From: Microcella indica
GTDB lineage: Bacteria > Actinomycetota > Actinomycetes > Actinomycetales > Microbacteriaceae
Reading direction: 5' to 3'
DNA length: 64,000 nucleotides
NCBI RefSeq assembly: GCF_013414345.1
Contig: NZ_CP058670.1
Coordinates: 1,302,001 to 1,366,000 of the forward strand
Under the pieces are notes generated by a model. That model was not told the DNA's origin. It ran no database searches and saw only the letters and a list, made by a program, of their open reading frames with translations. Below, piece by piece: positions 1-64,000 of the stretch. The position numbers were made by a program, and so were the translations under genes. The number at the start of each line of letters is the position of its first letter. Position 1 is the stretch's first letter.

Positions 1-1
1 C

Positions 2-727
2 CTGCCCATCCCGGGGCGCGATGCACTCGGCGTGCACTTCGCGATGGAGTACCTCACGCAGTCCAATCGCGTGCAGGCGGGCGACACCGTCGACGACCAG
101 ATCACGGCCGAGGGCAAGCACGTCGTCGTCCTCGGCGGCGGCGACACCGGTGCCGACTGCATCGGCACCGCGCATCGCCAGGGCGCCCTGAGCGTCACCA
201 ACCTCGCGATCGGCGTGCAGCCGCCCGCGGAGCGCCCCGAGCACCAGCCGTGGCCCCTGCAGCCGACGCTCTTCGAGATGCAGAGCGCCCACGAGGAGGG
301 CGGCGAGCGGCGCTACCTCGCCTCGACGGTCGAATTCCTGCGCAACGACGCTGGTGAAGTGCGCGCCCTGCGCGTCGCCGAGACCGAGTTCGTCGAGGGG
401 CGCCGCGTGCCGAAGGCCGGCACCGAGCACGAGATCCCCGCAGACCTCGTGCTGCTCGCCCTCGGCTTCACGGGGGCCGAGCGCGACACGCTCGAGCCCC
501 AGCTGTCCATCCCGTTCGAGGACCACGGCACGGTGTCGCGCGCTGCCGACTACACGACCTCCGAGCCCGGCGTCTTCGTCGCGGGCGATGCGGGCCGCGG
601 AGCCTCGCTCATCGTCTGGGCGATCGCCGAGGGCCGCGCAGCGGCTGCCGAGGCGGACCGCTACCTGCAGGGCAGCAGCGAGCTGCCTGCGCCCGTGCGC
701 GCCACCGACCAACCGCTACGCGTCTAG
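2..727 (+). CDS. gltD: Glutamate synthase small subunit, C-terminal part (truncated by window edge)
   Basis: This is the C-terminal 241 residues of the NADPH-dependent glutamate synthase small subunit, whose family is normally about 480 residues, so the 5' half lies outside the window. The open frame continues to base 2, upstream of an internal GTG at 32. The subunit oxidises NADPH and passes electrons through FAD and Fe-S centres to the large subunit, which makes glutamate from glutamine and 2-oxoglutarate. Visible motifs are the second nucleotide-binding loop GGGDTGADCIG (visible residues about 44-54) and the C-terminal flavin motif GVFVAGDAGRG (about 190), typical of the GltD / pyridine nucleotide-disulphide oxidoreductase family. 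The gene reads toward pyk, a common actinobacterial order (gltB-gltD-pyk). Identity is secure from the motif pair; the N-terminal Fe-S cysteines cannot be seen. Confidence 0.96.
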   Translation: MPIPGRDALGVHFAMEYLTQSNRVQAGDTVDDQITAEGKHVVVLGGGDTGADCIGTAHRQGALSVTNLAIGVQPPAERPEHQPWPLQPTLFEMQSAHEEGGERRYLASTVEFLRNDAGEVRALRVAETEFVEGRRVPKAGTEHEIPADLVLLALGFTGAERDTLEPQLSIPFEDHGTVSRAADYTTSEPGVFVAGDAGRGASLIVWAIAEGRAAAAEADRYLQGSSELPAPVRATDQPLRV

Positions 728-789
728 CGGCCCGCCCACCCTTACGCACCTCCCTTCTCCACCCCACCACCACCACAGTGAAGGAAGCC

Positions 790-2247
790 ATGAGACGAGC
801 AAAGATCGTCGCCACCCTCGGGCCGGCGACGTCGAGCTACGAGAACATCCGAGCGATCATCGAGGCCGGCGTCGACGTCGCTCGCATGAACCTCAGCCAC
901 GGCACGTACGACCTGCACGAGGAGGTGTACGGAAACGTGCGCAAGGCCGCGGAGGACACGGGGCGCCCGGTCGCCGTCCTCGTCGACCTGCAAGGCCCCA
1001 AGATCCGGCTCGGGAAGTTCTCCGACGGCCCGCACGAGCTCGCCGAGGGCGACATCTTCACGATCACGACCGAGGAGGTGCTCGGCACGAAGGAGCAGTG
1101 CGGCACGACCTTCAAGGGCCTGCCGCAGGACGTCAAGCCTGGCGACTTCCTGCTCGTCGACGACGGCAAGGTGAAGCTGCGCGTGCTCGACACCGACGGA
1201 GTGCGCGTGCGCACCGAGGTCGTCGTCGCTGGCGCAGTCTCCAACAACAAGGGCATCAACCTGCCCGGCGTCGCCGTCAACGTCCCCGCTCTGTCGGAGA
1301 AGGACGAGGACGACCTGCGCTGGGGCCTGCGCCTCGGTGCCGACTACATCGCGCTCTCGTTCGTACGCAACGCGGGCGACATCACGCGCGTCCACGAGAT
1401 CATGCGTGACGAGGGCGTGACGCTGCCCGTCATCGCGAAGATCGAGAAGCCTCAGGCGGTCGACGCACTCGAGGAGATCGTCGACGCCTTCGACGGCATC
1501 ATGGTCGCGCGCGGCGACCTCGGGGTCGAGCTTCCCCTGGAAGCCGTGCCGATCGTGCAGAAGCGGGCCGTCGAGCTCGCGCGCCGCATGGCGAAGCCCG
1601 TCATCGTGGCGACTCAGATGCTCGAGTCGATGATCAGCAGCCCGATCCCGACGCGCGCCGAGACGAGCGATGTCGCCAACGCCGTCCTCGACGGTGCGGA
1701 CGCGGTCATGCTCAGTGGCGAGACGAGCGTGGGGGAGTTCCCCGTCATCACCGTCTCCACGATGGCGCGCATCGTCGCCGCGACCGAGGAGCACGGGCTC
1801 GAGCGCATCCCGCCGCTCGGCACGAAGCCGCGCACGCAGGGCGGCGCCATCACGCTCGCCGCCGCAGAGGTCGCAGAGTTCGTGGAGGCCAAGTACGTGT
1901 GCGTCTTCACCGAGGGCGGCGACTCGGCTCGTCGCATGTCGCGGCTGCGGTTCCGCATCCCGATGAAGGCGTTCACGCCGAACCCGAACGTGCAGCGCCG
2001 CATGTCGCTCACGTGGGGCATCGAGTCGTTCCTCGTCAAGAGCGTCACCCACACCGATGCCATGTACCGACAGGTCGACGACGTACTCCTCGGGCGCGGT
2101 CTCGCGGAGACCGGCGACAAGGTCGTCGTGATCTCCGGCTCGCCTCCCGGAGTCTCGGGCGGCACCAACGACATCCGCGTGCACACCGTCGGTGACACGG
2201 TGGGCACCGAGCTGCCCGCGTGGATCGCGGGCGGCAGCGTCGAGTAG
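790..2247 (+). CDS. pyk: Pyruvate kinase
   Basis: Pyruvate kinase transfers phosphate from phosphoenolpyruvate to ADP, the last step of glycolysis. The predicted protein of 485 residues has the family's usual length. It starts MRRAKIVATLGPAT, the classic N-terminus with the phosphate-binding Arg, and carries IAKIEKPQAVD with the catalytic Lys (about residue 217) and MVARGDLGVEL (about 238) of the metal/PEP site, then the C-terminal allosteric domain. The ATG at 790 is preferred over an in-frame GTG at 778 because GAAGGA stands a few bases before it and homologues begin MRRAKI. It follows gltD after 62 bp that contain a CACC-rich stretch but no clear -35/-10 pair. Confidence 0.97.
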   Translation: MRRAKIVATLGPATSSYENIRAIIEAGVDVARMNLSHGTYDLHEEVYGNVRKAAEDTGRPVAVLVDLQGPKIRLGKFSDGPHELAEGDIFTITTEEVLGTKEQCGTTFKGLPQDVKPGDFLLVDDGKVKLRVLDTDGVRVRTEVVVAGAVSNNKGINLPGVAVNVPALSEKDEDDLRWGLRLGADYIALSFVRNAGDITRVHEIMRDEGVTLPVIAKIEKPQAVDALEEIVDAFDGIMVARGDLGVELPLEAVPIVQKRAVELARRMAKPVIVATQMLESMISSPIPTRAETSDVANAVLDGADAVMLSGETSVGEFPVITVSTMARIVAATEEHGLERIPPLGTKPRTQGGAITLAAAEVAEFVEAKYVCVFTEGGDSARRMSRLRFRIPMKAFTPNPNVQRRMSLTWGIESFLVKSVTHTDAMYRQVDDVLLGRGLAETGDKVVVISGSPPGVSGGTNDIRVHTVGDTVGTELPAWIAGGSVE

Positions 2248-2285
2248 AGCACTCCGCGCGGCGTAGCCGATGTGCGCTCGCGTTC

Positions 2286-3107
2286 ATGACGGGACGCGAG
2301 CTGCATCGGCCTGGTCGCCGGGATCGGATGATCGGCTGTGGCGTAGCCCTGGCCGTTGTTCTCGTCGTCGCAGGGTGCACCGGGCCTTCTGAGCCCGGCG
2401 TGGCGCCCGCCGCCGCTGAGACGGCGCCAGTCGAGCCCGGGGTGCTCGGCGCCGCCCCGCGTCCGACGCTCGACGCCGGGGAGGTCGTCGCGACGGGGAC
2501 CCTCGCGGGCGACGCGACCGGCACGGTGACCATCACCGCAACGGGTGACGGAGGCTTCGGTGTGCGCATCGACGACCTCGGGACCAAGTTCGACGGTCTG
2601 CTGACCCCCTACCTGGGCACGGAGACCTTCGTGCCCGGCGAGTACTGCGCGTCGACGCGTGCGGGTCTGCACGGGTTCGGCGATTTCGTTCCGGCGCCGA
2701 CGTACTCGTTCGCCCTCGGCGGCTTCGGTCATGGAGACTCCCCGTGGCCCGACCCCGCCTACCTCGACGACCTGGTCCTGACGCGCTCAGGGGAGCCTCT
2801 CGACGACTGCATCTCCGCGGTCGCCGGAGTGGCGCCGCTCACCTGGACGTTGCCCGACATGCGGCCGGGGCTGGCCGTGACCGATGACGGGCCGACCGGG
2901 GGAGCGCGTGGCGAGGTCGAGCTGTCGGATGGCTACCCGGTCGCCTACTCGGTGGTGGACGACGATCTGCTGCCCTCGATCGCGGCGCGCTTCGGCGTCA
3001 CCCTCGACGACCTTCTCTACCTCAACCCAGCGCGGGCCGTGCCCGGCGACGACCCCGCGCTCGCCTACGTGGGTGAGACCCTGAGTCTCGATCCCGCGAA
3101 TCGCTAG
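2286..3107 (+). CDS. LysM-domain lipoprotein
   Basis: A predicted exported lipoprotein of 273 residues. The N-terminus has basic residues (RRDR), a hydrophobic core and the lipobox VVAGC (Cys about residue 31), so it should be lipidated and anchored in the outer leaflet of the cytoplasmic membrane. The middle part has no family I recognise. The C-terminal 55 residues (about 216-270, from YPVAYSVV to GETLSLDP) resemble a LysM peptidoglycan-binding domain, with the usual ...IAARFGVTLDDLLYLNP... pattern. The ATG at 2286 supplies the charged n-region; a later ATG at 2328 would leave the signal peptide without positive charge, so 2286 is favoured although no strong ribosome site is visible. The stop codon touches the first unit of the tRNA-tail repeat. 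The function is unproven; a cell-wall role is inferred. Confidence 0.85.
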   Translation: MTGRELHRPGRRDRMIGCGVALAVVLVVAGCTGPSEPGVAPAAAETAPVEPGVLGAAPRPTLDAGEVVATGTLAGDATGTVTITATGDGGFGVRIDDLGTKFDGLLTPYLGTETFVPGEYCASTRAGLHGFGDFVPAPTYSFALGGFGHGDSPWPDPAYLDDLVLTRSGEPLDDCISAVAGVAPLTWTLPDMRPGLAVTDDGPTGGARGEVELSDGYPVAYSVVDDDLLPSIAARFGVTLDDLLYLNPARAVPGDDPALAYVGETLSLDPANR

Positions 3108-3114
3108 TGGTGCG

Positions 3115-3272
3115 TACCGGCTGTGGGATTCGAACCCCGCGACGCACCGCGTCGCGCAGAACCGCACGGTTGTGTCGTGCGACTCGTGGTGCGTACCGGC
3201 TGTGGGATTCGAACCCCGCGACGCACCGCGTCGCGCAGAACCGCACGGTTGTGTCGTGCGACTAGTGGTGCG
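3115..3272 (-). repeat. Two 79-bp tandem units repeating the tRNA-Leu 3' end
   Basis: Units at 3115-3193 and 3194-3272 differ at one base and lie directly downstream of tRNA-Leu in its own direction. The same 79-bp register continues into the tRNA gene: the discriminator base pairs with 3273, and the corresponding positions are 3194 and 3115. Each unit copies about 23 nt of the tRNA (T-loop, T-stem 3' side and acceptor 3' strand) plus the trailing ACGCACCA. It then adds two perfect hairpins: an 8-bp stem with 3-nt loop (3138-3156 in the first unit) and a 6-bp stem with 7-nt loop (3163-3181). The copied T-stem is broken on its 5' side, so the units cannot fold as full tRNAs. Confidence 0.93.
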
Positions 3273-3355
3273 TACCGGCTGTGGGATTCGAACCCACACG
3301 CCCTCTCGGACAAAGCATTTTGAGTGCTCCGCGTCTACCATTCCGCCAAGCCGGC
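3273..3355 (-). tRNA. tRNA-Leu (anticodon CAA)
   Basis: Read on the minus strand the gene folds as a class II tRNA. The acceptor stem is GCCGGCT with AGCCGGT (7 bp, first pair G-U). The D-arm contains TGGCGGAATGGTAGACGC. The anticodon stem is GAGCA with TGCTT around the 7-nt loop CTCAAAA, giving anticodon CAA, which reads UUG. There is a long variable arm (GTCCGAGAGGGC) and a T-arm GTGGG-TTCGAAT-CCCAC. The discriminator is A at 3273. The following bases are CGCACCA, so CCA is not encoded directly after the discriminator. The gene diverges from pdtaR. Confidence 0.95.
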
Positions 3356-3390
3356 CACGCCGCTTCGTTAGCGGCATGTTGACGATACCG

Positions 3391-3396
3391 TAGGCT
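3391..3396 (+). promoter_or_regulatory. Leaderless -10 element of pdtaR
   Basis: TAGGCT ends 7 nt before the GTG at 3404, so transcription should begin at or next to the start codon. The spacing favours GTG 3404 over the in-frame GTG at 3398, which would lie only 1 nt from the hexamer. Confidence 0.7.
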
Positions 3397-3403
3397 CGTG
3401 ACC

Positions 3404-4051
3404 GTGAGTGATCAGGAACAGAGCACGTCAGCACCTCGACGCGTCGTCGTCGCCGAGGATGAGTCGCTCATCCGCATGGACATCGTCGAGATCCTGCGCG
3501 ACAACGGCTTCGATGTCGTCGGTGAGGCGGGTGACGGTGAGACGGCGGTAGCCCTCGCGACCGAGCTGCGCCCCGATCTCGTCATCATGGACATCAGGAT
3601 GCCCCAGCTAGACGGCATCGAGGCGGCCAAGCGCCTCAGCGAGAACCACATCGCTCCCGTCGTGCTGCTGACGGCGTTCAGCCAGAAGGAGCTCGTCGAG
3701 CAGGCGAGCGAGGCGGGCGCCCTGGCTTACGTCGTGAAGCCGTTCACGCCGAACGACCTGCTGCCGGCGATCGAGATCGCCCTGAGCCGCTACCAGCAGA
3801 TCCTCACGCTCGAGAGCGAGGTCGCCGACCTGGTCGAGCGCTTCGAGACGCGCAAGCTCGTCGATCGTGCGAAGGGACTTCTCAATGAGCGCATGGGATT
3901 GAGCGAACCGGAGGCGTTCCGATGGATCCAGAAGGCGTCGATGGACCGCCGCACGACCATGCAGGCCGTCGCCCAGGCTGTCATCGAGCAGCTCGCGCCG
4001 AAGAAGGACGCCCCCGCGAAGAAGGCCGCGGCAGAGCCCTCCGACGACTGA
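3404..4051 (+). CDS. pdtaR: PdtaR-type response regulator with ANTAR RNA-binding domain
   Basis: A 215-residue two-domain regulator. The N-terminal receiver domain begins RRVVVAEDE, with acidic pocket residues, the phospho-acceptor Asp about residue 63 in VIMDIRMPQLDG and a Lys in AYVVKPFTP. The C-terminal ANTAR domain (about 146-205; KLVDRAKGLLNERMGLSE...AFRWIQKASM) is an RNA-binding three-helix unit that prevents terminator formation in target leaders. In mycobacteria this protein is phosphorylated by the histidine kinase PdtaS; no kinase gene is next to it here, as is usual. Start GTG 3404 is chosen from the -10 spacing. The gene is convergent with the thioesterase gene (28 bp between stops) and divergent from tRNA-Leu. 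Confidence 0.93.
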   Translation: MSDQEQSTSAPRRVVVAEDESLIRMDIVEILRDNGFDVVGEAGDGETAVALATELRPDLVIMDIRMPQLDGIEAAKRLSENHIAPVVLLTAFSQKELVEQASEAGALAYVVKPFTPNDLLPAIEIALSRYQQILTLESEVADLVERFETRKLVDRAKGLLNERMGLSEPEAFRWIQKASMDRRTTMQAVAQAVIEQLAPKKDAPAKKAAAEPSDD

Positions 4052-4079
4052 GCCGTCCGGGACTGACCCCTTTGTCGAC

Positions 4080-4505
4080 CTAGCGGTCTCGCAGCAGGTT
4101 GGTGATGCGCACGGTCGACAGCCGGCGGCCCTCGTCGTCGGTGATGACGATCTCGTGCGTGCACAGCGTGCGGCCGAGCACGAGAGCCGTGCACGTCCCC
4201 GTGACCATGCCCTCGGTGACGGACCGGCTGTGCGTGGCGTTGATCTCGATGCCGACCGCGTAGCGCCCCGGCCCGGCGTGGATGGCGGAGGAGATCGAGC
4301 CGAGGCTCTCTCCGAGCACGACGTGGGCGCCCCCGTGCAGCAGACCGATGACCTGCGTGTTGCCCGCGACGGGCATCCGCGCGATGGAGTGCTCGGCGGA
4401 GAGCTCCACGAAGTCGATCTCCATCTTCTGCGCGAGTGCTCCGCCGCGCGTCGTGACGAGCCGCTCCACGAGCTCCGGGTCGAGATCATCGGGCAGTCGG
4501 TTCAT
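4080..4505 (-). CDS. PaaI-type hotdog-fold thioesterase
   Basis: A 141-residue single-domain hotdog protein of the PaaI/YdiI/MenI thioesterase group, which hydrolyses acyl-CoA thioesters in the cytoplasm. Seen in the sequence: the HGGAHVVLGESLGS helix segment, corresponding to the family's HGG...A..D/E active-site helix with Glu as likely catalytic acid, followed by YAVGIEINATHSRSV and GTCTALVLGRTL strands. The length is normal. AGAGGA precedes the ATG by about 5 nt on the minus strand. It diverges from polA. The substrate is not predictable; 1,4-dihydroxy-2-naphthoyl-CoA (menaquinone synthesis) is one possibility, not shown. Confidence 0.88.
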   Translation of the reverse strand: MNRLPDDLDPELVERLVTTRGGALAQKMEIDFVELSAEHSIARMPVAGNTQVIGLLHGGAHVVLGESLGSISSAIHAGPGRYAVGIEINATHSRSVTEGMVTGTCTALVLGRTLCTHEIVITDDEGRRLSTVRITNLLRDR

Positions 4506-4559
4506 CGGTTTCCTCTCGAGGGGCGTCGGCAGGCCCGGGCGACGGTCGGTGCGCCTCGC

Positions 4560-4565
4560 TAGGCT
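4560..4565 (+). promoter_or_regulatory. Leaderless -10 element of polA
   Basis: TAGGCT ends 6 nt before the GTG start of polA at 4572. No Shine-Dalgarno sequence is present, in line with a leaderless transcript. Confidence 0.7.
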
Positions 4566-4571
4566 GACCGC

Positions 4572-7229
4572 GTGACGGACTCAGAAAAGTGTACGCTCCT
4601 CATCGTAGACGGCCACTCGCTCGCCTTCCGGGCGTTCTACGCGCTGCCCATCGACAGCTTCGTCACGCGAGACGGGCAGCACACGAACGCCATCCACGGC
4701 TTCATCTCGATGTTCCTGGGGCTTCTGGCGAAGGAGAAGCCCACCCACGTGGCGGTGGCGTTCGACATCTCGCGCTACTCGTTCCGCACGCGCGAGTACC
4801 CGGAGTACAAGGGAACGCGCGGAGAGACCCCGCCCGAGTTCGTCGGTCAGGTTCCTCTCCTGCAGGAGGCACTCGCCGCGATGAGCGTGACGACGATCAC
4901 CAAGGAGGACTACGAGGCCGACGACATTCTCGCCACGCTCGCCTCCCAGGGAGCCGCAGAAGGCATGCACGTGCTCGTCGTCTCAGGCGACCGCGACACG
5001 ATCCAGCTCGTCACCGACGACGTGACGCTCCTGTATCCGAACGCCCGCGGAGTGTCGGAGCTCAAGCGGTACGACCCGGAGACGGTGCGCGAGCGCTACG
5101 GCATCGCTCCCGAGCAGTACCCGGAGATCGCCGCCCTCGTGGGCGAGACGAGCGACAACCTTCCCGGCATCGACAAGGTCGGCGAGAAGACCGCGGTGAA
5201 GTGGATCACCCAGTACGGGTCGCTCGAGGGCATTTGGGAGCACATCGACGAGATCGGGGGAGTGGTCGGCAACAATTTGCGCGAGCAGCGTGATCGTGCC
5301 GAGCGCAACCGTCGCCTCAACCGCCTCGTGACCGATGTCGAGCTGCCGGTCGGCCCGCGCGACCTCGAGCGGCGGCCGATGGACGTGCCCGCCGTCAAGG
5401 AGGTTTTCGAGCGCCTGCAGTTCCGCACCCTCACCGAGCGCGTGCTCAAGATCGCCGCGAGCGAGGGCACCGTCGTCGACGACGCACCCGCCGCCCCGCA
5501 CGCCGACACGCCCGCGGTGCGCACGCTCGTGGACGAAGAGCTCGCGGCCTGGTTGCGCGCCGCGAGCAAGGCCGGCGGCGACATCGCCGTCATCGTGGAT
5601 GCTCCGCTCGGCGAGCTCGACGCGATCGGGCTCGCGACCGCGACCGAGAGCGTGCAGGTGAACTGGGCCGCGCACCGTCCCGACTACGCCGCTCTCGAGC
5701 AGTGGCTCGCGAGCGACCACCCGAAGGTGCTCGCCGACGCGAAGTCGGCGCACTCGGTCCTCAGCGCGCTCGACATCACCCTCGCCGGTGTCGTGTGGGA
5801 CGCGAAGCTCGCCGCGTGGATCGAGCGGCCCGGGGCGAAGTCCTACGCGCTCGCCGACCTCGTGCACAGCGTGCTCGGCGACACGCTGCCCGAGGCCGAC
5901 CCCAACCAGCTCGTGCCCGACACCGGCGCCGTCTCGCCCGCGACCTCGGCGTGGTACCTGCACCGCGTGGCCGCTGCGCAGCGCGAGTCGCTCGTGCCGA
6001 GCAGCGCTACCGTGCTCACCGACCTCGACCTGCCGACTGCACCCGTGCTCGCGGCCATGCAGCGCGCGGGAGTCGCCGTCGACCGCGCGGCGCTCGAGGC
6101 GCTCAGCACCGAGTTGGGCGACACCGCAGCAGAGCTCGCGCAGAAGGCGTTCGCCGAGATCGGGCACGAGGTCAACCTCGGGTCGCCGAAGCAGTTGCAG
6201 GAAGTGCTCTTCGAGGAGCTCGGCATGCCCAAGACGCGCGCGACCAAGACTGGGTACACGACGGACGCGGCCGCCCTGGCCGATCTCCAGGAGGCGCATC
6301 CCCACCCCTTCCTCGGTCTGCTCCTGCAGCACCGCGACGCGACGAAGCTGCGTCAGATCATCGAGACGCTCGTCGCCTCGATCCATACCGACGGTCGCAT
6401 TCGCACGACCTACGAGCAGACCGGCACGACGACCGGCCGCATCTCCTCGACCGACCCCAATCTGCAGAACATCCCCGTGCGCACCGAGGTCGGGCACCGT
6501 ATTCGAGCGGCCTTCGTGGCCGGGGAGGCCTACGAGAGCCTGCTCACCGCCGACTACTCGCAGATCGAGATGCGCATCATGGCGCACCTCTCGGGGGACG
6601 ATGGGCTCATCGAGGCGTTCCGCTCGGGGGAGGACCTGCACCGTTTCGTCGGCGCGCGCATCTTCTCGGTCGACCCCGCCGACGTGACCCCCGCCATGCG
6701 CACCAAGGTCAAGGCGATGAGCTACGGGCTCGCCTACGGGCTCAGTGCCTTCGGTCTCAGCAAGCAGCTGCGCATCCCCTCCGCGGAGGCGAAGCAGCTC
6801 ATGACCGACTACTTCGCACGATTCGGTGCCGTGCGGGACTACCTGCGCAGCGTCGTCGCGCAGGCGAAGGTCGACGGCTACACCGAGACGATCTTCGGGC
6901 GGCGTCGTCCCTTCCCCGATCTCGCGAGCCCCAATCGAGTGCTGAGGGAGAACGCCGAGCGCGCCGCCCTCAACGCGCCCATCCAGGGTTCGGCCGCCGA
7001 CATCATGAAGATCGCCATGATCGGCGTCGCCGACGACCTGCGCGCGCGGTCGCTGGGGTCGCGCCTGCTCCTGCAGGTGCACGACGAACTCGTGCTCGAG
7101 GTGGCGCCGGGGGAGCGGGAGGCAGTCGAGGCCATCGTGCGCGAGCGGATGGGGAGCGCGGCCGAACTGGCCGTCCCTCTCGACGTGCAGGTGGGCATCG
7201 GTGCCGACTGGGACGACGCCGCTCACTAG
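4572..7229 (+). CDS. polA: DNA polymerase I
   Basis: An 885-residue family A DNA polymerase acting in Okazaki fragment processing and repair synthesis. The N-terminal 5'-3' exonuclease/flap domain (about 1-300) contains DGHSLAFRAFYAL, acidic YEADDILA and the helix-hairpin-helix GEKTAVKW. The middle domain (about 310-490) corresponds to a 3'-5' exonuclease but lacks a recognisable DxE catalytic motif; actinobacterial Pol I is known to have a degenerate proofreading domain. The polymerase domain shows motif A TADYSQIEMR (about 657), motif B RTKVKAMSYGLAYG and motif C QVHDELVLE (about 834). The GTG start at 4572 fits the -10 spacing. The TAG stop is also the start of the next gene's -10 element. 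Confidence 0.98.
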   Translation: MTDSEKCTLLIVDGHSLAFRAFYALPIDSFVTRDGQHTNAIHGFISMFLGLLAKEKPTHVAVAFDISRYSFRTREYPEYKGTRGETPPEFVGQVPLLQEALAAMSVTTITKEDYEADDILATLASQGAAEGMHVLVVSGDRDTIQLVTDDVTLLYPNARGVSELKRYDPETVRERYGIAPEQYPEIAALVGETSDNLPGIDKVGEKTAVKWITQYGSLEGIWEHIDEIGGVVGNNLREQRDRAERNRRLNRLVTDVELPVGPRDLERRPMDVPAVKEVFERLQFRTLTERVLKIAASEGTVVDDAPAAPHADTPAVRTLVDEELAAWLRAASKAGGDIAVIVDAPLGELDAIGLATATESVQVNWAAHRPDYAALEQWLASDHPKVLADAKSAHSVLSALDITLAGVVWDAKLAAWIERPGAKSYALADLVHSVLGDTLPEADPNQLVPDTGAVSPATSAWYLHRVAAAQRESLVPSSATVLTDLDLPTAPVLAAMQRAGVAVDRAALEALSTELGDTAAELAQKAFAEIGHEVNLGSPKQLQEVLFEELGMPKTRATKTGYTTDAAALADLQEAHPHPFLGLLLQHRDATKLRQIIETLVASIHTDGRIRTTYEQTGTTTGRISSTDPNLQNIPVRTEVGHRIRAAFVAGEAYESLLTADYSQIEMRIMAHLSGDDGLIEAFRSGEDLHRFVGARIFSVDPADVTPAMRTKVKAMSYGLAYGLSAFGLSKQLRIPSAEAKQLMTDYFARFGAVRDYLRSVVAQAKVDGYTETIFGRRRPFPDLASPNRVLRENAERAALNAPIQGSAADIMKIAMIGVADDLRARSLGSRLLLQVHDELVLEVAPGEREAVEAIVRERMGSAAELAVPLDVQVGIGADWDDAAH

Positions 7230-7232
7230 ACT
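7227..7232 (+). promoter_or_regulatory. Leaderless -10 element of the DUF885 gene, overlapping the polA stop
   Basis: TAGACT begins with the TAG stop codon of polA and ends 7 nt before ATG 7240. Confidence 0.7.
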
Positions 7233-7239
7233 GACCCGC

Positions 7240-8919
7240 ATGACCGACTTTGCTCCCGCCCGCACCCCCAGCCGCGTCGACGCGATCGCGGAAGGCTGGG
7301 TGGGCACCCTCGCCCAGCTCGACCCCGACGTGGCCATCTACGCGGGAGTGCCCGGGCCCGTCGAGACGTTCGCCGACTACTCGCCGGAGGGCACCGCGGG
7401 CCTCGCCCAGGCGGCCCGGTCGGTGCTCGCCGAGCTCGAGGCCGCGGAGGCCGTCGATGGGGTCGACCGCGTCACGATCGCCGACCTGTCGAGCGAGCTG
7501 CGCCTGCACCTCGAGCTCGACGATGCGGGGTGGACGGAGCGCGACCTCAACGTCATCGCGTCACCCGCGCAGAGCATCCGGGAGATCTTCGACCTGCTGC
7601 CGACCGGCACCGAGTCGGACTGGCACACCATCGCCGTCAAGCTCGGCAACGTACCGCGCGCGCTCGAGGGCTACGCGTCGACCCTGCGCGAGGGAATCCG
7701 GCTCGGCCGCACACCCGCACGGCGCCAGGTCGAGCGCGTGCTCGCGCAGGCCAGGCAGCACTCGGCCGCCGACGGCTTCTTCGGCGAGTTCACCGAGAGT
7801 GCGGCGCTGCCCCAGGGCGAGCTGAGCACCGCGCTGCGCACCGAGCTGCGTCGTGGTGCCGAGACCGCGGCGACCGCCTACAGCGCCTTCGCCGACTTCC
7901 TCGAGCGGGAGCTCGCTCCCGCAGCGACGGAGACCGACGCCGTCGGGCGCGAGCTGTACGCGCTTCACTCGCGTCGATTCCTCGGCGCCACGATCGACCT
8001 CGACGAGACCTACGAGTGGGGCATCGAGGAGCTCGCGCGCATGGTCGAGGAGCAATCCCGCACCGCCGACCTCATCCTGCCCGGCGCGAGCGTCGAGGAC
8101 GCGATCGCGCACCTCGAGCGCGACCCTGCCCGCAAGCTGCACGGTCGCGAGGCGCTGCAGCAGTGGATGCAGCAGCTCAGCGACACCGCCGTCGAGGAGC
8201 TCTCGCGCACCCACTTCGACATCCCCGAGCCCGTGAAGCGCCTCGAGTGCATGATCGCGCCCACGGCCGGCGGTGCGATCTACTACACGGGCCCGACCGA
8301 CGACTTCTCACGGCCGGGTCGCATGTGGTGGAGCATCCCGGAAGGAGTCGACGAGTTCAACACCTGGCGCGAGGCGACGACGGTCTACCACGAGGGGGTG
8401 CCCGGCCATCACCTGCAGATCGGTCAAGCGGTCTACAACCGCGCGCAGCTCAACTCCTGGCGCCGACTGCTCGCCGGCACGAGCGGGCATGCGGAGGGCT
8501 GGGCCCTCTACGCCGAGCGGCTCATGGAGGAACTCGGCTACCTCGACGACCCGGCCGACCGCCTCGGGATGCTCGACGGCCAGCGCATGCGGGCAGCGCG
8601 CGTGGTGCTCGACATCGGCGTGCACCTCGGCAAGATCCACCCCGAGACGGGCGCGGTCTGGACGAGCGAGGACGCCTTCGCGTTCCTGCACCGCCACGTC
8701 AATATGAACGACGGCTTCATCGATTTCGAAGTGCATCGCTACCTCGGCTGGCCAGGGCAGGCGCCCTCCTACAAGGTCGGCCAACGCATCTGGGAGCAGC
8801 TGCGCGCCGAGACGCGAACCCGAGAAGGAGCGTCGTACAGCGACAAGGCGTTCCACAAGCGCGCACTCGACCTCGGAGGAGTGGGGCTCGACACCCTGCG
8901 CGGCGCGCTGCTGGACTAG
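7240..8919 (+). CDS. DUF885-family metallohydrolase
   Basis: A 559-residue soluble protein of the DUF885 family. The clearest motif is YHEGVPGHHLQ (about residues 383-393), the metal-binding HExxxHH-like signature of this family, which is related to M3/M32-type zinc peptidases. Further conserved stretches are GWALYAERLMEELGY and GQRMRAARVVLDIGVH. There is no signal peptide or membrane segment, so it should be cytoplasmic. Some family members have been suggested to be peptidases or dipeptidases; the substrate here is unknown. ATG 7240 is preferred over the upstream in-frame ATG inside polA because of the -10 spacing. Confidence 0.9.
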   Translation: MTDFAPARTPSRVDAIAEGWVGTLAQLDPDVAIYAGVPGPVETFADYSPEGTAGLAQAARSVLAELEAAEAVDGVDRVTIADLSSELRLHLELDDAGWTERDLNVIASPAQSIREIFDLLPTGTESDWHTIAVKLGNVPRALEGYASTLREGIRLGRTPARRQVERVLAQARQHSAADGFFGEFTESAALPQGELSTALRTELRRGAETAATAYSAFADFLERELAPAATETDAVGRELYALHSRRFLGATIDLDETYEWGIEELARMVEEQSRTADLILPGASVEDAIAHLERDPARKLHGREALQQWMQQLSDTAVEELSRTHFDIPEPVKRLECMIAPTAGGAIYYTGPTDDFSRPGRMWWSIPEGVDEFNTWREATTVYHEGVPGHHLQIGQAVYNRAQLNSWRRLLAGTSGHAEGWALYAERLMEELGYLDDPADRLGMLDGQRMRAARVVLDIGVHLGKIHPETGAVWTSEDAFAFLHRHVNMNDGFIDFEVHRYLGWPGQAPSYKVGQRIWEQLRAETRTREGASYSDKAFHKRALDLGGVGLDTLRGALLD

Positions 8920-8939
8920 TGGATCAGAGGACGGGCGGT

Positions 8940-8969
8940 TTGCCGGTCCCGAGCCGAGCAGGATAGGCT
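8940..8969 (+). promoter_or_regulatory. rpsA promoter
   Basis: A -35-like TTGCCG (8940-8945), an 18-bp spacer and -10 TAGGCT (8964-8969). The expected start near 8976 leaves a leader of about 100 nt before rpsA. Confidence 0.6.
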
Positions 8970-8974
8970 GGAGA

Positions 8975-8991
8975 GTCGTCGATTTGACGAC
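8975..8991 (+). promoter_or_regulatory. Hairpin at the 5' end of the rpsA leader
   Basis: GTCGTC-GATTT-GACGAC, a perfect 6-bp stem with 5-nt loop, falls at the predicted start of the rpsA transcript. The rpsA start codon has only a distant GGAG (12 nt away). A structured leader with a weak ribosome site would suit autoregulation by S1, as known in E. coli; here that is inference. Confidence 0.5.
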
Positions 8992-9075
8992 CATCCTGTC
9001 CGCATACCCGAAACGACACTCCAGCACCACGTCGTCCCGGGCCTGAATCATGTCCGCATCGGAGCACTCATCTCT

Positions 9076-10527
9076 ATGACCACCGTAACGACCAAGGCAC
9101 CCGAGCAGATCGCCATCAATGACATCGGCTCTGCAGAAGACTTTCTGGCCGCGGTCGAACTGACCCTCAAGTTCTTCAACGACGGCGACCTCATCGAAGG
9201 AACCGTCGTGAAGATCGACCGCGACGAGGTCCTCCTCGACGTCGGCTACAAGACCGAGGGCGTCATCCCCTCGCGCGAACTCTCGATCAAGCACGACGTC
9301 GACCCCACCGAGGTCGTCTCCGTCGGCGACATGGTCGAAGCCCTCGTCCTCCAGAAGGAAGACAAAGAAGGCCGCCTCATCCTCTCCAAGAAGCGCGCGC
9401 AGTACGAGCGCGCCTGGGGCGATGTCGAGAAGATCAAGGACGACGACGGTGTTGTCACCGGCACCGTCATCGAGGTCGTCAAGGGCGGCCTCATCGTCGA
9501 CATCGGCCTGCGCGGCTTCCTGCCCGCGTCGCTCATCGAGCTGCGCCGCGTGCGCGACCTCACGCCGTACCTCGGCCAGGAGATCGAGGCGAAGATCCTC
9601 GAGCTCGACAAGAACCGCAACAACGTCGTGCTCTCGCGCCGCGCACTGCTCGAGCAGACGCAGTCCGAGACGCGCTCGACGTTCCTCAACAACCTCGCCA
9701 AGGGCCAGGTGCGCAAGGGCGTCGTCTCGTCGATCGTCAACTTCGGCGCGTTCGTCGACCTCGGCGGAGTGGACGGACTCGTGCACGTCTCCGAGCTCAG
9801 CTGGAAGCACATCGAACACGCGAGCGAGGTCGTCGAGGTCGGCCAGGAGGTCACCGTCGAGATTCTCGAGGTCGACCTCGAGCGCGAGCGCGTCTCGCTC
9901 TCGCTCAAGGCGACGCAGGAGGACCCGTGGCAGGTCTTCGCGCGCACGCACGCGATCGGTCAGGTCGCACCGGGCAAGGTCACGAAGCTCGTTCCGTTCG
10001 GCGCGTTCGTGCGTGTTGCAGACGGCATCGAGGGCCTCGTGCACATCTCGGAGCTCTCCGCCAAGCACGTCGAGCTCGCCGAGCAGATCGTGTCGGTCGG
10101 TGACGAGGTGTTCGTCAAGGTCATCGACATCGACCTCGAGCGCCGTCGCATCTCGCTGAGCCTCAAGCAGGCGAACGAGGGCGTCGACCCCGAGGGCACC
10201 GAGTTCGACCCCGCGGTCTACGGCATGCCCACCGAGTACGACGAGGCCGGCAACTACAAGTACCCTGACGGCTTCGACCCCGAGTCGGGCGAGTGGAAGG
10301 ACGGCTTCGACGAGCAGCGCGCCAAGTGGGAGCAGGACTACGCTGCCGCGCAGGCCCGCTGGGAGCAGCACAAGAAGCAGGTCGCGACCGCGCTCGTCGA
10401 GGACGAGAACCTGGATGCTCCGTCCACGGGCGGCGCAGGGTTCAGCTCCGACGCCTCCGGTGCGGGCACCCTCGCCGACGACGCGTCGCTCGCCGCGCTG
10501 CGCGAGAAGCTTTCCGGCAACGTCTGA
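9076..10527 (+). CDS. rpsA: 30S ribosomal protein S1
   Basis: A 483-residue ribosomal protein S1, which binds mRNA on the 30S subunit. Four S1 RNA-binding repeats can be read: about 36-105 (GDLIEGTVVKIDRDEVLLDV), 122-190, 207-275 (GQVRKGVVSSIVNFGAFVDL) and 292-360 (GKVTKLVPFGAFVRVADG). A low-complexity acidic tail follows that ends in a conserved short helix. Four repeats is the actinobacterial form; E. coli S1 has six. Because many mRNAs in this window look leaderless, S1 should be needed only for the leadered class. A 10-bp terminator follows the gene. Confidence 0.98.
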   Translation: MTTVTTKAPEQIAINDIGSAEDFLAAVELTLKFFNDGDLIEGTVVKIDRDEVLLDVGYKTEGVIPSRELSIKHDVDPTEVVSVGDMVEALVLQKEDKEGRLILSKKRAQYERAWGDVEKIKDDDGVVTGTVIEVVKGGLIVDIGLRGFLPASLIELRRVRDLTPYLGQEIEAKILELDKNRNNVVLSRRALLEQTQSETRSTFLNNLAKGQVRKGVVSSIVNFGAFVDLGGVDGLVHVSELSWKHIEHASEVVEVGQEVTVEILEVDLERERVSLSLKATQEDPWQVFARTHAIGQVAPGKVTKLVPFGAFVRVADGIEGLVHISELSAKHVELAEQIVSVGDEVFVKVIDIDLERRRISLSLKQANEGVDPEGTEFDPAVYGMPTEYDEAGNYKYPDGFDPESGEWKDGFDEQRAKWEQDYAAAQARWEQHKKQVATALVEDENLDAPSTGGAGFSSDASGAGTLADDASLAALREKLSGNV

Positions 10528-10572
10528 ACTGAGTCACCGCACGGCACGCCCAGCGCGTGATCCGGGCAGAAT

Positions 10573-10599
10573 GGGCCGCACTCCTCGCGAGTGCGGCCC
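10573..10599 (+). terminator. rpsA terminator
   Basis: A perfect 10-bp stem (GGGCCGCACT with AGTGCGGCCC) and a 7-nt loop, 46 bp after the rpsA stop. There is no U-tract, as is common for actinobacterial terminators. Confidence 0.8.
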
Positions 10600-10625
10600 G
10601 TTCGTGCGTGCGGGTCGCGGCGCCA

Positions 10626-10697
10626 GTGCGGTGAGAGGCGCTCGTGCGGTGAGGGGCGCTCGTGCGGTGACGGGCGCTAGTGCGGTGAGGGGACGGG
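10626..10697. repeat. 18-bp tandem repeat, four units, spanning the DUF4126 stop codon
   Basis: Four units (10626, 10644, 10662, 10680) of the pattern GTGCGGTGAGGGGCGCTC with one to several changes each. The DUF4126 stop codon (minus strand, 10677-10679) sits inside the array: in that copy the plus-strand bases CTA replace CTC. Since 18 is a multiple of three, loss of the stop would extend the protein in frame by repeated hexapeptides. Confidence 0.9.
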
Positions 10698-11285
10698 CTC
10701 GACGGACTGGCGTCGACGCCCGGCTCGCCGGAAGGCGAGCACTACCGCGAGCACGAGCCCGAGGAGGGCGACGATCACGAGCACGGGGATGAGAAGGGCG
10801 AGGAGGCTCAGCACGACCGCGCCGATGTCCTCACCGGTCGACAGCACGGGCGCGGCAGCGCCCGCGGTGAGAGTGTTGGCCGCGGGCCGAGCGAGCATCT
10901 TGCCGCCGTGCACGACGAGAGCGATCACGATGCCGACGACGACGGGCACCCACTGATCGCTCTCGAAGAAGGCTGCCGGATCGCTGACCGCGGCCGTCTG
11001 CGTCGCGCTTCCCGTGCCGAAGACGATACCTCCCGCTGCCGGACGGATGAGCGTCTGGAGCCAGTCGTTGATGGAGTCGACCGCGGGAGTCTTGTCGGCG
11101 ATGATCTCGATCACGAGCAGTGAGCCGATGATGATGAGCACCCAGTCGTGGGAGAGCCAGACCCACGCCGCGGGCAACTCGATACCGTCCATGAAGCGTC
11201 CGGCGAGGCCGAGGATGAGGAGAGGGATGTAGGCGTTGAGACCCGCGGCGACCGCCAGGCCCGTTCCTGTGAGAATCTCGAGCAC
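10677..11285 (-). CDS. DUF4126 integral membrane protein
   Basis: A 202-residue membrane protein beginning VLEILTGTGLAVAAGLNAYIPLL, characteristic of the DUF4126 family. Hydrophobic segments lie at about 1-25, 42-62, 108-140 and 168-190, the last followed by a basic tail FRRAGRRRQ. The GTG start at 11285 has GGGAGG shortly upstream; the longer upstream frame is non-coding shadow. It is divergent from coaE. Its function is unknown; family members are small multi-pass inner-membrane proteins without an assigned activity. The stop codon lies in the 18-bp tandem repeat. Confidence 0.88.
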   Translation of the reverse strand: MLEILTGTGLAVAAGLNAYIPLLILGLAGRFMDGIELPAAWVWLSHDWVLIIIGSLLVIEIIADKTPAVDSINDWLQTLIRPAAGGIVFGTGSATQTAAVSDPAAFFESDQWVPVVVGIVIALVVHGGKMLARPAANTLTAGAAAPVLSTGEDIGAVVLSLLALLIPVLVIVALLGLVLAVVLAFRRAGRRRQSVEPVPSPH

Positions 11286-11345
11286 TCCGCCCTCCCTCGC
11301 CGTCGCTGAGCGCCATGATATCCGCATCGGCCGCGCGAGCGCCGT

Positions 11346-11351
11346 TAGGCT
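11346..11351 (+). promoter_or_regulatory. Leaderless -10 element of coaE
   Basis: TAGGCT ends 7 nt before GTG 11359, which selects that start. Confidence 0.7.
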
Positions 11352-11358
11352 GGATCGC

Positions 11359-11979
11359 GTGGATGTGATCGCGCTGACGGGGGGAATCGCCGCGGGCAAG
11401 AGCACCGTCGCGCGCCGATGGCGCGAGCACGGAGCGGTGATCATCGATGCGGATGCGCTCGCTCGGGAGGCGGTCGCCCCCGGGTCGGCGGGTCTCGAGG
11501 CCGTCGTCGAGCGCTTCGGTGCCGATGTGCTCGACGAGCACGGCGCCCTCGACCGCAGTGCGCTGGGCCGCCGGGTCTTCGCCGATGAGGCTGAGCGCTC
11601 CGCCCTCAATGCGATCGTGCATCCCGAGGTTCACCGCCTCTACCGTGAGGCCGTAGCCCGGGCTCGCGACGCCGACCCGCAGGCACTCATCGTCTACGAC
11701 GTGCCGTTGCTGGCTGAGGCACGCGCGCGCGACGAGTTCGGCGTCGTCGTGGTGGTGGATGCTCCGGCCCCGACGCGCGTGCGGCGTCTGGTCGAGCATC
11801 GCGGCATGACCGACCAGGAGGCGCGCGAGCGTGTCGCGGCCCAGCTCACGGACGACGAGCGGCGTGCTCTGGCTGACATCGTGCTCGACGCCTCCGGCAC
11901 CCTCGAGCGCACCCTCGAGCAGGCGGACGAGGTGTGGAGCACGCTGCGCTCTCGGTTGGGTGTCGGGGGCGCCGAATAG
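11359..11979 (+). CDS. coaE: Dephospho-CoA kinase
   Basis: A 206-residue enzyme that phosphorylates the 3'-hydroxyl of dephospho-CoA with ATP, the final step of CoA synthesis. The P-loop GGIAAGKST is at about residues 8-16, followed by IIDADALAREAV, the conserved Asp for CoA-substrate binding, and LIVYDVPLLAEA, the family's D-x-P-L-L-x-E lid region. Length is at the short end of normal; some actinobacterial CoaE carry an extra C-terminal UPF0157 domain, absent here. It is followed by uvrB, whose -10 element overlaps the coaE stop codon. Confidence 0.96.
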   Translation: MDVIALTGGIAAGKSTVARRWREHGAVIIDADALAREAVAPGSAGLEAVVERFGADVLDEHGALDRSALGRRVFADEAERSALNAIVHPEVHRLYREAVARARDADPQALIVYDVPLLAEARARDEFGVVVVVDAPAPTRVRRLVEHRGMTDQEARERVAAQLTDDERRALADIVLDASGTLERTLEQADEVWSTLRSRLGVGGAE

Positions 11980-11982
11980 GCT
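11977..11982 (+). promoter_or_regulatory. Leaderless -10 element of uvrB, overlapping the coaE stop
   Basis: TAGGCT begins with the coaE TAG stop and ends 6 nt before ATG 11989. Confidence 0.7.
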
Positions 11983-11988
11983 GACGGC

Positions 11989-14055
11989 ATGCAGCCGACC
12001 CGATCCGTGCGCCCCTTCGAGGTCGTCAGCGACTACCAGCCGAGCGGTGACCAGCCTCAGGCGATCGCCGAGCTCGCCGCGCGCATCAATGCGGGCGAGA
12101 CCGACGTCGTGCTCCTGGGCGCGACGGGCACGGGCAAGTCGGCGACGACCGCCTGGCTCATCGAGCAGGTGCAGCGCCCGACGCTCGTGATGGCGCACAA
12201 CAAGACCCTCGCGGCGCAGCTGGCGACGGAGTTCCGCGAACTGCTGCCCCACAACGCGGTCGAGTACTTCGTCTCGTACTACGACTACTACCAGCCGGAG
12301 GCCTACGTGCCTCAGACGGACACCTTCATCGAGAAGGACAGTTCGATCAACGCCGAGGTCGAGCGGCTGCGTCACTCGACGACCAACTCGCTCCTGAGCC
12401 GGCGCGACGTCGTCGTCGTGTCCACGGTGTCGTGCATCTACGGTCTCGGCGCGGCGGAGGAATACCTCGAAGCCATGGTGGCGCTACAGGTCGGGGAGAC
12501 CATCGCGCGCGACGACCTCATCCGTCGCTTCGTCGGCATGCAGTACCAGCGCAACGACGTGGACTTCTCGCGCGGCAAGTTCCGCGTACGGGGAGACACC
12601 ATCGAGATCATTCCCATGTACGAAGAGCTCGCCATCCGCATCGAGATGTTCGGCGACGAGATCGAGGCGCTCTACGCCCTGCACCCGCTCACCGGCGACG
12701 TCGTGCGCTCCCTCGACGCGGTATCGGTCTTCCCGGCGACGCACTACGCCGCCTCGCCGGCAACCATGGAGCGCGCGGTCGGCACGATCCGGCTCGAGCT
12801 GGAGGAGCGGCTGGCCGAGCTCGAGCGCCAGGGCAACCTGCTGGAGGCCCAGCGGCTGCGCATGCGCACGACCTTCGACCTCGAGATGATGGAGCAGATC
12901 GGGTTCTGCAGCGGCATCGAGAACTACTCCCGCCACATCGACGGCCGCGCGGCGGGGGAGCCGCCGAACTGCCTCCTCGACTACTTCCCCGAAGACTTCC
13001 TCGTCGTGATCGACGAGAGCCACGTGACCGTGCCCCAGATCGGCGCGATGTTCGAAGGTGACGCCTCACGCAAGCGCACACTTGTCGAGCACGGTTTCCG
13101 CCTGCCGAGCGCGATGGACAACCGGCCTCTGCGTTGGGAGGAGTTCCTCGCCCGCACCGGGCAGAAGGTGTACCTCTCGGCGACCCCCGGCAAGTACGAG
13201 CTCGGCATCACCGACTCGGTGGTCGAGCAGATCATCCGCCCCACGGGTCTCATCGACCCGGAGATCGTCGTCAAGCCGAGCAAGGGCCAGATCGACGATC
13301 TGCTCGAGCAGATCCGCCAGCGCACCGAGCGCGACGAGCGCGTGCTCGTCACGACGCTCACGAAGAAGATGGCGGAGGAGCTCACGGAGTTCCTCACGGA
13401 GGCGGGCGTGCGCGTGCGCTACCTGCACTCCGACGTCGACACCCTGCGCCGCGTGGAGCTGTTGCGCGAGTTGCGCCAGGGCGTGTACGACGTGCTCGTC
13501 GGCATCAATCTGCTGCGCGAGGGGCTCGATCTGCCGGAGGTCTCGCTCGTGGCGATCCTCGACGCCGACAAGGAGGGCTTCCTGCGGTCGGCGACCTCGC
13601 TCATCCAGACCATCGGTCGCGCGGCCCGCAACGTGAGCGGCCAGGTGCACATGTACGCCGACACCGTGACGCCCTCGATGGCGCAGGCGATCGACGAGAC
13701 GACGCGCCGCCGCGACCGCCAGATCGCCTACAACACCGAGATGGGCATCGATCCGACACCGCTGCGCAAGCGCATCGCCGACATCACCGATCAACTCGTG
13801 CGCGAAGGTGCCGACACCGAAGCCCTGCTCTCGGGGCGTGGCGAGGGCAAGCGCGCTCCAGCACCGATCGCGCGCCGGGAGGGTCGCGCCGCCTCGGGCG
13901 CGGCCGAGCTCGAGTCGATCATCGCCGACCTCAACGCGCAGATGCTCACCGCGGCGGACGAGCTGAAGTTCGAGCTCGCCGCTCGCCTGCGGGACGAGGT
14001 GCAAGACCTCAAGAAGGAGCTGCGGCAGATGATCGAGGTCGGGCACGTGCGCTGA
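11989..14055 (+). CDS. uvrB: UvrABC system protein B
   Basis: A 688-residue damage-recognition helicase of nucleotide excision repair. It shows Walker A GATGTGKS (about 44-51), the beta-hairpin with the aromatic run [11 protein letters not shown] (about 96-106) that clamps damaged DNA, the DESH Walker B-type motif ([12 protein letters not shown], about 338), helicase motifs [16 protein letters not shown] and [10 protein letters not shown], and the C-terminal UVR domain (about 640-678; [19 protein letters not shown]) that contacts UvrC. Length is typical. It heads the uvrB-uvrA-uvrC cluster. No LexA (SOS) box of the actinobacterial GAAC-N4-GTTC type is visible at its promoter. Confidence 0.98.
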
Positions 14056-14104
14056 GCCCGTCCTCCGCGTCGGGTGCGCACGGCTCGTTGTCGGGCCCCC
14101 CACC

Positions 14105-14110
14105 TACAAT
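14105..14110 (+). promoter_or_regulatory. Leaderless -10 element of uvrA
   Basis: TACAAT ends 7 nt before GTG 14118. An in-frame ATG at 14109 overlaps the hexamer and would lie upstream of the transcription start, so GTG 14118 is chosen. Confidence 0.7.
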
Positions 14111-14117
14111 GACGAGA

Positions 14118-17000
14118 GTGCCGGCTACTCCTGACGAATCCGTTCCCCACCTGAGCGTGCGCGGTGCGCGCGTGCACAACCTGCGCGACGTCGACCTCGT
14201 CATTCCGCGCGACTCGCTCGTGGTCTTCACAGGGCTCTCGGGCTCCGGGAAGAGCTCTCTCGCCTTCGACACCATTTTCGCGGAGGGGCAGCGTCGCTAC
14301 GTCGAATCGCTCTCCGCGTACGCGCGCCAGTTCCTCGGCCAGGTCGATCGACCCGATGTCGACTTCATCGAGGGCCTGAGCCCGGCCGTCTCGATCGACC
14401 AGAAATCGACCAACCGCAACCCGCGGTCGACGGTGGGCACGATCACCGAGATCTACGACTACATGCGCCTGCTCTGGGCCCGCGTGGGGATTCCGCACTG
14501 TCCCGAGTGCGGGGAGCGCATTCAGCGCCAGACGGTGCAGCAGATCGCCGACGAGCTCATGACGCTCGAGAGCGGACGCCGCTACCAGGTGCTCGCTCCC
14601 GTCGTCAGCCAGAAGAAGGGCGAGTTCGTCGACCTCTTCAAGGAGCTCGCGGCGGGCGGCTACTCACGTGCGGTCGTCGACGGCGAGGTCATCCAGCTCA
14701 GCGATCCGCCCACTCTCAAGAAGCAGGTCAAGCACGACATCGCCGTCGTCGTCGATCGGCTCGTCGCGAAGGACGACATCCTCACGCGCCTCACCGACTC
14801 GCTCGAGACCGCGCTGCGGCTCACCGACGGCCTCGTCGTGATCGATTTCGTGGACGAGGAGGGGGAGAGCGCGACCCGCACCTTCAGCGAGAAGCTCAGC
14901 TGCCCCAACCGTCACCCTCTGCGCCTGACCGAGATCGAACCTCGTACCTTCTCGTTCAACGCACCTTTCGGCGCCTGTCCCGTGTGCTCCGGGCTCGGCA
15001 CACGACAAGCGGTCGACGTCGACCTGCTCATCGGTGACCCGAGCCTCACCCTCAACGACGGCGTGATCCTTCCCTGGAACCAGCAGGGCAAGGGCCTCTA
15101 CAGCTACTTCCAGAAGCTCTTGGGTGGACTGGCGAACGACCTCGGGTTCTCCCTCGACACACCGTGGGGCGAGCTCGAGGAGAGCACGCAGCACGCCGTG
15201 CTGCACGGCAACGACTTCGACGTGCGGGTCAAGTGGCGCAACCGCTACGGGCGCGATGTCACCTACACGACCGGCTTCGAAGGGGTCATCCCCTACATCG
15301 AGCGCAAGTACCGGGAGGCCGAGAGCGACTGGTCGCAGCAGCGGTTCGCAGAGTATCTGCGCGAGGTCCCCTGCCCCGAGTGCGACGGCGCCCGTCTCAA
15401 GCCCGAAGTGCTCGCCGTGCTCGTCGACGACCGCAACATCGCCGAGGTCGCCGAGCTGAGCCTGCAGGATGCCTATGCGTTCGTCACCGCGATCAGCCTG
15501 ACCGATCGGGAGGCCTCGATCGCCGCGGCCGTGCTGCGCGAGATCCGCGCCCGCCTCGAGTTCCTCCTCGAAGTCGGCCTCGGCTATCTGACGATGGCCC
15601 GTGCGGCCGGCAGCCTCTCCGGCGGCGAGGCGCAGCGCATCCGGCTCGCGACGCAGATCGGCAGCGGGCTCACCGGGGTGCTCTATGTGCTCGACGAACC
15701 GAGCATCGGGCTGCACCAGCGCGACAACAGGCGACTCATCGACACCCTCGTCAAGCTCAAGAACCTCGGCAACACCCTCATCGTCGTCGAGCACGACGAA
15801 GACACCATCCGCACCGCCGACTGGATCGTCGATATTGGGCCGGGTGCGGGGGAGCACGGCGGGCGCGTCGTGCACTCCGGCTCCTATGCCGGCCTGCTGA
15901 AGAACAAGGAGTCGATCACCGGGGACTACCTCGCAGGTCGGCGGCAGGTCATCGAGCGCGTGACACGGCGGCCGATCGACCGCGGGCGCATCCTCACGGT
16001 GGAGGGCGCACGGGCCAACAACCTACAGAACGTGACCGTCGAGTTCCCTCTCGGCGTCTTCGTCGCGGTGACGGGGGTGAGCGGCTCCGGCAAGTCGTCG
16101 CTCGTGAACGACATCCTCTACAAGGTGCTCGCGAACCGCCTCAACGGCGCACGGCAAGTACCCGGCAAGCACGCGCGCGTGCACGGGCTCGAGCATCTCG
16201 ACAAGGTCGTGCACGTCGATCAGGCGCCCATCGGACGCACGCCCCGCTCGAACCCCGCAACGTACACGGGCGTCTTCGACCGCATTCGTTCACTGTTCGC
16301 CGAGACGCTGGAGGCGAAGTCGCGCGGCTACCTGCCCGGACGTTTCAGCTTCAACGTCAAGGGCGGCCGCTGCGAGAACTGCGCGGGCGACGGCACCATC
16401 AAGATCGAGATGAACTTCCTCCCGGACGTCTACGTCGCGTGCGAGGTCTGCCATGGAGCCCGCTACAACCGGGACACGCTCACCGTGCACTACAAGGGCA
16501 AGAACATCTCAGAAGTGCTCGACATGCCCATCGAACAGGCCGCGGAGTTCTTCGAGCCCATCTCGGCCATCCACCGCTACCTGAAGACCCTCGTCGACGT
16601 GGGCCTCGGATACGTGAGGCTCGGCCAGAGCGCCACGACGCTCTCGGGTGGCGAGGCGCAGCGCGTCAAGCTCGCGACCGAGCTGCAGAAGCGATCCATG
16701 GGCCGCAGCGTGTACGTGCTCGACGAGCCGACGACGGGGCTGCACTTCGAAGACGTGCGCAAGCTGCTCGTCGTGCTGGGCGGCCTCGTCGACAAGGGCA
16801 ACACCGTCATCGTCATCGAGCACAACCTCGACGTCATCCGGGCGGCCGACTGGCTCATCGATCTCGGTCCCGAAGGCGGAGCCGGCGGCGGTCAGGTGCT
16901 CGTCACGGGCACGCCAGAGCAGGTGGCCGAGCACGCCGACAGCTACACCGGGCAGTTCCTCGCCGAGCTGTTGCCGCAGACCGAGGTCATCGGCGCCTGA
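14118..17000 (+). CDS. uvrA: UvrABC system protein A
   Basis: A 960-residue ABC-type ATPase that loads UvrB at DNA lesions. The first Walker [10 protein letters not shown] is at about residues 39-47, with zinc fingers CPEC and CPVC around the UvrB- and DNA-binding insertions, the signature [13 protein letters not shown], a second Walker [10 protein letters not shown] (about 653), the C-terminal zinc module CENC...CEVC and the second signature [13 protein letters not shown]. The start is GTG 14118 (see promoter). Only one base separates its stop from the uvrC ATG, so the two are probably co-translated. Confidence 0.98.
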
Positions 17001-17001
17001 C

Positions 17002-18942
17002 ATGTCCACGCGCGAGCACTGGCGCCCCGCACGCGGAGAGATCCCCGTCGAACCGGGGGTTTATCGCTTTCATGATGAGAGCGGTCGAGTTCTCTATGTC
17101 GGCAAAGCCAAGAACCTGCGCTCCCGTCTCAGCAACTACTTCCAGCCGCTCACGAGCCTGCACGAGCGCACCCGCCGCATGGTCACCTCGGCGCGCGGTG
17201 TCGAGTGGACCGTCGTCGGCAGCGAGCTCGAGGCCCTGCAGCTCGAGTACACCTGGATCAAAGAGTTCGACCCTCCCTTCAACGTGCAGTTCCGGGACGA
17301 CAAGACGTACCCTTACGTCGCCATCACCCTCGGCGAGAGGGTGCCGCGGGTCATGGTGACGCGCACGCGCGGCATCGACGGTGCCCGGTACTTCGGCCCG
17401 TACACGAAGGTCTGGGCCGTGCGGGAGACCATCGACATCCTGCTCAAGGCCTTCCCCATGCGCTCCTGCTCGAATGCCATCTACCAGCGCGCACAGCGGG
17501 CTGGTAGGCCCTGCCTGCTCGGCGACATCGGCAAGTGCGCGGCGCCCTGCGTGGGCCGCGTGACGCCGGAGCAGCACCGGGGCATCGCGCTCGATCTCGC
17601 GTCCTTCATGGCGGGCAACGACGAGCGATTCGTGCGCGATCTCAAGCAGCGGATGGCCGCCGCGGCGGCCGAGCTCGACTACGAGAGCGCCGCGCGGCTG
17701 CGCGACCAGGTCGGCGCGCTCGAGACCGCCCTCGCGAAGAACGCGATCGTGCTCGCCGAGGACGTCGATGCCGACATCTTCGGTGTCGCGTACGACGAGC
17801 TCGCAGCGGCTGTGCAGCTTTTCATCGTGCGCGGCGGGCGCATTCGCGGCGTGCGCGGCTGGGTCGTCGACACCGAGCTCGATGTCACACTCGCCGAGCT
17901 CGTCGACACGGTGCTGCAGAAGGCCTACGACGATGGCACGGTACCGGCGCGCGAGGTGATCGTGCCCGCGGTGCCCGACGACGCGGCCGCCCTGCAGACC
18001 CTGCTGGGGGAGCGGCGGCGCGCCGCGCACGAGCGCGGCGGCGTCACGGTGCGGGTCGCCCAGCGCGGCGAGAAGGCAGCCCTCGCGCAGACCGTCGCCA
18101 CCAACGCGCAGGGCGCCCTGAGCCTCTACAAGACCCGGCGGAGTGGCGACTTCACGGCCCGCTCCCAAGCGCTTGCCGACCTCCAGGAGGCCCTGGGGCT
18201 CGCGAGCGCGCCATTGCGACTCGAGTGCTTCGACGTCTCCCACCTCGGCGGTACCAACCAGGTGGCGTCCATGGTGGTCTTCGAGGACGGGCTCCCCAGG
18301 AAGAACCAGTACCGCACCTTCGCGATCCCGCAGGCGCGTGACGACACCGATGCGCTCTACCAGGTGCTGCGACGGCGTCTCGCCCATCTCGACCGCGCCG
18401 CGAACCAGGACACCGGGGCGGCAGCTGTGCTCGCCGACACCGGCGATGCGGCGGTCGGCGAAGGAGAGGTCGTCCAGGAGGCGCCGAGGCACTCCTTCCA
18501 CTATCGACCGGGACTGCTGGTCGTCGACGGCGGGCAACCTCAGGTGGAGGCCGCAGCCCGCGCTCTGCGCGACGAAGGCATCGACGACATCGCCGTCTGC
18601 GGCATCGCCAAGCGGCTCGAGGAGATCTGGCTGCCGGGAAACCCGTACCCCGTGATCCTGCCCAGAACCTCCGATGCCCTCTTCCTGCTGCAGCGCCTCC
18701 GCGACGAGGCGCACCGCTTCGCGCTCCGCTACCAGCGCACGACGCGCTCGCGGGATATCCGCAGTCAGCTCTCCACAGTGCCGGGCCTCGGCCCCACACG
18801 CATCAAGCGGCTCCTGCAGCACTTCGGCTCCGTGTCGCGCCTGCGGGCAGCGTCCACCGAGGAGATCGAGAAGGTCGACGGCATCGGCGCCGTCGTGGCG
18901 GCAGCGATCCATCGCGAGCTTCGCGATGGCGCGGGCGTCTAG
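17002..18942 (+). CDS. uvrC: UvrABC system protein C (dual-incision endonuclease)
   Basis: A 646-residue nuclease that cuts both sides of the UvrB-marked lesion. The N-terminal GIY-YIG domain (about 14-93; GVYRF...[14 protein letters not shown]) makes the 3' incision. A UVR motif (about 205-240; [14 protein letters not shown]) binds UvrB. The RNase H-like 5'-incision domain ([13 protein letters not shown]..., [14 protein letters not shown]) follows, and two C-terminal helix-hairpin-helix motifs end the protein ([14 protein letters not shown] and [12 protein letters not shown]). The start is the ATG one base after the uvrA stop. The TAG stop overlaps a TAGGCT that may start rapZ transcription. 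Confidence 0.98.
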
Positions 18943-18945
18943 GCT
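18940..18945 (+). promoter_or_regulatory. Candidate -10 element of rapZ, overlapping the uvrC stop
   Basis: TAGGCT begins with the uvrC TAG. The rapZ start (GTG 18983) is 37 nt downstream with its own AGAGG, so this would be a leadered transcript. Confidence 0.5.
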
Positions 18946-18982
18946 GGTGCCGCCCCGTCCCCGACCTGAGCAAGAGGCCACT

Positions 18983-19855
18983 GTGAGCGAGAGCACGCCG
19001 AACGACGTCCTCATCGTGACGGGCATGTCCGGCGCGGGGCGGTCCACCGTCGCGAACGCCCTCGAAGATCTCGACTGGTACGTCGTCGACAATTTGCCGC
19101 CGCAGATGCTGCGCCCGCTCCTCGACCTGGCCATGCATCCGGGCAGCGCGCTGCCCTCCATCGCTGCCGTCGTCGACGTGCGCGGAGGGAAGCTCTTCGC
19201 AGACCTTGCGAGCATCATCGGGGAGCTGCGCGAGCGCACGCCCGTGCGCGTCGTCTACCTCGATGCGACCGATCAGGCGCTCGTCCGCCGCTTCGAGCAG
19301 GTGCGACGACCGCACCCGCTGCAGGCCGACGGCACCCTGCTCGACGGCATCGCGCGCGAGCGCGCGCTCATGACCTCCGTGCGCGAGCTCAGCGACCTCA
19401 TCATCGACACGAGCGAGTACAACATCCACCAGCTCGCCACGACCGTCACGGAGCTCTTCGCCGACGAGGGCAGGGCGCTGGTCCGAGTGACCCTCGAGAG
19501 CTTCGGCTTCAAGTACGGCATCCCGACCGACGCGGACATCGTGGCCGATGCGCGCTTCCTGCCCAATCCCTTCTGGCAGGACGACCTGCGCCGTGCCACG
19601 GGCCAGGACCCGCGCGTGAGCGAGTTCGTGCTCGAGCAGGAGGGCGCTCGGGAGTTCGTGCAGCACTTCGTCGCCGCGCTGGGCCCCGTGCTCGCCGGGT
19701 ACGCTCGGGAGAACAAGCCGCATGCGACCATCGCGATCGGCTGCACGGGGGGCAAGCACCGGTCCGTCGCGCTGGTAGAGGAGTTCGCGGCGCACCTTCG
19801 CGGCATGCCTGGCATCGATGTGACGGTGAAGCACCGCGACCTCGGACGCGAGTAA
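18983..19855 (+). CDS. rapZ: RapZ/YvcJ-family nucleotide-binding protein
   Basis: A 290-residue P-loop protein of the RapZ (RNase adapter)/YvcJ family. It shows Walker [10 protein letters not shown] (about 13-21), [12 protein letters not shown] and the C-terminal [20 protein letters not shown] signature. In E. coli RapZ controls GlmS through small RNAs that actinobacteria lack; in Gram-positives the protein binds ATP/GTP and its role is less clear. GTG 18983 has AGAGG upstream. Actinobacteria usually carry rapZ-yvcK-whiA; here whiA follows after only 59 bp, so yvcK is missing from this place. Confidence 0.96.
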
Positions 19856-19914
19856 GGTCGAGTGTCATCCCGACCCGCTGGGCGAGGACGAAGCAGAACG
19901 AGAGGAGCGCGATT

Positions 19915-20889
19915 GTGGCGCTGACCGCCGACGTGAAAGAAGAACTGGCACAGTTGGCGGTCACCAAGACCACCGTGCGTGCGGCCGAGCTTGCGACCGT
20001 GTTGCGCTTCGCGGGAGGACTCCATCTGATCTCCGGTCGTGTGGCCGTCGAAATCGAGGTCGACGCGCCCGCGATCGCGCGCCGCGTGCGGAAGGATCTC
20101 GCCGAGCTCTACGGCATGCGCAGCGACGCGGCTGTCATGTCGCCGAGCGGCATTCGCAAGACTCCCACCTATCTCGTGCGAGTTCTCGAGGGCGGAGAGA
20201 CTCTCGCACGGCAGACCGGCCTGCTGGATGCGCGACGACGCCCCGTGCGCGGCCTTCCGAACCGTCTGACGACAGGCACGAAGGAGGAGCTCGCGGCCGT
20301 CTGGCGCGGCGCCTTCCTCGCGCACGGCTCCCTCACCGACCCGGGCCGATCAGCGGCACTCGAGATCAGCTGCCCCGGCAACGAGTCCGCGATGGCGCTC
20401 GTGGGAGCTGCCGGACGACTCGGCATCCCCGTCAAGGCCCGCGAGGTGCGCGGAGTGCACCGCGTCGTGATTCGCGACGGCGACAAGATCGGGCTCATGC
20501 TCCGCACGATGGGAGCCGAGCGCACGGTCGAGGACTGGGAGGCGATGCGGCAGCGCCGCGAGGTGCGGGCGACCGCGAACCGCCTCGTCAACTTCGACGA
20601 CGCCAACCTCCGACGCTCCGCGCAGGCCGCCGTGGCGGCGTGCGCCCGCGTCGAGCGCGCCCTGCAGATCCTCGAGGACGACCTGCCCGACCATCTGCGC
20701 TACGCCGGTGAGCTGCGGCTCAACCATCGCGATGCGAGCCTGGACGAGCTGGGCCACCACGCCGACCCTCCGATGACCAAGGACGCGGTCGCCGGGCGCA
20801 TCCGGCGCCTGCTCGCGATGGCGGACAAGAAGGCCGAGCAGCTCGGCATTCCCGGTACCGAGGCCGGGCTCCCCGCCGAGGTCGACTGA
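19915..20889 (+). CDS. whiA: DNA-binding protein WhiA
   Basis: A 324-residue WhiA protein. The N-terminal LAGLIDADG-homing-endonuclease-like fold (about 1-225; begins [15 protein letters not shown], later [21 protein letters not shown]) lacks nuclease activity in characterised members. The C-terminal helix-turn-helix (about 225-315; [40 protein letters not shown]) binds DNA. In Streptomyces WhiA with WhiB activates cell-division genes; homologues occur across Gram-positives, including non-sporulating ones. Its start GTG has GAGAGGAG about 9 nt upstream. The TAA stop of rapZ begins TAAGGT, a possible -10 for whiA. Confidence 0.96.
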
Positions 20890-20940
20890 GCGTGAGGTGG
20901 GTATCGGGAACAGCCTGGGAGGCCGCGGCGTTGCCGTCAC

Positions 20941-20946
20941 TAGACT
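20941..20946 (+). promoter_or_regulatory. Candidate -10 element of sodA
   Basis: TAGACT; a start near 20953 would leave a leader of about 64 nt that ends in a GAGGAG ribosome site before ATG 21017. Confidence 0.5.
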
Positions 20947-21016
20947 GATCACCCGTCAGGAGGGTCGCGCGCTCAGCGTTGCGGCCTGACGAGAATTCGC
21001 GAGGAGAGATACGCAC

Positions 21017-22763
<1,747 letters not shown>

Positions 22764-22785
22764 CTGAGCATCCAGGAGAACCGTC

Positions 22786-24000
22786 GTGGCCCTGCGCACG
22801 ATCGAATCCCTCGGAGACCTCTCCGGCCGGCGCGTGATCGTCCGGTGCGACCTCAACGTGCCGCTCGCCGACGGCGTCGTGACAGACGACGGTCGCATCC
22901 GCGCCTCGCTGCCGACGCTCAACGCGCTCCTGCACCGCGGAGCGCGCGTCGTCGTCGTCTCCCACCTGGGCCGACCGGATGGCGCGCCGGATGCGCGCTA
23001 CAGCCTGAAGCCCGTCGCCCAGCGACTGTGCGAGCTGCTCGGCTCGCCTGTCGCCTTCGCCGAGGACACCGTCGGGTCGGCTGCCGAGAAGACCGTCGAG
23101 GCTCTCGAGGACGGCCGTATCGCGCTGCTCGAGAACCTGCGGTTCAACGCGGGGGAGACGAGCAAGGACGACGCGGAGAGGCGCGCGTTCGCCGAGCGTC
23201 TCGCGCGCTTCGGCGACGCGATGGTCTCGGACGGCTTCGGGGTCGTGCACCGCAAGCAGGCGAGCGTCTTCGAGCTCGCCCAACTGCTGCCGAGCGCAGC
23301 GGGTTCGCTGATCGCCACGGAGCTCGAGGTCCTGGACCGCCTGACCGAGACGCCTGAGCGCCCCTACACGGTCGTGCTCGGCGGGTCGAAGGTCTCCGAC
23401 AAGCTCGGCGTCATCGCCCACCTGCTGCCCCGGGTCGATCGGCTCCTCATCGGTGGAGGCATGCTCTTCACCTTCCTCAAGGCACAGGGGCACGCGGTCG
23501 GCGCGAGCCTGCTCGAGGAGGATCAGCTCGACACGGTGCGCGCTTACCTCGACGAGGCGCGTGAGCGGGGTGTCGAGATCGTCCTGCCGACCGACGTCGC
23601 CGTCGCGGAGTCGTTCTCCGCCGACGCCGCCTACACCGTCCAGCGAGCAGACGACCTGGAGGGCGGGCCCGCGGGCGCCGCCGGTATCGGTCTCGACATC
23701 GGCCCGGACACGGCGGCGCGCTTCGCCGAGCTGGTGTCGTCGTCCTCGACCGTGTTCTGGAACGGGCCCATGGGCGTCTTCGAGTTCCCGGCATTCGCGG
23801 CGGGCACGAAGGCGGTCGCCGAAGCGCTGTCTCGGATGCCCGGTCTCGGCGTCGTCGGCGGTGGCGACTCCGCCGCCGCCGTGCGCGCGCTCGGATACCG
23901 CGACAGCGATTTCGGCCACGTCTCCACGGGGGGCGGCGCCAGCCTTGAGTTCCTCGAGGGCAAGAAGCTACCCGGACTGGAGGTCCTCGGATGGTCATGA
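22786..24000 (+). CDS. pgk: Phosphoglycerate kinase
   Basis: A 404-residue two-lobed kinase that makes ATP from 1,3-bisphosphoglycerate. Seen: [14 protein letters not shown] near the N-terminus, the substrate loop [34 protein letters not shown] and the nucleotide site [11 protein letters not shown] near the C-terminus. GTG 22786 has CAGGAG upstream. It follows gap after 22 bp, and its 3' end overlaps the tpiA start, so translation is probably coupled. Confidence 0.98.
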
Positions 24001-24782
24001 CACGCACCCCGCTCATCGCGGGAAACTGGAAGATGAACCTCGACCACCTGCAGTCGATCGCCTTCGTGCAGAAGCTGGCGTGGTCGCTGCGGGATGCGAA
24101 GCACTCCTCGGCCGAGGTGGAGGTAGCGGTCTTCCCGCCCTTCACCGATCTTCGCAGCGTGCAGACGCTCATCTCCGCAGACAAGCTCGACCTCGCCCAC
24201 GGCGGACAGGATCTCTCCGCGCACGACAGCGGCGCCTACACGGGCGAGATCTCGGGAGCCTTCCTCGCGGCTCTCGAGTGCCGCTACGTCATCATCGGCC
24301 ACTCGGAGCGTCGGCAGTACCACCACGAGGACGACGCCATCGTCGCCGCGAAGACCGTCGCCGCTCTGCGGCATGGCCTGACGCCCGTCGTGTGCGTGGG
24401 CGAGACCGCGGAGGACCTCGAGGCGCACGGCCCCTCGGCGGTGCCTGTGGGTCAGCTGGCGGCTGTTCTCGCCGAGCTCGATCCCGAGCAGGAGATCGTG
24501 GTCGCATACGAGCCGGTGTGGGCGATCGGATCCGGCCAGGCAGCGACGCCCGAGCAGGCGCAGCAGGTGTGCGCCGCGCTGCGCGCGGAGATCGAGACCG
24601 CCCTCGGGGCGGACGCTGCTCAGCGCACGCGCATCCTCTACGGCGGCAGTGTCAAGGCCGCGAACATCGCCGGATTCATGAAGCAGAAGGACGTCGACGG
24701 CGCCCTTGTCGGGGGAGCGAGTCTCGACGTGGACGAGTTCTCCGCCATCGCCCGCTTCCCGAAGCACGTCGGCACTGTCTGA
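23991..24782 (+). CDS. tpiA: Triosephosphate isomerase
   Basis: A 263-residue TIM-barrel enzyme interconverting dihydroxyacetone phosphate and glyceraldehyde 3-phosphate. Catalytic elements are LIAGNWKMN (Lys), [11 protein letters not shown] (His), [11 protein letters not shown] (Glu) and the phosphate-binding YGGSVKAAN near the C-terminus. The ATG at 23991 has GGAGG 7 nt upstream; a second ATG at 23997 would make the common ATGA overlap with the pgk stop but sits farther from the ribosome site. Third gene of the glycolytic operon. Confidence 0.98.
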
Positions 24783-24846
24783 CGCCCCAGCCCTTCCCTG
24801 TCCGGTAGGGTAGGAGACTGTCCGAAACGCTCGAGAGGTTCTATCC

Positions 24847-25095
24847 GTGGAAATTCTTCAGGTCGTGCTCCAGGTCATCCTGGGAATCACGAGCCTCCTG
24901 CTGACGCTCATGATCCTGCTGCACCGCGGTCGCGGCGGCGGGCTCTCCGACATGTTCGGCGGCGGCGTCACGTCCAACCTCGGTGCTTCCGGGGTGGCGG
25001 AGCGGAACCTCAACCGCATCACGATCATCCTCGCCCTCGTCTGGGTGTCCGCGATCATCGTGCTCGGTCTCATCACGCGCTTCGACGCGGCATAG
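24847..25095 (+). CDS. secG: Preprotein translocase subunit SecG
   Basis: An 82-residue two-helix membrane protein of the SecYEG channel. The first helix is about 2-24 (EILQVVLQVILGITSLLLTLMILL), then the short loop HRGRGGGLSDMFGGG typical of SecG, and the second helix at about 54-77. The start GTG has GAGAGG upstream. It follows tpiA, the usual actinobacterial position. A TAGGGT at about 24806 could serve as its own promoter. Confidence 0.95.
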   Translation: MEILQVVLQVILGITSLLLTLMILLHRGRGGGLSDMFGGGVTSNLGASGVAERNLNRITIILALVWVSAIIVLGLITRFDAA

Positions 25096-25106
25096 GGGGA
25101 AACGAC

Positions 25107-25463
25107 ATGGTGTCAGGAGGAAGCGCTATTCGCGGTTCCCGCGTTGGTTCAGGCCCCATGGGGGAGCAGGACCGCGGGATCCAGGCCGAGCGCCTCACGA
25201 TCTCGTACTGGGATGCGCTCGGCAATGAGACCGTGCGCCATTTCGCGGCGAATTTGCCCGAGGAGGAGATTCCCGAGACGATCGATTCACCGGCCTCGGG
25301 GCTGCCTGCGGGGCGCGACAAGAACAATCCGCCCGCGATGGCGAAGAACGAGCCGTACAAGACGCACCTCGCCTACGTGAAGGAGCGCCGCAGCGACGAG
25401 GAGGCCAAGCAGATCCTCGATGAGGCTCTGCAGCGCCTGCGACAGCGCCGCGGTACCGCTTAG
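25107..25463 (+). CDS. rbpA: RNA polymerase-binding protein RbpA, cysteine-free
   Basis: A 118-residue actinobacterial transcription factor that binds RNA polymerase and the group I/II sigma factor and stabilises open complexes. The start MVSGGSAIRGSRVGSGPMGE is the diagnostic N-terminal tail and basic linker. The core domain is SYWDALGNETVRHFAA..., with DSPASGLPAG where zinc-binding homologues have a CxxC pair. The C-terminal sigma-interacting helix is THLAYVKERRSDEEAKQIL. No cysteine occurs in the protein, so the zinc site found in Streptomyces RbpA is absent, as also reported for mycobacterial RbpA. It lies 11 bp after secG and is convergent with pgl. Confidence 0.95.
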   Translation: MVSGGSAIRGSRVGSGPMGEQDRGIQAERLTISYWDALGNETVRHFAANLPEEEIPETIDSPASGLPAGRDKNNPPAMAKNEPYKTHLAYVKERRSDEEAKQILDEALQRLRQRRGTA

Positions 25464-25491
25464 CCGCTCAGCGTCTGTCCCGACTCGGCAC

Positions 25492-26334
25492 TCATCGTGA
25501 CTCGGTCGGGCGCCACGTCTCGGGCTGCCAGTCGGACTGATCCATCGCACCCGTCCAGTACGACGTCGGTGCGATGAGCGCCTCCGGCACCTCTGCCGAG
25601 GCGTCTTCGTCGACGAAGAACACCGTGCGCTTGGTGCCCTTCGCCCCGGCTGCCGGTACGTCGGCGAAGGAGGCACCGGCGAGGGCCAGGCCCAGCGCCG
25701 GAGCCTTGTCCGCTCCGGCGAGCACGAGCCAGATGCGCTCGGAGCGGCGCAAGAGGGGCAGGGAGAGGCTCAGGCGACCGGGCGGTGGCTTCGGGGAGTC
25801 GTGCACGGCGATGACACCGGCCCGCTCGATGGTCGGGCCTTCCCGGTCCGGGAAGAGCGACGCGATGTGGCCATCGGGGCCGACGCCCAAGAACGTGATG
25901 GCGAACGTGGGGAATTCCGCTCCATCGGAGTGCGCGCGCAGAGTCGCTTCATAGCGCTCGGCCGCCTCCTCGAGCTCGATGCCCTCGTCCGATGCCGGGA
26001 ACGGGTGCACATTGTTCGGCGGAATCGCGATGTGATCGATGAGCGCCTGGCGGGCCTGGGTCTCATTGCGATCCGCGTCACCGCGCGGCAGCCACCGCTC
26101 GTCCCCCCACCACAGGTGCACAGCATGCCAAGCGACGCTGTCGCGTCCGGGGGAGTGCGCGATCGCCTCGAGAACCTCGATGCCCACGCTGCCCCCCGTG
26201 AGCACGACGTGCGCCCTGCCCTCGTCCTCGATGAGGTCGACGAGCTTGGTGAGGAACCGGGCCGCCACCGCTCCCGCGAGAGTCGAACGGTCAGGATGAA
26301 CGAGCACGCGTCGATCGGTGGTCACGAGTATCAC
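25492..26334 (-). CDS. pgl: 6-phosphogluconolactonase (DevB type)
   Basis: About 280 residues; hydrolyses 6-phosphogluconolactone to 6-phosphogluconate in the oxidative pentose-phosphate path. Motifs of the SOL/DevB family: VVLTGGSVGIEVLEA, the substrate site LWWGDERWLP and FLGVGPDGHIASLFPD. Two GTG codons at 26334 and 26325 are possible starts; GAAAGG lies closer to the first. Last gene of the minus-strand operon tkt-tal-pgi-zwf-opcA-pgl, 34 bp after opcA, and convergent with rbpA. Confidence 0.94.
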   Translation of the reverse strand: MILVTTDRRVLVHPDRSTLAGAVAARFLTKLVDLIEDEGRAHVVLTGGSVGIEVLEAIAHSPGRDSVAWHAVHLWWGDERWLPRGDADRNETQARQALIDHIAIPPNNVHPFPASDEGIELEEAAERYEATLRAHSDGAEFPTFAITFLGVGPDGHIASLFPDREGPTIERAGVIAVHDSPKPPPGRLSLSLPLLRRSERIWLVLAGADKAPALGLALAGASFADVPAAGAKGTKRTVFFVDEDASAEVPEALIAPTSYWTGAMDQSDWQPETWRPTESR

Positions 26335-26368
26335 GAGCCTTTCAGGTGGGGCGGGGTGCGGCGACGTC

Positions 26369-27298
26369 TCAGTGCGTGGCGGGGGCGCTCTCTCGAGACG
26401 CGGCGAGCACGGCACCGAACACGTCGTCGGGGTCGAGCCTACGCAATTCCTCAGCCAGGCACTCCCGCAGACCGCGCCTCGGCAACGAGATCTCATGATC
26501 GGGCTGTCCGGGCTGGGTGAGGGTTCCCACGTCGGGCTCCGTGCGCGCGAGGCGGATCGGACCGCTGGCACGGTGCAGGACCACGCTGTGGATGCCGGAC
26601 GCAGGCGCATAACCCTCGGTGTGCACCTCGACGGGAACCTCGAGCCGCCACTTCAGCCACGCTGCGAGCAGCGTCGTCGAGGGTGCCTCAGGCGCCCCGG
26701 AGACCTCCACCGCCGTGATGCTCTCGTACGGCGGCTGATCCAGCGCCGCCGCGAGCTGGGCGCGCCACAGGGTCAGTCGCGTCCAGCCGAAGTCCGTGTT
26801 TCCGGGTCGATAACCTGCGGCGACGCGATCGAGCGCGGCAACGGGGTCGCCGCTCGCCGCCGAGTCGGTGATCCGGCGCTGCGCTAGTCGGCCGAGCGGC
26901 GTGTCGCAAACGCCCTCGGGGCATTCCTTGGGCCACCAAGAGACCACCGGGGCGTCCGGCAAGAGAAGCCCCGTGACGAGGCCTCGCTGGTCGCTCGCCG
27001 TCTCACCGTAGGCACGCAGCACGATGACCTCGCTCGCCCCGGCGTCCCCACCGACGCGGATCTCGGCGTCGAGTCGCGGGGACTGCGCCGTGTCATCGGT
27101 CGAGACGACGATGATGCGCATGGGGTGCTCGCGCGACGCCTCGTTGGCGGCAGCGATGACCTCCTCCTCGTCGCCGATCGTCGAGACGATGATGAGCGTG
27201 AGCACGCGGCCGAGCGCGACGGCGCCCGCTTCGTCGCGAATGCGCACGAGAGTCTTCGAGACCGCGCTCGCGGTCGTGCTGGGCAGGTCGATGATCAT
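26369..27298 (-). CDS. opcA: Glucose-6-phosphate dehydrogenase assembly protein OpcA
   Basis: A 309-residue protein of the OpcA family, which is needed for assembly or full activity of glucose-6-phosphate dehydrogenase in actinobacteria and cyanobacteria. Characteristic parts are VLTLIIVSTIGDEEEVIAA, VGGDAGASEVIVLRAYG, LLLPDAPVVSWWPKECP and LARTEPDVGTLTQPGQPDHEISLPRR. No enzymatic motif is seen. The ATG at 27298 overlaps the zwf stop by 4 nt (ATGA), so the two partners are probably made together. Confidence 0.95.
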   Translation of the reverse strand: MIIDLPSTTASAVSKTLVRIRDEAGAVALGRVLTLIIVSTIGDEEEVIAAANEASREHPMRIIVVSTDDTAQSPRLDAEIRVGGDAGASEVIVLRAYGETASDQRGLVTGLLLPDAPVVSWWPKECPEGVCDTPLGRLAQRRITDSAASGDPVAALDRVAAGYRPGNTDFGWTRLTLWRAQLAAALDQPPYESITAVEVSGAPEAPSTTLLAAWLKWRLEVPVEVHTEGYAPASGIHSVVLHRASGPIRLARTEPDVGTLTQPGQPDHEISLPRRGLRECLAEELRRLDPDDVFGAVLAASRESAPATH

Positions 27299-28836
27299 GG
27301 GCGCCTCCAGACTCGTCCATCGCGTGCGAGCAGATCGTCGGCGGAGGCGGGCCCCCAGGTTCCGGGGGCGTAGGACTCGGGTGCGCCCTGCGTCGCCCAG
27401 AACTCCTCGATGGGGTCGAGGATCTTCCAACTGAGCTCCACCTCCTCGTGACGGGGGAAGAGCGGTGGCTCGCCCAGCAGGACATCGAGGATGAGACGCT
27501 CGTATGCCTCGGGGCTCGCCTCGGTGAAGGCGTGGCCGTAGCCGAAGTCCATCGTGACGTCGCGCACCTGCATGCCGGCGCCGGGAACCTTCGACCCGAA
27601 GCGGATCGTCACCCCTTCATCGGGCTGCACACGGATGACGAGAGCGTTCTGGCCGAGCGCCGAGGTCTGGCTCTCCGCGAAGAGGTATTGGGGAGCTCTC
27701 TTGAACACGACGGCGATCTCGGTCACGCGGCGCCCGAGCCTCTTGCCCGCGCGCAGGTAGAAGGGAACACCCGCCCACCGGCGCGTATTGATGTCGAGTC
27801 TCATGGCGGCATAGGTCTCGGTCACCGACTCGGGGTTCATGCCCTCCTCCTCGAGGAAGCCGGGAACCCACTCGCCACCCTGCCAGCCACTGGCGTACTG
27901 ACCGCGCGCGGTGCCGGTGGCGAGATCCTTCGGCAGGCGCACCGCGGAGAGCACCTTCTCCTTCTCCGCACGCAGATCCGCCGCGGCGAACGAGACGGGC
28001 TCTTCCATGGCGGTGAGGGCGAGCAGCTGCAGGAGATGGTTCTGGATGACGTCGCGGGCAGCCCCGATGCCGTCGTAGTACCCGGCACGACCGCCGACGC
28101 CGATGTCCTCCGCCATCGTGATCTGCACGTGGTCGACGTAGTTCGCATTCCACAGCGGCTCGTAGAGCATGTTGGCGAAGCGCATGGCCAGGATGTTCTG
28201 GACCGTCTCCTTGCCGAGATAGTGGTCGATGCGGAACACCGAGTCTGGCGGGAAGACGGACTCGACGACATCGTTGAGCTCGCGCGCCGTGCGCAGGTCG
28301 CTGCCGAAGGGCTTCTCGATGACGACGCGCCGCCACTGGCCGTCGTCGGCCTCCGCGAGTCCACTGCGTCGCAGCTGCTCCGTCACCAGCGGGAACGACT
28401 TGGGAGGGATCGACAGATAGAAGGCGTGGTTGCCCATCGTGCCGCGATCGCGGTCCAGGTCGGCGACGGTCTCGGCGAGCCGGGCGAACGCATCGTCGTC
28501 GTCGAATTCCCCGGACACGAAGCGGATTCCATGCGTGAGCTGGCGCCAGACATTCTCGTCGAACGGAGTCCGCGCATACTGCTTCACCGCGTCGTGGACG
28601 ACCTTCTCGAAGTCCTGCGAGTCCCAGTCGCGCCGGGCGAAACCCACGAGCCCGAAGCCCGGCGGGAGCAGACCGCGGTTGGCGAGGTCGTACACCGCAG
28701 GCATGAGCTTCTTGCGCGAGAGATCGCCCGTGACGCCGAAGATGATGAGTCCGCTGGGGCCCGCGATGCGGTTGAGGCGTCGATCGTCGAGCGATCGCAG
28801 CGGATTGTGGTCGGAGGAGATCTCGACCGGTGACAT
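27295..28836 (-). CDS. zwf: Glucose-6-phosphate 1-dehydrogenase
   Basis: A 513-residue enzyme, the NADP-dependent entry step of the oxidative pentose-phosphate path. Seen: the N-terminal Rossmann fingerprint IIFGVTGDLSRKKLMPAVY, the active-site signature FRIDHYLGKETVQN (catalytic His) and RWAGVPFYLRAGKRL. ATG 28836 has AGGAG about 5 nt upstream. It follows pgi after 23 bp and overlaps opcA by 4 nt. Confidence 0.98.
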   Translation of the reverse strand: MSPVEISSDHNPLRSLDDRRLNRIAGPSGLIIFGVTGDLSRKKLMPAVYDLANRGLLPPGFGLVGFARRDWDSQDFEKVVHDAVKQYARTPFDENVWRQLTHGIRFVSGEFDDDDAFARLAETVADLDRDRGTMGNHAFYLSIPPKSFPLVTEQLRRSGLAEADDGQWRRVVIEKPFGSDLRTARELNDVVESVFPPDSVFRIDHYLGKETVQNILAMRFANMLYEPLWNANYVDHVQITMAEDIGVGGRAGYYDGIGAARDVIQNHLLQLLALTAMEEPVSFAAADLRAEKEKVLSAVRLPKDLATGTARGQYASGWQGGEWVPGFLEEEGMNPESVTETYAAMRLDINTRRWAGVPFYLRAGKRLGRRVTEIAVVFKRAPQYLFAESQTSALGQNALVIRVQPDEGVTIRFGSKVPGAGMQVRDVTMDFGYGHAFTEASPEAYERLILDVLLGEPPLFPRHEEVELSWKILDPIEEFWATQGAPESYAPGTWGPASADDLLARDGRVWRRP

Positions 28837-28859
28837 GAAGCTCCTAGCGGTCAGGTCGA

Positions 28860-30455
28860 TCAGGAAGCGGCGGCGATGACGGCCGCGATCGCGGCTGCGT
28901 CACTCACGGTCAGGGTCACGACGGGGCGCCCGTGCTCGGCGAGCACGGCGGAGTCGCCCGCAGCCTGCGCCGCGATGAGCTCGCCGAAGGTGAACGGGCG
29001 CTCGGCGATCTCGAGGTCCGTGGTCGATCGACCGACGATCTGCAGGAAGACCCCGTGGGCGGGACCGCCCTTGTGGTACTGCCCCGTCGAGTGGAGGAAG
29101 CGCGGGCCCCACCCGAAGGTGACGGGTCGACCAGAGCGGGCAGCAAGGTGGTGGCGCACTGCTTCGAGCTCGGGGTGAGCCTGCCGGTCCAGGTAGGCGT
29201 GCACGGAGATGTAGCCGTCGGCGGGCGTCGCCTCCCGGAGACGATCGATCGCCTCGGCGACGGTGGATGCTCCGGCGAGCAGCTCCTGCGGCCCCCGCGC
29301 CTCGACGCCGCCCTCCGCGAAGAGGGGCTCCGTCGGCTCGGGTCGGTGGTCCAGCAGCCCGCGCGCGGCGATCTTCGCCGATTCCACGTCCGGCTGGTCG
29401 AAGGGGTTGATGCCGAGCAGGCGACCGGCGACCGCCGTGGCGTACTCCCACGTCATGAGCAGCGCACCCAGGGACCCGGAGATCTCGATCTCGTCGTCCG
29501 CGACCTCGCGTGTGGCGCGCGAGTCCCCGACGAGGCGCAGCACCTGAACGTCGGGGGCGCCCGAGCTGAGCTCGGGTGCGTCCGGTCCGACGACGACCGG
29601 CAGGATGCCCGTGCCTTCCTTGCCCGTGGACTCTGCCACCAGCTGCTCGATCCAGTCGCCGAGGCCGACGACGTGGGTGCCGTCGGCGACGATCACGAGC
29701 TTGTCGCGGCGCGGCGTCGCTCCGGCGATCGCGGCGGCGAGCCGCAGGCCGGGGTTCGAGGGGGAGTCGACCGCGAGGGGCAGCGATGCCGCCTCGGCCT
29801 CATCCAGCAGCTGGTCGAGGTCGACGCCAGCGAGCCCGGAGGGCACGAGCCCGAACGCAGTGAGTGCCGAATAGCGGCCACCCACGGTGGGGTCTGCGAG
29901 GAAGACGCGATAGCCGGCTGCGCGCGAGGCCTCCTCCATGGGGGAGCCCGGGTCGGTCACGACGACGATGCGCTCGGCAGGATCGATACCCGCCGCGCGG
30001 AACGCTGTCTCGAAGGCGCGCTTCTGGCTGTCGGTCTCGACCGTCGAGCCCGACTTGGAGGAGACGACGACCGCGGTGGACTCGATGCTCTCCTCCACGG
30101 CGGAGCGAACCTGACCGGGGTCGGTCGCGTCGAGGACGACGAGGGGCACTCCCGCGGTGCGCGTGATCACCTCGGGGGCGAGCGAGGAGCCTCCCATCCC
30201 GCACAGCACGATGCGAGTCACGCCGACCTCCGCGAAGTGGTCGCGCAGCGCGGCGATCTCGCCCACGAGGGGGCGCGACACGGTCACTGCCTGCGTCCAC
30301 CCGAGTCGCTTGCCGGCCTCGTCCTCGGCCTCCGCGCCCCACAGTGTCGCGTCGCCCGCCGTGATCCGGCTTGCGACGAGCTCGTCGACGAGCGCCGGCA
30401 CGAGTCGGTCGATGGCCTCCTGCGCCGACCCGCGTGCCGCGACGACGACCGTCAT
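28860..30455 (-). CDS. pgi: Glucose-6-phosphate isomerase
   Basis: A 531-residue isomerase of glucose 6-phosphate and fructose 6-phosphate. It has the SIS-domain sugar-phosphate loop [32 protein letters not shown] in the first domain and [12 protein letters not shown] near the C-terminus. The sequence is of the shorter, divergent actinobacterial type rather than the E. coli type. Its ATG overlaps the tal stop by 4 nt (ATGA). Placing pgi between tal and zwf puts the recycling step of the pentose-phosphate cycle into the same operon; Corynebacterium lacks pgi at this position. Confidence 0.95.
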
Positions 30456-31561
30456 CGTGCAGCCTCCAGCGCGGCGGTGACGGTGTCGAGCAGCTCGTTC
30501 CAGCTGACGACGAACTTCTCCACGCCTTCCTTCTCGAGGAGGGCCGTCACCTCGTCGTAGGAGATGCCGAGATCGGCGAGGCTGCTGAGCACGGCCCGCG
30601 CATCGTCGTAGTGGCCGGTGACCTGGTCGCCCGCGATGGCGCCGTGGTCGAAGGTGGCCTCGAGCGTCTTCTCGGGCATCGTGTTCACGGTGTTCGCGAC
30701 CGCGAGCTCGGTGACGTACAGGGTGTCGGGCAGGCTCGGGTCCTTGACTCCCGTCGAGGCCCAGAGCGGTCGCTGAGCGTTCGCGCCCGCCGAGAGCAGC
30801 GTCGCGGCACGGTCGCTCGCGAACGAGCTCTCGAACAGCTCGTAGGCGAGACGTGCGTTGGCGACACCGGCCTTGCTCTTGAGCGCGAGGGCCTCGGGCG
30901 TGCCCAGATCGACGAGGCGCTTGTCGATCTCGGTGTCGACGCGCGAGACGAAGAACGACGCCACCGAGTGGATGGTCGACAGATCGATGCCCGCGGCGTG
31001 CGCCTTCTCGAGGCCCGCGAGGTAGGCCTCGATGACCTCGCGGTAGCGCTCGAGGCTGAAGATGAGCGTGACGTTGACACTGATGCCCGCCCCGATGGTC
31101 TCCGTGATCGCTTCGAGGCCTTCGCGCGTCGCGGGGATCTTGATCATGGCGTTGGGGCGGTCGACGGTCGACCAGAGAGCGCGCGCTTCCGCGATCGTGC
31201 CGGCAGCGTCGTGGGCGAGGCCGGGCTCCACCTCGATCGAGACGCGGCCATCGCGCCCGTTCGTCGATGCGTAGACACCGGCGAAGATGTCGCTCGCTGC
31301 GGCCACGTCGCTCGTGGTGATCGCGAAGACGGCATCGGTCACGCTCGCCTCGGCGCGTGCGAGCTCACCCACCTGCTCGTCGTAGGTCGTCCCTGTCGCG
31401 AGAGCGGCAGCGAAGATCGTCGGGTTGGTCGTCACGCCGACGACGTTGCGGCTCTCGATGAGCGCCGCGAGTGCGCCGGACGAGATGCGGTCGCGAGAGA
31501 GGTCGTCGAGCCAGATGCTGACACCGAGCTCGCTCAGCTGTGCGGTGGGGGTGGAGGTCAT
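30452..31561 (-). CDS. tal: Transaldolase
   Basis: A 369-residue transaldolase of the longer bacterial type, which moves a dihydroxyacetone unit between sugar phosphates. Seen: [15 protein letters not shown] near the N-terminus, the Schiff-base Lys in [27 protein letters not shown] and [17 protein letters not shown]. It lies 45 bp after tkt in the pentose-phosphate operon; the ribosome site is weak (AAGTGAG). Confidence 0.97.
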
Positions 31562-31606
31562 GGTGTTCTCACTTCTGTGGATGGCGGGCGATGAGGTCGG
31601 GGAGTG

Positions 31607-33700
31607 TCAGCCAGCGGCGAGGGAGGCGCGCGCCGCATCGACGACGGCGTCCGTCGTGATGCCGAACTCGCGGAAGAGCGTCTGGTAGTCCGCCGAGGCA
31701 CCGAAGTGCTCGATCGAGACGGCGCGGCCGCGGGATCCGAGATAGCGGTGCCAGCTGAGCGCGAGTCCAGCCTCGACCGAGACGCGGGCGGTGACGGCGC
31801 TGGGGAGCACCGACTCGCGGTACTCGTCGCTCTGCTCGTCGAACCACTCGAGGCAGGGAGCGGAGACCACGCGGGCGTTCACGCCCTCCTCGGCGAGACG
31901 CGTGCGCGCCTCGACGGCGAGCTGCACCTCGGAGCCGGTCGCCAGCAGGATGACATCGGGGGTTCCTCCCGGGGCTTCCGCAAGGATGTAGGCGCCGTGC
32001 GCGGCGAACCGCGCCGAGGCGAGCGTGTCGCCCTCCGCCGCGTCCTCTCCGCGCTCGAAGACGGGGATGTTCTGGCGGGTGAGCGCGAGGCCGACCGGTC
32101 GGTCGTGGCGCTCGAGCACCGACTTCCAGACCCAGGCGGTCTCCGTCGCGTCCGCAGGTCGGGCGATGTCGAGGCCCGGGATCGCCCGCAGCGCGGCGAG
32201 CTGCTCGATCGGCTGGTGCGTGGGGCCGTCCTCGCCCAGAGCGACCGAGTCGTGGGTCCACACGTAGGTCACGGGGATGCGCATGAGCGCCGCGAGGCGC
32301 ACTGCGGGGCGCATGTAGTCGCTGAAGATGAGGAACGTGCCGCCGAAGACGCGCGTGCGGCCGTGCAGGGCGATGCCGTTGAGGATCGACCCCATCGCGT
32401 GCTCACGGATGCCGAAGTGCAGGACGCGACCGTAGGGGTGGCCGCTCCACTGCTCGGTCGAGTGCTCCGTGGGCACGAAGGAGCCACCCTGGGCGATGGT
32501 CGTCAGGTTCGACTCGGCGAGGTCGGCGGATCCGCCCCAGAACTCGGGCACGACGCCCGCGATGGCGTTGATGACCTTGCCGGAGGCGGCGCGGGTCGAG
32601 ACGCTCGAGCCCGCCTCGAAGGTGGGCAGGGCATCCTCGAGGCCGCTCGGGAGCTCGCCTGCCTGCATGCGGTCCAGGAGCGCCGTGCCCTCGGGGTTCG
32701 CCGCCGCCCAGGCGTCGAAGCGCTTCTGCCAGGCGGCACGACGCTCGGCACCGCGCTCGACGGCAGCGCGCGTGTGGGCGAGAACGTCGTCGCTCACGTC
32801 GAAGTGCTTCTCGGGGTCGGCACCCATCGCGACCTTCGTCGCGGCGAGCTCGTCGCCGCCGAGGGCCGAGCCGTGAATCTTGCCCGTGTTCTGCTTGGTG
32901 GGCGCGGGCCAGCCGATGATGGTCTTCACGACGATGAGCGAGGGCTTGCTCGACTCGGCCTTGGCGGCCTCGATGGCCGCGTGCAGGGCGTGGACGTCCT
33001 CGACGTACTCGCCCGTCTTCTTCCAGTCGACGGTCTGCACGTGCCAGCCGTAGGCCTCGTAGCGAGCAGCGACGTCCTCCGTGAAGGCGATGTCGGTGTC
33101 ATCCTCGATCGAGATCTGGTTGGCATCGTAGATCGCGATGAGGTTGCCGAGCTGCTGGTGACCGGCGAGCGAACCTGCCTCGCTCGTCACACCCTCCTGG
33201 ACGTCGCCATCGCTCGCGATCACGAAGATGTGGTGGTCGAAGACGCTCTCTCCCGGCGCGGCGTCCGGGTCGAGGAGTCCGCGCTCGAAGCGAGCTGCGT
33301 AGGCGAATCCCACGGAGGAGGCGAGGCCCTGGCCGAGAGGGCCGGTCGTGATCTCGACGCCGTCGGTGTGGCCGAACTCGGGGTGGCCGGGAGTCTTGGA
33401 GCCCCACGTGCGCAGCGACTTGAGGTCGTCGAGCTCGAGGCCGTAGCCGCCGAGGTAGAGCTGCACGTACTGGGTGAGCGAGCTGTGCCCGGCGGAGAGG
33501 ATGAACCGATCGCGGCCGAGCCAGTGCGGGTCGCTCGGGTCGTGCTGCATGACCTTCTGGTGCAGGAGGTAGGCAACCGGCGCGAGGCTCATGGCGGTAC
33601 CGGGATGCCCGTTGCCCACCTTCTCGACGGCATCGGCCGCGAGCAGTCGGGCCGTGTCCACGGCGGCGGAATCCAGTTCGTTCCAGATGAGGTCGGTCAT
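31607..33700 (-). CDS. tkt: Transketolase
   Basis: A 697-residue thiamine-diphosphate enzyme that moves two-carbon units between sugar phosphates. Seen: [16 protein letters not shown], the ThDP motif [20 protein letters not shown], the catalytic Glu region [19 protein letters not shown] and [23 protein letters not shown] 33700 has GAAAGGG about 12 nt upstream. It is the first gene of the minus-strand operon with tal, pgi, zwf, opcA and pgl. Confidence 0.98.
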
Positions 33701-33863
33701 GGCAGCGGTGGTGCCCTTTCTCGAATCGACCGCGGGACCTTCTTGGGTGGCGCCCCGCGAGGTAGCCCCTTGCCCGGATCGGCCTCGATCCTGTCCGCAC
33801 TCCACCCGAGCGCGATGCGCTCCGTTCGAGAGACGGAATACGTGCGGTTGACAAGCACAGCCC

Positions 33864-33869
33864 AGTATA
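33864..33869 (-). promoter_or_regulatory. -10 element of the tkt operon
   Basis: On the minus strand the bases read TATACT, close to the consensus. A transcription start near 33857 would leave a leader of about 155 nt before tkt. Confidence 0.6.
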
Positions 33870-33926
33870 GGGAGGCCGCTCGCACCGGGCAGCATGCGCC
33901 CCGGCGGCCGCTCAGGGCGGCTCCCG

Positions 33927-33932
33927 TAGACT
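33927..33932 (+). promoter_or_regulatory. -10 element of ctaB
   Basis: TAGACT, with a start expected near 33939 and a short leader ending in GAGGAG before ATG 33963. Confidence 0.6.
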
Positions 33933-33962
33933 GTGCGTGCTCGACACGGCCGAAGAGGAGAC

Positions 33963-34883
33963 ATGGATACCGCGCTCGATCAGCCTCTGACCTCCCGTCG
34001 CCGCGGATTCCGCCGTCTCCTCACCGCCTACGTCGCTCTGACGAAGCCGCGCGTGATCGAGCTCCTGCTGATCACGACCGTGCCGGTCATGTTCCTGGCC
34101 GAGGGCGGCGTGCCCGATCTGGGGCTCGTGGTGGCGACTCTCGTCGGCGGATCTCTCGCCGCAGGCTCGGCGAACGCGTTCAACATGTACCTCGACCGCG
34201 ACATCGACCGCATCATGAACCGCACGCGCAAGCGGCCTCTCGTGACGGGCGAGCTCAGTGATCGCGAAGCGCTCGGCTTCGCGTGGATCATCGGCGTCGT
34301 CTCGATCGCGTGGCTGCTCCTGACGACCAACGCGCTCGCGGCAGGGCTCGCGCTCGCCGCGATCCTCTTCTACGTGTTCGTGTACACCCTCGTACTCAAG
34401 CGACGCACCGAGCAGAACATCGTGTGGGGCGGGATCGCGGGATGCTTCCCGGTCCTCATCGGCTGGAGCGCCGTGACGGGCTCACTCGACTGGGCGCCGC
34501 TCATCCTCTTCCTCGTCATCTTCCTGTGGACGCCCCCGCACTACTGGCCGCTCTCGATGAAGTACCGCGCCGACTACGCCTCCGTGGGCGTGCCGATGCT
34601 GTCGGTGGTGCGCGAGCAGGCCGTGGTGAGCATCCAGGTCGTCCTCTACGCCTGGGCCACCGTCGTCATGTCTCTCATGCTCATCCCGGTCGCGGGCATG
34701 GGCGCCCTCTACAGCGCGATGGCGGTCGTGGCCGGCGGCTGGTTCGTGGTCGAGAGCCACCGCCTGTACTCGCGGGCGTCAACCGGGCGGGAAGCCGCGC
34801 CGATGCGGGTGTTCCACGTGAGCAACACCTATCTGACGCTGCTCTTCGTCGGCGTCGCGATCGACCCGCTGCTGCCCTTCTGA
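33963..34883 (+). CDS. ctaB: Protoheme IX farnesyltransferase (heme O synthase)
   Basis: A 306-residue UbiA-family membrane prenyltransferase that converts heme B to heme O for cytochrome oxidase. The prenyl-diphosphate site is [18 protein letters not shown], with its Asp-rich motif, and a second polar motif is [16 protein letters not shown]. About nine hydrophobic segments alternate with short loops. ATG 33963 has GAGGAG 5-6 nt upstream. It is divergent from tkt, and its 3' end overlaps the convergent ctaA gene by 55 bp. Confidence 0.96.
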
Positions 34884-35803
34884 TCCGGCGCGCCCGCCTG
34901 CGACGCTGACCCCTCGCTCACCCGCAAGGTGAGGAGCACGTGCGTGAGTGCCGCGACGAGCACGCACGCGAGCACCATGTGCGCGCCCACGAGGAGTTCG
35001 GGCAGCCCGAGACGCGCTTGCGCGAGCCCGACGGCCATCTGCACCGCCTCGACAGCGAGGAGTCCGAGGACAGCGCGGCGCAGGGGAGCGTGACCGACGC
35101 GCACCGCGGCGACGAGCAGCAGAACGCTGAGCGCCGCGGTGATGTAGGCGGGCCAGGAGTGCACGTGCTGCCACACCGCGGGATCGAGGCCGTTGCGCGG
35201 CGTGTCGGCGTCGCCGGCGTGCGGACCCGAGCCCGTGACGACGATGCCGACGAGAACAGTCACCCAGACGCCGACGGCGGTCGCGTGTGCCAGGAGGCGC
35301 ACGGGAGCCGGGACGGCGAAGCGAGAAGTGACGCGACCGCGATAGACGCGGTGCACCAGCACGGCGGCGAGGGCCACGAGCACGCTCGACACGACGAAGT
35401 GCAGGCCGACGATCCAGGAGTTCAAGCCCGTGAGCACCGTGATGCCGCCGATGATCGCCTGCGCGATGATGCCGAGACCCAGGGCAAGCGTGAGCCGCAG
35501 CAGCTCGGGGCGCTCGCGTCGCATCCGCACGACGAAGAGGAACGCCAGCAGGGCGATGACGATGAGGACGAAGGTCAGCAGTCGGTTGCCGAACTCGACG
35601 ATGCCGTGGATGCCCATCTCGGGCGTCGCCACGAACGAGTCGGCCGTGCACCGGGGCCACGTGGGGCAGCCGAGGCCCGACCCGGTGAGGCGCACCGCGC
35701 CCCCCGTGCCGACGATGAGGATCTGCGAGACGAGCGACGCCCAGGCGACCACGCGCACTCGGCGGTCGATCGTGGTCGGGAACCATTGCCACAGCCGATT
35801 CAC
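34829..35803 (-). CDS. ctaA: Heme A synthase
   Basis: A membrane protein of about 324 residues that oxidises heme O to heme A. Seen: [19 protein letters not shown] with its Cys pair in the first loop, heme-ligand His residues in [13 protein letters not shown] and [11 protein letters not shown], and a second set in [12 protein letters not shown] and [11 protein letters not shown]. Eight hydrophobic segments are present. The start is placed at GTG 35803 because a perfect AGGAGG lies 9 nt upstream; the longer frame from ATG 35821 would place that ribosome site inside the coding sequence. The C-terminal tail runs into the convergent ctaB gene. Confidence 0.94.
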
Positions 35804-35868
35804 GGTCTGCTTCCTCCTCATTCCAGTGCGGGCCTGTAGGATCGCGGGAGCTCATCAATCAGTGACGA

Positions 35869-36010
35869 TCGCGAGATTCGCGAGAACTGCAGCGCCCAGC
35901 CTCGAGTACGAGGTCAGTGTATGCGCGTTCATTGAGCAACAACCCGACGCCTGCGACGGAGAGCGCACACCGCACGATCAGGCGCAGGAATGCCCGAGGG
36001 CGATCTCGGG
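35869..36010 (+). promoter_or_regulatory. Three hairpins in the sufB leader
   Basis: Perfect short stems at 35869-35883 (TCGCGA-GAT-TCGCGA), 35900-35913 (CCTCG-AGTA-CGAGG) and 35993-36010 (CCCGAG-GGCGAT-CTCGGG) lie between a TAGGAT at 35837 and the AAAGGAGAGG ribosome site of sufB. They could be structural RNA elements or palindromic binding sites for a regulator. No sufR gene is adjacent. Confidence 0.4.
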
Positions 36011-36037
36011 TTGGGTTCGGCAAAGGAGAGGAATCGC

Positions 36038-37456
36038 ATGTCAGACGTGCTCATCGACCGACCCGAACTGGAGGGGCTCGGCCAGTACGAATTCGGCTGG
36101 GCCGACTCCGATACCGCGGGAGCGACCGCGCGCCGCGGCATCAACGCCGACGTCGTCACCGACATCTCGCGTCTCAAGAACGAGCCGGAGTGGATGCTCA
36201 AGAAGCGCCTGCGCGGCTACGAGATGTTCGGCAGGAAGCCGATGCCGCTGTGGGGCGCCGACCTCTCCGGCATCGACTTCGACAACATCAAGTACTTCGT
36301 GCGCTCGACCGAGAAGCAGGCGACGAGCTGGGAAGACCTGCCGGACGACATCAAGGAGACGTACGAGAAGCTCGGCATCCCGGAGGCGGAGCGTCAGCGC
36401 CTCGTCGCGGGTGTCGCCGCTCAGTACGAGTCGGAGGTCGTCTACCACCAGATCCGCGAGGACCTCGAGCAGCAGGGTGTCATCTTCATGGACACCGACA
36501 CGGCGCTGCGGGAGCACCCCGAGTTCTTCGAGGAGCACTTCGGCACGGTCATCCCCGAGGGTGACAACAAGTTCGCCGCTCTCAACACGGCCGTCTGGTC
36601 GGGCGGATCGTTCGTCTACGTGCCGCCTGGCGTGCACGTCGACATCCCGCTGCAGGCCTACTTCCGCATCAACACGGAGAACATGGGTCAGTTCGAGCGC
36701 ACGCTCATCATCGCCGACGAGGGCTCGTACGTGCACTACATCGAGGGCTGCACGGCGCCGATCTACAAGAGCGACTCGCTGCACTCCGCGGTCGTCGAGA
36801 TCATCGTCAAGAAGAACGCCCGCGTGCGCTACACGACCATCCAGAACTGGTCGAACAACGTGTACAACCTCGTCACGAAGCGGGCTGTCGCCCACGAGGG
36901 TGCGACGATGGAGTGGATCGACGGCAACATCGGCTCCAAGGTGACGATGAAGTACCCCTCGATCTTCCTCATGGGAGAGCACGCGAAGGGCGAGACGCTC
37001 TCCGTCGCCTTCGCCGGCCCCGGCCAGCACCAGGATGCGGGCGCGAAGATGATCCACATGGCGCCGCACACGACGTCGTCGATCGTCTCGAAGTCGATCG
37101 CCCGTGGTGGCGGTCGCGCGGGCTACCGCGGCGAGGTGCGCGTCGATGCCACGGCTCACCACTCGGCCAACACCGTGCGCTGCGACGCCCTGCTCGTCGA
37201 CACGATCTCGCGATCCGACACCTACCCGGCGATCGACATCCGCGTCGACGACGTGCAGCTCGGCCACGAGGCCACCGTCTCGCGCGTGAGCGAGGAGCAG
37301 CTGTTCTACCTCATGTCGCGCGGACTCGAGGAGGATGAGGCCATGGCCATGATCGTGCGCGGGTTCATCGAGCCCATCGCCCGCGAGCTGCCCATGGAGT
37401 ACGCACTCGAACTCAACAAGCTCATCGAGATGAGCATGGAAGGATCCGTAGGCTAG
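36038..37456 (+). CDS. sufB: Fe-S cluster assembly scaffold SufB
   Basis: A 472-residue core scaffold of the SufBCD complex on which Fe-S clusters are built in the cytoplasm. Seen: [20 protein letters not shown], the conserved central part [36 protein letters not shown] with its Cys, and the C-terminal [24 protein letters not shown]...[16 protein letters not shown]. There is no intein, unlike in some mycobacterial sufB genes. ATG 36038 has AAAGGAGAGG upstream; a longer frame from 35990 lacks such support. First gene of the suf operon. Confidence 0.97.
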
Positions 37457-38641
37457 ATGAGTTCCGCCATCGACACCGATCGCGTCGTGCCCGGTGCCAC
37501 TGAGCACGCGCACGGCCCCGGTTCACCCGTTCCCGTCCAGACACGCTCTGAGCGCTTCGCGTCGGCGCTGCACGACGACTTCCCCGAGGTCACGGGGCGC
37601 GAGCTCGAGTGGCGATTGACGCCCGTCGACTCTGCTCGCGACCTCATCGACGATGCCCTCGACGGCAGCCCGCTTCCCGTCGAGGTCACGGACGCCCCGG
37701 GCGTCACGAGCGAGTGGATCGCGCGCGATGACCCGCGTGTCGGGTCCGCGGGGCTCGCGGAAGAGCGTGCCGCCGCCAACGCGTGGGGCTCCTTCGAGAA
37801 GGCGCACGCGGTCACGCTCACCTCAGAGACCCCTGTCGAGGTGACCATTCGGCGCGCGAGCCCGGACGCCGCACCTCGAGCGGCCCACACTGTGATCACG
37901 GCGCGCCCCAACGCGCGCGGGCTCGTCATCATCGACAACTCGGGCCCCGCCCGGCTGTCGGAGAACGTCGAGATCGTCGTGGAGCAGGGCGCGCAGCTCA
38001 CGGTCGTGAGCCTGCAGGAGTGGGACGACGAGGCCGTGCACCTCTCCAGCCAGTTCGCGCGTGTCGACCGCGACGCGAGCCTCAAGCACGTCGTCGTCTC
38101 CCTCGGCGGTGCGCTCGTGCGGGTGAACCCGTCGGCACGACTCGCGGGGGAGGGCGCTCACGGCGAGCTGCTCGGGCTCTACTTCGCCGACGCAGGGCAG
38201 CACCTCGAGCAGCGCGTCTTCGTGCACCACGTCGCGCCGCACACCGTGAGCCGCGTCAACTACAAGGGCGCTCTCAACGGCGCCAAGGCGCGCACCGTCT
38301 GGGTCGGTGACGTGCTGATCGGTCGCGATGCGACCGGCACCGACTCCTACGAGCAGAACCGCAACCTCGTCCTGAGCGATGGCACGCGCGCCGACTCGAT
38401 CCCGAACCTCGAGATCGAGACCGGCGATATCGCCGGAGCTGGCCACGCGAGCGCCACCGGCCGATTCGACGACGAGCAGCTCTTCTATCTGCGCTCCCGC
38501 GGTGTGCCGGAACCCGAGGCGCGCCGTCTCGTCGTGCACGGCTTCCTCGTCGAGGTCGTGCAGAAGATCGGCAACGCCGCCCTCCAGGAGCGCCTGCTCG
38601 CGGCCATCGAGGCAGAGCTCGCCCAGATCGAGGTGATCTAG
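37457..38641 (+). CDS. sufD: Fe-S cluster assembly protein SufD
   Basis: A 394-residue paralogue of SufB that pairs with it in the SufBC2D complex. The central beta-helix region is visible (RGLVIIDNSGPARLSENVEIVVEQGAQLTVVSLQEW), and the C-terminal helix domain is GTDSYEQNRNLVLSDGTRADSIPNLEIE...GVPEPEARRLVVHGFLVEVV, with the family's conserved acidic/His residues. The ATG directly abuts the sufB stop, so translation should be coupled. Confidence 0.97.
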   Translation: MSSAIDTDRVVPGATEHAHGPGSPVPVQTRSERFASALHDDFPEVTGRELEWRLTPVDSARDLIDDALDGSPLPVEVTDAPGVTSEWIARDDPRVGSAGLAEERAAANAWGSFEKAHAVTLTSETPVEVTIRRASPDAAPRAAHTVITARPNARGLVIIDNSGPARLSENVEIVVEQGAQLTVVSLQEWDDEAVHLSSQFARVDRDASLKHVVVSLGGALVRVNPSARLAGEGAHGELLGLYFADAGQHLEQRVFVHHVAPHTVSRVNYKGALNGAKARTVWVGDVLIGRDATGTDSYEQNRNLVLSDGTRADSIPNLEIETGDIAGAGHASATGRFDDEQLFYLRSRGVPEPEARRLVVHGFLVEVVQKIGNAALQERLLAAIEAELAQIEVI

Positions 38642-38643
38642 TC

Positions 38644-38964
38644 GTGGCCGCTACTCGTGTCTGCTCCGATGCCGAGCTCGCGCCCGCGACAGCGATGCGC
38701 GTCGTGATCGAGGGCACTCCCATCGCGGTGGTCAAGGACTCCTCGGGCGCCGTCCACGCGCTGGGCGACACCTGCACGCACGGCGAGATCTCGCTCTCCG
38801 AGGGCTTCGTCGAGGACGAGGCCATCGAGTGCTGGGCCCACGGGTCGAAGTTCGATCTCGCGAGCGGCGCTCCCCGCAACTTCCCGGCCTACGAGCCGGT
38901 GCCCGTCTACGCCGTCACGATCACCGACGGCGACATCTTCGTCGACCCGACACCCAAGCCGTAA
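38644..38964 (+). CDS. Rieske-type [2Fe-2S] ferredoxin
   Basis: A 106-residue soluble Rieske protein. The two cluster-binding motifs are CTHGEISLSEG (Cys-x-His, about 44-46) and CWAHGSKFDLASG (Cys-x2-His, about 63-66), the pattern of non-heme dioxygenase-type ferredoxins and NirD-like proteins. It starts at a GTG 2 bp after the sufD stop and lies 14 bp before sufC, so it belongs to the operon. The likely role is electron delivery during cluster assembly or being a first client of it; this is inference from position. Confidence 0.94.
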   Translation: MAATRVCSDAELAPATAMRVVIEGTPIAVVKDSSGAVHALGDTCTHGEISLSEGFVEDEAIECWAHGSKFDLASGAPRNFPAYEPVPVYAVTITDGDIFVDPTPKP

Positions 38965-38978
38965 AGGACTGTCAGACC

Positions 38979-39743
38979 ATGACTTCTCTCATCATCCGCG
39001 ACCTCCACGTGAGCATCGAGACCGACCAGGGCACGACGCCGATCCTCCGCGGCGTCGACCTCACGATCAACTCGGGCGAGATCCACGCCATCATGGGCCC
39101 CAACGGCTCCGGCAAGTCGACTCTCGCCTACACGATCGCTGGCCACCCGCGCTACACCGTCGACTCGGGGTCGATCACCCTCGACGGCGAGGATGTGCTC
39201 GCGATGAGCGTCGACGAGCGCGCCAAGGCCGGGCTCTTCCTCGCCATGCAGTACCCGGTTGAGATTCCCGGCGTCACCGTCTCAAACTTCCTCCGCACCG
39301 CGAAGACCGCTCTTGACGGCCAGGCCCCGCCGCTGCGGTCGTGGGTCAAGGACCTCAAGACGTCGATGGAAGCTCTGCGCATGGACGCGGGCTTCACGGA
39401 GCGCAACGTCAACGAGGGCTTCTCGGGCGGCGAGAAGAAGCGCCACGAGATCGTGCAGCTCGAGCTGCTGAAGCCCAAGATCGCGGTGCTCGACGAGACC
39501 GACAGCGGGCTCGACGTCGACGCGCTCAAGATCGTCTCCGAGGGCGTCAACCGCGTCAAGGACAACACCGATCTCGGGGTGCTCCTCATCACGCACTACA
39601 CGCGCATCCTGCGCTACATCACGCCCGACTTCGTGCACGTCTTCGTCGAGGGCCGCATCGCCGAGCAGGGTGGCGCCGAACTGGCAGAGCGCTTGGAGAA
39701 CGAGGGCTACGATCGCTACACCGCGGGCGCCCCCGTACACTGA
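38979..39743 (+). CDS. sufC: Fe-S cluster assembly ATPase SufC
   Basis: A 254-residue ABC-type ATPase that drives conformational change in SufBC2D. Seen: Walker A MGPNGSGKSTLAY (about 37-49), Q-loop in FLAMQYPVEIPGV, the SufC-specific signature NEGFSGGEKKRHEIVQ, Walker B KIAVLDETDSGLDVDAL and switch His in LLITHYTRIL. It has no membrane partner. ATG 38979 is preceded by AAAGGA. Its TGA stop overlaps the -10 element of the next gene by one base. Confidence 0.98.
   Translation: MTSLIIRDLHVSIETDQGTTPILRGVDLTINSGEIHAIMGPNGSGKSTLAYTIAGHPRYTVDSGSITLDGEDVLAMSVDERAKAGLFLAMQYPVEIPGVTVSNFLRTAKTALDGQAPPLRSWVKDLKTSMEALRMDAGFTERNVNEGFSGGEKKRHEIVQLELLKPKIAVLDETDSGLDVDALKIVSEGVNRVKDNTDLGVLLITHYTRILRYITPDFVHVFVEGRIAEQGGAELAERLENEGYDRYTAGAPVH
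39736..39741 (+). promoter_or_regulatory. Leaderless -10 element of sufT
   Basis: TACACT ends 7 nt before ATG 39749, so sufT can be transcribed apart from the rest of the suf operon. Confidence 0.6.
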
Positions 39744-39748
39744 TCGCC

Positions 39749-40078
39749 ATGCCCACTGCACTCGAACCGAAGCTCTTCGACGAGGTCGAGGAGGGGCTCA
39801 AGGATGTCGTCGACCCCGAGCTGGGGGTCAACATCGTCGACCTGGGCCTCGTCTACGACCTCGCCTGGGATGAGGAGTCTGACGCCCTCATCATCTCGAT
39901 GACTCTCACGAGCGCGGGATGCCCGCTCACGGACGTCATCGAGGAGTCGATCGCGAACTCGCTCGACGGCATCGTCGAGCAGTTCCGCATCAACTGGGTC
40001 TGGATGCCCCCGTGGGGCCCGGAGCGGATAACCGACGACGGCCGCGACATGATGAGAGCGTTGGGCTTCAGTATCTGA
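39749..40078 (+). CDS. sufT: MIP18/SufT-family protein (DUF59)
   Basis: A 109-residue protein of the MIP18/PaaD/SufT family, which takes part in Fe-S protein maturation. Seen: GLKDVVDPELGVNIVDLGLVYDL with the DPE and DLGLV motifs, MTLTSAGCPLTDVI with the conserved Cys, and VWMPPWGPERI. The end ...RALGFSI is unusual in that its codons and stop belong to the first unit of a 62-bp tandem repeat that continues for about 190 bp. In the usual actinobacterial order sufS and sufU come between sufC and this gene; both are missing here. Confidence 0.95.
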   Translation: MPTALEPKLFDEVEEGLKDVVDPELGVNIVDLGLVYDLAWDEESDALIISMTLTSAGCPLTDVIEESIANSLDGIVEQFRINWVWMPPWGPERITDDGRDMMRALGFSI

Positions 40079-40270
40079 GAGCCCAGTGGGCTCTCAGTGA
40101 CCAACGCTCCGCCGACAGGCGGTTGGGCTTCAGCATCTGAGAGCCCAGTGGGCTCTCAGTGCCCAACGCTCCGCCGACAGGCGGCTCGGATTCAGCATTT
40201 GACGGTCCAGTGGACCGTCAATTCCGAGCGCTCCGCCGACAGGCGGTGGGGCTTCAGCATCTGAGCCCCG
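40057..40270. repeat. 62-bp tandem array of nested, co-varying hairpins after sufT
   Basis: Units start at 40061, 40123 and 40185, with a shortened fourth at 40247; the period is exactly 62 bp. Each full unit has an outer stem of 7-8 bp, an unpaired TTCAGCAT (TTCAGTAT in unit 1), an inner perfect 10-bp stem with loop AGT, and a small hairpin CCGCC-GACA-GGCGG. Inner stems are at 40075-40097, 40137-40159 and 40199-40221; outer stems pair 40057-40064 with 40101-40108, 40122-40128 with 40161-40167, and 40184-40190 with 40223-40229. Unit 3 differs from unit 2 at seven stem positions, each matched by a change on the partner strand. The array begins in the sufT stop region and ends just before bioY, so it also serves as the space between two convergent genes. 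Confidence 0.95.
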
Positions 40271-40276
40271 CGCGAA

Positions 40277-40891
40277 CTACTCGGCCGTTCGCTCGCGCTT
40301 CTCGGCCGCACGCCAGAGCAGCGGCATGAGCGCTGCGGCGATAGCCGCCTTGATCACTCCGCCGATGATGAAGGGCAGGAAGCCCGAGGCGAGAACCGCG
40401 CCAACGTCGTTCGGCAGGCCGAGCTGGCCGAGGGAGAGGGCGAGCCACGGAAGCCCGATCGCGAAGACGACGATCGACCCGCCGATGAAGGTCACGAAGG
40501 GCTTGAACCACCCGCGGTCCCACTGGCGCTCAGCAGCCCAGCCGACGATCGCGGCGGAAGCGATGAAGCCGAGGATGTACCCGCCGGTGGGGCCCAGGAG
40601 CACCGTCCAGCCGGATGCCGCGTCACTGTAGATGGGCAGGCCGAGTCCGCCGAGGAGGGCGTAGAGCGACAACGAGGCGGCTCCGCGCGCGGCACCGAGG
40701 GATGCCCCGACGAGCAGGACGGCGAGGGTCTGGCCCGTGACGGGTACCGGCCACAGCGGAATCGCGACCTGCGCGAGGATCGCGACGAGCGCGGTACCGG
40801 CGACGACGAGGGCGGCGTCCGTCGCGAGGCTGCGGCTCACGACGCGGTCGACGAGGGTGGGGCGAGGCAGGGCGGGGGAGGCGATCGTCAC
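40277..40891 (-). CDS. bioY: Biotin transporter BioY
   Basis: A membrane protein of 204 residues (209 if the upstream GTG at 40906 is used), the substrate-binding S-component for biotin uptake. Six hydrophobic segments are visible. Family motifs are AQVAIPLWPVPVTGQTLAVLL with its conserved PVPVTGQT, GLGLPIYSD and GWTVLLGPTGGYILGF. GTG 40891 is preferred because AGGAAG stands 6-7 nt before it. No bioM/bioN ATPase or T-component is adjacent, so it may work alone or with a shared ECF module. It is divergent from the ABC-F gene and convergent with sufT. Confidence 0.95.
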   Translation of the reverse strand: MTIASPALPRPTLVDRVVSRSLATDAALVVAGTALVAILAQVAIPLWPVPVTGQTLAVLLVGASLGAARGAASLSLYALLGGLGLPIYSDAASGWTVLLGPTGGYILGFIASAAIVGWAAERQWDRGWFKPFVTFIGGSIVVFAIGLPWLALSLGQLGLPNDVGAVLASGFLPFIIGGVIKAAIAAALMPLLWRAAEKRERTAE

Positions 40892-40931
40892 AGTGGTCTT
40901 CCTCACACAGGGTCAAGGGTCGGGACACGGC

Positions 40932-40938
40932 TAGACTA
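40932..40938. promoter_or_regulatory. Bidirectional -10 element between bioY and the ABC-F gene
   Basis: TAGACT on the plus strand (40932-40937) and TAGTCT on the minus strand (40938-40933) share five bases, so one short site can supply the -10 hexamer for both divergent genes. Confidence 0.45.
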
Positions 40939-40997
40939 TCGGGCTGGCCCCCGTGCGCCGGGTCCACCGAATCCCACCAAAGAACAGGACGTTTGCT

Positions 40998-42596
40998 GTG
41001 CTCGCTGTGCAAGACCTCGAGATCCGGGTCGGTGCGCGCCTGCTCATGGCGGATGTCTCCTTCCGGGTCGACAAGGGCGACAAGGTCGGCCTCGTGGGGC
41101 GCAACGGCGCCGGCAAGACGACGATGACGCGCGCCCTCGCGGGGGAGGGCCAGCCCACTGGTGGCACGATCACGCGCACGGGCGAGATCGGCTACCTACC
41201 GCAGGACCCTCGCGCGGGCGACCCCGAGCAGCTGGCCAGAACCCGCATCCTGGATGCCCGGGGACTCGGCTCGATCGTCCTCGAGCTGCAGCAGGCCGGG
41301 GTCGAGATGGGCAGCGACGACCCCGCCGTCGCCGAGAAGGCCATGGCCCGCTACAGCCGTCTGACCGACCGCTTCCAGTCGCTCGGTGGCTACTCGGCCG
41401 AGGCGGAGGCTGCGGCGATCGCGAGCAACCTCAACCTGCCCGACCGCATTCTCGGCCAGCCGTTGAGCACGCTGTCGGGCGGTCAGCGGCGCCGCATCGA
41501 GCTGGCCCGCATCCTCTTCAGCGACGCCGAGACGATGATCCTCGACGAGCCGACCAACCACCTCGATGCCGACTCGGTCGTGTGGCTGCGGGAGTTCCTC
41601 AAGGCCTACCAGGGCGGCTTCATCGTCATCAGCCACGATGTGGCGCTCGTGGAGGAGACCGTCAACCGCGTCTTCTACCTCGACGGCAACCGCCAGGTCA
41701 TCGACATCTACAACATGGGCTGGAAGCACTACCTGCGTCAGCGCGAAGCGGACGCTGAGCGTCGCAAGAAGGAGCGCGCCAACGTCGAGAAGAAGGCGAC
41801 GGCGCTGCAGCTGCAGGCGGCGCGCTTCGGGGCGAAGGCGTCCAAGGCGGCCTCCGCGCACCAGATGGTCGCGCGTGCCGAGCGCATGCTGTCCGGCCTC
41901 GATGAGGTGCGCGCTGTCGACCGCGTCGCCAAGCTCCGGTTCCCCGACCCCGCACCGGTCGGCAAGACGCCCCTGCAGGCGCACAACCTCTCGAAGAGCT
42001 ACGGCTCGCTCGAGATCTTCACCTCCGTCGACCTCGCGATCGACCGCGGATCGAAAGTGGTCATCCTCGGCCTCAACGGCGCGGGCAAGACCACCCTCCT
42101 GCGCATCCTCGCGGGCGTCGACGAGCCCGACACGGGCGTGCTCGAGCCCGGTCACGGACTGCGCATCGGCTACTACGCGCAGGAGCACGAGACCCTCGAC
42201 ACCCGCCGCAGCGTGCTCGAGAACATGATGAGCTCCTCCGACGCCATCACCGAGCGCGAGGCCCGCAGCGTGCTCGGCTCCTTCCTCTTCGTCGGCGACG
42301 ACGTGCAGAAGCCGGCCGGAGTGCTCTCGGGCGGCGAGAAGACGAGGCTATCGCTCGCGACGCTCGTCGTATCGAAGGCGAACCTCCTGCTGCTCGACGA
42401 GCCGACCAACAACCTCGACCCCGCGAGCCGCGAGGAGATCCTGGGTGCCCTGGCCGCCTACTCGGGCTCGGTCGTGCTCGTGAGCCACGACGAGGGCGCT
42501 GTCGAGGCGCTCAACCCCGAGCGCGTGCTCATCATGCCCGACGGTGTCGAGGACCTCTGGACGAAGGACTACGCCGAGCTCATCGCGCTCGCCTGA
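40998..42596 (+). CDS. ABC-F family ATP-binding protein
   Basis: A 532-residue soluble protein with two ABC cassettes and no membrane segments, i.e. the ABC-F type that acts on ribosomes (EttA/Uup/antibiotic-resistance groups). Cassette 1 has Walker A GRNGAGKTT, signature LSGGQRRRIELAR and Walker B TMILDEPTNHLD. A charged linker (about 240-330; ERRKKERANVEKKATALQLQ) corresponds to the P-site tRNA interaction region. Cassette 2 has [21 protein letters not shown] and LLLLDEPTNNLD. GTG 40998 has AGGAC 7-8 nt upstream. Which ABC-F subfamily it belongs to cannot be decided from reading; a housekeeping role in translation is likeliest. Confidence 0.95.
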   Translation: MLAVQDLEIRVGARLLMADVSFRVDKGDKVGLVGRNGAGKTTMTRALAGEGQPTGGTITRTGEIGYLPQDPRAGDPEQLARTRILDARGLGSIVLELQQAGVEMGSDDPAVAEKAMARYSRLTDRFQSLGGYSAEAEAAAIASNLNLPDRILGQPLSTLSGGQRRRIELARILFSDAETMILDEPTNHLDADSVVWLREFLKAYQGGFIVISHDVALVEETVNRVFYLDGNRQVIDIYNMGWKHYLRQREADAERRKKERANVEKKATALQLQAARFGAKASKAASAHQMVARAERMLSGLDEVRAVDRVAKLRFPDPAPVGKTPLQAHNLSKSYGSLEIFTSVDLAIDRGSKVVILGLNGAGKTTLLRILAGVDEPDTGVLEPGHGLRIGYYAQEHETLDTRRSVLENMMSSSDAITEREARSVLGSFLFVGDDVQKPAGVLSGGEKTRLSLATLVVSKANLLLLDEPTNNLDPASREEILGALAAYSGSVVLVSHDEGAVEALNPERVLIMPDGVEDLWTKDYAELIALA

Positions 42597-42638
42597 CCCG
42601 CCGCTGCTGCCCTGGCCGCCGCGACGGGTGCGGCCGCG

Positions 42639-43451
42639 TCAGCGCCGTTCGTCGAGCAGAGCATCCTCTTCATCGGCGTCGCTCGGGCCACGCCGCGACG
42701 GTGCCGCCTCGATGCCGCGCAGCCCGCGCCACTCCTGACGCAGGGCCCAGCCGTAGCCCACGAAGCCGAGGAGTGCGAAGAGGTACCACTGGAAGGTGTA
42801 GCTCAGGTGCGGGCCCTCGTCCGCCACGGGCCGTGTCGCCGCGACCGGCCGCTCGACCGTCGCCGGGTCCTCCTCCGCGAGCAGCCCGTACGCGCCCGTG
42901 ATGACCTCGCCCTGGTCGACCTCCTGCGCGATCGTGGGCAGGTGGATCGTCGCCACCTGCCCCTCGGGCGCACCGCGGCCGGGCAGGGTCGGCTCGCCGG
43001 GCTTGAGACGGGCGATCACCTCGACGCGGCCCCGAGGTGGAGCCGGCACCGCGTCGGGGGAGTCCTGCTGCGAGCCCGTCGGCAGCCACCCGCGATCGAC
43101 GATGAGAACCCTGCCGTCCTCGAGCGCGAACGGGGTGAGAACCTCGAAGCCCGGCCTGCCGGCGAAGGGACGATTGCGCACGAGCAGCTGATCGTCGAGC
43201 AGGTACTCGCCCTCGACGACGACGGGCGTCCACTCCCGCTCGGGGTCGAGCGGCGCGCCGCCCGGGAGCACCTCGGTCAGCGGCACGGGAGCCGCATCCC
43301 AGTTCTCGGCGACGACGCGAATATCGGCGACGGCGTCGAGACGGCGAGCCCACTGCCACTGAGCGAGCGCGACGCACACGACGGCGAAGAGCGCTGTGAA
43401 GGCGAGCCACCCCAGCCAGCGTCGGCTCGCCGCGAGGCTTAGGATGCTCAC
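42639..43451 (-). CDS. SURF1-family cytochrome oxidase biogenesis protein
   Basis: A 270-residue membrane protein of the SURF1/Shy1 family, an assembly factor for heme-copper oxidases. Helix 1 is at about 10-30 (WLGWLAFTALFAVVCVALAQWQWARR), with the typical QWQWARRL end. The extracytoplasmic domain has VEGEYLLDDQLLVRNRPF, GFEVLTPFALEDGRVLIVDRGW and HLSYTFQWYLFALLGFVGYGW, the last being helix 2. The acidic C-terminus (DADEEDALLDERR) is cytoplasmic. It fits with ctaA/ctaB in the same window as part of aa3 oxidase assembly. It lies 4 bp after the preceding minus-strand gene. Confidence 0.94.
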   Translation of the reverse strand: MSILSLAASRRWLGWLAFTALFAVVCVALAQWQWARRLDAVADIRVVAENWDAAPVPLTEVLPGGAPLDPEREWTPVVVEGEYLLDDQLLVRNRPFAGRPGFEVLTPFALEDGRVLIVDRGWLPTGSQQDSPDAVPAPPRGRVEVIARLKPGEPTLPGRGAPEGQVATIHLPTIAQEVDQGEVITGAYGLLAEEDPATVERPVAATRPVADEGPHLSYTFQWYLFALLGFVGYGWALRQEWRGLRGIEAAPSRRGPSDADEEDALLDERR

Positions 43452-43455
43452 GGGC

Positions 43456-43716
43456 CTATTCTTCCTGATCGCGCGGACCGTCCCGGTCGGGAAGGCTCTC
43501 CACGACAGTGCCGGCCGGTGTGAGCGTCACCGGGAAGCCGCGTGCGTCGACGTAGTCGTACAGGTAGTCGCGGTGCTCATCGCACGCGAGCCACACCTTC
43601 ACGCGGTCGAGGCCGTGAATGCGCGGGTTGCGCCAGTTCACCGCCCACTCCGCCGCCGCACGGCACCCGCTGCGGGAGCACCGCGTGCCGGAGATCGCAC
43701 CGGGCAGATCGATCAC
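43456..43716 (-). CDS. Small conserved protein with Cys/His motif
   Basis: An 86-residue protein that I do not recognise by function. Its order is RCSRSGC (two Cys four residues apart), then WAVNWRNPRIH and VWLACDEHRDYLYDYV with a further Cys-x2-His. The Cys/His spacing would allow a small zinc ribbon. The tryptophan-rich middle, WxxNWRNPRIH, looks conserved rather than random. The GTG start overlaps the DUF3099 stop by 4 nt (GTGA) and the stop is 4 bp before SURF1, so it is firmly inside an operon. Similar short proteins occur in related actinobacteria, by my recollection, with no assigned role. Confidence 0.82.
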   Translation of the reverse strand: MIDLPGAISGTRCSRSGCRAAAEWAVNWRNPRIHGLDRVKVWLACDEHRDYLYDYVDARGFPVTLTPAGTVVESLPDRDGPRDQEE

Positions 43717-43994
43717 GCCGCGTCACCCTGCGGGATCACGCGCACGATGGAACCGGGGCGCTCGACGTCGCGCCCTCGCGGCGACGCGACCGTGTTGGCC
43801 GCGACGACGGCGATGTACGGCAGGATCACGGCGCCCGCAGCGGGCAGGAGCATCCACCAGCCGGGCACGACGAAGCACGCTGCGATGCACAGCATGCGCA
43901 CGCCCATGGCGATCGAGTACTTGATCATGCGGTCGCGCCGCTCGTCGTCGGGGGACTCCGGCAGGCTCGTGATCGCGGCGGATGCGGGCTTCAT
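43713..43994 (-). CDS. DUF3099 membrane protein
   Basis: A 93-residue protein of the actinobacterial DUF3099 family. The N-terminal ITSLPESPDDERRDRMIKYSIAMGVR is the family's entry motif. It is followed by two hydrophobic segments (about 34-49 and 51-69; MLCIAACFVVPGWWMLLPAAGAVILPY) and a basic tail. Function unknown. ATG 43994 lies 46 bp from the divergent fabG start; a minus-strand TACGAT is 9 nt before it. First gene of the set DUF3099, small Cys/His protein, SURF1. Confidence 0.88.
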   Translation of the reverse strand: MKPASAAITSLPESPDDERRDRMIKYSIAMGVRMLCIAACFVVPGWWMLLPAAGAVILPYIAVVAANTVASPRGRDVERPGSIVRVIPQGDAA

Positions 43995-44003
43995 GGTGAG
44001 GCG

Positions 44004-44032
44004 ATCGTACCCCGCGGGCCTGCGCATATGCT
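44004..44032. promoter_or_regulatory. Divergent promoter pair between DUF3099 and fabG
   Basis: On the minus strand TACGAT (44009-44004) is 9 nt before the DUF3099 ATG. On the plus strand TATGCT (44027-44032) is 8 nt before the fabG ATG 44041. Both starts lie within 46 bp and neither gene has room for a normal leader. Confidence 0.6.
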
Positions 44033-44040
44033 TGATGCCC

Positions 44041-44751
44041 ATGACCACCCAGCGCACCGTTCTCGTGACCGGCGGCAATCGCGGCATCGGCTTCGCGATC
44101 GCCGAGGAATTCCTCGCCCAGGGCCACCGCGTGGCCGTGACAGCACGCTCAGGCTCCGGACCGGAAGGGGCCCTCACGGTCACGGCCGATGTGACGGCTT
44201 CCGCCTCGCTCGACGCCGCGTTCACGGCGGTCGAGACCGAGCTCGGGCCCGTCGAGGTGGTCGTCGCGAACGCCGGCATCACGCGCGACACGCTCCTGAT
44301 GCGCATGTCGGAGGACGACTTCACGGACGTGATCGACACGAACCTCACGGGCGCGTTCCGCACGGTCAAGCGCGCATCGAAGGGGATGCTCAAGGCGCGT
44401 TTCGGCCGCGTCATCCTCATCTCGAGCGTCGTCGGACTGCTCGGCTCCGCGGGTCAGGTCAACTACAGCGCGTCGAAGTCGGCTCTCGTCGGCTTCGCGC
44501 GCTCGCTCACGCGCGAGCTCGGGGGTCGTGGCATCACGGCGAACGTCGTCGCCCCGGGCTTCATCGAGACCGACATGACTGCTGCCCTTCCCGAGGACCA
44601 GCAGGCCACCTACCGCGCGAGCATCCCCGCTGGGCGCTTCGCGACCCCGCAGGAGGTCGCGCGCGTCGTCACGTGGCTCGCCGGCGACGACGCCGCCTAC
44701 ATCAGCGGCGCCGTGATCCCCGTCGACGGCGGCCTCGGCATGGGGCACTGA
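44041..44751 (+). CDS. fabG: 3-oxoacyl-ACP reductase-type short-chain dehydrogenase
   Basis: A 236-residue classical SDR close to FabG, the NADPH-dependent ketoacyl-ACP reductase of fatty-acid synthesis. Seen: the cofactor motif TGGNRGIG (about 10-17), VVANAGIT, catalytic Ser in ILISSVVG, Tyr about 142 and Lys about 146 in NYSASKSALVG, and the C-terminal SGAVIPVDGGLGMGH. An upstream ATG at 44035 is in frame but closer to the -10 than expected, so 44041 is used. Position alone does not tie it to a fatty-acid cluster, but similarity to FabG1 (MabA-like) is strong. Confidence 0.9.
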   Translation: MTTQRTVLVTGGNRGIGFAIAEEFLAQGHRVAVTARSGSGPEGALTVTADVTASASLDAAFTAVETELGPVEVVVANAGITRDTLLMRMSEDDFTDVIDTNLTGAFRTVKRASKGMLKARFGRVILISSVVGLLGSAGQVNYSASKSALVGFARSLTRELGGRGITANVVAPGFIETDMTAALPEDQQATYRASIPAGRFATPQEVARVVTWLAGDDAAYISGAVIPVDGGLGMGH

Positions 44752-44754
44752 CCC

Positions 44755-44775
44755 GCGCAGGCCGACTAGCTGCGC
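44755..44775. terminator. Possible bidirectional terminator between fabG and serB
   Basis: GCGCAG with CTGCGC (6 bp, 9-nt loop) lies across the short gap between the two convergent genes and covers the serB stop. The stem is short, so the call is weak. Confidence 0.35.
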
Positions 44776-45404
44776 AGGCCCAGCACCGCAAGCACCGCGG
44801 AGAGATCGCGCTCAGGCACGCACACGCTCGCGGTCGCGCACACGACGGGCTTCGCATCGAACGCGATCGAGAGCCCCGCGACGCGCATCATCTCGAGGTC
44901 GTTGGCACCATCACCGACGACGATCGTGCGCTCGAGCGGCAGCCCGTGCGCCGTCGCCCACTCGCGCACGGCATCGGCCTTCGCCGCGGCATCCACGACC
45001 GGCCCATCGGTCGTGCCGGTCAGCACGCCCGCGGCGACGCCGAGCCTGTTGGCGCGATGGTGGTCGAGCCCGAGCGAGGCGGCGAGAGGATCCAGCAGCT
45101 CGTGGAACCCGCCGGAGACGACGCCGATCACCCCGCCGCCGGCGTGCACGCCGTCGACGAGATCGAGAGCGCCGGACGTGAGATGGATGCTCGGGGCCAG
45201 CTCGGCGAACACCGCACTGCTGAGACCCGCGAGCGTCGCGACGCGCTCGCGGAGCGACTCGGCGAAGTCGAGCTCGCCGGCCATCGCGCGCGCCGTGACC
45301 GCGGCCACGAGATCGCCGGAGCCCGCTTCTCGTGCGAGCAGCTCGATCGCCTCCTCCTCGATGAGGGTCGAGTCGACATCGAGGACGACGAGGAATCGCG
45401 CCAT
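44766..45404 (-). CDS. serB: Phosphoserine phosphatase
   Basis: A 212-residue HAD-superfamily phosphatase making L-serine from phosphoserine. Motif I is LVVLDVDSTLIEEE (nucleophile Asp 9, second Asp 11), motif II Ser lies in GVVSGGF, and motif III/IV is TIVVGDGANDLEMM. The cap region FAESLRERVATLAGL is typical of SerB. The N-terminal ACT domains seen in some actinobacterial SerB2 are absent. The start is ATG 45404 with a distant GGAG. Convergent with fabG. Confidence 0.94.
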   Translation of the reverse strand: MARFLVVLDVDSTLIEEEAIELLAREAGSGDLVAAVTARAMAGELDFAESLRERVATLAGLSSAVFAELAPSIHLTSGALDLVDGVHAGGGVIGVVSGGFHELLDPLAASLGLDHHRANRLGVAAGVLTGTTDGPVVDAAAKADAVREWATAHGLPLERTIVVGDGANDLEMMRVAGLSIAFDAKPVVCATASVCVPERDLSAVLAVLGLRS

Positions 45405-45448
45405 GGGGTGGGAGGGCTCCTTCTCGACTCCAGCGGAGAGCGGCCGGT

Positions 45449-46687
45449 TCAGGCCTCGACGACCGTGCCCTTGCCGACCACGGTGATGCCCGTCTCGGTG
45501 ACGGTGAAGCCGCGAGCGCGGTCGGCGTCGTGGTCGACACCGACCTGCGCGCCGGGTGCCACGACGACGTCCTTGTCGAGAATAGCGCGCCGCACGGTCG
45601 CTCCTGCGCCGATCGTCGTGCGCTCGAACACGACGGCATCCGTGATGCTCGCGGACTCCACGACCACCCACGGGCCGAGCACGGAGCGCTCGATGTGGCT
45701 GCCCGAGATGACCGAGCCGAGCGACACGATCGAGTCGATGACGTCTCCGTTGCGACCTTCCGCGTCGCGCACGAACTTCGCGGGAGGGGAGTTGAGCTGC
45801 TGGGAGTAGATCGGCCAGTCGGCGTTGTAGAGGTTGAAGATCGGCAGGGCGGAGATGAGGTCCTGATGGGCCTCGAAGAACGACTCGATCGTTCCCACGT
45901 CACGCCAGTAGTCACGGTCGCGATCCGTCGAGCCCGGCACGACGTTGCGCTTCATGTCGTAGACGAAGGCCTCGCCCTTGCGCACGAAGTCGGGCACGAT
46001 GTCACCGCCCATGTCGTGGTTCGACTCCGCGTTGTCGCTGTCGCGCACGACGGCGTCCATGAGCACATCGGCGTCGAAGACGTAGTTGCCCATCGAGGCG
46101 AGCACCTCGTGCGGTGCATCCGCGAGCCCCACGGGATTCTGGGGCTTCTCGTGGAAGGCGGCGATGCGCTGCGGGTTGGCAGGGTCGGTCTCGATGACGC
46201 CGAACTGGTCGGCGAGCGCGATCGGCTGACGGATTCCGGCGACGGACACACCGGCCGAGTTCTCGATGTGGGCCTCGATCATGGGGCGGAAGTCCATGCG
46301 GTAGACGTGGTCGGCTCCGACGACCACGACGATGTCGGGCTTCTCGTCGCGGATGAGGTTGAGGCTCTGGTAGATGGCATCGGCTGAGCCAGAGAACCAC
46401 CGCTTGCCCAGGCGCTGCTGGGCGGGCACGGACGCGACGTAGGCGTTGAGCATGCCCGTGAGCCGCCAGGTCTGGGAGATGTGACGGTCGAGGGAGTGGC
46501 TCTTGTACTGCGTGAGCACGACGACCTGGCGCAGGCCGGAGTTGATGAGGTTGGAGAGCGCGAAGTCGATGAGCCGATAGCCGCCCGCGAAGGGCACCGC
46601 GGGCTTCGCTCGATCCTCCGTGAGGGGCATGAGGCGCTTCCCCTCGCCACCGGCGAGCACGATTCCAAAGACTTTCGGTGACGGCAT
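45449..46687 (-). CDS. glgC: Glucose-1-phosphate adenylyltransferase
   Basis: A 412-residue ADP-glucose pyrophosphorylase, the committed step of bacterial glycogen/alpha-glucan synthesis. Seen: the nucleotide-binding [26 protein letters not shown] (about 6-31), [15 protein letters not shown], the sugar-phosphate region [13 protein letters not shown], and a C-terminal left-handed beta-helix (about 300-400; [20 protein letters not shown]). ATG 46687 is 6 nt after a minus-strand TACTGT. It is divergent from glgA, the same arrangement as Rv1213/Rv1212c in M. tuberculosis. Confidence 0.97.
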
Positions 46688-46693
46688 AGACCC

Positions 46694-46743
46694 ACAGTAG
46701 GCGAGCGTGGGGTGCGGGGCCAGAGGCACCGCTGTACTACCGT
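46694..46743. promoter_or_regulatory. Divergent leaderless promoters of glgC and glgA
   Basis: Minus-strand TACTGT (46699-46694) is 6 nt before glgC ATG 46687; plus-strand TACCGT (46738-46743) is 6 nt before glgA ATG 46750. The 62-bp spacer therefore holds two leaderless starts. Confidence 0.65.
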
Positions 46744-46749
46744 CGAGTC

Positions 46750-47934
46750 ATGCGCGTCGACATCGTGACCAGGGAGTACCCACCGGAGGTCTACGGCGGG
46801 GCGGGTGTGCACGTGACCGAGCTCGTCCACGCCCTGCGCCGTCAGCTCGACGTGCGCGTGCGGTGTTTCGGCGCCCCGCGCGACGAGGAGGGCACCCAGT
46901 CGTACCTCGTGCCGGGCTCCCTGACCTCCGCGAATCCTGCGCTCGCGACGCTCGGCGTCGATCTGGCGATCGCGGAGGACGTCGCGGGCGCCGACCTCGT
47001 GCACTCGCACACCTGGTATGCGAACGCAGCGGGGGAGCTGGCGCAGATGCTCCATGGCATCCCGCACGTCGTCACGGCGCACAGCCTCGAGCCGCTGCGT
47101 CCCTGGAAGGCCGAGCAACTCGGCGGCGGCTACACCATCTCGCGATGGATCGAGCAAGGGGCCTTCGAGACGGCCGACGCCGTCGTCGCCGTGAGCGACG
47201 GGATGCGCCGCGACATACTACGCTGCTACCCGGGACTCGACGAGTCGCGGGTCTCGGTCATCCACAACGGTATCGATCTCGACCGGTGGCGCCGCGTCGA
47301 CGATCCGGAGGCCGTGCGCGCCCTCGGCATCGATCCCGACCGACCCTCCGTCGTCTTCGTGGGCCGCATCACCCGGCAGAAGGGGCTTCCCTACCTGCTC
47401 GCCGCGGCACGCCGGCTCCCACCCGAGGTGCAGCTCATCCTGTGCGCTGGCGCTCCGGACACCCCGCAGATCCTGGAGGAGGTCCGGGCAGGGGTCGCGT
47501 CCCTGCAGGAGGAGCGCTCGGGTGTCGTGTGGATCGACCAGATGCTGGGCATCCACGACCTCTCCGCCGTGCTCTCAAGCGCCACGACCTTCGTCTGCCC
47601 GAGCGTCTACGAGCCCCTCGGCATCGTGAATCTCGAGGCCATGGCCTGCGGCGCGCCCGTCGTGGGCACCGCCACGGGAGGCATTCCCGAGGTGGTCGAT
47701 GACGGCGTGACCGGCAGGCTCGTGCCGATCGACCAGGTGAACGATGGCTCGGGCACGCCCCTGGACCCCGAGCGCTTCATCGCCGATCTCGCCGCCGTCC
47801 TCACCGAGGTCGTGAGCGATCCCTCCGCCGCTGCCGCGATGGGCGCTGCCGGCCGGGATCGCGCCGAGAAGGAGTTCTCCTGGTCGAGCATCGCCGAGCG
47901 CACGAGCGCGCTCTACCGCAGCCTCGCGCACTAG
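46750..47934 (+). CDS. glgA: GT4 glycogen synthase / maltose-1-phosphate synthase
   Basis: A 394-residue GT-B glycosyltransferase of the actinobacterial GlgA/GlgM group. Seen: the N-terminal MRVDIVTREYPPEVYGGAGVH with the GGAG donor loop, VHSHTWYAN and VVTAHSLEPLRPWK, then the GT4 donor domain with VVFVGRITRQKGLPYLL, FVCPSVYEPLGIVNLEAMACG (E-x7-E) and GRLVPID. The mycobacterial homologue Rv1212c uses ADP-glucose mainly to make maltose 1-phosphate, so the product may be M1P rather than linear glucan; the sequence cannot decide. Divergent from glgC, which would supply ADP-glucose. Confidence 0.93.
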   Translation: MRVDIVTREYPPEVYGGAGVHVTELVHALRRQLDVRVRCFGAPRDEEGTQSYLVPGSLTSANPALATLGVDLAIAEDVAGADLVHSHTWYANAAGELAQMLHGIPHVVTAHSLEPLRPWKAEQLGGGYTISRWIEQGAFETADAVVAVSDGMRRDILRCYPGLDESRVSVIHNGIDLDRWRRVDDPEAVRALGIDPDRPSVVFVGRITRQKGLPYLLAAARRLPPEVQLILCAGAPDTPQILEEVRAGVASLQEERSGVVWIDQMLGIHDLSAVLSSATTFVCPSVYEPLGIVNLEAMACGAPVVGTATGGIPEVVDDGVTGRLVPIDQVNDGSGTPLDPERFIADLAAVLTEVVSDPSAAAAMGAAGRDRAEKEFSWSSIAERTSALYRSLAH

Positions 47935-47945
47935 TCCCCGTGCTC

Positions 47946-47951
47946 TACGCT
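47946..47951 (+). promoter_or_regulatory. -10 element of the ABC ATPase gene
   Basis: TACGCT ends 9 nt before ATG 47961, giving at most a 1-3 nt leader. Confidence 0.5.
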
Positions 47952-47960
47952 GGAGACATC

Positions 47961-48743
47961 ATGGCTGGCGTTCTGCACTTCGACGATGTCTCTCTCACGC
48001 GCGACGGCTCGGCGATCCTCTCCGACATCACGTGGCAGGTCGGCTCCGAGCAGCGCTGGGTCGTGCTCGGGCCCAACGGTGCCGGCAAGACGACCCTCCT
48101 GCAGCTCGCCTCCTCACTCCTGCACCCCTCGAGCGGCAGCGCGACCGTGCTCGACGAACGACTCGGGTCGAGCGACGTGTTCGAGCTGCGGCCGCGCATC
48201 GGCTTCGCCTCCACCGCGCTCGCGCGGCGCATCCCGCAGGACGAGCGCGTGCTCGATGTCGTCATGACGAGCGCGCATGCCGTCACGGGGCGATGGAACG
48301 AGAGCTACGACGACGTCGACGTTCGGCGCGCTCAGCGCGTGCTGCGCGAATGGCGCCTCGACTCGTTCGAGGACCGTCGCTTCGGCAGCCTCAGCGATGG
48401 TGAGCAGAAGCGCGTGCAGATCGCGCGCGCGATCATGACCGACCCCGAGCTGCTGCTGCTCGACGAGCCGGCCGCGAGCCTCGACCTCGGTGCTCGCGAA
48501 GAGCTGCTGCAGCTCCTCGGCGCCTATGCCTCCTCGACGGAGTCGCCCGCGATGGTCATGGTCACCCACCACGTGGAGGAGATCCCCGCGGGGTTCACCC
48601 ACGCGCTCCTCCTCACCGACGGCAGGATCACGGCGAGCGGCCCGCTCGCGGAGGTCATCACGAGCTCGGCGCTCACGAGCGCATTCGGCCTCGACCTCGT
48701 CGTGCAGCGCGACGGCGATCGCTTCACCGCGCGCGCCGCGTAG
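47961..48743 (+). CDS. ABC transporter-type ATP-binding protein (stand-alone)
   Basis: A 260-residue single ABC cassette. Walker [10 protein letters not shown] is at about 37-45, the signature is the variant [16 protein letters not shown], Walker B is [12 protein letters not shown] and the switch His lies in [11 protein letters not shown]. The overall type resembles the ModF/YhaQ-like or iron-transport cassettes used without an adjacent permease. No membrane or binding-protein gene is next to it, so its partner is unknown and it may not be a transporter. An upstream GTG at 47940 is in frame but lies before the -10 element. Confidence 0.88.
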
Positions 48744-48767
48744 CGCCCTCGCTCGCTCCTGCTCTGC

Positions 48768-48773
48768 TATCGT
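48768..48773 (+). promoter_or_regulatory. -10 element of rpmE2
   Basis: TATCGT, with a start expected near 48780 and a leader of about 90 nt before ATG 48872. The leader contains GAGAC-CCCT-GTCTC (48808-48821), a 5-bp stem with tetraloop, and TGGC-GCGGC-GCCA shortly before it. Confidence 0.5.
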
Positions 48774-48871
48774 TGACCCTTGGCTCTGCCGCTGGCGCGG
48801 CGCCACCGAGACCCCTGTCTCACCCCAGACCTGCAGCACCTCGACCTCGAATGAACACAAGGACAACGAGC

Positions 48872-49120
48872 ATGAAGACTGACATCCACCCCGAGTACGC
48901 GCCGGTGGTCTTCCGCGACCTGGCGTCGGGCGAGACCTTCCTGACCCGCTCCACGGTCAGCAGCGAGAAGACGATCGAGCTCGACGGCGAGACCTACCCC
49001 GTCATCGACGTCGAGATCTCCTCCGCGTCGCACCCGTTCTACACGGGCAAGCAGCGCATCCTCGACAGCGCCGGCCGCGTCGAGAAGTTCAACCAGCGCT
49101 TCAAGGGCTTCGGCAACTAG
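48872..49120 (+). CDS. rpmE2: 50S ribosomal protein L31, type B (zinc-independent)
   Basis: An 82-residue L31 beginning [28 protein letters not shown], with [35 protein letters not shown]. It has no cysteine, so it is the type B paralogue that does not bind zinc; in many bacteria the type B copy is induced by zinc shortage through Zur. I see no clear Zur box. The ATG has AAGGAC about 8 nt upstream. A strong terminator follows. Confidence 0.96.
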
Positions 49121-49139
49121 CCTCGGCACACCAGTTGCA

Positions 49140-49171
49140 CGAAGGGTCCCGTCGACAGACGGGACCCTTCG
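49140..49171. terminator. Bidirectional terminator after rpmE2
   Basis: A perfect 14-bp stem (CGAAGGGTCCCGTC with GACGGGACCCTTCG) and GACA loop, placed between the convergent rpmE2 and exonuclease genes; the downstream bases begin TCGTTG. Confidence 0.9.
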
Positions 49172-49210
49172 TCGTTGCAGGGGCACTGGGTGCGCGATCG
49201 CACCCCCGGC

Positions 49211-49903
49211 TTACGACAGACGGACGGGCCACCCGCGGTCGGCCGTGAAGTGCTGGTCGCGCTGCGTGCGCATGTAGTCCTCGAAGCTGTCGGCCTGGGT
49301 GTCGTGCCACGCGATCTGGGTGGCGTGCAGCCCCTCGAGCGTGTCGGGCATGGCAGCGGAGTGCTGCGCGACGATCGCGCGGGCCACGTGGCCTGCCGCG
49401 ATCGCGTCGATACTCGCGTCGTGCGCACCGTCGAGAAGCACGCCGTAGTGGGCGCACGCGGCCTCGAGAGTGCGCTTGCCGCGTCGGTAGCGGTCCACCG
49501 CCTTGTCGATCACGAGGGGATCGATGACGGGGGCGGGGGCGACGAGCGGCTCGAGGCCGTGCCGCACAGCCTCGTGAGCGAGGAGCGTCAAGTCGTACGG
49601 CGCGTTGTAGACGACGAGGGGGAGCCCACGGTCGAGCACCGAGCGCAGCTCGACCAGCACCTCGGCGACGACCTCCGAGGCAGGGCGCCCCTCGGCGCGT
49701 GCCCGTTCGGTCGTGATGCCGTGGACGGCGGCGGCCCCCTCCGGTATCTCGATGCCGGGGTCGGCCATCCATGACCGCGAGGAGACGACGGCTCCCGCGG
49801 TGTCGAGCACCCCGACGTACGCCGTCACGATGCGCGACGTGCGCACGTCGACGCCCGTCGTCTCGAGGTCGAACACGGCGAGGTCGCGCAGCAGATCGGT
49901 CAC
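49211..49903 (-). CDS. DnaQ-like 3'-5' exonuclease
   Basis: A 230-residue DEDD-superfamily exonuclease resembling the epsilon proofreading subunit. ExoI motif LAVFDLETTGVDVRTSRIV carries the DxE pair, ExoII lies in YNAPYDLTLLAHEA and ExoIII in DGAHDASIDAIAAGHV, with His and Asp in the expected H-x4-D order (DEDDh type). There is no UvrC-like GIY-YIG extension. The GTG start at 49903 is 6 nt after a minus-strand TAGGCT that begins with the treS stop codon. It may work in proofreading with DnaE or in repair; the precise role is not fixed. Confidence 0.93.
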   Translation of the reverse strand: MTDLLRDLAVFDLETTGVDVRTSRIVTAYVGVLDTAGAVVSSRSWMADPGIEIPEGAAAVHGITTERARAEGRPASEVVAEVLVELRSVLDRGLPLVVYNAPYDLTLLAHEAVRHGLEPLVAPAPVIDPLVIDKAVDRYRRGKRTLEAACAHYGVLLDGAHDASIDAIAAGHVARAIVAQHSAAMPDTLEGLHATQIAWHDTQADSFEDYMRTQRDQHFTADRGWPVRLS

Positions 49904-49909
49904 GCGGCA

Positions 49910-49915
49910 AGCCTA
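49910..49915 (-). promoter_or_regulatory. Leaderless -10 element of the exonuclease gene, overlapping the treS stop
   Basis: On the minus strand TAGGCT starts with the TAG of treS and ends 6 nt before GTG 49903. Confidence 0.65.
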
Positions 49916-51634
49916 GGCGGGGGCTGCGACACTCCGTTCGCCGACATGCAGCCAGTAGAAGTTCTGACTGCCGAGGGTGAGCGTGAGCCGCCCGTCCTCC
50001 CCGATCGTGGGGAAGGCGGAGCCGCCGAAGAGGTCGGAGAGCGCACGACCCTCGAACCCGGGCAGATCGACCGTCACGGAGACGGGATTGTGGGCGAACG
50101 AGAAGACGCACAGGATGCGCTCGGCGGGATCGCCGAGCTGGCTGCCGGAGCCTTCGTACTCTCGCACGAACGCGAGCACGGACTCGTGATCGGTCTCGAG
50201 CACGCGCATCGTGCCCAGACCGAAGGTCGGGTGGGCCTTGCGAACGTGGATGACGTTGCGGATCCAGTGCAGGAGCGATCGCGGCTGGGCGAGCATGCTC
50301 TCGACGTTGATCTGGTTGTAGTGGTAGACGAGCGACTGCACGACGGGGAGGTAGAGCTTGCCTGGATCGGCGTGCGAGAAGCCCGCATTGCGGTCGGGCG
50401 TCCACTGCATGGGCGTGCGCGAGCTGTCGCGGTCGGGGAGCCAGATGTTGTCGCCCATGCCGATCTCGTCTCCGTAGTACAGGAACGGGCTGCCGGGAAG
50501 GGCGAAGAGGAGCGCGTGCGCGAGCTCCAGCTCGGCCCGCGAGTTGTCGAGCAGGGGAGCCAGGCGACGGCGAATACCGATGTTGGCGCGCATCCGGGGG
50601 TCGTATGCGTACCAGCCGTACATGGCCTGCCGATACTCCTCGCTCACCATCTCGAGGGTGAGCTCGTCGTGATTGCGCAGGAAGACGCCCCAGGCGCTGC
50701 CGGGAGGCGCTGCGGTCTCCTCGCCGAGCTGACGCTGCAGCTCGGTCGCCTGCTGCGAGCGCAGCGCGTAGAAGATACGGGGCATGACCGGGAAGTCGAA
50801 GGCCATGTGGCACTCCGGCTCCTCTGCGGTGCCGAAGAACTCGGCCACCTCCGTGGGCCACTGGTTCGCCTCGGCGATGAGGACGCGGCCCGGGTACTCG
50901 GTGTCGACCATCGTGCGCAGCTTCTTGACGAAGTCGTGCGTGGCCGGCTCGCCCTCGCCGTTGCCCCCGTCAGTCTCGTAGAGGTAGGGGATGGCGTCGA
51001 GGCGGAAACCGTCGACCCCCAGATCCGCCCAGAAACGGAGCACGTCGAAGATCTCCTCGTGCACCTTCGGGTTCTCGAAGTTGAGGTCGGGCTGGTGCGA
51101 GAAGAAGCGGTGGAAGTAGAACTGTCGGCGCTCGGCGTCGAATGCCCAGTTCGACTCTTCCGTGTCGACGAAGATGATGCGGATGTCCTCGTACTTCTCG
51201 TCGGTGTCGCTCCACACGTAGTAGTCGCCGTACGGCCCCTCGGGGTCCTCTCGAGAGGCGATGAACCACGGATGCTGGTCGGAGGTGTGGTTGATGACGA
51301 GGTCGATGACGATGCGCATGTTGCGCTCGTGGGCCTTGGTGACGAGCTCGCGGAACTCGTCGATCGTGCCGAACTCGGGCAGCACCGCGGTGTAGTCGCT
51401 CACGTCATAGCCGCCGTCGCGCAACGGCGACTGGAAGAACGGCGGCAGCCACAGCGCGTCGACGCCGAGCCACTGCAGATAGTCGAGCTTGGAGATGAGG
51501 CCGGCGAGGTCGCCCGTGCCGTCGCCGTTGCCGTCGACGAAGGAGCGCACCATGACCTCGTAGAACACGCTCCGGCGATGCCAGTTCGGGTCGAGGGTCA
51601 GGCCGGGAAGGGTGATCGGTGCAGTGAAGTTCAC
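49913..51634 (-). CDS. treS: Maltose alpha-D-glucosyltransferase / trehalose synthase
   Basis: A 573-residue GH13 enzyme that interconverts maltose and trehalose. Seen: WHRRSVFYEVMVRSFVDGNGDGTGDL (the TreS N-terminus), VIDLVINHTSDQHPWF, nucleophile Asp in DGFRLDAIPYLYE, acid/base Glu in RVLIAEANQWP, transition-state Asp in FLRNHDELTLEM, and PFLYYGDEIGMGDNIWLPDR. The length matches stand-alone TreS; there is no fused maltokinase domain and no pep2 beside it. GTG 51634 has GAGGAG 4-5 nt upstream. With glgC and glgA in the window it links trehalose to alpha-glucan metabolism. Confidence 0.96.
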   Translation of the reverse strand: MNFTAPITLPGLTLDPNWHRRSVFYEVMVRSFVDGNGDGTGDLAGLISKLDYLQWLGVDALWLPPFFQSPLRDGGYDVSDYTAVLPEFGTIDEFRELVTKAHERNMRIVIDLVINHTSDQHPWFIASREDPEGPYGDYYVWSDTDEKYEDIRIIFVDTEESNWAFDAERRQFYFHRFFSHQPDLNFENPKVHEEIFDVLRFWADLGVDGFRLDAIPYLYETDGGNGEGEPATHDFVKKLRTMVDTEYPGRVLIAEANQWPTEVAEFFGTAEEPECHMAFDFPVMPRIFYALRSQQATELQRQLGEETAAPPGSAWGVFLRNHDELTLEMVSEEYRQAMYGWYAYDPRMRANIGIRRRLAPLLDNSRAELELAHALLFALPGSPFLYYGDEIGMGDNIWLPDRDSSRTPMQWTPDRNAGFSHADPGKLYLPVVQSLVYHYNQINVESMLAQPRSLLHWIRNVIHVRKAHPTFGLGTMRVLETDHESVLAFVREYEGSGSQLGDPAERILCVFSFAHNPVSVTVDLPGFEGRALSDLFGGSAFPTIGEDGRLTLTLGSQNFYWLHVGERSVAAPA

Positions 51635-51714
51635 AACGCTCCTCGGCGCCGGGGGCGGACAGTGATCACCACTGTAGACCGCGTCGACAACCGGTTCCAC
51701 ATGCCAGGCCGACC

Positions 51715-51720
51715 TAGACT
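51715..51720 (+). promoter_or_regulatory. Leaderless -10 element of the alpha/beta hydrolase gene
   Basis: TAGACT ends 7 nt before ATG 51728. Confidence 0.7.
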
Positions 51721-51727
51721 GATCGGG

Positions 51728-52612
51728 ATGTCCGCCCCGTCTCCCTACGCCGCCTCGCTCGCGCGCATTCCCCGCCGCGATCGCGCGCTCGACGTGCTCG
51801 GTTCGCGCACGCACCTCGTCGAGTACGGCCCCGCCGAGGCGCAGCGCACGCTCGTGCTCGTCCACGGTTTCCGCGGCGACCACCACGGCTTGGAGCCGGT
51901 CATCGCGCATCTGCCCGAGTTCCGCATCCTCTCGCCCGATCTGCCCGGCTTCGGCCTTTCGGCGCCGCTCGAGGGCCGAGCGCACGACATCGCCTCCTAC
52001 GCCGCCTGGCTCGACGCGCTCCTGGAGGAACTGGGAATCCGCGGTGAAGCGGTCGTCCTCGGCCATTCGTTCGGGTCGATCGTCGCGAGCGCCGCGGTCG
52101 CGAGCGGCACTCCCACGCCCCACCTCGTTCTCGTGAACCCGATCGGCGCACCAGCCCTCTCCGGCCCTCGGGGAGTGCTCACGAGGCTCGCCGTGGCCTT
52201 CTACCGCGCGGGCGCCGCCCTGCCCAGCCGCCTCGGCTTCGCCGTCCTCCGCAGCAGAGCCGTGACGCGCATCATGAGCGTGACGATGGCGAAGACGCGC
52301 GATCGCGCTCTGCGCCGCTGGATCCACTCTGAGCACGACCGCTATTTCTCGGGCTTCGCCACGCGTGACATGCTGCTCGAGGCCTTCCGCGCCTCGGTCT
52401 CGCACGACGTCTCCGAGTTCGCGGCCGACATCGCATCGCCCACCCTCCTCATCGCCGCCGTCGACGATGACATCACGCCGATCACGCGCCAGCGCGAGCT
52501 CGTCGCGCTGTTTCCCGACGCCCGCCTCGTGGAGATTCCCGATGTCGGCCACCTCATCCACTACGAGACGCCCGAGGCCGCCGCCTCGGCGATCCGCGAG
52601 TTCCTCGCGTGA
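51728..52612 (+). CDS. Alpha/beta hydrolase
   Basis: A 294-residue alpha/beta-hydrolase fold enzyme. Oxyanion region LVLVHGFRGDHHG, nucleophile elbow GHSFGS (Ser about 114), catalytic Asp probably in AAVDDDITP and His in PDVGHLIHYE near the C-terminus. There is no signal peptide. A basic, helical middle (about 150-205) forms the lid. The substrate is unknown. It overlaps the next gene by 4 nt (GTGA), so it is probably co-translated with the glycosyltransferase, which may hint at a lipid or glycolipid substrate. Confidence 0.92.
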   Translation: MSAPSPYAASLARIPRRDRALDVLGSRTHLVEYGPAEAQRTLVLVHGFRGDHHGLEPVIAHLPEFRILSPDLPGFGLSAPLEGRAHDIASYAAWLDALLEELGIRGEAVVLGHSFGSIVASAAVASGTPTPHLVLVNPIGAPALSGPRGVLTRLAVAFYRAGAALPSRLGFAVLRSRAVTRIMSVTMAKTRDRALRRWIHSEHDRYFSGFATRDMLLEAFRASVSHDVSEFAADIASPTLLIAAVDDDITPITRQRELVALFPDARLVEIPDVGHLIHYETPEAAASAIREFLA

Positions 52613-53700
52613 AGATCGTCGTCGACTGCCGATACGTGCGCTTCCCGCGCCACGACGGCATCAGCCGGTTCACAGCCGGCATCGTGGATGCTCTGCGCCC
52701 GCTCCTGCGCGACTCGGAGTCACTCGACCTGCTCATCAGCGATGAGCGTCAACTCGCGATGCTGCCCGAGGGTCTTCCCTGGCATCGCGTGAGCGGGCCG
52801 ACGAGTGCCCGGGAGCCTCTCGTCGCCCGTCAGGTGAACCGCCTCGAGCCCGACGTGGTGTTCTCGCCCATGCAGACGATGGGCGCGCTCGGCCGCCGCT
52901 ACCCGCTCGTGCTGACCCTGCACGACCTCATCTACTACGCGCACCCCACACCGCCGCGTGATCTGCCGTGGCCCGTGCGGCTGGGCTGGCGCCTGTACCA
53001 CCTGGCGTGGTGGCCGCAGCGACTGCTGCTGAACCGCGCGGACGCCGTCGTGACCGTGAGCGAGACGACGCGTGCGCTCATGCTCGAGCACCGCCTCACG
53101 CGGCGCGCGATCACCGTCGTGCCGAACGCGGCCGAGCGCCCCGCGGGCGTCAAGCCGCGCATCCGCCCCGAGGGCATCGAGCTCGTCTACATGGGCTCGT
53201 TCATGCCGTACAAGGGTGTCGAGACGCTCGTGGCGGCGCTGCACCTCCTCCCGGGAGCGCGGCTGCACCTGCTGAGCCGCATCCGCCCCGGCGACCGCGC
53301 GCGCCTCGAGGCGGCCGCCCCTGCGGGAGCGCTCGTCGTCCACGACGGCGTCAGCGACGAGGAGTACGCGGACCTGCTCGACCGGGCCGCGGCACTCGTG
53401 AGCGCCTCCCGCGACGAGGGTTTCGGCATCCCGCTCGTCGAGGCGATGGGGCGCGGCACGCCCGTCGTCGTGAGCGACATCCCGATCTTCCGCGAGATCG
53501 GCGGCGAGACCGCGCTGTATGCGGCGGTCGGGGATGCTCAGGCCGTCGCCGCCCGCATCACCGAGCTGCTCGAGCCGGGGGAGTGGGAGCGCCGCTCCGC
53601 CGCCGCACCCGCCGAGGCTGCACGCTTCGACTGGGGCCGATCGGCGGCCGTGCTGATCGAACTGCTGCGCGCGCAGGCCGCTCGTGGTCGCGAGTCCTGA
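52609..53700 (+). CDS. GT4 family glycosyltransferase
   Basis: A 363-residue GT-B glycosyltransferase. The N-terminal acceptor domain begins MKIVVDCRYVRFPRHDGISRFTAGIV and includes LVLTLHDLIYYAHP. The C-terminal nucleotide-sugar domain contains LVYMGSFMPYKGVETLVAAL, VSASRDEGFGIPLVEAMGRGTPVV (E-x7-E motif) and IFREIGGETALY. This resembles WbpY/MtfB-like mannosyltransferases. It is soluble or peripheral. The partner hydrolase gene overlaps it by 4 nt. Donor and acceptor are not predictable. Confidence 0.93.
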   Translation: MKIVVDCRYVRFPRHDGISRFTAGIVDALRPLLRDSESLDLLISDERQLAMLPEGLPWHRVSGPTSAREPLVARQVNRLEPDVVFSPMQTMGALGRRYPLVLTLHDLIYYAHPTPPRDLPWPVRLGWRLYHLAWWPQRLLLNRADAVVTVSETTRALMLEHRLTRRAITVVPNAAERPAGVKPRIRPEGIELVYMGSFMPYKGVETLVAALHLLPGARLHLLSRIRPGDRARLEAAAPAGALVVHDGVSDEEYADLLDRAAALVSASRDEGFGIPLVEAMGRGTPVVVSDIPIFREIGGETALYAAVGDAQAVAARITELLEPGEWERRSAAAPAEAARFDWGRSAAVLIELLRAQAARGRES

Positions 53701-53704
53701 GCGC

Positions 53705-54169
53705 TCAGCGCGTGCCGATCGCGGCGAGGAGGCCGCCGGACCAGTCGACGAGCTGCTGAGGCGCGGCCGGGAACACGTCGTTCGCACTGCCCGCGGCCGA
53801 CCACACGGTCGAGTAGCGCAGAAGGTCGCGGTCGACGACCGTGCGCACGGGCGCCGGGTGCCCGATCGGGGGCACTCCTCCGATGGAGTAGCCCGTGGCG
53901 CGCTTGACGGTCGCCGCATCCGCCTTCTCGATGCGCGCTCCCAGTACCACTCCGAGTGCCGCGAGGTCTGCCCGATTGTCCCCAGACACGAGAGCGAGCA
54001 CGGGTTCGTCGTCGGCGAGGAAGACGAGCGACTTCACGATCGCGCCGACCTCGCAGCCCACGGCAGCCGCAGCGTCGGCGGCCGTGTGGGTCGAGTCGGG
54101 CATCCGCTGCGGTGCCAGGCCCAGGTGGGCGGTCGCCGCGGCGAAGCGCTCCGCACCCGACGCGGCCAT
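53705..54169 (-). CDS. YbaK/ProX-family aminoacyl-tRNA editing domain protein
   Basis: A 154-residue free-standing trans-editing protein of the YbaK/INS superfamily, which deacylates mischarged tRNAs. Conserved Lys in GAIVKSLVFLADDEPVLAL, LALVSGDNRAD, and the late motif TGYSIGGVPPIGHPAPVRTVVD, typical of the group. The ATG overlaps the stop of the preceding minus-strand phosphatase by one base (TGATG). Which tRNA it edits (Cys-tRNA-Pro or Ala-tRNA-Pro are usual) is not determined. Confidence 0.93.
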   Translation of the reverse strand: MAASGAERFAAATAHLGLAPQRMPDSTHTAADAAAAVGCEVGAIVKSLVFLADDEPVLALVSGDNRADLAALGVVLGARIEKADAATVKRATGYSIGGVPPIGHPAPVRTVVDRDLLRYSTVWSAAGSANDVFPAAPQQLVDWSGGLLAAIGTR

Positions 54170-54813
54170 CAGGAGGCGCTCCGAGCGTCGTCCTCCCGAT
54201 GGGCGAGCGGGTTCTGGTCGAGGAAGTCCTCCGCGAAGGGGAAGATCGACTGCTCGTCGAGCGGATCGTCGAAGCGCACGAGCTCGAGACCGGCGTCGGC
54301 GTGCAGGAACGAGTGCACCGAACCGTTGGTGATCGGCTCGCGATGACGGCCAGGCGCGACCGCTTCCAGCACGCTGCGGATCACACCGCCATGCGCGACG
54401 ACGATGATCGACTCGCCCGGATGCTCGGCCGCGAGCCGGTGCAGCGCGGCGACGATGCGCTCGCCCACCGCCTCGCGCGACTCGCGCCCCGGCACCTGGA
54501 CACCCTCGGGAAAGCGCTCGTCGAGCTCGGCACCCGTGAGTCCCTCGGCCTCGCCGTAGTTGCGCTCGACGAAGGCGCCATCGAGCTCGGGATCGGCGAG
54601 CCCCGCCTCCTCGGCGATGAGCCGTGCCGTCTCGGCGGCCCGCACGAGCGGCGAGGCGACGATGCGGCTCCAGGCTCGGCCCGCGACCACACGGCCCGCG
54701 GCCCGTGCCTGCTCGCGCCCCGTGTCATTGAGGGGGATGTCGGTGGATCCCTGAATGCGCCGAGCGCGGTTCCAGTCGGTCTCGCCGTGGCGCACGAGCG
54801 CGAACGCAGTCAC
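54169..54813 (-). CDS. Histidine phosphatase family protein
   Basis: A 214-residue enzyme of the phosphoglycerate-mutase-like histidine phosphatase superfamily. The phosphohistidine motif FALVRHGETDWN is at the N-terminus, with IQGSTDIPLNDTGREQA, RIVASPLVRAAETARLIAEE and the second His in IIVVAHGGVIRSV. The set RHGETDWN...GSTDIPLNDTG fits small-molecule phosphatases such as GpgP or CobC-like proteins; the substrate is open. GTG start at 54813. Co-transcribed with ybaK. Confidence 0.92.
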   Translation of the reverse strand: MTAFALVRHGETDWNRARRIQGSTDIPLNDTGREQARAAGRVVAGRAWSRIVASPLVRAAETARLIAEEAGLADPELDGAFVERNYGEAEGLTGAELDERFPEGVQVPGRESREAVGERIVAALHRLAAEHPGESIIVVAHGGVIRSVLEAVAPGRHREPITNGSVHSFLHADAGLELVRFDDPLDEQSIFPFAEDFLDQNPLAHREDDARSAS

Positions 54814-54853
54814 GCAACTCCCTCCGCCGGTCGGCGAAGGTCGCGCGCACCGG

Positions 54854-55711
54854 TCAGGCCCGCAGAGCCTCGCGCAGAGCGGCGAGCGTCTCGGTCGTGC
54901 CCGCTTCGATCTTAACCGCTGCCCGAGCGTCCGCCTTGGTCTCGCCGCGGTTCACGATGATCGTCGGGATGCGCTTGCGACCCGCCTGCACGACGAGCCG
55001 GACGCCCGAGTTCACGACGAGGGAGGAGCCCAGGATGAGCAGGGCGTCGGCGCGCGCGACGAGCCCGCGGGCCTCCTCGAACTTCACGGAAGGCACGAAC
55101 TCGCCGAAGAACACGATGTCGGGCTTGAGCGTGCCGCCGCACACCGAGCACTCCGGCACCTCGAAGAGGCTGATGTCGTCGACCTCGGCATCGCCGTCCG
55201 GGTTGATGCGGTGGTTGTCGCCCGCCACGAGCCACGGGTTGAGCGTCGCGATGCGGTTCGCGACCGCGGCCCGCGAGAAGGTCTGGCCGCAGTGCAGGCA
55301 GCGCACGCGGTCCATGCTGCCGTGCAGGTCGACGACGCGGCGCGAGCCCGCGCGCACGTGCAGGCCGTCGACGTTCTGGGTGATCACGCCCGTCACGGTG
55401 CCGTCGGCCTCGAGCTGCGCGAGAGTCTCGTGGCCGGAGTTCGGCCGTGCCTGGGCGAAGCGCTCCCACCCGAGGTGGCTGCCGGCCCAGTAGCGCTTGC
55501 GATACGGCTCATCGGCGAGGAACTGGCTGTAGGTCATGGGGGTGCGCACGGGCGCGCCGGCGCCACGGTAGTCGGGAATGCCCGAATCGGTGCTCACGCC
55601 CGCTCCCGTGAGCACGGCGATACGGCGCCCGGCGAGAATCTCCGCGGCCTGGGCGAGCGAGGCCTGCGCGAGGGCATCGAGGGGCCGAGCATCCGCCGCC
55701 ATCATGCTCAC
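54854..55711 (-). CDS. Sir2-family NAD-dependent deacylase
   Basis: A 285-residue sirtuin that removes acyl groups from lysine using NAD. Seen: IAVLTGAGVSTDSGIPDYRG (NAD loop), VITQNVDGLHVRAG, catalytic His in VVDLHGSMDRV, the four zinc cysteines CLHC and CSVC, KPDIVFFGEFVP, and LILGSSLVVNSG. The insertion between the zinc pairs (about 50 residues) is typical of bacterial class II-like sirtuins. GTG 55711 has GGGAGG 5 nt upstream; ATGs 6 and 9 nt later are alternatives. It is divergent from the methyltransferase gene. Confidence 0.95.
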   Translation of the reverse strand: MSMMAADARPLDALAQASLAQAAEILAGRRIAVLTGAGVSTDSGIPDYRGAGAPVRTPMTYSQFLADEPYRKRYWAGSHLGWERFAQARPNSGHETLAQLEADGTVTGVITQNVDGLHVRAGSRRVVDLHGSMDRVRCLHCGQTFSRAAVANRIATLNPWLVAGDNHRINPDGDAEVDDISLFEVPECSVCGGTLKPDIVFFGEFVPSVKFEEARGLVARADALLILGSSLVVNSGVRLVVQAGRKRIPTIIVNRGETKADARAAVKIEAGTTETLAALREALRA

Positions 55712-55814
55712 GGTCGCCTCCCCAACGCCTCAGTGACCTGTCTACGAGACTAAACGCCCGCGGTTTCCGATATGTTTCCACGGGCTGGGACACGCCTACC
55801 GAAAGGACTCGCAC

Positions 55815-56645
55815 ATGCGCCTCGAGCGACTCACGACGCTCGACGGCGCCGACCTGAGCGACTACGCCCGCCTCACCGACGTCGCCCTGCGGCGCGTGCA
55901 GGAGCCCGCGGGAGGCCTCTATCTCGCCGAATCGATCACCGTCATCGGGCGCGCCCTCCGGGCCGGGCACCGCCCGCGGTCCGTGCTCACGAGCGAGCGC
56001 TGGCTCGACGACCTCGAACCGCTGCTGGTCGGCCACGACGTGCCCGTGTACGTCGGCGCGCCAGGACTGCTCGAGGAGCTCACAGGCTTCCACCTGCACC
56101 GCGGCGCGCTCGCGAGCATGCACCGCCCCGAGCCTCTCGACCCTGCAGACCTGCTGCGGGATGCTCGGCTCGTCGTCGTGGTCGAAGACGTCGTCGACCA
56201 CACCAACGTGGGCGCGATCTTCCGCTCCGTCGCGGGGCTCGGCGCGGACGCCGTGCTCATCACACCGCGCTGCGCCGACCCGCTCTACCGCCGCAGCGTG
56301 CGCGTCAGCATGGGCACCGTGCTGCAGGTGCCGTGGGCTCGGCTGCCCGACTGGCCCGAGGGCGCGCGTCTGCTGCACGAGCACGGCTTCACGATCGCGG
56401 CGCTCGCGCTCGCCCCCGACGCAGTGGGGCTGCGCGAGTTCGCCGCCGAGCGGCTCGACCGCGTGGCACTGCTTCTGGGCTCCGAGGGCGATGGGCTCAG
56501 CCGCGGCGCACTCGGTGCTGCCGACGTCGTCGTCACGATCCCCATGGGGCACGGCGTCGACTCGCTCAACGTCGCGGCGGCCAGTGCTGTCGCGCTCTAC
56601 GCGCTCGGCAGTGCGGCCGCGCCCCGCACTCCGCCTGCTTCCTAG
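55815..56645 (+). CDS. SpoU/TrmH-family RNA 2'-O-methyltransferase
   Basis: A 276-residue knotted (SPOUT) methyltransferase acting on tRNA or rRNA ribose. Motif 1 is DHTNVGAIFRSVAGLGADAVLI, motif 2 LLLGSEGDGLS and motif 3 IPMGHGVDSLNVAAASAVALY. The N-terminal part (about 1-110) is an L7Ae/substrate-binding type domain. ATG 55815 has AAAGGA 7-8 nt upstream; TATGTT at 55771 may be its -10. The TAG stop forms part of the next promoter. The target nucleotide is not predictable. Confidence 0.94.
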   Translation: MRLERLTTLDGADLSDYARLTDVALRRVQEPAGGLYLAESITVIGRALRAGHRPRSVLTSERWLDDLEPLLVGHDVPVYVGAPGLLEELTGFHLHRGALASMHRPEPLDPADLLRDARLVVVVEDVVDHTNVGAIFRSVAGLGADAVLITPRCADPLYRRSVRVSMGTVLQVPWARLPDWPEGARLLHEHGFTIAALALAPDAVGLREFAAERLDRVALLLGSEGDGLSRGALGAADVVVTIPMGHGVDSLNVAAASAVALYALGSAAAPRTPPAS

Positions 56646-56648
56646 ACT
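56643..56648 (+). promoter_or_regulatory. Leaderless -10 element of the carboxypeptidase gene, overlapping the methyltransferase stop
   Basis: TAGACT begins with the TAG stop of the methyltransferase gene and ends 7 nt before GTG 56656. Confidence 0.7.
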
Positions 56649-56655
56649 GGAGCGC

Positions 56656-57882
56656 GTGACCCGCCGCCGCCCCCTCCTGCGCTCGGTCGCCATCGCCGCT
56701 CTCGTCGCCCTCGGCGCGAGCACCCTCGGCTACAGCGCCTTCGCCGTGCTCGCCCCCGTGCCGGCCGTGGAGCCTCACGTGCAGGCCCTGCCGGAACTCG
56801 TCACACCCGCGCCCGAGGTGAGCATCCCCGGCTACGGCGCCGCCGCGATCGGCGCCGCGGACCGGCGGCAGGTGTTCGCGAGCCGCGGTCTCGACGAGGT
56901 GCGCCCCATCGCATCGATCACCAAGGTCATCACCGCTCTTGTCGTGCTCGACGCGCACCCCGTCGAGGAGGGCTCGTCCGGCGCGACGATCACGCTCACC
57001 CAGGCCGACAGCGACCTCGTCGCCCGCTATCGAGCACTCAACGGCACGACGGCTCCCGCTCCGGTCGGTGCGACGATCACGCAGCGCGAGATCATCGAGC
57101 TCATGATGGTCGCCTCCGCCAACAACTACGCCGAGACGCTCGCGACGTGGGCGTTCGGCTCCGTCGCCGACTACCTGTCGGCCGCGCGCGCCTGGCTCGA
57201 CGCGCACGACCTGGCATCCATCTCCGTGGGCGATACGACGGGGTTCTCGCTCCTCAACCGCGCGAGCCCCCGCGCGCTCCTGGACCTCGGCCGGCTCGCT
57301 CTCGCCGATCCGGTCGTGGCCGCGGCGGCCGCGCTGCCCGCGGTCACCGTGCCCGGCATCGGCACCTACGAGAACCGCAACCTGATCGTGGGGGTCGACG
57401 GTGTCACGGGGCTCAAGACGGGCACCCTCATCGAGGCGGGAGCGTGCCTGCTCTTCTCGGCGCGAGAGGTCGTCGACGGCGAGGAGGTCGATGTCGTCGG
57501 GGTGGTGCTAGCCGGGCCCGACCATCCCACCGTGGCCGACGACGTGCGCACCCTCCTCGCGAGCGCTCGAGACGACTTCCACGAGATCACGATCGCCACG
57601 GAGGGGCAGCTCGTCGCCCGCTACGAGACCGAGTGGGGCGCGAGCGCGAGCCTGCACGTCGCCGAGACCGTCGCCGACCTCGTGTGGGGAGAGGTGCGTG
57701 CGATCGGCGTCGTGCGCGCCCCGCAGCTGCAGCCGGGCGTGCCGCTGCCCGACCCCGGTAGCGTGACGGTGCGCTACGGGGACCGTCGGGTGAGCATCCC
57801 GCTCGAATGGCGCGGAGCGCTCGAGGGGCCCGACCTCGCGTGGCGCCTCGCGCAGCCGCTCGAGGCTGTCTGGGGCGAGTAG
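56656..57882 (+). CDS. D-alanyl-D-alanine carboxypeptidase (S11 family)
   Basis: A 408-residue penicillin-binding protein-like carboxypeptidase that trims peptidoglycan stem peptides outside the membrane. An N-terminal signal anchor (about 3-32; basic TRRRPLLR then a hydrophobic stretch) exports it. The three active-site motifs are SITK (Ser about 92), SANN (about 155) and KTGT (about 254). A C-terminal beta-rich domain follows. The GTG 56656 start is set by the promoter spacing. It is convergent with the SGNH hydrolase gene (12 bp between stops). Confidence 0.94.
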   Translation: MTRRRPLLRSVAIAALVALGASTLGYSAFAVLAPVPAVEPHVQALPELVTPAPEVSIPGYGAAAIGAADRRQVFASRGLDEVRPIASITKVITALVVLDAHPVEEGSSGATITLTQADSDLVARYRALNGTTAPAPVGATITQREIIELMMVASANNYAETLATWAFGSVADYLSAARAWLDAHDLASISVGDTTGFSLLNRASPRALLDLGRLALADPVVAAAAALPAVTVPGIGTYENRNLIVGVDGVTGLKTGTLIEAGACLLFSAREVVDGEEVDVVGVVLAGPDHPTVADDVRTLLASARDDFHEITIATEGQLVARYETEWGASASLHVAETVADLVWGEVRAIGVVRAPQLQPGVPLPDPGSVTVRYGDRRVSIPLEWRGALEGPDLAWRLAQPLEAVWGE

Positions 57883-57894
57883 GGGAGTGCCGCG

Positions 57895-58671
57895 TCAGCG
57901 GTGCGGGTGCGAGGCGTCCGGTCGCTTGGGCGTGATGTAGTCGCCGGAGGACTGGTGGCGGATGCGCCTCACGACCCACGGGACGAGGTACTCGCGCGCC
58001 CACCCGAGATCCTCGACGCGCGCCTGGCGCCAGCTGCGGCGGGGCAGCGGTTCCGGCTCGCGCGGCTCGAGGTCGTGCTCGACGCCGAGCGCCTCGAGCG
58101 CCATGATCGCGATCGTGTGGTGGCCCATCGGCGAGAAGTGCAGGCGGTCGCGGTCCCACATCTGAGGGTCGCGAAGCTCACGCAGCTTCCACATGTCGGC
58201 GACGATCGCGTCGTGCTTGGAGGCGATCGCCCGCAGATTCTCGTTGTAGATCGCCACCTTGCCGCGCACGCGCCGCAGCACGGGCGTCATGCCGATATCG
58301 GGGCCGTTGAACATGAGCACCGTCGCGCCGTTGCTGCGCAGCTGCACGACGAGCTCCTCGAACCGCTCGGCGACCTGGTCGGGGTCTGTGCCGGGGCGGA
58401 TGATGTCGTTGCCACCCGCCGAGACGGAGATGAGGTCGGGGCGCAGGGCGAGCGCGGGCTCCACCTGCTGCTCGGCGATCTGCTTCAGCAGTCGACCGCG
58501 CACGGCGAGATTCGCGTAGGCGAAATCATCGGTGCGCAGTGCCAGCTGCTCGGCCACGCGGTCCGCCCATCCGCGATGGCCGCCGCGGCTCTGCGGCTCC
58601 GGATCGCCGATGCCCTCGGTGAACGAGTCTCCGATCGCCACGTAGCGGGACCAGGGGTGAAGCTGTGCCAT
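57895..58671 (-). CDS. SGNH/GDSL hydrolase
   Basis: A 258-residue SGNH-fold esterase. Block I is YVAIGDSFTEGIGDP (Ser about 16), block II Gly in NLAVRGRLL, block III SAGGNDIIRP, and block V Asp/His in DRLHFSPMGHHTIA. No signal peptide is visible, so a cytoplasmic location is likely. Typical roles are ester hydrolysis on lipids, sugars or cell-wall components. The start is ATG 58671; a longer frame from 58695 is possible but has no ribosome site. Confidence 0.92.
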   Translation of the reverse strand: MAQLHPWSRYVAIGDSFTEGIGDPEPQSRGGHRGWADRVAEQLALRTDDFAYANLAVRGRLLKQIAEQQVEPALALRPDLISVSAGGNDIIRPGTDPDQVAERFEELVVQLRSNGATVLMFNGPDIGMTPVLRRVRGKVAIYNENLRAIASKHDAIVADMWKLRELRDPQMWDRDRLHFSPMGHHTIAIMALEALGVEHDLEPREPEPLPRRSWRQARVEDLGWAREYLVPWVVRRIRHQSSGDYITPKRPDASHPHR

Positions 58672-58841
58672 GGCTCTAGAATGCCAGAGCCGCACCGACT
58701 GCGCGGCCTGGGAAGTTTCTGAACGTGGAGTACCCCCGAACGGGGTCGACCTGGTTGACTACCTGCTGAGCGTTTCCACCGGAGCGCTCGAACAGCGGCT
58801 GACACTCGAACCGCGTGCCGCCATAACGAAAGGAGCGCCCC

Positions 58842-59105
58842 ATGGGTTTCCTCGCATTCCTGCTCATCGGACTCATCGCCGGAGCCATCGCTAAGGCGAT
58901 CCTGCCGGGCAAGGGCCCGGGAGGCTGGCTCGCCGCCCTCGTCATCGGAGTCATCGGCGCCCTCCTGGGCGGCTGGCTCGGCAGCGTCATCTTCGGCGTC
59001 GACCTCGGCGGGTTCTTCTCGATCGAGACCTGGCTGCTCGCCATCGGCGGGTCGCTTCTCGTGCTCGTCATCTACGGCGCCATCGCGGGCCGTCGACGCG
59101 CCTGA
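58842..59105 (+). CDS. GlsB/YeaQ/YmgE-family small membrane protein
   Basis: An 87-residue protein with three hydrophobic glycine-rich helices (about 3-20, 27-50, 62-82), beginning MGFLAFLLIGLIAGAIAKAI, the signature of the transglycosylase-associated/GlsB stress protein family, and ending in basic GRRRA. Homologues are often general-stress induced; no function is established. ATG has AAAGGAG 5-6 nt upstream. The 170 bp upstream (58672-58841) hold no gene; a hairpin GGCTCT/AGAGCC at 58673-58692 lies next to the SGNH start. Followed by a strong terminator. Confidence 0.92.
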   Translation: MGFLAFLLIGLIAGAIAKAILPGKGPGGWLAALVIGVIGALLGGWLGSVIFGVDLGGFFSIETWLLAIGGSLLVLVIYGAIAGRRRA

Positions 59106-59126
59106 CGCAGGACTCGCACGACGCCC

Positions 59127-59162
59127 GCGACGGGCGGGGCGCCACGGCGCCCCGCCCGTCGC
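59127..59162 (+). terminator. Terminator after the GlsB-family gene
   Basis: A 16-bp perfect GC stem with a 4-nt loop (left arm 59127-59142, right arm 59147-59162), between the small membrane protein gene and dinB. Confidence 0.88.
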
Positions 59163-59209
59163 GCTGTGTGAAGATGCATCGGTGAGGATGCACCCGTGAG
59201 GCGGCGAGC

Positions 59210-60493
59210 GTGAGCAAGCAGGACGGCAGCGGCCGGCAGGTCACCGCGACGCCCACGGACGACACGAGCGCGAGCATCCTGCACCTCGACATGGACGCGT
59301 TCTTCGCCTCCGTGGAATTGCTGACACGCCCCGAGCTGCGAGGGAAGCCCGTGATAGTCGGGCACCGCGGAGCGCGCTCTGTCGTGACCGCCGCGACCTA
59401 CGAAGCTCGGCGCTACGGCGTCAACTCGGCCATGCCCATGAGCATCGCGCTGCGCCGCTGCCCGAACGCGATCGTGCTCGAGCCCTACTACGAGCGCTAC
59501 CAGGAGGCGTCGCGCGCCGTCATGGCGATCCTCGGAGATGTGACACCGCTCGTCGAGCCGCTCAGCATCGACGAGGCGTTCCTCGACGTGAGCGGCGCCC
59601 GCGGCCTCTTCGGGCCGCCGTACACGATCGCCCAGAGCCTGCGCGCCCGCATCACGCACGAGACGGGCCTCGTCGCCTCGGTCGGCGCCGCCGCGACCAA
59701 GTTCGTCGCCAAGCTCGCCTCGAGCCGCGCCAAGCCCGACGGAGTCCTCGTCGTGCCCGAGGCCGAGACCGCGGCCTTCCTGCGGCCGCAGCCGATCAGT
59801 GCGCTCTGGGGTGTGGGAGCCGCCGTCGCCGAGCGGCTCGAGCGCATCGGCGCGCGCACCGTCGGCGACGTCGCCGACCTCCCGCTGCCCGCGCTCGATG
59901 CGGCCGTCGGCGCCGCAGCCGCAGGCAAGCTGCATGCGCTCGCGAACGGCATCGACCCGCGGGCCGTGACCCCCACACGGCTCGAGAAGTCGATCGGCCA
60001 CGAGATGACCTTCGAGAGCGACCTGCACGACCGCGCGGCGCTCGACCGAGAGCTGCTGCGTCTCTCCGACCTCGTCGCGCGCCGGCTGCGGCGCGGCGGG
60101 TGGGTCGCGCGCACCGTCGCGATCAAAGTACGCTTCGGCGACTTCACGACCCTCACACGATCGCAGACGATCGCCGAGCCCACCGAGGTGGCGCAGCGGC
60201 TCGCGACCGAGGCCCGAGCGCTCTTCGCCGCCGCGCCGACCCAGGGGAGGGGCATCCGCCTCATCGGCGTGCGCGCCGAGAACCTGCTGCCGACGGGTGC
60301 CGTGGCGCGCGGCCTGTGGGACGACGACGAGTCGTGGCGCGAGGCGGAAGGCACGATGGATGCCCTCGCCGCGCGCTTCGGGCGCGGTGCCGTGCAGCGG
60401 GCGTCCCTGTTGTCGACCCCGGAACGCCGGCGCTCGGCGCTGTCGGGTCAGGATGCTCCGCCCGCGTCCCCGGAGCCGCCCGCCCGCGCGTGA
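59210..60493 (+). CDS. dinB: DNA polymerase IV
   Basis: A 427-residue Y-family translesion polymerase. Palm motifs are ILHLDMDAFFASVE (about 23-36; catalytic Asp) and PLSIDEAFLDVSG (catalytic Asp-Glu), followed by GVAATKF-like SVGAAATKFVAKLAS, a thumb with helix-hairpin-helix ALWGVGAAVAERLERIG, and the little finger domain. QRASLL about residue 395 resembles a beta-clamp binding motif. GTG 59210 has GAGGCGG upstream. A proline-rich tail ends the protein. No SOS box is evident. Confidence 0.95.
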   Translation: MSKQDGSGRQVTATPTDDTSASILHLDMDAFFASVELLTRPELRGKPVIVGHRGARSVVTAATYEARRYGVNSAMPMSIALRRCPNAIVLEPYYERYQEASRAVMAILGDVTPLVEPLSIDEAFLDVSGARGLFGPPYTIAQSLRARITHETGLVASVGAAATKFVAKLASSRAKPDGVLVVPEAETAAFLRPQPISALWGVGAAVAERLERIGARTVGDVADLPLPALDAAVGAAAAGKLHALANGIDPRAVTPTRLEKSIGHEMTFESDLHDRAALDRELLRLSDLVARRLRRGGWVARTVAIKVRFGDFTTLTRSQTIAEPTEVAQRLATEARALFAAAPTQGRGIRLIGVRAENLLPTGAVARGLWDDDESWREAEGTMDALAARFGRGAVQRASLLSTPERRRSALSGQDAPPASPEPPARA

Positions 60494-60546
60494 CCCTTCT
60501 GGGCTCATCGCCCGCAGTCCGCGTCGGCGACGTCGGTCGCCTCGAC

Positions 60547-60552
60547 TAGCAT
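60547..60552 (+). promoter_or_regulatory. -10 element of the helicase gene
   Basis: TAGCAT ends 9 nt before ATG 60562, leaving at most a 1-3 nt leader. Confidence 0.5.
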
Positions 60553-60561
60553 CGAGGTCGC

Positions 60562-62337
60562 ATGTCTCCGACCTTCCGCCGCGCACCCCACGTGGGCACC
60601 TTCGCCGCGGAGCATCTCTCGCCGTCCTACCCGGAGCGCGCGGCACGCGGCACGGCCGACCGGCTGCGCGCCTGGCAGGCCGAGGCGCTCGACGCGTACT
60701 TCGCCCACGAGCCGCGGGACTTCCTCGCCGCCGCGACGCCGGGAGCAGGCAAGACGACCTTCGCCCTCCGCCTCGCTGCCGAGCTGCTCGCGCGGCGCAC
60801 CGTCGAGCGCGTCATCGTCGTGGCCCCCACCGAGCACCTCAAGCGGCAGTGGGCCGACGCGGCGCACCGCGTCGGCATCCGTCTCGATCCGGCCTTCCGC
60901 AACGCCTCCCGCGTGATCACGCGCGCCTTCCACGGGGCGGCCGTCACGTACGCCCAAGTCGCCGCGCAACCCTTCGTGCACCGCGTGCTCGTCGACCAGG
61001 TGCCGACCCTCGTCATCCTCGACGAGGTGCACCACGGCGGAGACGCGCTCAGCTGGGGGGAGGCCATGCGCGAGGCGTACGGCTCCGCGACCCGGCGGCT
61101 CTCCCTCACAGGCACGCCGTTCCGCTCCGACACCGCGCCGATTCCCTTCGTCTCCTACGTGGACGAGGGCGACGGCATCCGCGTCTCCCGCACCGACTAC
61201 AGCTACGGCTACGGGCGCGCCCTGCGTGACGGTGTGGTTCGGCCCGTCCTCTTCCTGTCGTATGCGGGGCGTGTGCGCTGGCGCACGACCACCGGCGACG
61301 AGATGGAAGCCGTGCTCGGCCAAGGAGACACCGCCGACGTCACCGCCCAGGCCTGGCGCACCGCGCTCGACCCCGAAGGGCAGTGGATGCCCGGGGTGCT
61401 GCGCGCCGCCGACACCCGGCTGACCGAGGTGCGGCACGCGATCCCCGACGCGGGCGGGCTCGTCATCGCGAGCGACCAGGCGACTGCACGTGCCTACGCG
61501 GGCGTGCTCGCGGGCATCACGGGCGAGCAGCCCACCGTGGTGCTGAGCGACGAGGCGGGGGCGTCCGAGCGGATCGCGCACTTCGCCGAGTCGGAGGACC
61601 GCTGGCTCGTCGCGGTGCGCATGGTGTCGGAGGGCGTCGACGTGCCGCGCCTCGCCGTCGGCGTCTACGCGACGAGCGCCTCGACGCCGCTGTACTTCGC
61701 GCAGGCGATCGGGCGCTTCGTGCGAGCCCGCCGACGTGGCGAGGTCGCCTCGATCTTCATCCCGAGCGTGCCGACGATCCAGTCGCTGGCGAGCGAGCTC
61801 GAGCGGGAGCGCGACCACGCGCTCGACCGGGAGGGCGACGAGCTGCTCGACGACTCCCTGCTCGAGGCCGCGGAGCGGGAGGAGAAGGCGAGCGAATCGG
61901 AGCTCGCGGAGTACACCTACCAGGCGCTCGAGTCGTCGGCGACCTTCGACAAGGTGCTCTACGACGGCACCGAGTTCGGGCAGGTCGCCGAAGTCGGCAG
62001 CCTCGAAGAGCTCGACTTTCTCGGCCTGCCCGGCATTCTCGAACCCGACCAGGTGCACGAGCTGCTGCGCAGCCGCCACCAGCGCCAGGTGCGTCGCGCC
62101 GCCGAGCGGCCCGCGACCCAGCCGGCGCCTCAGCCCATGTACCGGTCGCTCAAGGAGCAGCGCACGCTCCTGCACAGCCTCGTCGGCCTGCGGGCGAAGC
62201 TCACCGGGCAGCCGCACGGCATCATCCACGCCGAGCTGCGTCGCGTGTGCGGCGGCCCCGCCGTGGGCCAGGCGACGGTCGCGCAGCTGCAGTCGCGCAT
62301 CGAGCACGTGCGCCGCCAGCTCGCCACCGGCGGCTAG
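60562..62337 (+). CDS. SF2 DEAD/DEAH-type helicase
   Basis: A 591-residue superfamily 2 helicase. The Q-tip/entry region is RAWQAEALDAYF, Walker A ATPGAGKTTFALRLA (about 58-67), VIVVAPTEHLKRQW (Ia), DEVHH (Walker B, about 154), LSLTGTPFRSD (III), MVSEGVDVPRLAVGVYAT (V) and FAQAIGRFVRARR (VI, Arg finger). The C-terminal 180 residues are charged and helical (LERERDHALDREGDEL...) without a recognised domain. It resembles the ResIII/XPB-like helicases common in actinobacteria. No nuclease or methylase gene is near, so a repair role is likelier than restriction. It is one gene after dinB. Confidence 0.93.
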   Translation: MSPTFRRAPHVGTFAAEHLSPSYPERAARGTADRLRAWQAEALDAYFAHEPRDFLAAATPGAGKTTFALRLAAELLARRTVERVIVVAPTEHLKRQWADAAHRVGIRLDPAFRNASRVITRAFHGAAVTYAQVAAQPFVHRVLVDQVPTLVILDEVHHGGDALSWGEAMREAYGSATRRLSLTGTPFRSDTAPIPFVSYVDEGDGIRVSRTDYSYGYGRALRDGVVRPVLFLSYAGRVRWRTTTGDEMEAVLGQGDTADVTAQAWRTALDPEGQWMPGVLRAADTRLTEVRHAIPDAGGLVIASDQATARAYAGVLAGITGEQPTVVLSDEAGASERIAHFAESEDRWLVAVRMVSEGVDVPRLAVGVYATSASTPLYFAQAIGRFVRARRRGEVASIFIPSVPTIQSLASELERERDHALDREGDELLDDSLLEAAEREEKASESELAEYTYQALESSATFDKVLYDGTEFGQVAEVGSLEELDFLGLPGILEPDQVHELLRSRHQRQVRRAAERPATQPAPQPMYRSLKEQRTLLHSLVGLRAKLTGQPHGIIHAELRRVCGGPAVGQATVAQLQSRIEHVRRQLATGG

Positions 62338-62353
62338 CGCGCCCGCGAGTTGT

Positions 62354-62560
62354 GCCAGATCTGGCGCGAACGGGCGCTCGCGACGAGCGATAGCGCCCAT
62401 ACTCGGCAATTCTGGGCCCCGTGCGGCGTGCCGCACACCTCCTCGTCGCACACCCCCACGTCGAACCCTCGCGCACACCCACGCACATCGGAGCGCCTCC
62501 AGATTGGTCGCAAAAGGTGACTCGGCCGTCGTGCAAGCGCCCGTTCGCGCCAGATCTGGC
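62354..62560. repeat. 25-bp inverted repeat flanking 157 bp, each arm with a 12-bp palindrome
   Basis: Arms 62354-62378 and 62536-62560 are exact inverted copies. Each contains GCCAGATCTGGC, itself a palindrome. The second arm lies in a 30-bp near-palindrome (62540-62569, one mismatched pair) that ends just before the ribosome site of the next gene. The enclosed 157 bp carry no open frame of note, only two small hairpins (62372-62398 and 62421-62436). No flanking target-site duplication is seen. Confidence 0.85.
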
Positions 62561-62582
62561 CCGAACGGGGGAGGATGGGGGG

Positions 62583-63656
62583 ATGCGCGAGACTCCCTAC
62601 CTTGTGGTTGACGAGCTCGTCGCCGAGGGCAACCTTGCGACGATGGCGGCGCACGCCCGCGCCCTCGGCGTCGCGCTGCGGCCGCACGCCAAGACGCACA
62701 AGACCGTGGAGCTCGCGCACCGGCAGCTCGAGCACGGGGCCGTCGGGCTCACGGTCGCGACCGTCGGCGAGGCCGAGGTGCTCGCCGACGCTGGTCTCGA
62801 TGACCTGTTCATCGCGTATCCGCTGTGGGCGGTGGGGCCTCGAGCCGACAGGTTGCGTGCGCTCGCAGGGCGTGTGCGGCTTCGCGTCGGTGCCGACTCC
62901 GTCGACGGCGTGAGGATGCTCGCACGGGCTGTTCACGCCGGTCGCGACAGCGCGGCCCCCCTCGCCATCGCGGTCGAGGTCGACAGCGGTCACCACCGTA
63001 GCGGCATGCCGCCGGAGGATGCCGCGGAGGTCGCGGTCGCAGCGCTCGATGCTGGCCTCGCGGTGGACGGCGTCTTCACGTTCCCTGGGCACTCCTACGG
63101 TCTCGAGGCCGCGGGGCCTGCGGCGAGGGACGAGGCCGCCGCGCTGGAAGCGGCGCGCGATGCGCTGACGGCCGCGGGCATCCCGTGCCCTGTGGTGAGC
63201 GGCGGATCGACGCCGAGCGTGCGCTCGGCCGATGGCAGTGTGCTCACGGAGCTCCGGCCCGGTGTCTACGTGTTCGGCGATGCTCAGCAGTGGGAGCTCG
63301 GCGCCACGACCTCCGAGTCGATCTCCCTCACCGCCCGCGCGACCGTGGTGAGCCGTCGCGACGGAGTCGCCGTGCTCGACGCTGGCAGCAAGATCCTCGG
63401 CGCCGACCGCGCCCCCTACGCCACCGGATACGGTCGGCTCCTCGACCACCCCGAGGCCCGCATCAGCGCGCTGTCGGAGCACCACGCGACGGTCGCATTT
63501 CCGACCGGCACGACGATCCCGGCACTGGGCGCAGAGCTGCGCGTCGTGCCGAACCACGTCTGCAATGCGGTGAACCTCGTCGACGAGCTCATCGTCGAGC
63601 GCGACGGCATCGAGGTCGGTGCGTGGTCGGTCGCCGCGCGCGGTCGCAACACCTAG
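62583..63656 (+). CDS. D-serine dehydratase / D-threonine aldolase-like PLP enzyme
   Basis: A 357-residue fold type III PLP enzyme. The PLP Lys is at about residue 37 in RPHAKTHKTVELA, with TVATVGEAEVLADAG, VEVDSGHHRSGM, VSGGSTPSV near the phosphate site, and the C-terminal VVPNHVCNAVNL whose His and Cys match the zinc ligands of eukaryotic-type D-serine dehydratase (DSD1). It could thus be a D-serine dehydratase or D-threonine aldolase; the PNHxC motif suits both. GGGGGAGGA precedes the ATG. Its TAG stop overlaps the TAG of the convergent DUF1206 gene (CTAG). Confidence 0.92.
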   Translation: MRETPYLVVDELVAEGNLATMAAHARALGVALRPHAKTHKTVELAHRQLEHGAVGLTVATVGEAEVLADAGLDDLFIAYPLWAVGPRADRLRALAGRVRLRVGADSVDGVRMLARAVHAGRDSAAPLAIAVEVDSGHHRSGMPPEDAAEVAVAALDAGLAVDGVFTFPGHSYGLEAAGPAARDEAAALEAARDALTAAGIPCPVVSGGSTPSVRSADGSVLTELRPGVYVFGDAQQWELGATTSESISLTARATVVSRRDGVAVLDAGSKILGADRAPYATGYGRLLDHPEARISALSEHHATVAFPTGTTIPALGAELRVVPNHVCNAVNLVDELIVERDGIEVGAWSVAARGRNT

Positions 63657-64000
63657 CCGAGGTTCGCGTAGCGGGCGCGCGCGAAGCAGTACACGCCGTA
63701 GGCGATGAGCCCGCCGCCGACGAGGCCGAGAATCCAGACGCCGAAGGGCAGCCCGAGCAGAGATCGCAGCGCCCCGTCGAGCCCCGTCGACTCTGAGGCG
63801 TCGGAGGTGACGGCCGCCGCGATGAACAGCCCGCCGACGGCGAGAAGCGCGACGCCCTTGGCCGCATAGCCGGCGATGCCCAGACCGGTGATCACGGTGC
63901 CCGCAGTGCCCTCGGGAATGCTGAGATCGTCGCGGAAGCCCTGGGTGACGCCCTTGTGGATGAAGTAGCCGCCGACGGCGAGGACGACGAGACCTACGAG
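63653..64000 (-). CDS. DUF1206 membrane protein, C-terminal part (truncated by window edge)
   Basis: The C-terminal 115 residues of a DUF1206 protein; the frame stays open to base 64000, beyond an internal GTG at 63895. DUF1206 proteins consist of three repeated two-helix units of about 70 residues. Here the end of unit two (LVVLAVGGYFIHKGVTQGF) and all of unit three (GIAGYAAKGVALLAVGGLFIAAAV...WILGLVGGGLIAYGVYCFARARYANL) can be read, with the family's G-x-x-AKG and Y-x-x-ARARY motifs. Function unknown. Confidence 0.92.
   Translation of the reverse strand, partial: LVGLVVLAVGGYFIHKGVTQGFRDDLSIPEGTAGTVITGLGIAGYAAKGVALLAVGGLFIAAAVTSDASESTGLDGALRSLLGLPFGVWILGLVGGGLIAYGVYCFARARYANLG

Follow-up and report, generated by a model that had tools for sequence, protein, structure and literature searches.

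Double-hairpin units carrying copies of the gene end at the 3′ end of sufT in Microcella: a candidate DNA element inserted or exchanged together with the end of the gene

The sufT-like gene of the window (the whole 64,000-nucleotide stretch of DNA analysed) ends in a tandem array of double-hairpin units built around copies of the gene end, and we lean towards reading these units as a DNA element that was inserted or exchanged at the 3′ end of the gene with the end being regenerated. Read from sequence comparison are the layout of the units, their presence and absence at the same site, the exchange of the gene end along with the unit type and the occurrence of relatives in other genera. In the proposed mechanism one unit would repeat the final ~18 nt of sufT, stop codon included, and carry both a bulged hairpin, formed between the terminal codons of the gene and a complementary arm downstream, and a small hairpin whose loop reads G-N-(N)-A, with one more copy of the gene end standing after the last unit. 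At a site where the gene end had run straight into the flank, an insert and a further gene end would come to lie between the two without the gene ever being broken, the end used by the gene afterwards could be that of the newcomer, and units would multiply or vanish via recombination between the gene-end copies. The inserting molecule would have been DNA, probably single-stranded and folded, with an enzyme acting in trans, and movement or recognition of the folded form may be the reason why the pairing persists. Spread within the genome was not seen here, the unit being confined to one locus, and this counts against insertion.

The window comes from a genome of the genus Microcella (Microbacteriaceae) consisting of one contig of 2.585 Mb. 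The sufT-like gene (39749..40078, + strand) encodes 109 aa with the C-terminus ...ALGFSI* and matches Pfam PF01883 (FeS_assembly_P) with 53.1 bits against a cut-off of 23.5, with NCBIfam TIGR02945 and TIGR03406 matching below their own cut-offs. Between sufT and the convergent bioY (40277..40906, - strand; Pfam PF02632, 125.6 bits) lie three 62-bp units and a partial fourth, each with a bulged hairpin and a small hairpin, and the array described in the first-pass annotation proved real, being recovered by TRF at 40060-40265 with a period of 62, 3.3 copies, 84% matches and 0% indels. Unit 1 as folded (40057..40122, + strand; 90.8 bits with the covariance model R1, which was built from sufT units only) starts inside the gene, its outer 5′ arm (40057-40066) and bulge (40067-40074) being the last sufT codons that encode the protein end A-L-G-F-S-I-stop, with the stop codon opening the inner stem (40075-40084/40088-40097, loop 40085-40087) and with the outer 3′ arm (40099-40108) and small hairpin (40109-40122) following; the earlier view that the repeat was built from the sufT end is borne out by this arrangement. 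Unit 2 (40119..40184, + strand) is of the same type as unit 1, having 4 nt in common with its small hairpin, unit 3 (40181..40246, + strand; 86.1 bits with R1) is of another type with the TTGACGGTCC stem, and the shortened fourth unit (40247..40264, + strand), TGGGGCTTCAGCATCTGA, repeats the sufT end once more on the distal side. The sufT end is copied in units 2 and 3 and in the partial unit, with 20/24 nt of the gene end recurring at +38. The outer stem is longer in unit 1 because its 5′ arm consists of sufT codons (AGAGCG), units 2 and 3 starting with GGCGG. CGCT(C), the complement of sufT codons, is kept by the later units though preceded there by GGCGG, and its columns are unpaired in 4/13 aligned units.

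Units 2 and 3 differ as originally described, with four changes in the inner stem (CTGAGAGCCC/TTGACGGTCC) and three in the outer stem (GTTGGGC/GCTCGGA), each matched on the opposite arm. The stretches said to stay constant, the unpaired TTCAGCAT, AGT and CCGCC-GACA-GGCGG, do so between units 2 and 3, but unit 1 has TTCAGTAT instead of TTCAGCAT and carries one G.A mismatch in the outer stem. Conservation of TTCAGCAT had been taken as the mark of a selected loop; it is sufT coding sequence (Phe-Ser-Ile codons), found also in genomes that have no hairpin, and so is alone no sign of such a loop. Nor can the seven changes from unit 2 to unit 3 be regarded as evolution inside the array, since two other species have a unit of the unit-3 type immediately at sufT, a nearly identical one in G009 and another in G007.

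The last 21 nt of sufT track the unit type and not the remainder of the gene. The sisters G000 and G009 differ at 8/309 nt in the sufT body and at 5/21 at its end (Fisher p 0.0006), with corresponding counts of 10/309 and 6/21 for G007/G021 (p 0.0002), 20/309 and 6/21 for G014/G020 (p 0.003) and 15/309 and 4/21 for G018/G019 (p 0.025), all p values for sufT pairs being uncorrected for pair choice. The distant G009 and G007 differ at 35/309 in the body and 0/21 at the end (p 0.15), and G000 and G019 at 42/309 and 1/21 (p 0.33), neither comparison being significant alone. Unit 3 of the window resembles the unit at sufT of G009, whose array holds the two types in reversed order, and by reading the 3′ arms in G022 (unit 2) and in G023 match the GCATTGGGC gene end (G010, G025) and not their own. 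The agreement between end and unit type, together with these foreign arms, indicates that units bring a gene end along or swap the gene end by recombination.

A sufT gene was recovered from 24/26 Microcella genomes, with a unit at its end in 10/24 and none in 14/24. The number of units at sufT is three in G000, two in G009 and in G022 and one each in G007, G010, G014, G018, G019 and G023, with the degenerate unit of G015 counted among the 10; at this last locus (L131) sufT is followed directly by an ABC-F gene with no bioY in between. A further gene-end copy stands behind the first unit in 7/10 occupied sites, a clear distal copy being missing at G014, G015 and G018. Behind the G023 unit the distal copy runs on into the flank as CTGACAGCCGC..GAGGAAGGGCCCC, and the unit-free G013 likewise reads CTGACAGCCGC..GAGCAAGGGCCCC. 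On a tree of the 1150 nt upstream, unit presence changes eight times, at least six of them on well-supported branches, and is no more clustered than shuffled labels. Such scatter agrees with units having been repeatedly gained, repeatedly and cleanly lost, or both, and the two are not separable, since gene-end copies recombining with each other would excise a unit without a trace. Several genomes of the genus share identical sufT ends with named records, for instance Microcella alkaliphila AC4r (L037) and L139, Microcella alkalica GA224 (L038) and L134, and Yonghaparkia sp. Root332 (L040) and L135; G002, M. alkaliphila, is one of the unit-free genomes.

The three full units fold as RNA with z of -4.2 to -5.6 and the partial fourth with -3.3, while the DNA fold of units 1 and 3 reaches z of -5.8 to -8.1 on both strands, and 0 shuffles fold as well as the full units. 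Covariation of the stems, predicted from the window alone, is also seen among relatives: in an alignment of 13 units from nine genomes 92.9% of cells pair and 9/25 pairs have two-sided changes, with 31 cells so changed against 11.7 in shuffles and with a slid-partner control giving 0 to 2 such pairs. Further pair types were not above the shuffles (14 vs 13.4), and the small hairpin had no two-sided change in this alignment. RNAalifold independently predicted the long hairpin, with 17 pairs of which 8 had two-sided changes, the small hairpin being absent from the prediction. As the rows of the alignment are related these covariation numbers are not probabilities, and template switching, which homogenises the arms of inverted repeats with several changes at once (PMC8604942), can itself yield matched changes, so that covariation is no proof of selection. 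The suggestion that the element switches between two folds was rejected for want of covariation, the alternative fold pairing in 92% of cells across the 13 units, yet with 0/9 pairs changed on both sides. Known Rfam families were also rejected, the 12 matches at E<=10 in the region 39900-40400 being palindrome-like, at chance level and far under gathering scores (best 28.6 vs 268).

Relatives of the unit occur beyond Microcella. With R1 at E 0.01, matches were found in 12/299 Microbacteriaceae genomes and 8/85 genera, besides Microcella at sufT in G131, G072, G034, G142 and G091 and away from sufT at six places in G200, two in G147 and in G123. A covariance-model search had been proposed from the window, and it did find relatives at other places in other genomes; the own genome gave three matches, all at this locus, and a search of 442 kb of it likewise showed the element here only. 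The unit therefore does not form a terminator family in this organism, and the locus has no T-run terminator (see below). A second model, R2, whose 24 training matches include copies from G200 and G147, found 30 matches in the former and 12 in the latter, one of them in each genome being an overlapping antisense match, and 0 in G078 and G247, of the same genus as G200 and G147. Two-sided changes were present in 19/25 pairs of the 24 R2 rows, in an alignment that had been fitted to the structure. Outer stems of the dispersed copies vary by place yet pair, with a recurrent inner loop region (mostly C-A/G-GTG), a one-sided bulge and a gene-specific 5′ end to the element; most G200 copies have CCGCC-G.(.)A-GGCGG as the second hairpin, and most G147 copies a different one. 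By crude gene calls, nine of 25 dispersed copies have a same-strand stop codon at -43 to +20 of their start and six lie within called reading frames. By reading, the L277 copy stands at an apparent tRNA 3′ end, at L290 in G200 the element is followed by a repeat of ~27 nt from the gene end, and at L278, also in G200, the 3′ arm of a second element complements gene DNA beyond the first.

Among 80 named sufT loci searched with R2, the first four of the five best matches (L047, L057, L039 and L042; E 0.006 to 0.1) were at the sufT end, and 3/79 named loci repeat 13 or more of the 18 final sufT nt within 150 nt. Galbitalea sp. SE-J8 (L057) has the same plan in a different sequence, with the end GCGCGCTCGG.., the arm CCGAGCGCGC, the hairpin CCGGC-GGCA-GCCGG and the gene end again. 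A class-wide R2 search matched 1/394, this genome only, with low power since just 13 candidates were scored per genome. At L086, L080 and L087, in other Microbacteriaceae genera, short direct repeats of the sufT end stand right after the stop codon without a double hairpin.

Similar gene-end repeats are found at tRNA genes and at an ilvA-like gene. In the own genome, with 45 tRNA genes by ARAGORN and 46 tRNA-model matches, 6/45 tRNA genes have their final 24 nt repeated, with at least 20 matches, in the 300 nt downstream, namely Thr(CGT), Val(GAC), Leu(CAA), Gly(CCC) and Thr(TGT) at +50 to +60, each with a hairpin just before the copy, and Met(CAT) at +124; two cases of 18/24 are neighbouring tRNA genes, as is the best upstream case of 18. 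Behind the tRNA-Leu(CAA) gene (3272-3355) the array at 3104..3295 (- strand) holds two extra 3′-end copies with a 79-bp period, each after a GC-rich hairpin, and is related to the sufT unit by layout only. The tRNA-Val(GAC) repeat of the same genome lies at 10215-10363 of L185, with those of Thr(CGT), Gly(CCC) and Thr(TGT) downstream of the tRNA in L148, L142 and L147 respectively. At the ilvA-like gene (...GYEPRVDF*; L178 17424-17549, at ~547.1 kb of the own genome) there is a 54-bp array with gene end and hairpin in each unit. Five of 480 open-frame ends in 442 kb reach 17/24 downstream and one upstream, with sufT and ilvA being by reading the true arrays among the five. TRF over 462 kb, in which 13 kb were counted twice, gave four distinct arrays of period 40-200 (tRNA-Leu, tRNA-Val, ilvA and sufT), all at gene 3′ ends and all including the gene end.

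Across the genus, a repeat of at least 17/22 nt is present at 4/23 tRNA-Gly(CCC) and 9/24 tRNA-Thr(CGT) loci, two further tRNA-Thr(CGT) loci reaching 16/22, and the tRNA-Gly site is occupied in G019 and empty in its sister G018 with an identical flank. None of 29 tRNA-Thr(CGT) loci in other genera had a repeat of the tRNA end, and the 293/299 returned by a family search with tRNA-Thr plus flank are uninformative on inserts because the query was almost wholly tRNA gene. By mono-nucleotide shuffles, an inverted copy of the gene end is present at sufT (G000 p 0.016, L057 p 0.008), weak for tRNA-Val (p 0.04) and not beyond chance at the Gly, Thr and Leu tRNA inserts. The tRNA inserts have the layout of the sufT unit and neither its sequence nor its inverted arm, and kinship between them is conjecture.

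The main rival to a mobile element is a structured 3′ RNA selected at the stop codon, for termination without a T-run or for 3′ protection of the sufT message, with the array being a multiplied 3′ end, and this we judge unlikely. It draws on the covariation described above, both between species (9/25 pairs, 31 cells vs 11.7) and in the independently predicted fold (8/17 pairs), and on the distribution of terminators: a canonical hairpin terminator is found at 14/14 unit-free sites against 5/10 occupied ones (p 0.006), one of the five, in G010, being a weak hairpin inside the unit; the hairpin terminator of unit-free genomes follows within ~30 nt of the stop codon. Two stricter detectors, which overlooked mismatched stems, gave 10/14 vs 1/10 (p 0.005) and 8/14 vs 0/10 (p 0.006). 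An intrinsic terminator at the locus itself was rejected, there being no GC-rich stem with a T-run in 39700-41000, where hairpins have no T-run after them, and this, with the 14/24 Microcella that do without a unit, argues against an RNA role. The entire gene end also swaps along with the unit, further pair types do not exceed the shuffles, and neither the folded strand nor the type of nucleic acid is indicated by the data.

Alternatively the units may be functionless products of mutation, with template switching making gene end, inverted copy and gene end (a miniature tandem inversion duplication) and later switches keeping the arms matched. The order of the sufT unit is exactly gene end, inverted gene end, gene end, the outer arm fits the host's own codons in many versions, and homogenisation of inverted-repeat arms by template switching is on record (PMC8604942). 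We nevertheless consider this origin quite unlikely, as an 8-nt one-sided bulge and a G-N-(N)-A hairpin that recur at unrelated places and in other genera are not expected from random switching, and the Thr and Gly tRNA inserts have no inverted copy beyond chance. A further explanation, which appears very improbable, is that the units are scars of site-specific integration, either minimal attL-attR remnants or satellites moved in trans, left by a tyrosine recombinase using gene 3′ ends as attachment sites. The stretch from the T arm to the 3′ end of a tRNA gene is a usual attachment core and is the part duplicated here, the tRNA-Gly sites in the sisters G019 and G018 are precisely occupied and empty, and PF00589 proteins are present in 25/26 genomes. 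Against this the inserts are 35-60 nt long, geneless and recurrent in the same layout, no integrase is linked to the array, and searches for phages or plasmids carrying the inserts gave no convincing match (weak, E 2 to 9), with two exact patterns unmatched in viral contigs, on which grounds a phage, plasmid or viral origin was rejected.

A mobile double-hairpin element can be set beside several known repeats. The 178-bp repeats of Escherichia coli tyrT (the rtT region) stand in tandem behind the gene and each contain its 3′ end again, in a layout close to that of the tRNA arrays here, and the sufT repeats likewise hold the 3′ end of the preceding gene; the tyrT unit is longer, and we know of no double hairpin in it. 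Mycobacterial MIRU are small repeats at stop codons of actinobacterial genes that leave the gene intact, with to our knowledge no inverted gene-end arm. Integron attC sites, which fold from a single strand and lie at gene ends, vary in their paired stems, bulge on one side and have conserved R boxes, RYYYAAC/GTTRRRY; these are not kept here, GCCCAAC..GTTGGGC agreeing by letters in one unit type and TCCGAGC/GCTCGGA standing in the other. A CRISPR array was rejected since the stretches between the gene-end copies are related hairpins and not unrelated spacers. REP-like palindromes are the nearest bacterial kind (PMC3733652, PMC2817692), REP/RPE palindromes (GTAG- or CGTC-tagged, RAYT-associated) being short, often near gene ends, sometimes clustered or intragenic and patchy among relatives, with CGTC families likewise lacking a linked transposase (PMC3733652). 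Unlike REP, the sufT unit has two hairpins, ~66 nt, an outer stem matched to the locus and a gene-end copy per unit, with three copies at one locus here; many dispersed copies, as in REP, are found only in G200 and G147 and not in the own genome. A RAYT-driven REP was ruled out, as Y1_Tnp (PF01797) at E 0.001 was detected in 0/19 genomes, with 5/14 in the control. Double-hairpin and repetitive hairpin-forming elements and GC clusters of organelle genomes are similar in form, being compact, mobile and with no known enzyme in the available text of PMC2800124, where a regenerated gene end is unmentioned. In open-licence papers, no description of the element or of gene-end repeats in Microbacteriaceae was found.

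The sufT double hairpin and the tRNA-type inserts could, we suggest tentatively and with considerable doubt, be two branches of 'gene-end cassettes' in Microcella and some relatives, served by one recombinase: cargo-free folded DNA that would insert at 3′ ends (mostly of tRNA genes, also of sufT and ilvA), supply a fresh end and push older copies outward. Entry beside the gene would make such a row of cassettes polar, much as CRISPR and integron arrays are. If the preferred reading of an inserted or exchanged DNA element is true, the locus would be a small natural system in which folded DNA is gained or lost at a gene end with the gene unbroken, and in which gain, loss and exchange can be counted in many sister genomes. 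Matched stem changes within one genome can mislead, as here two unit types from different lineages were combined and the conserved unpaired stretch is coding, while the frequency of tRNA 3′-end repeats in the genus makes the putative recombinase a concrete target.

A 3′-end repeat was also seen at tRNA-Lys in G012 (L017 1501-1720), with further on a GAGAGCCCAGTGGGCTCTC hairpin identical over 19 letters to the sufT unit. Two places in the own genome are possible integration sites: at 2377865-2378035 a phage-type integrase fragment adjoins tRNA-Ser(CGA), and at 2530970-2533690 a weak match resembling a tRNA lies in the vicinity of another integrase gene.
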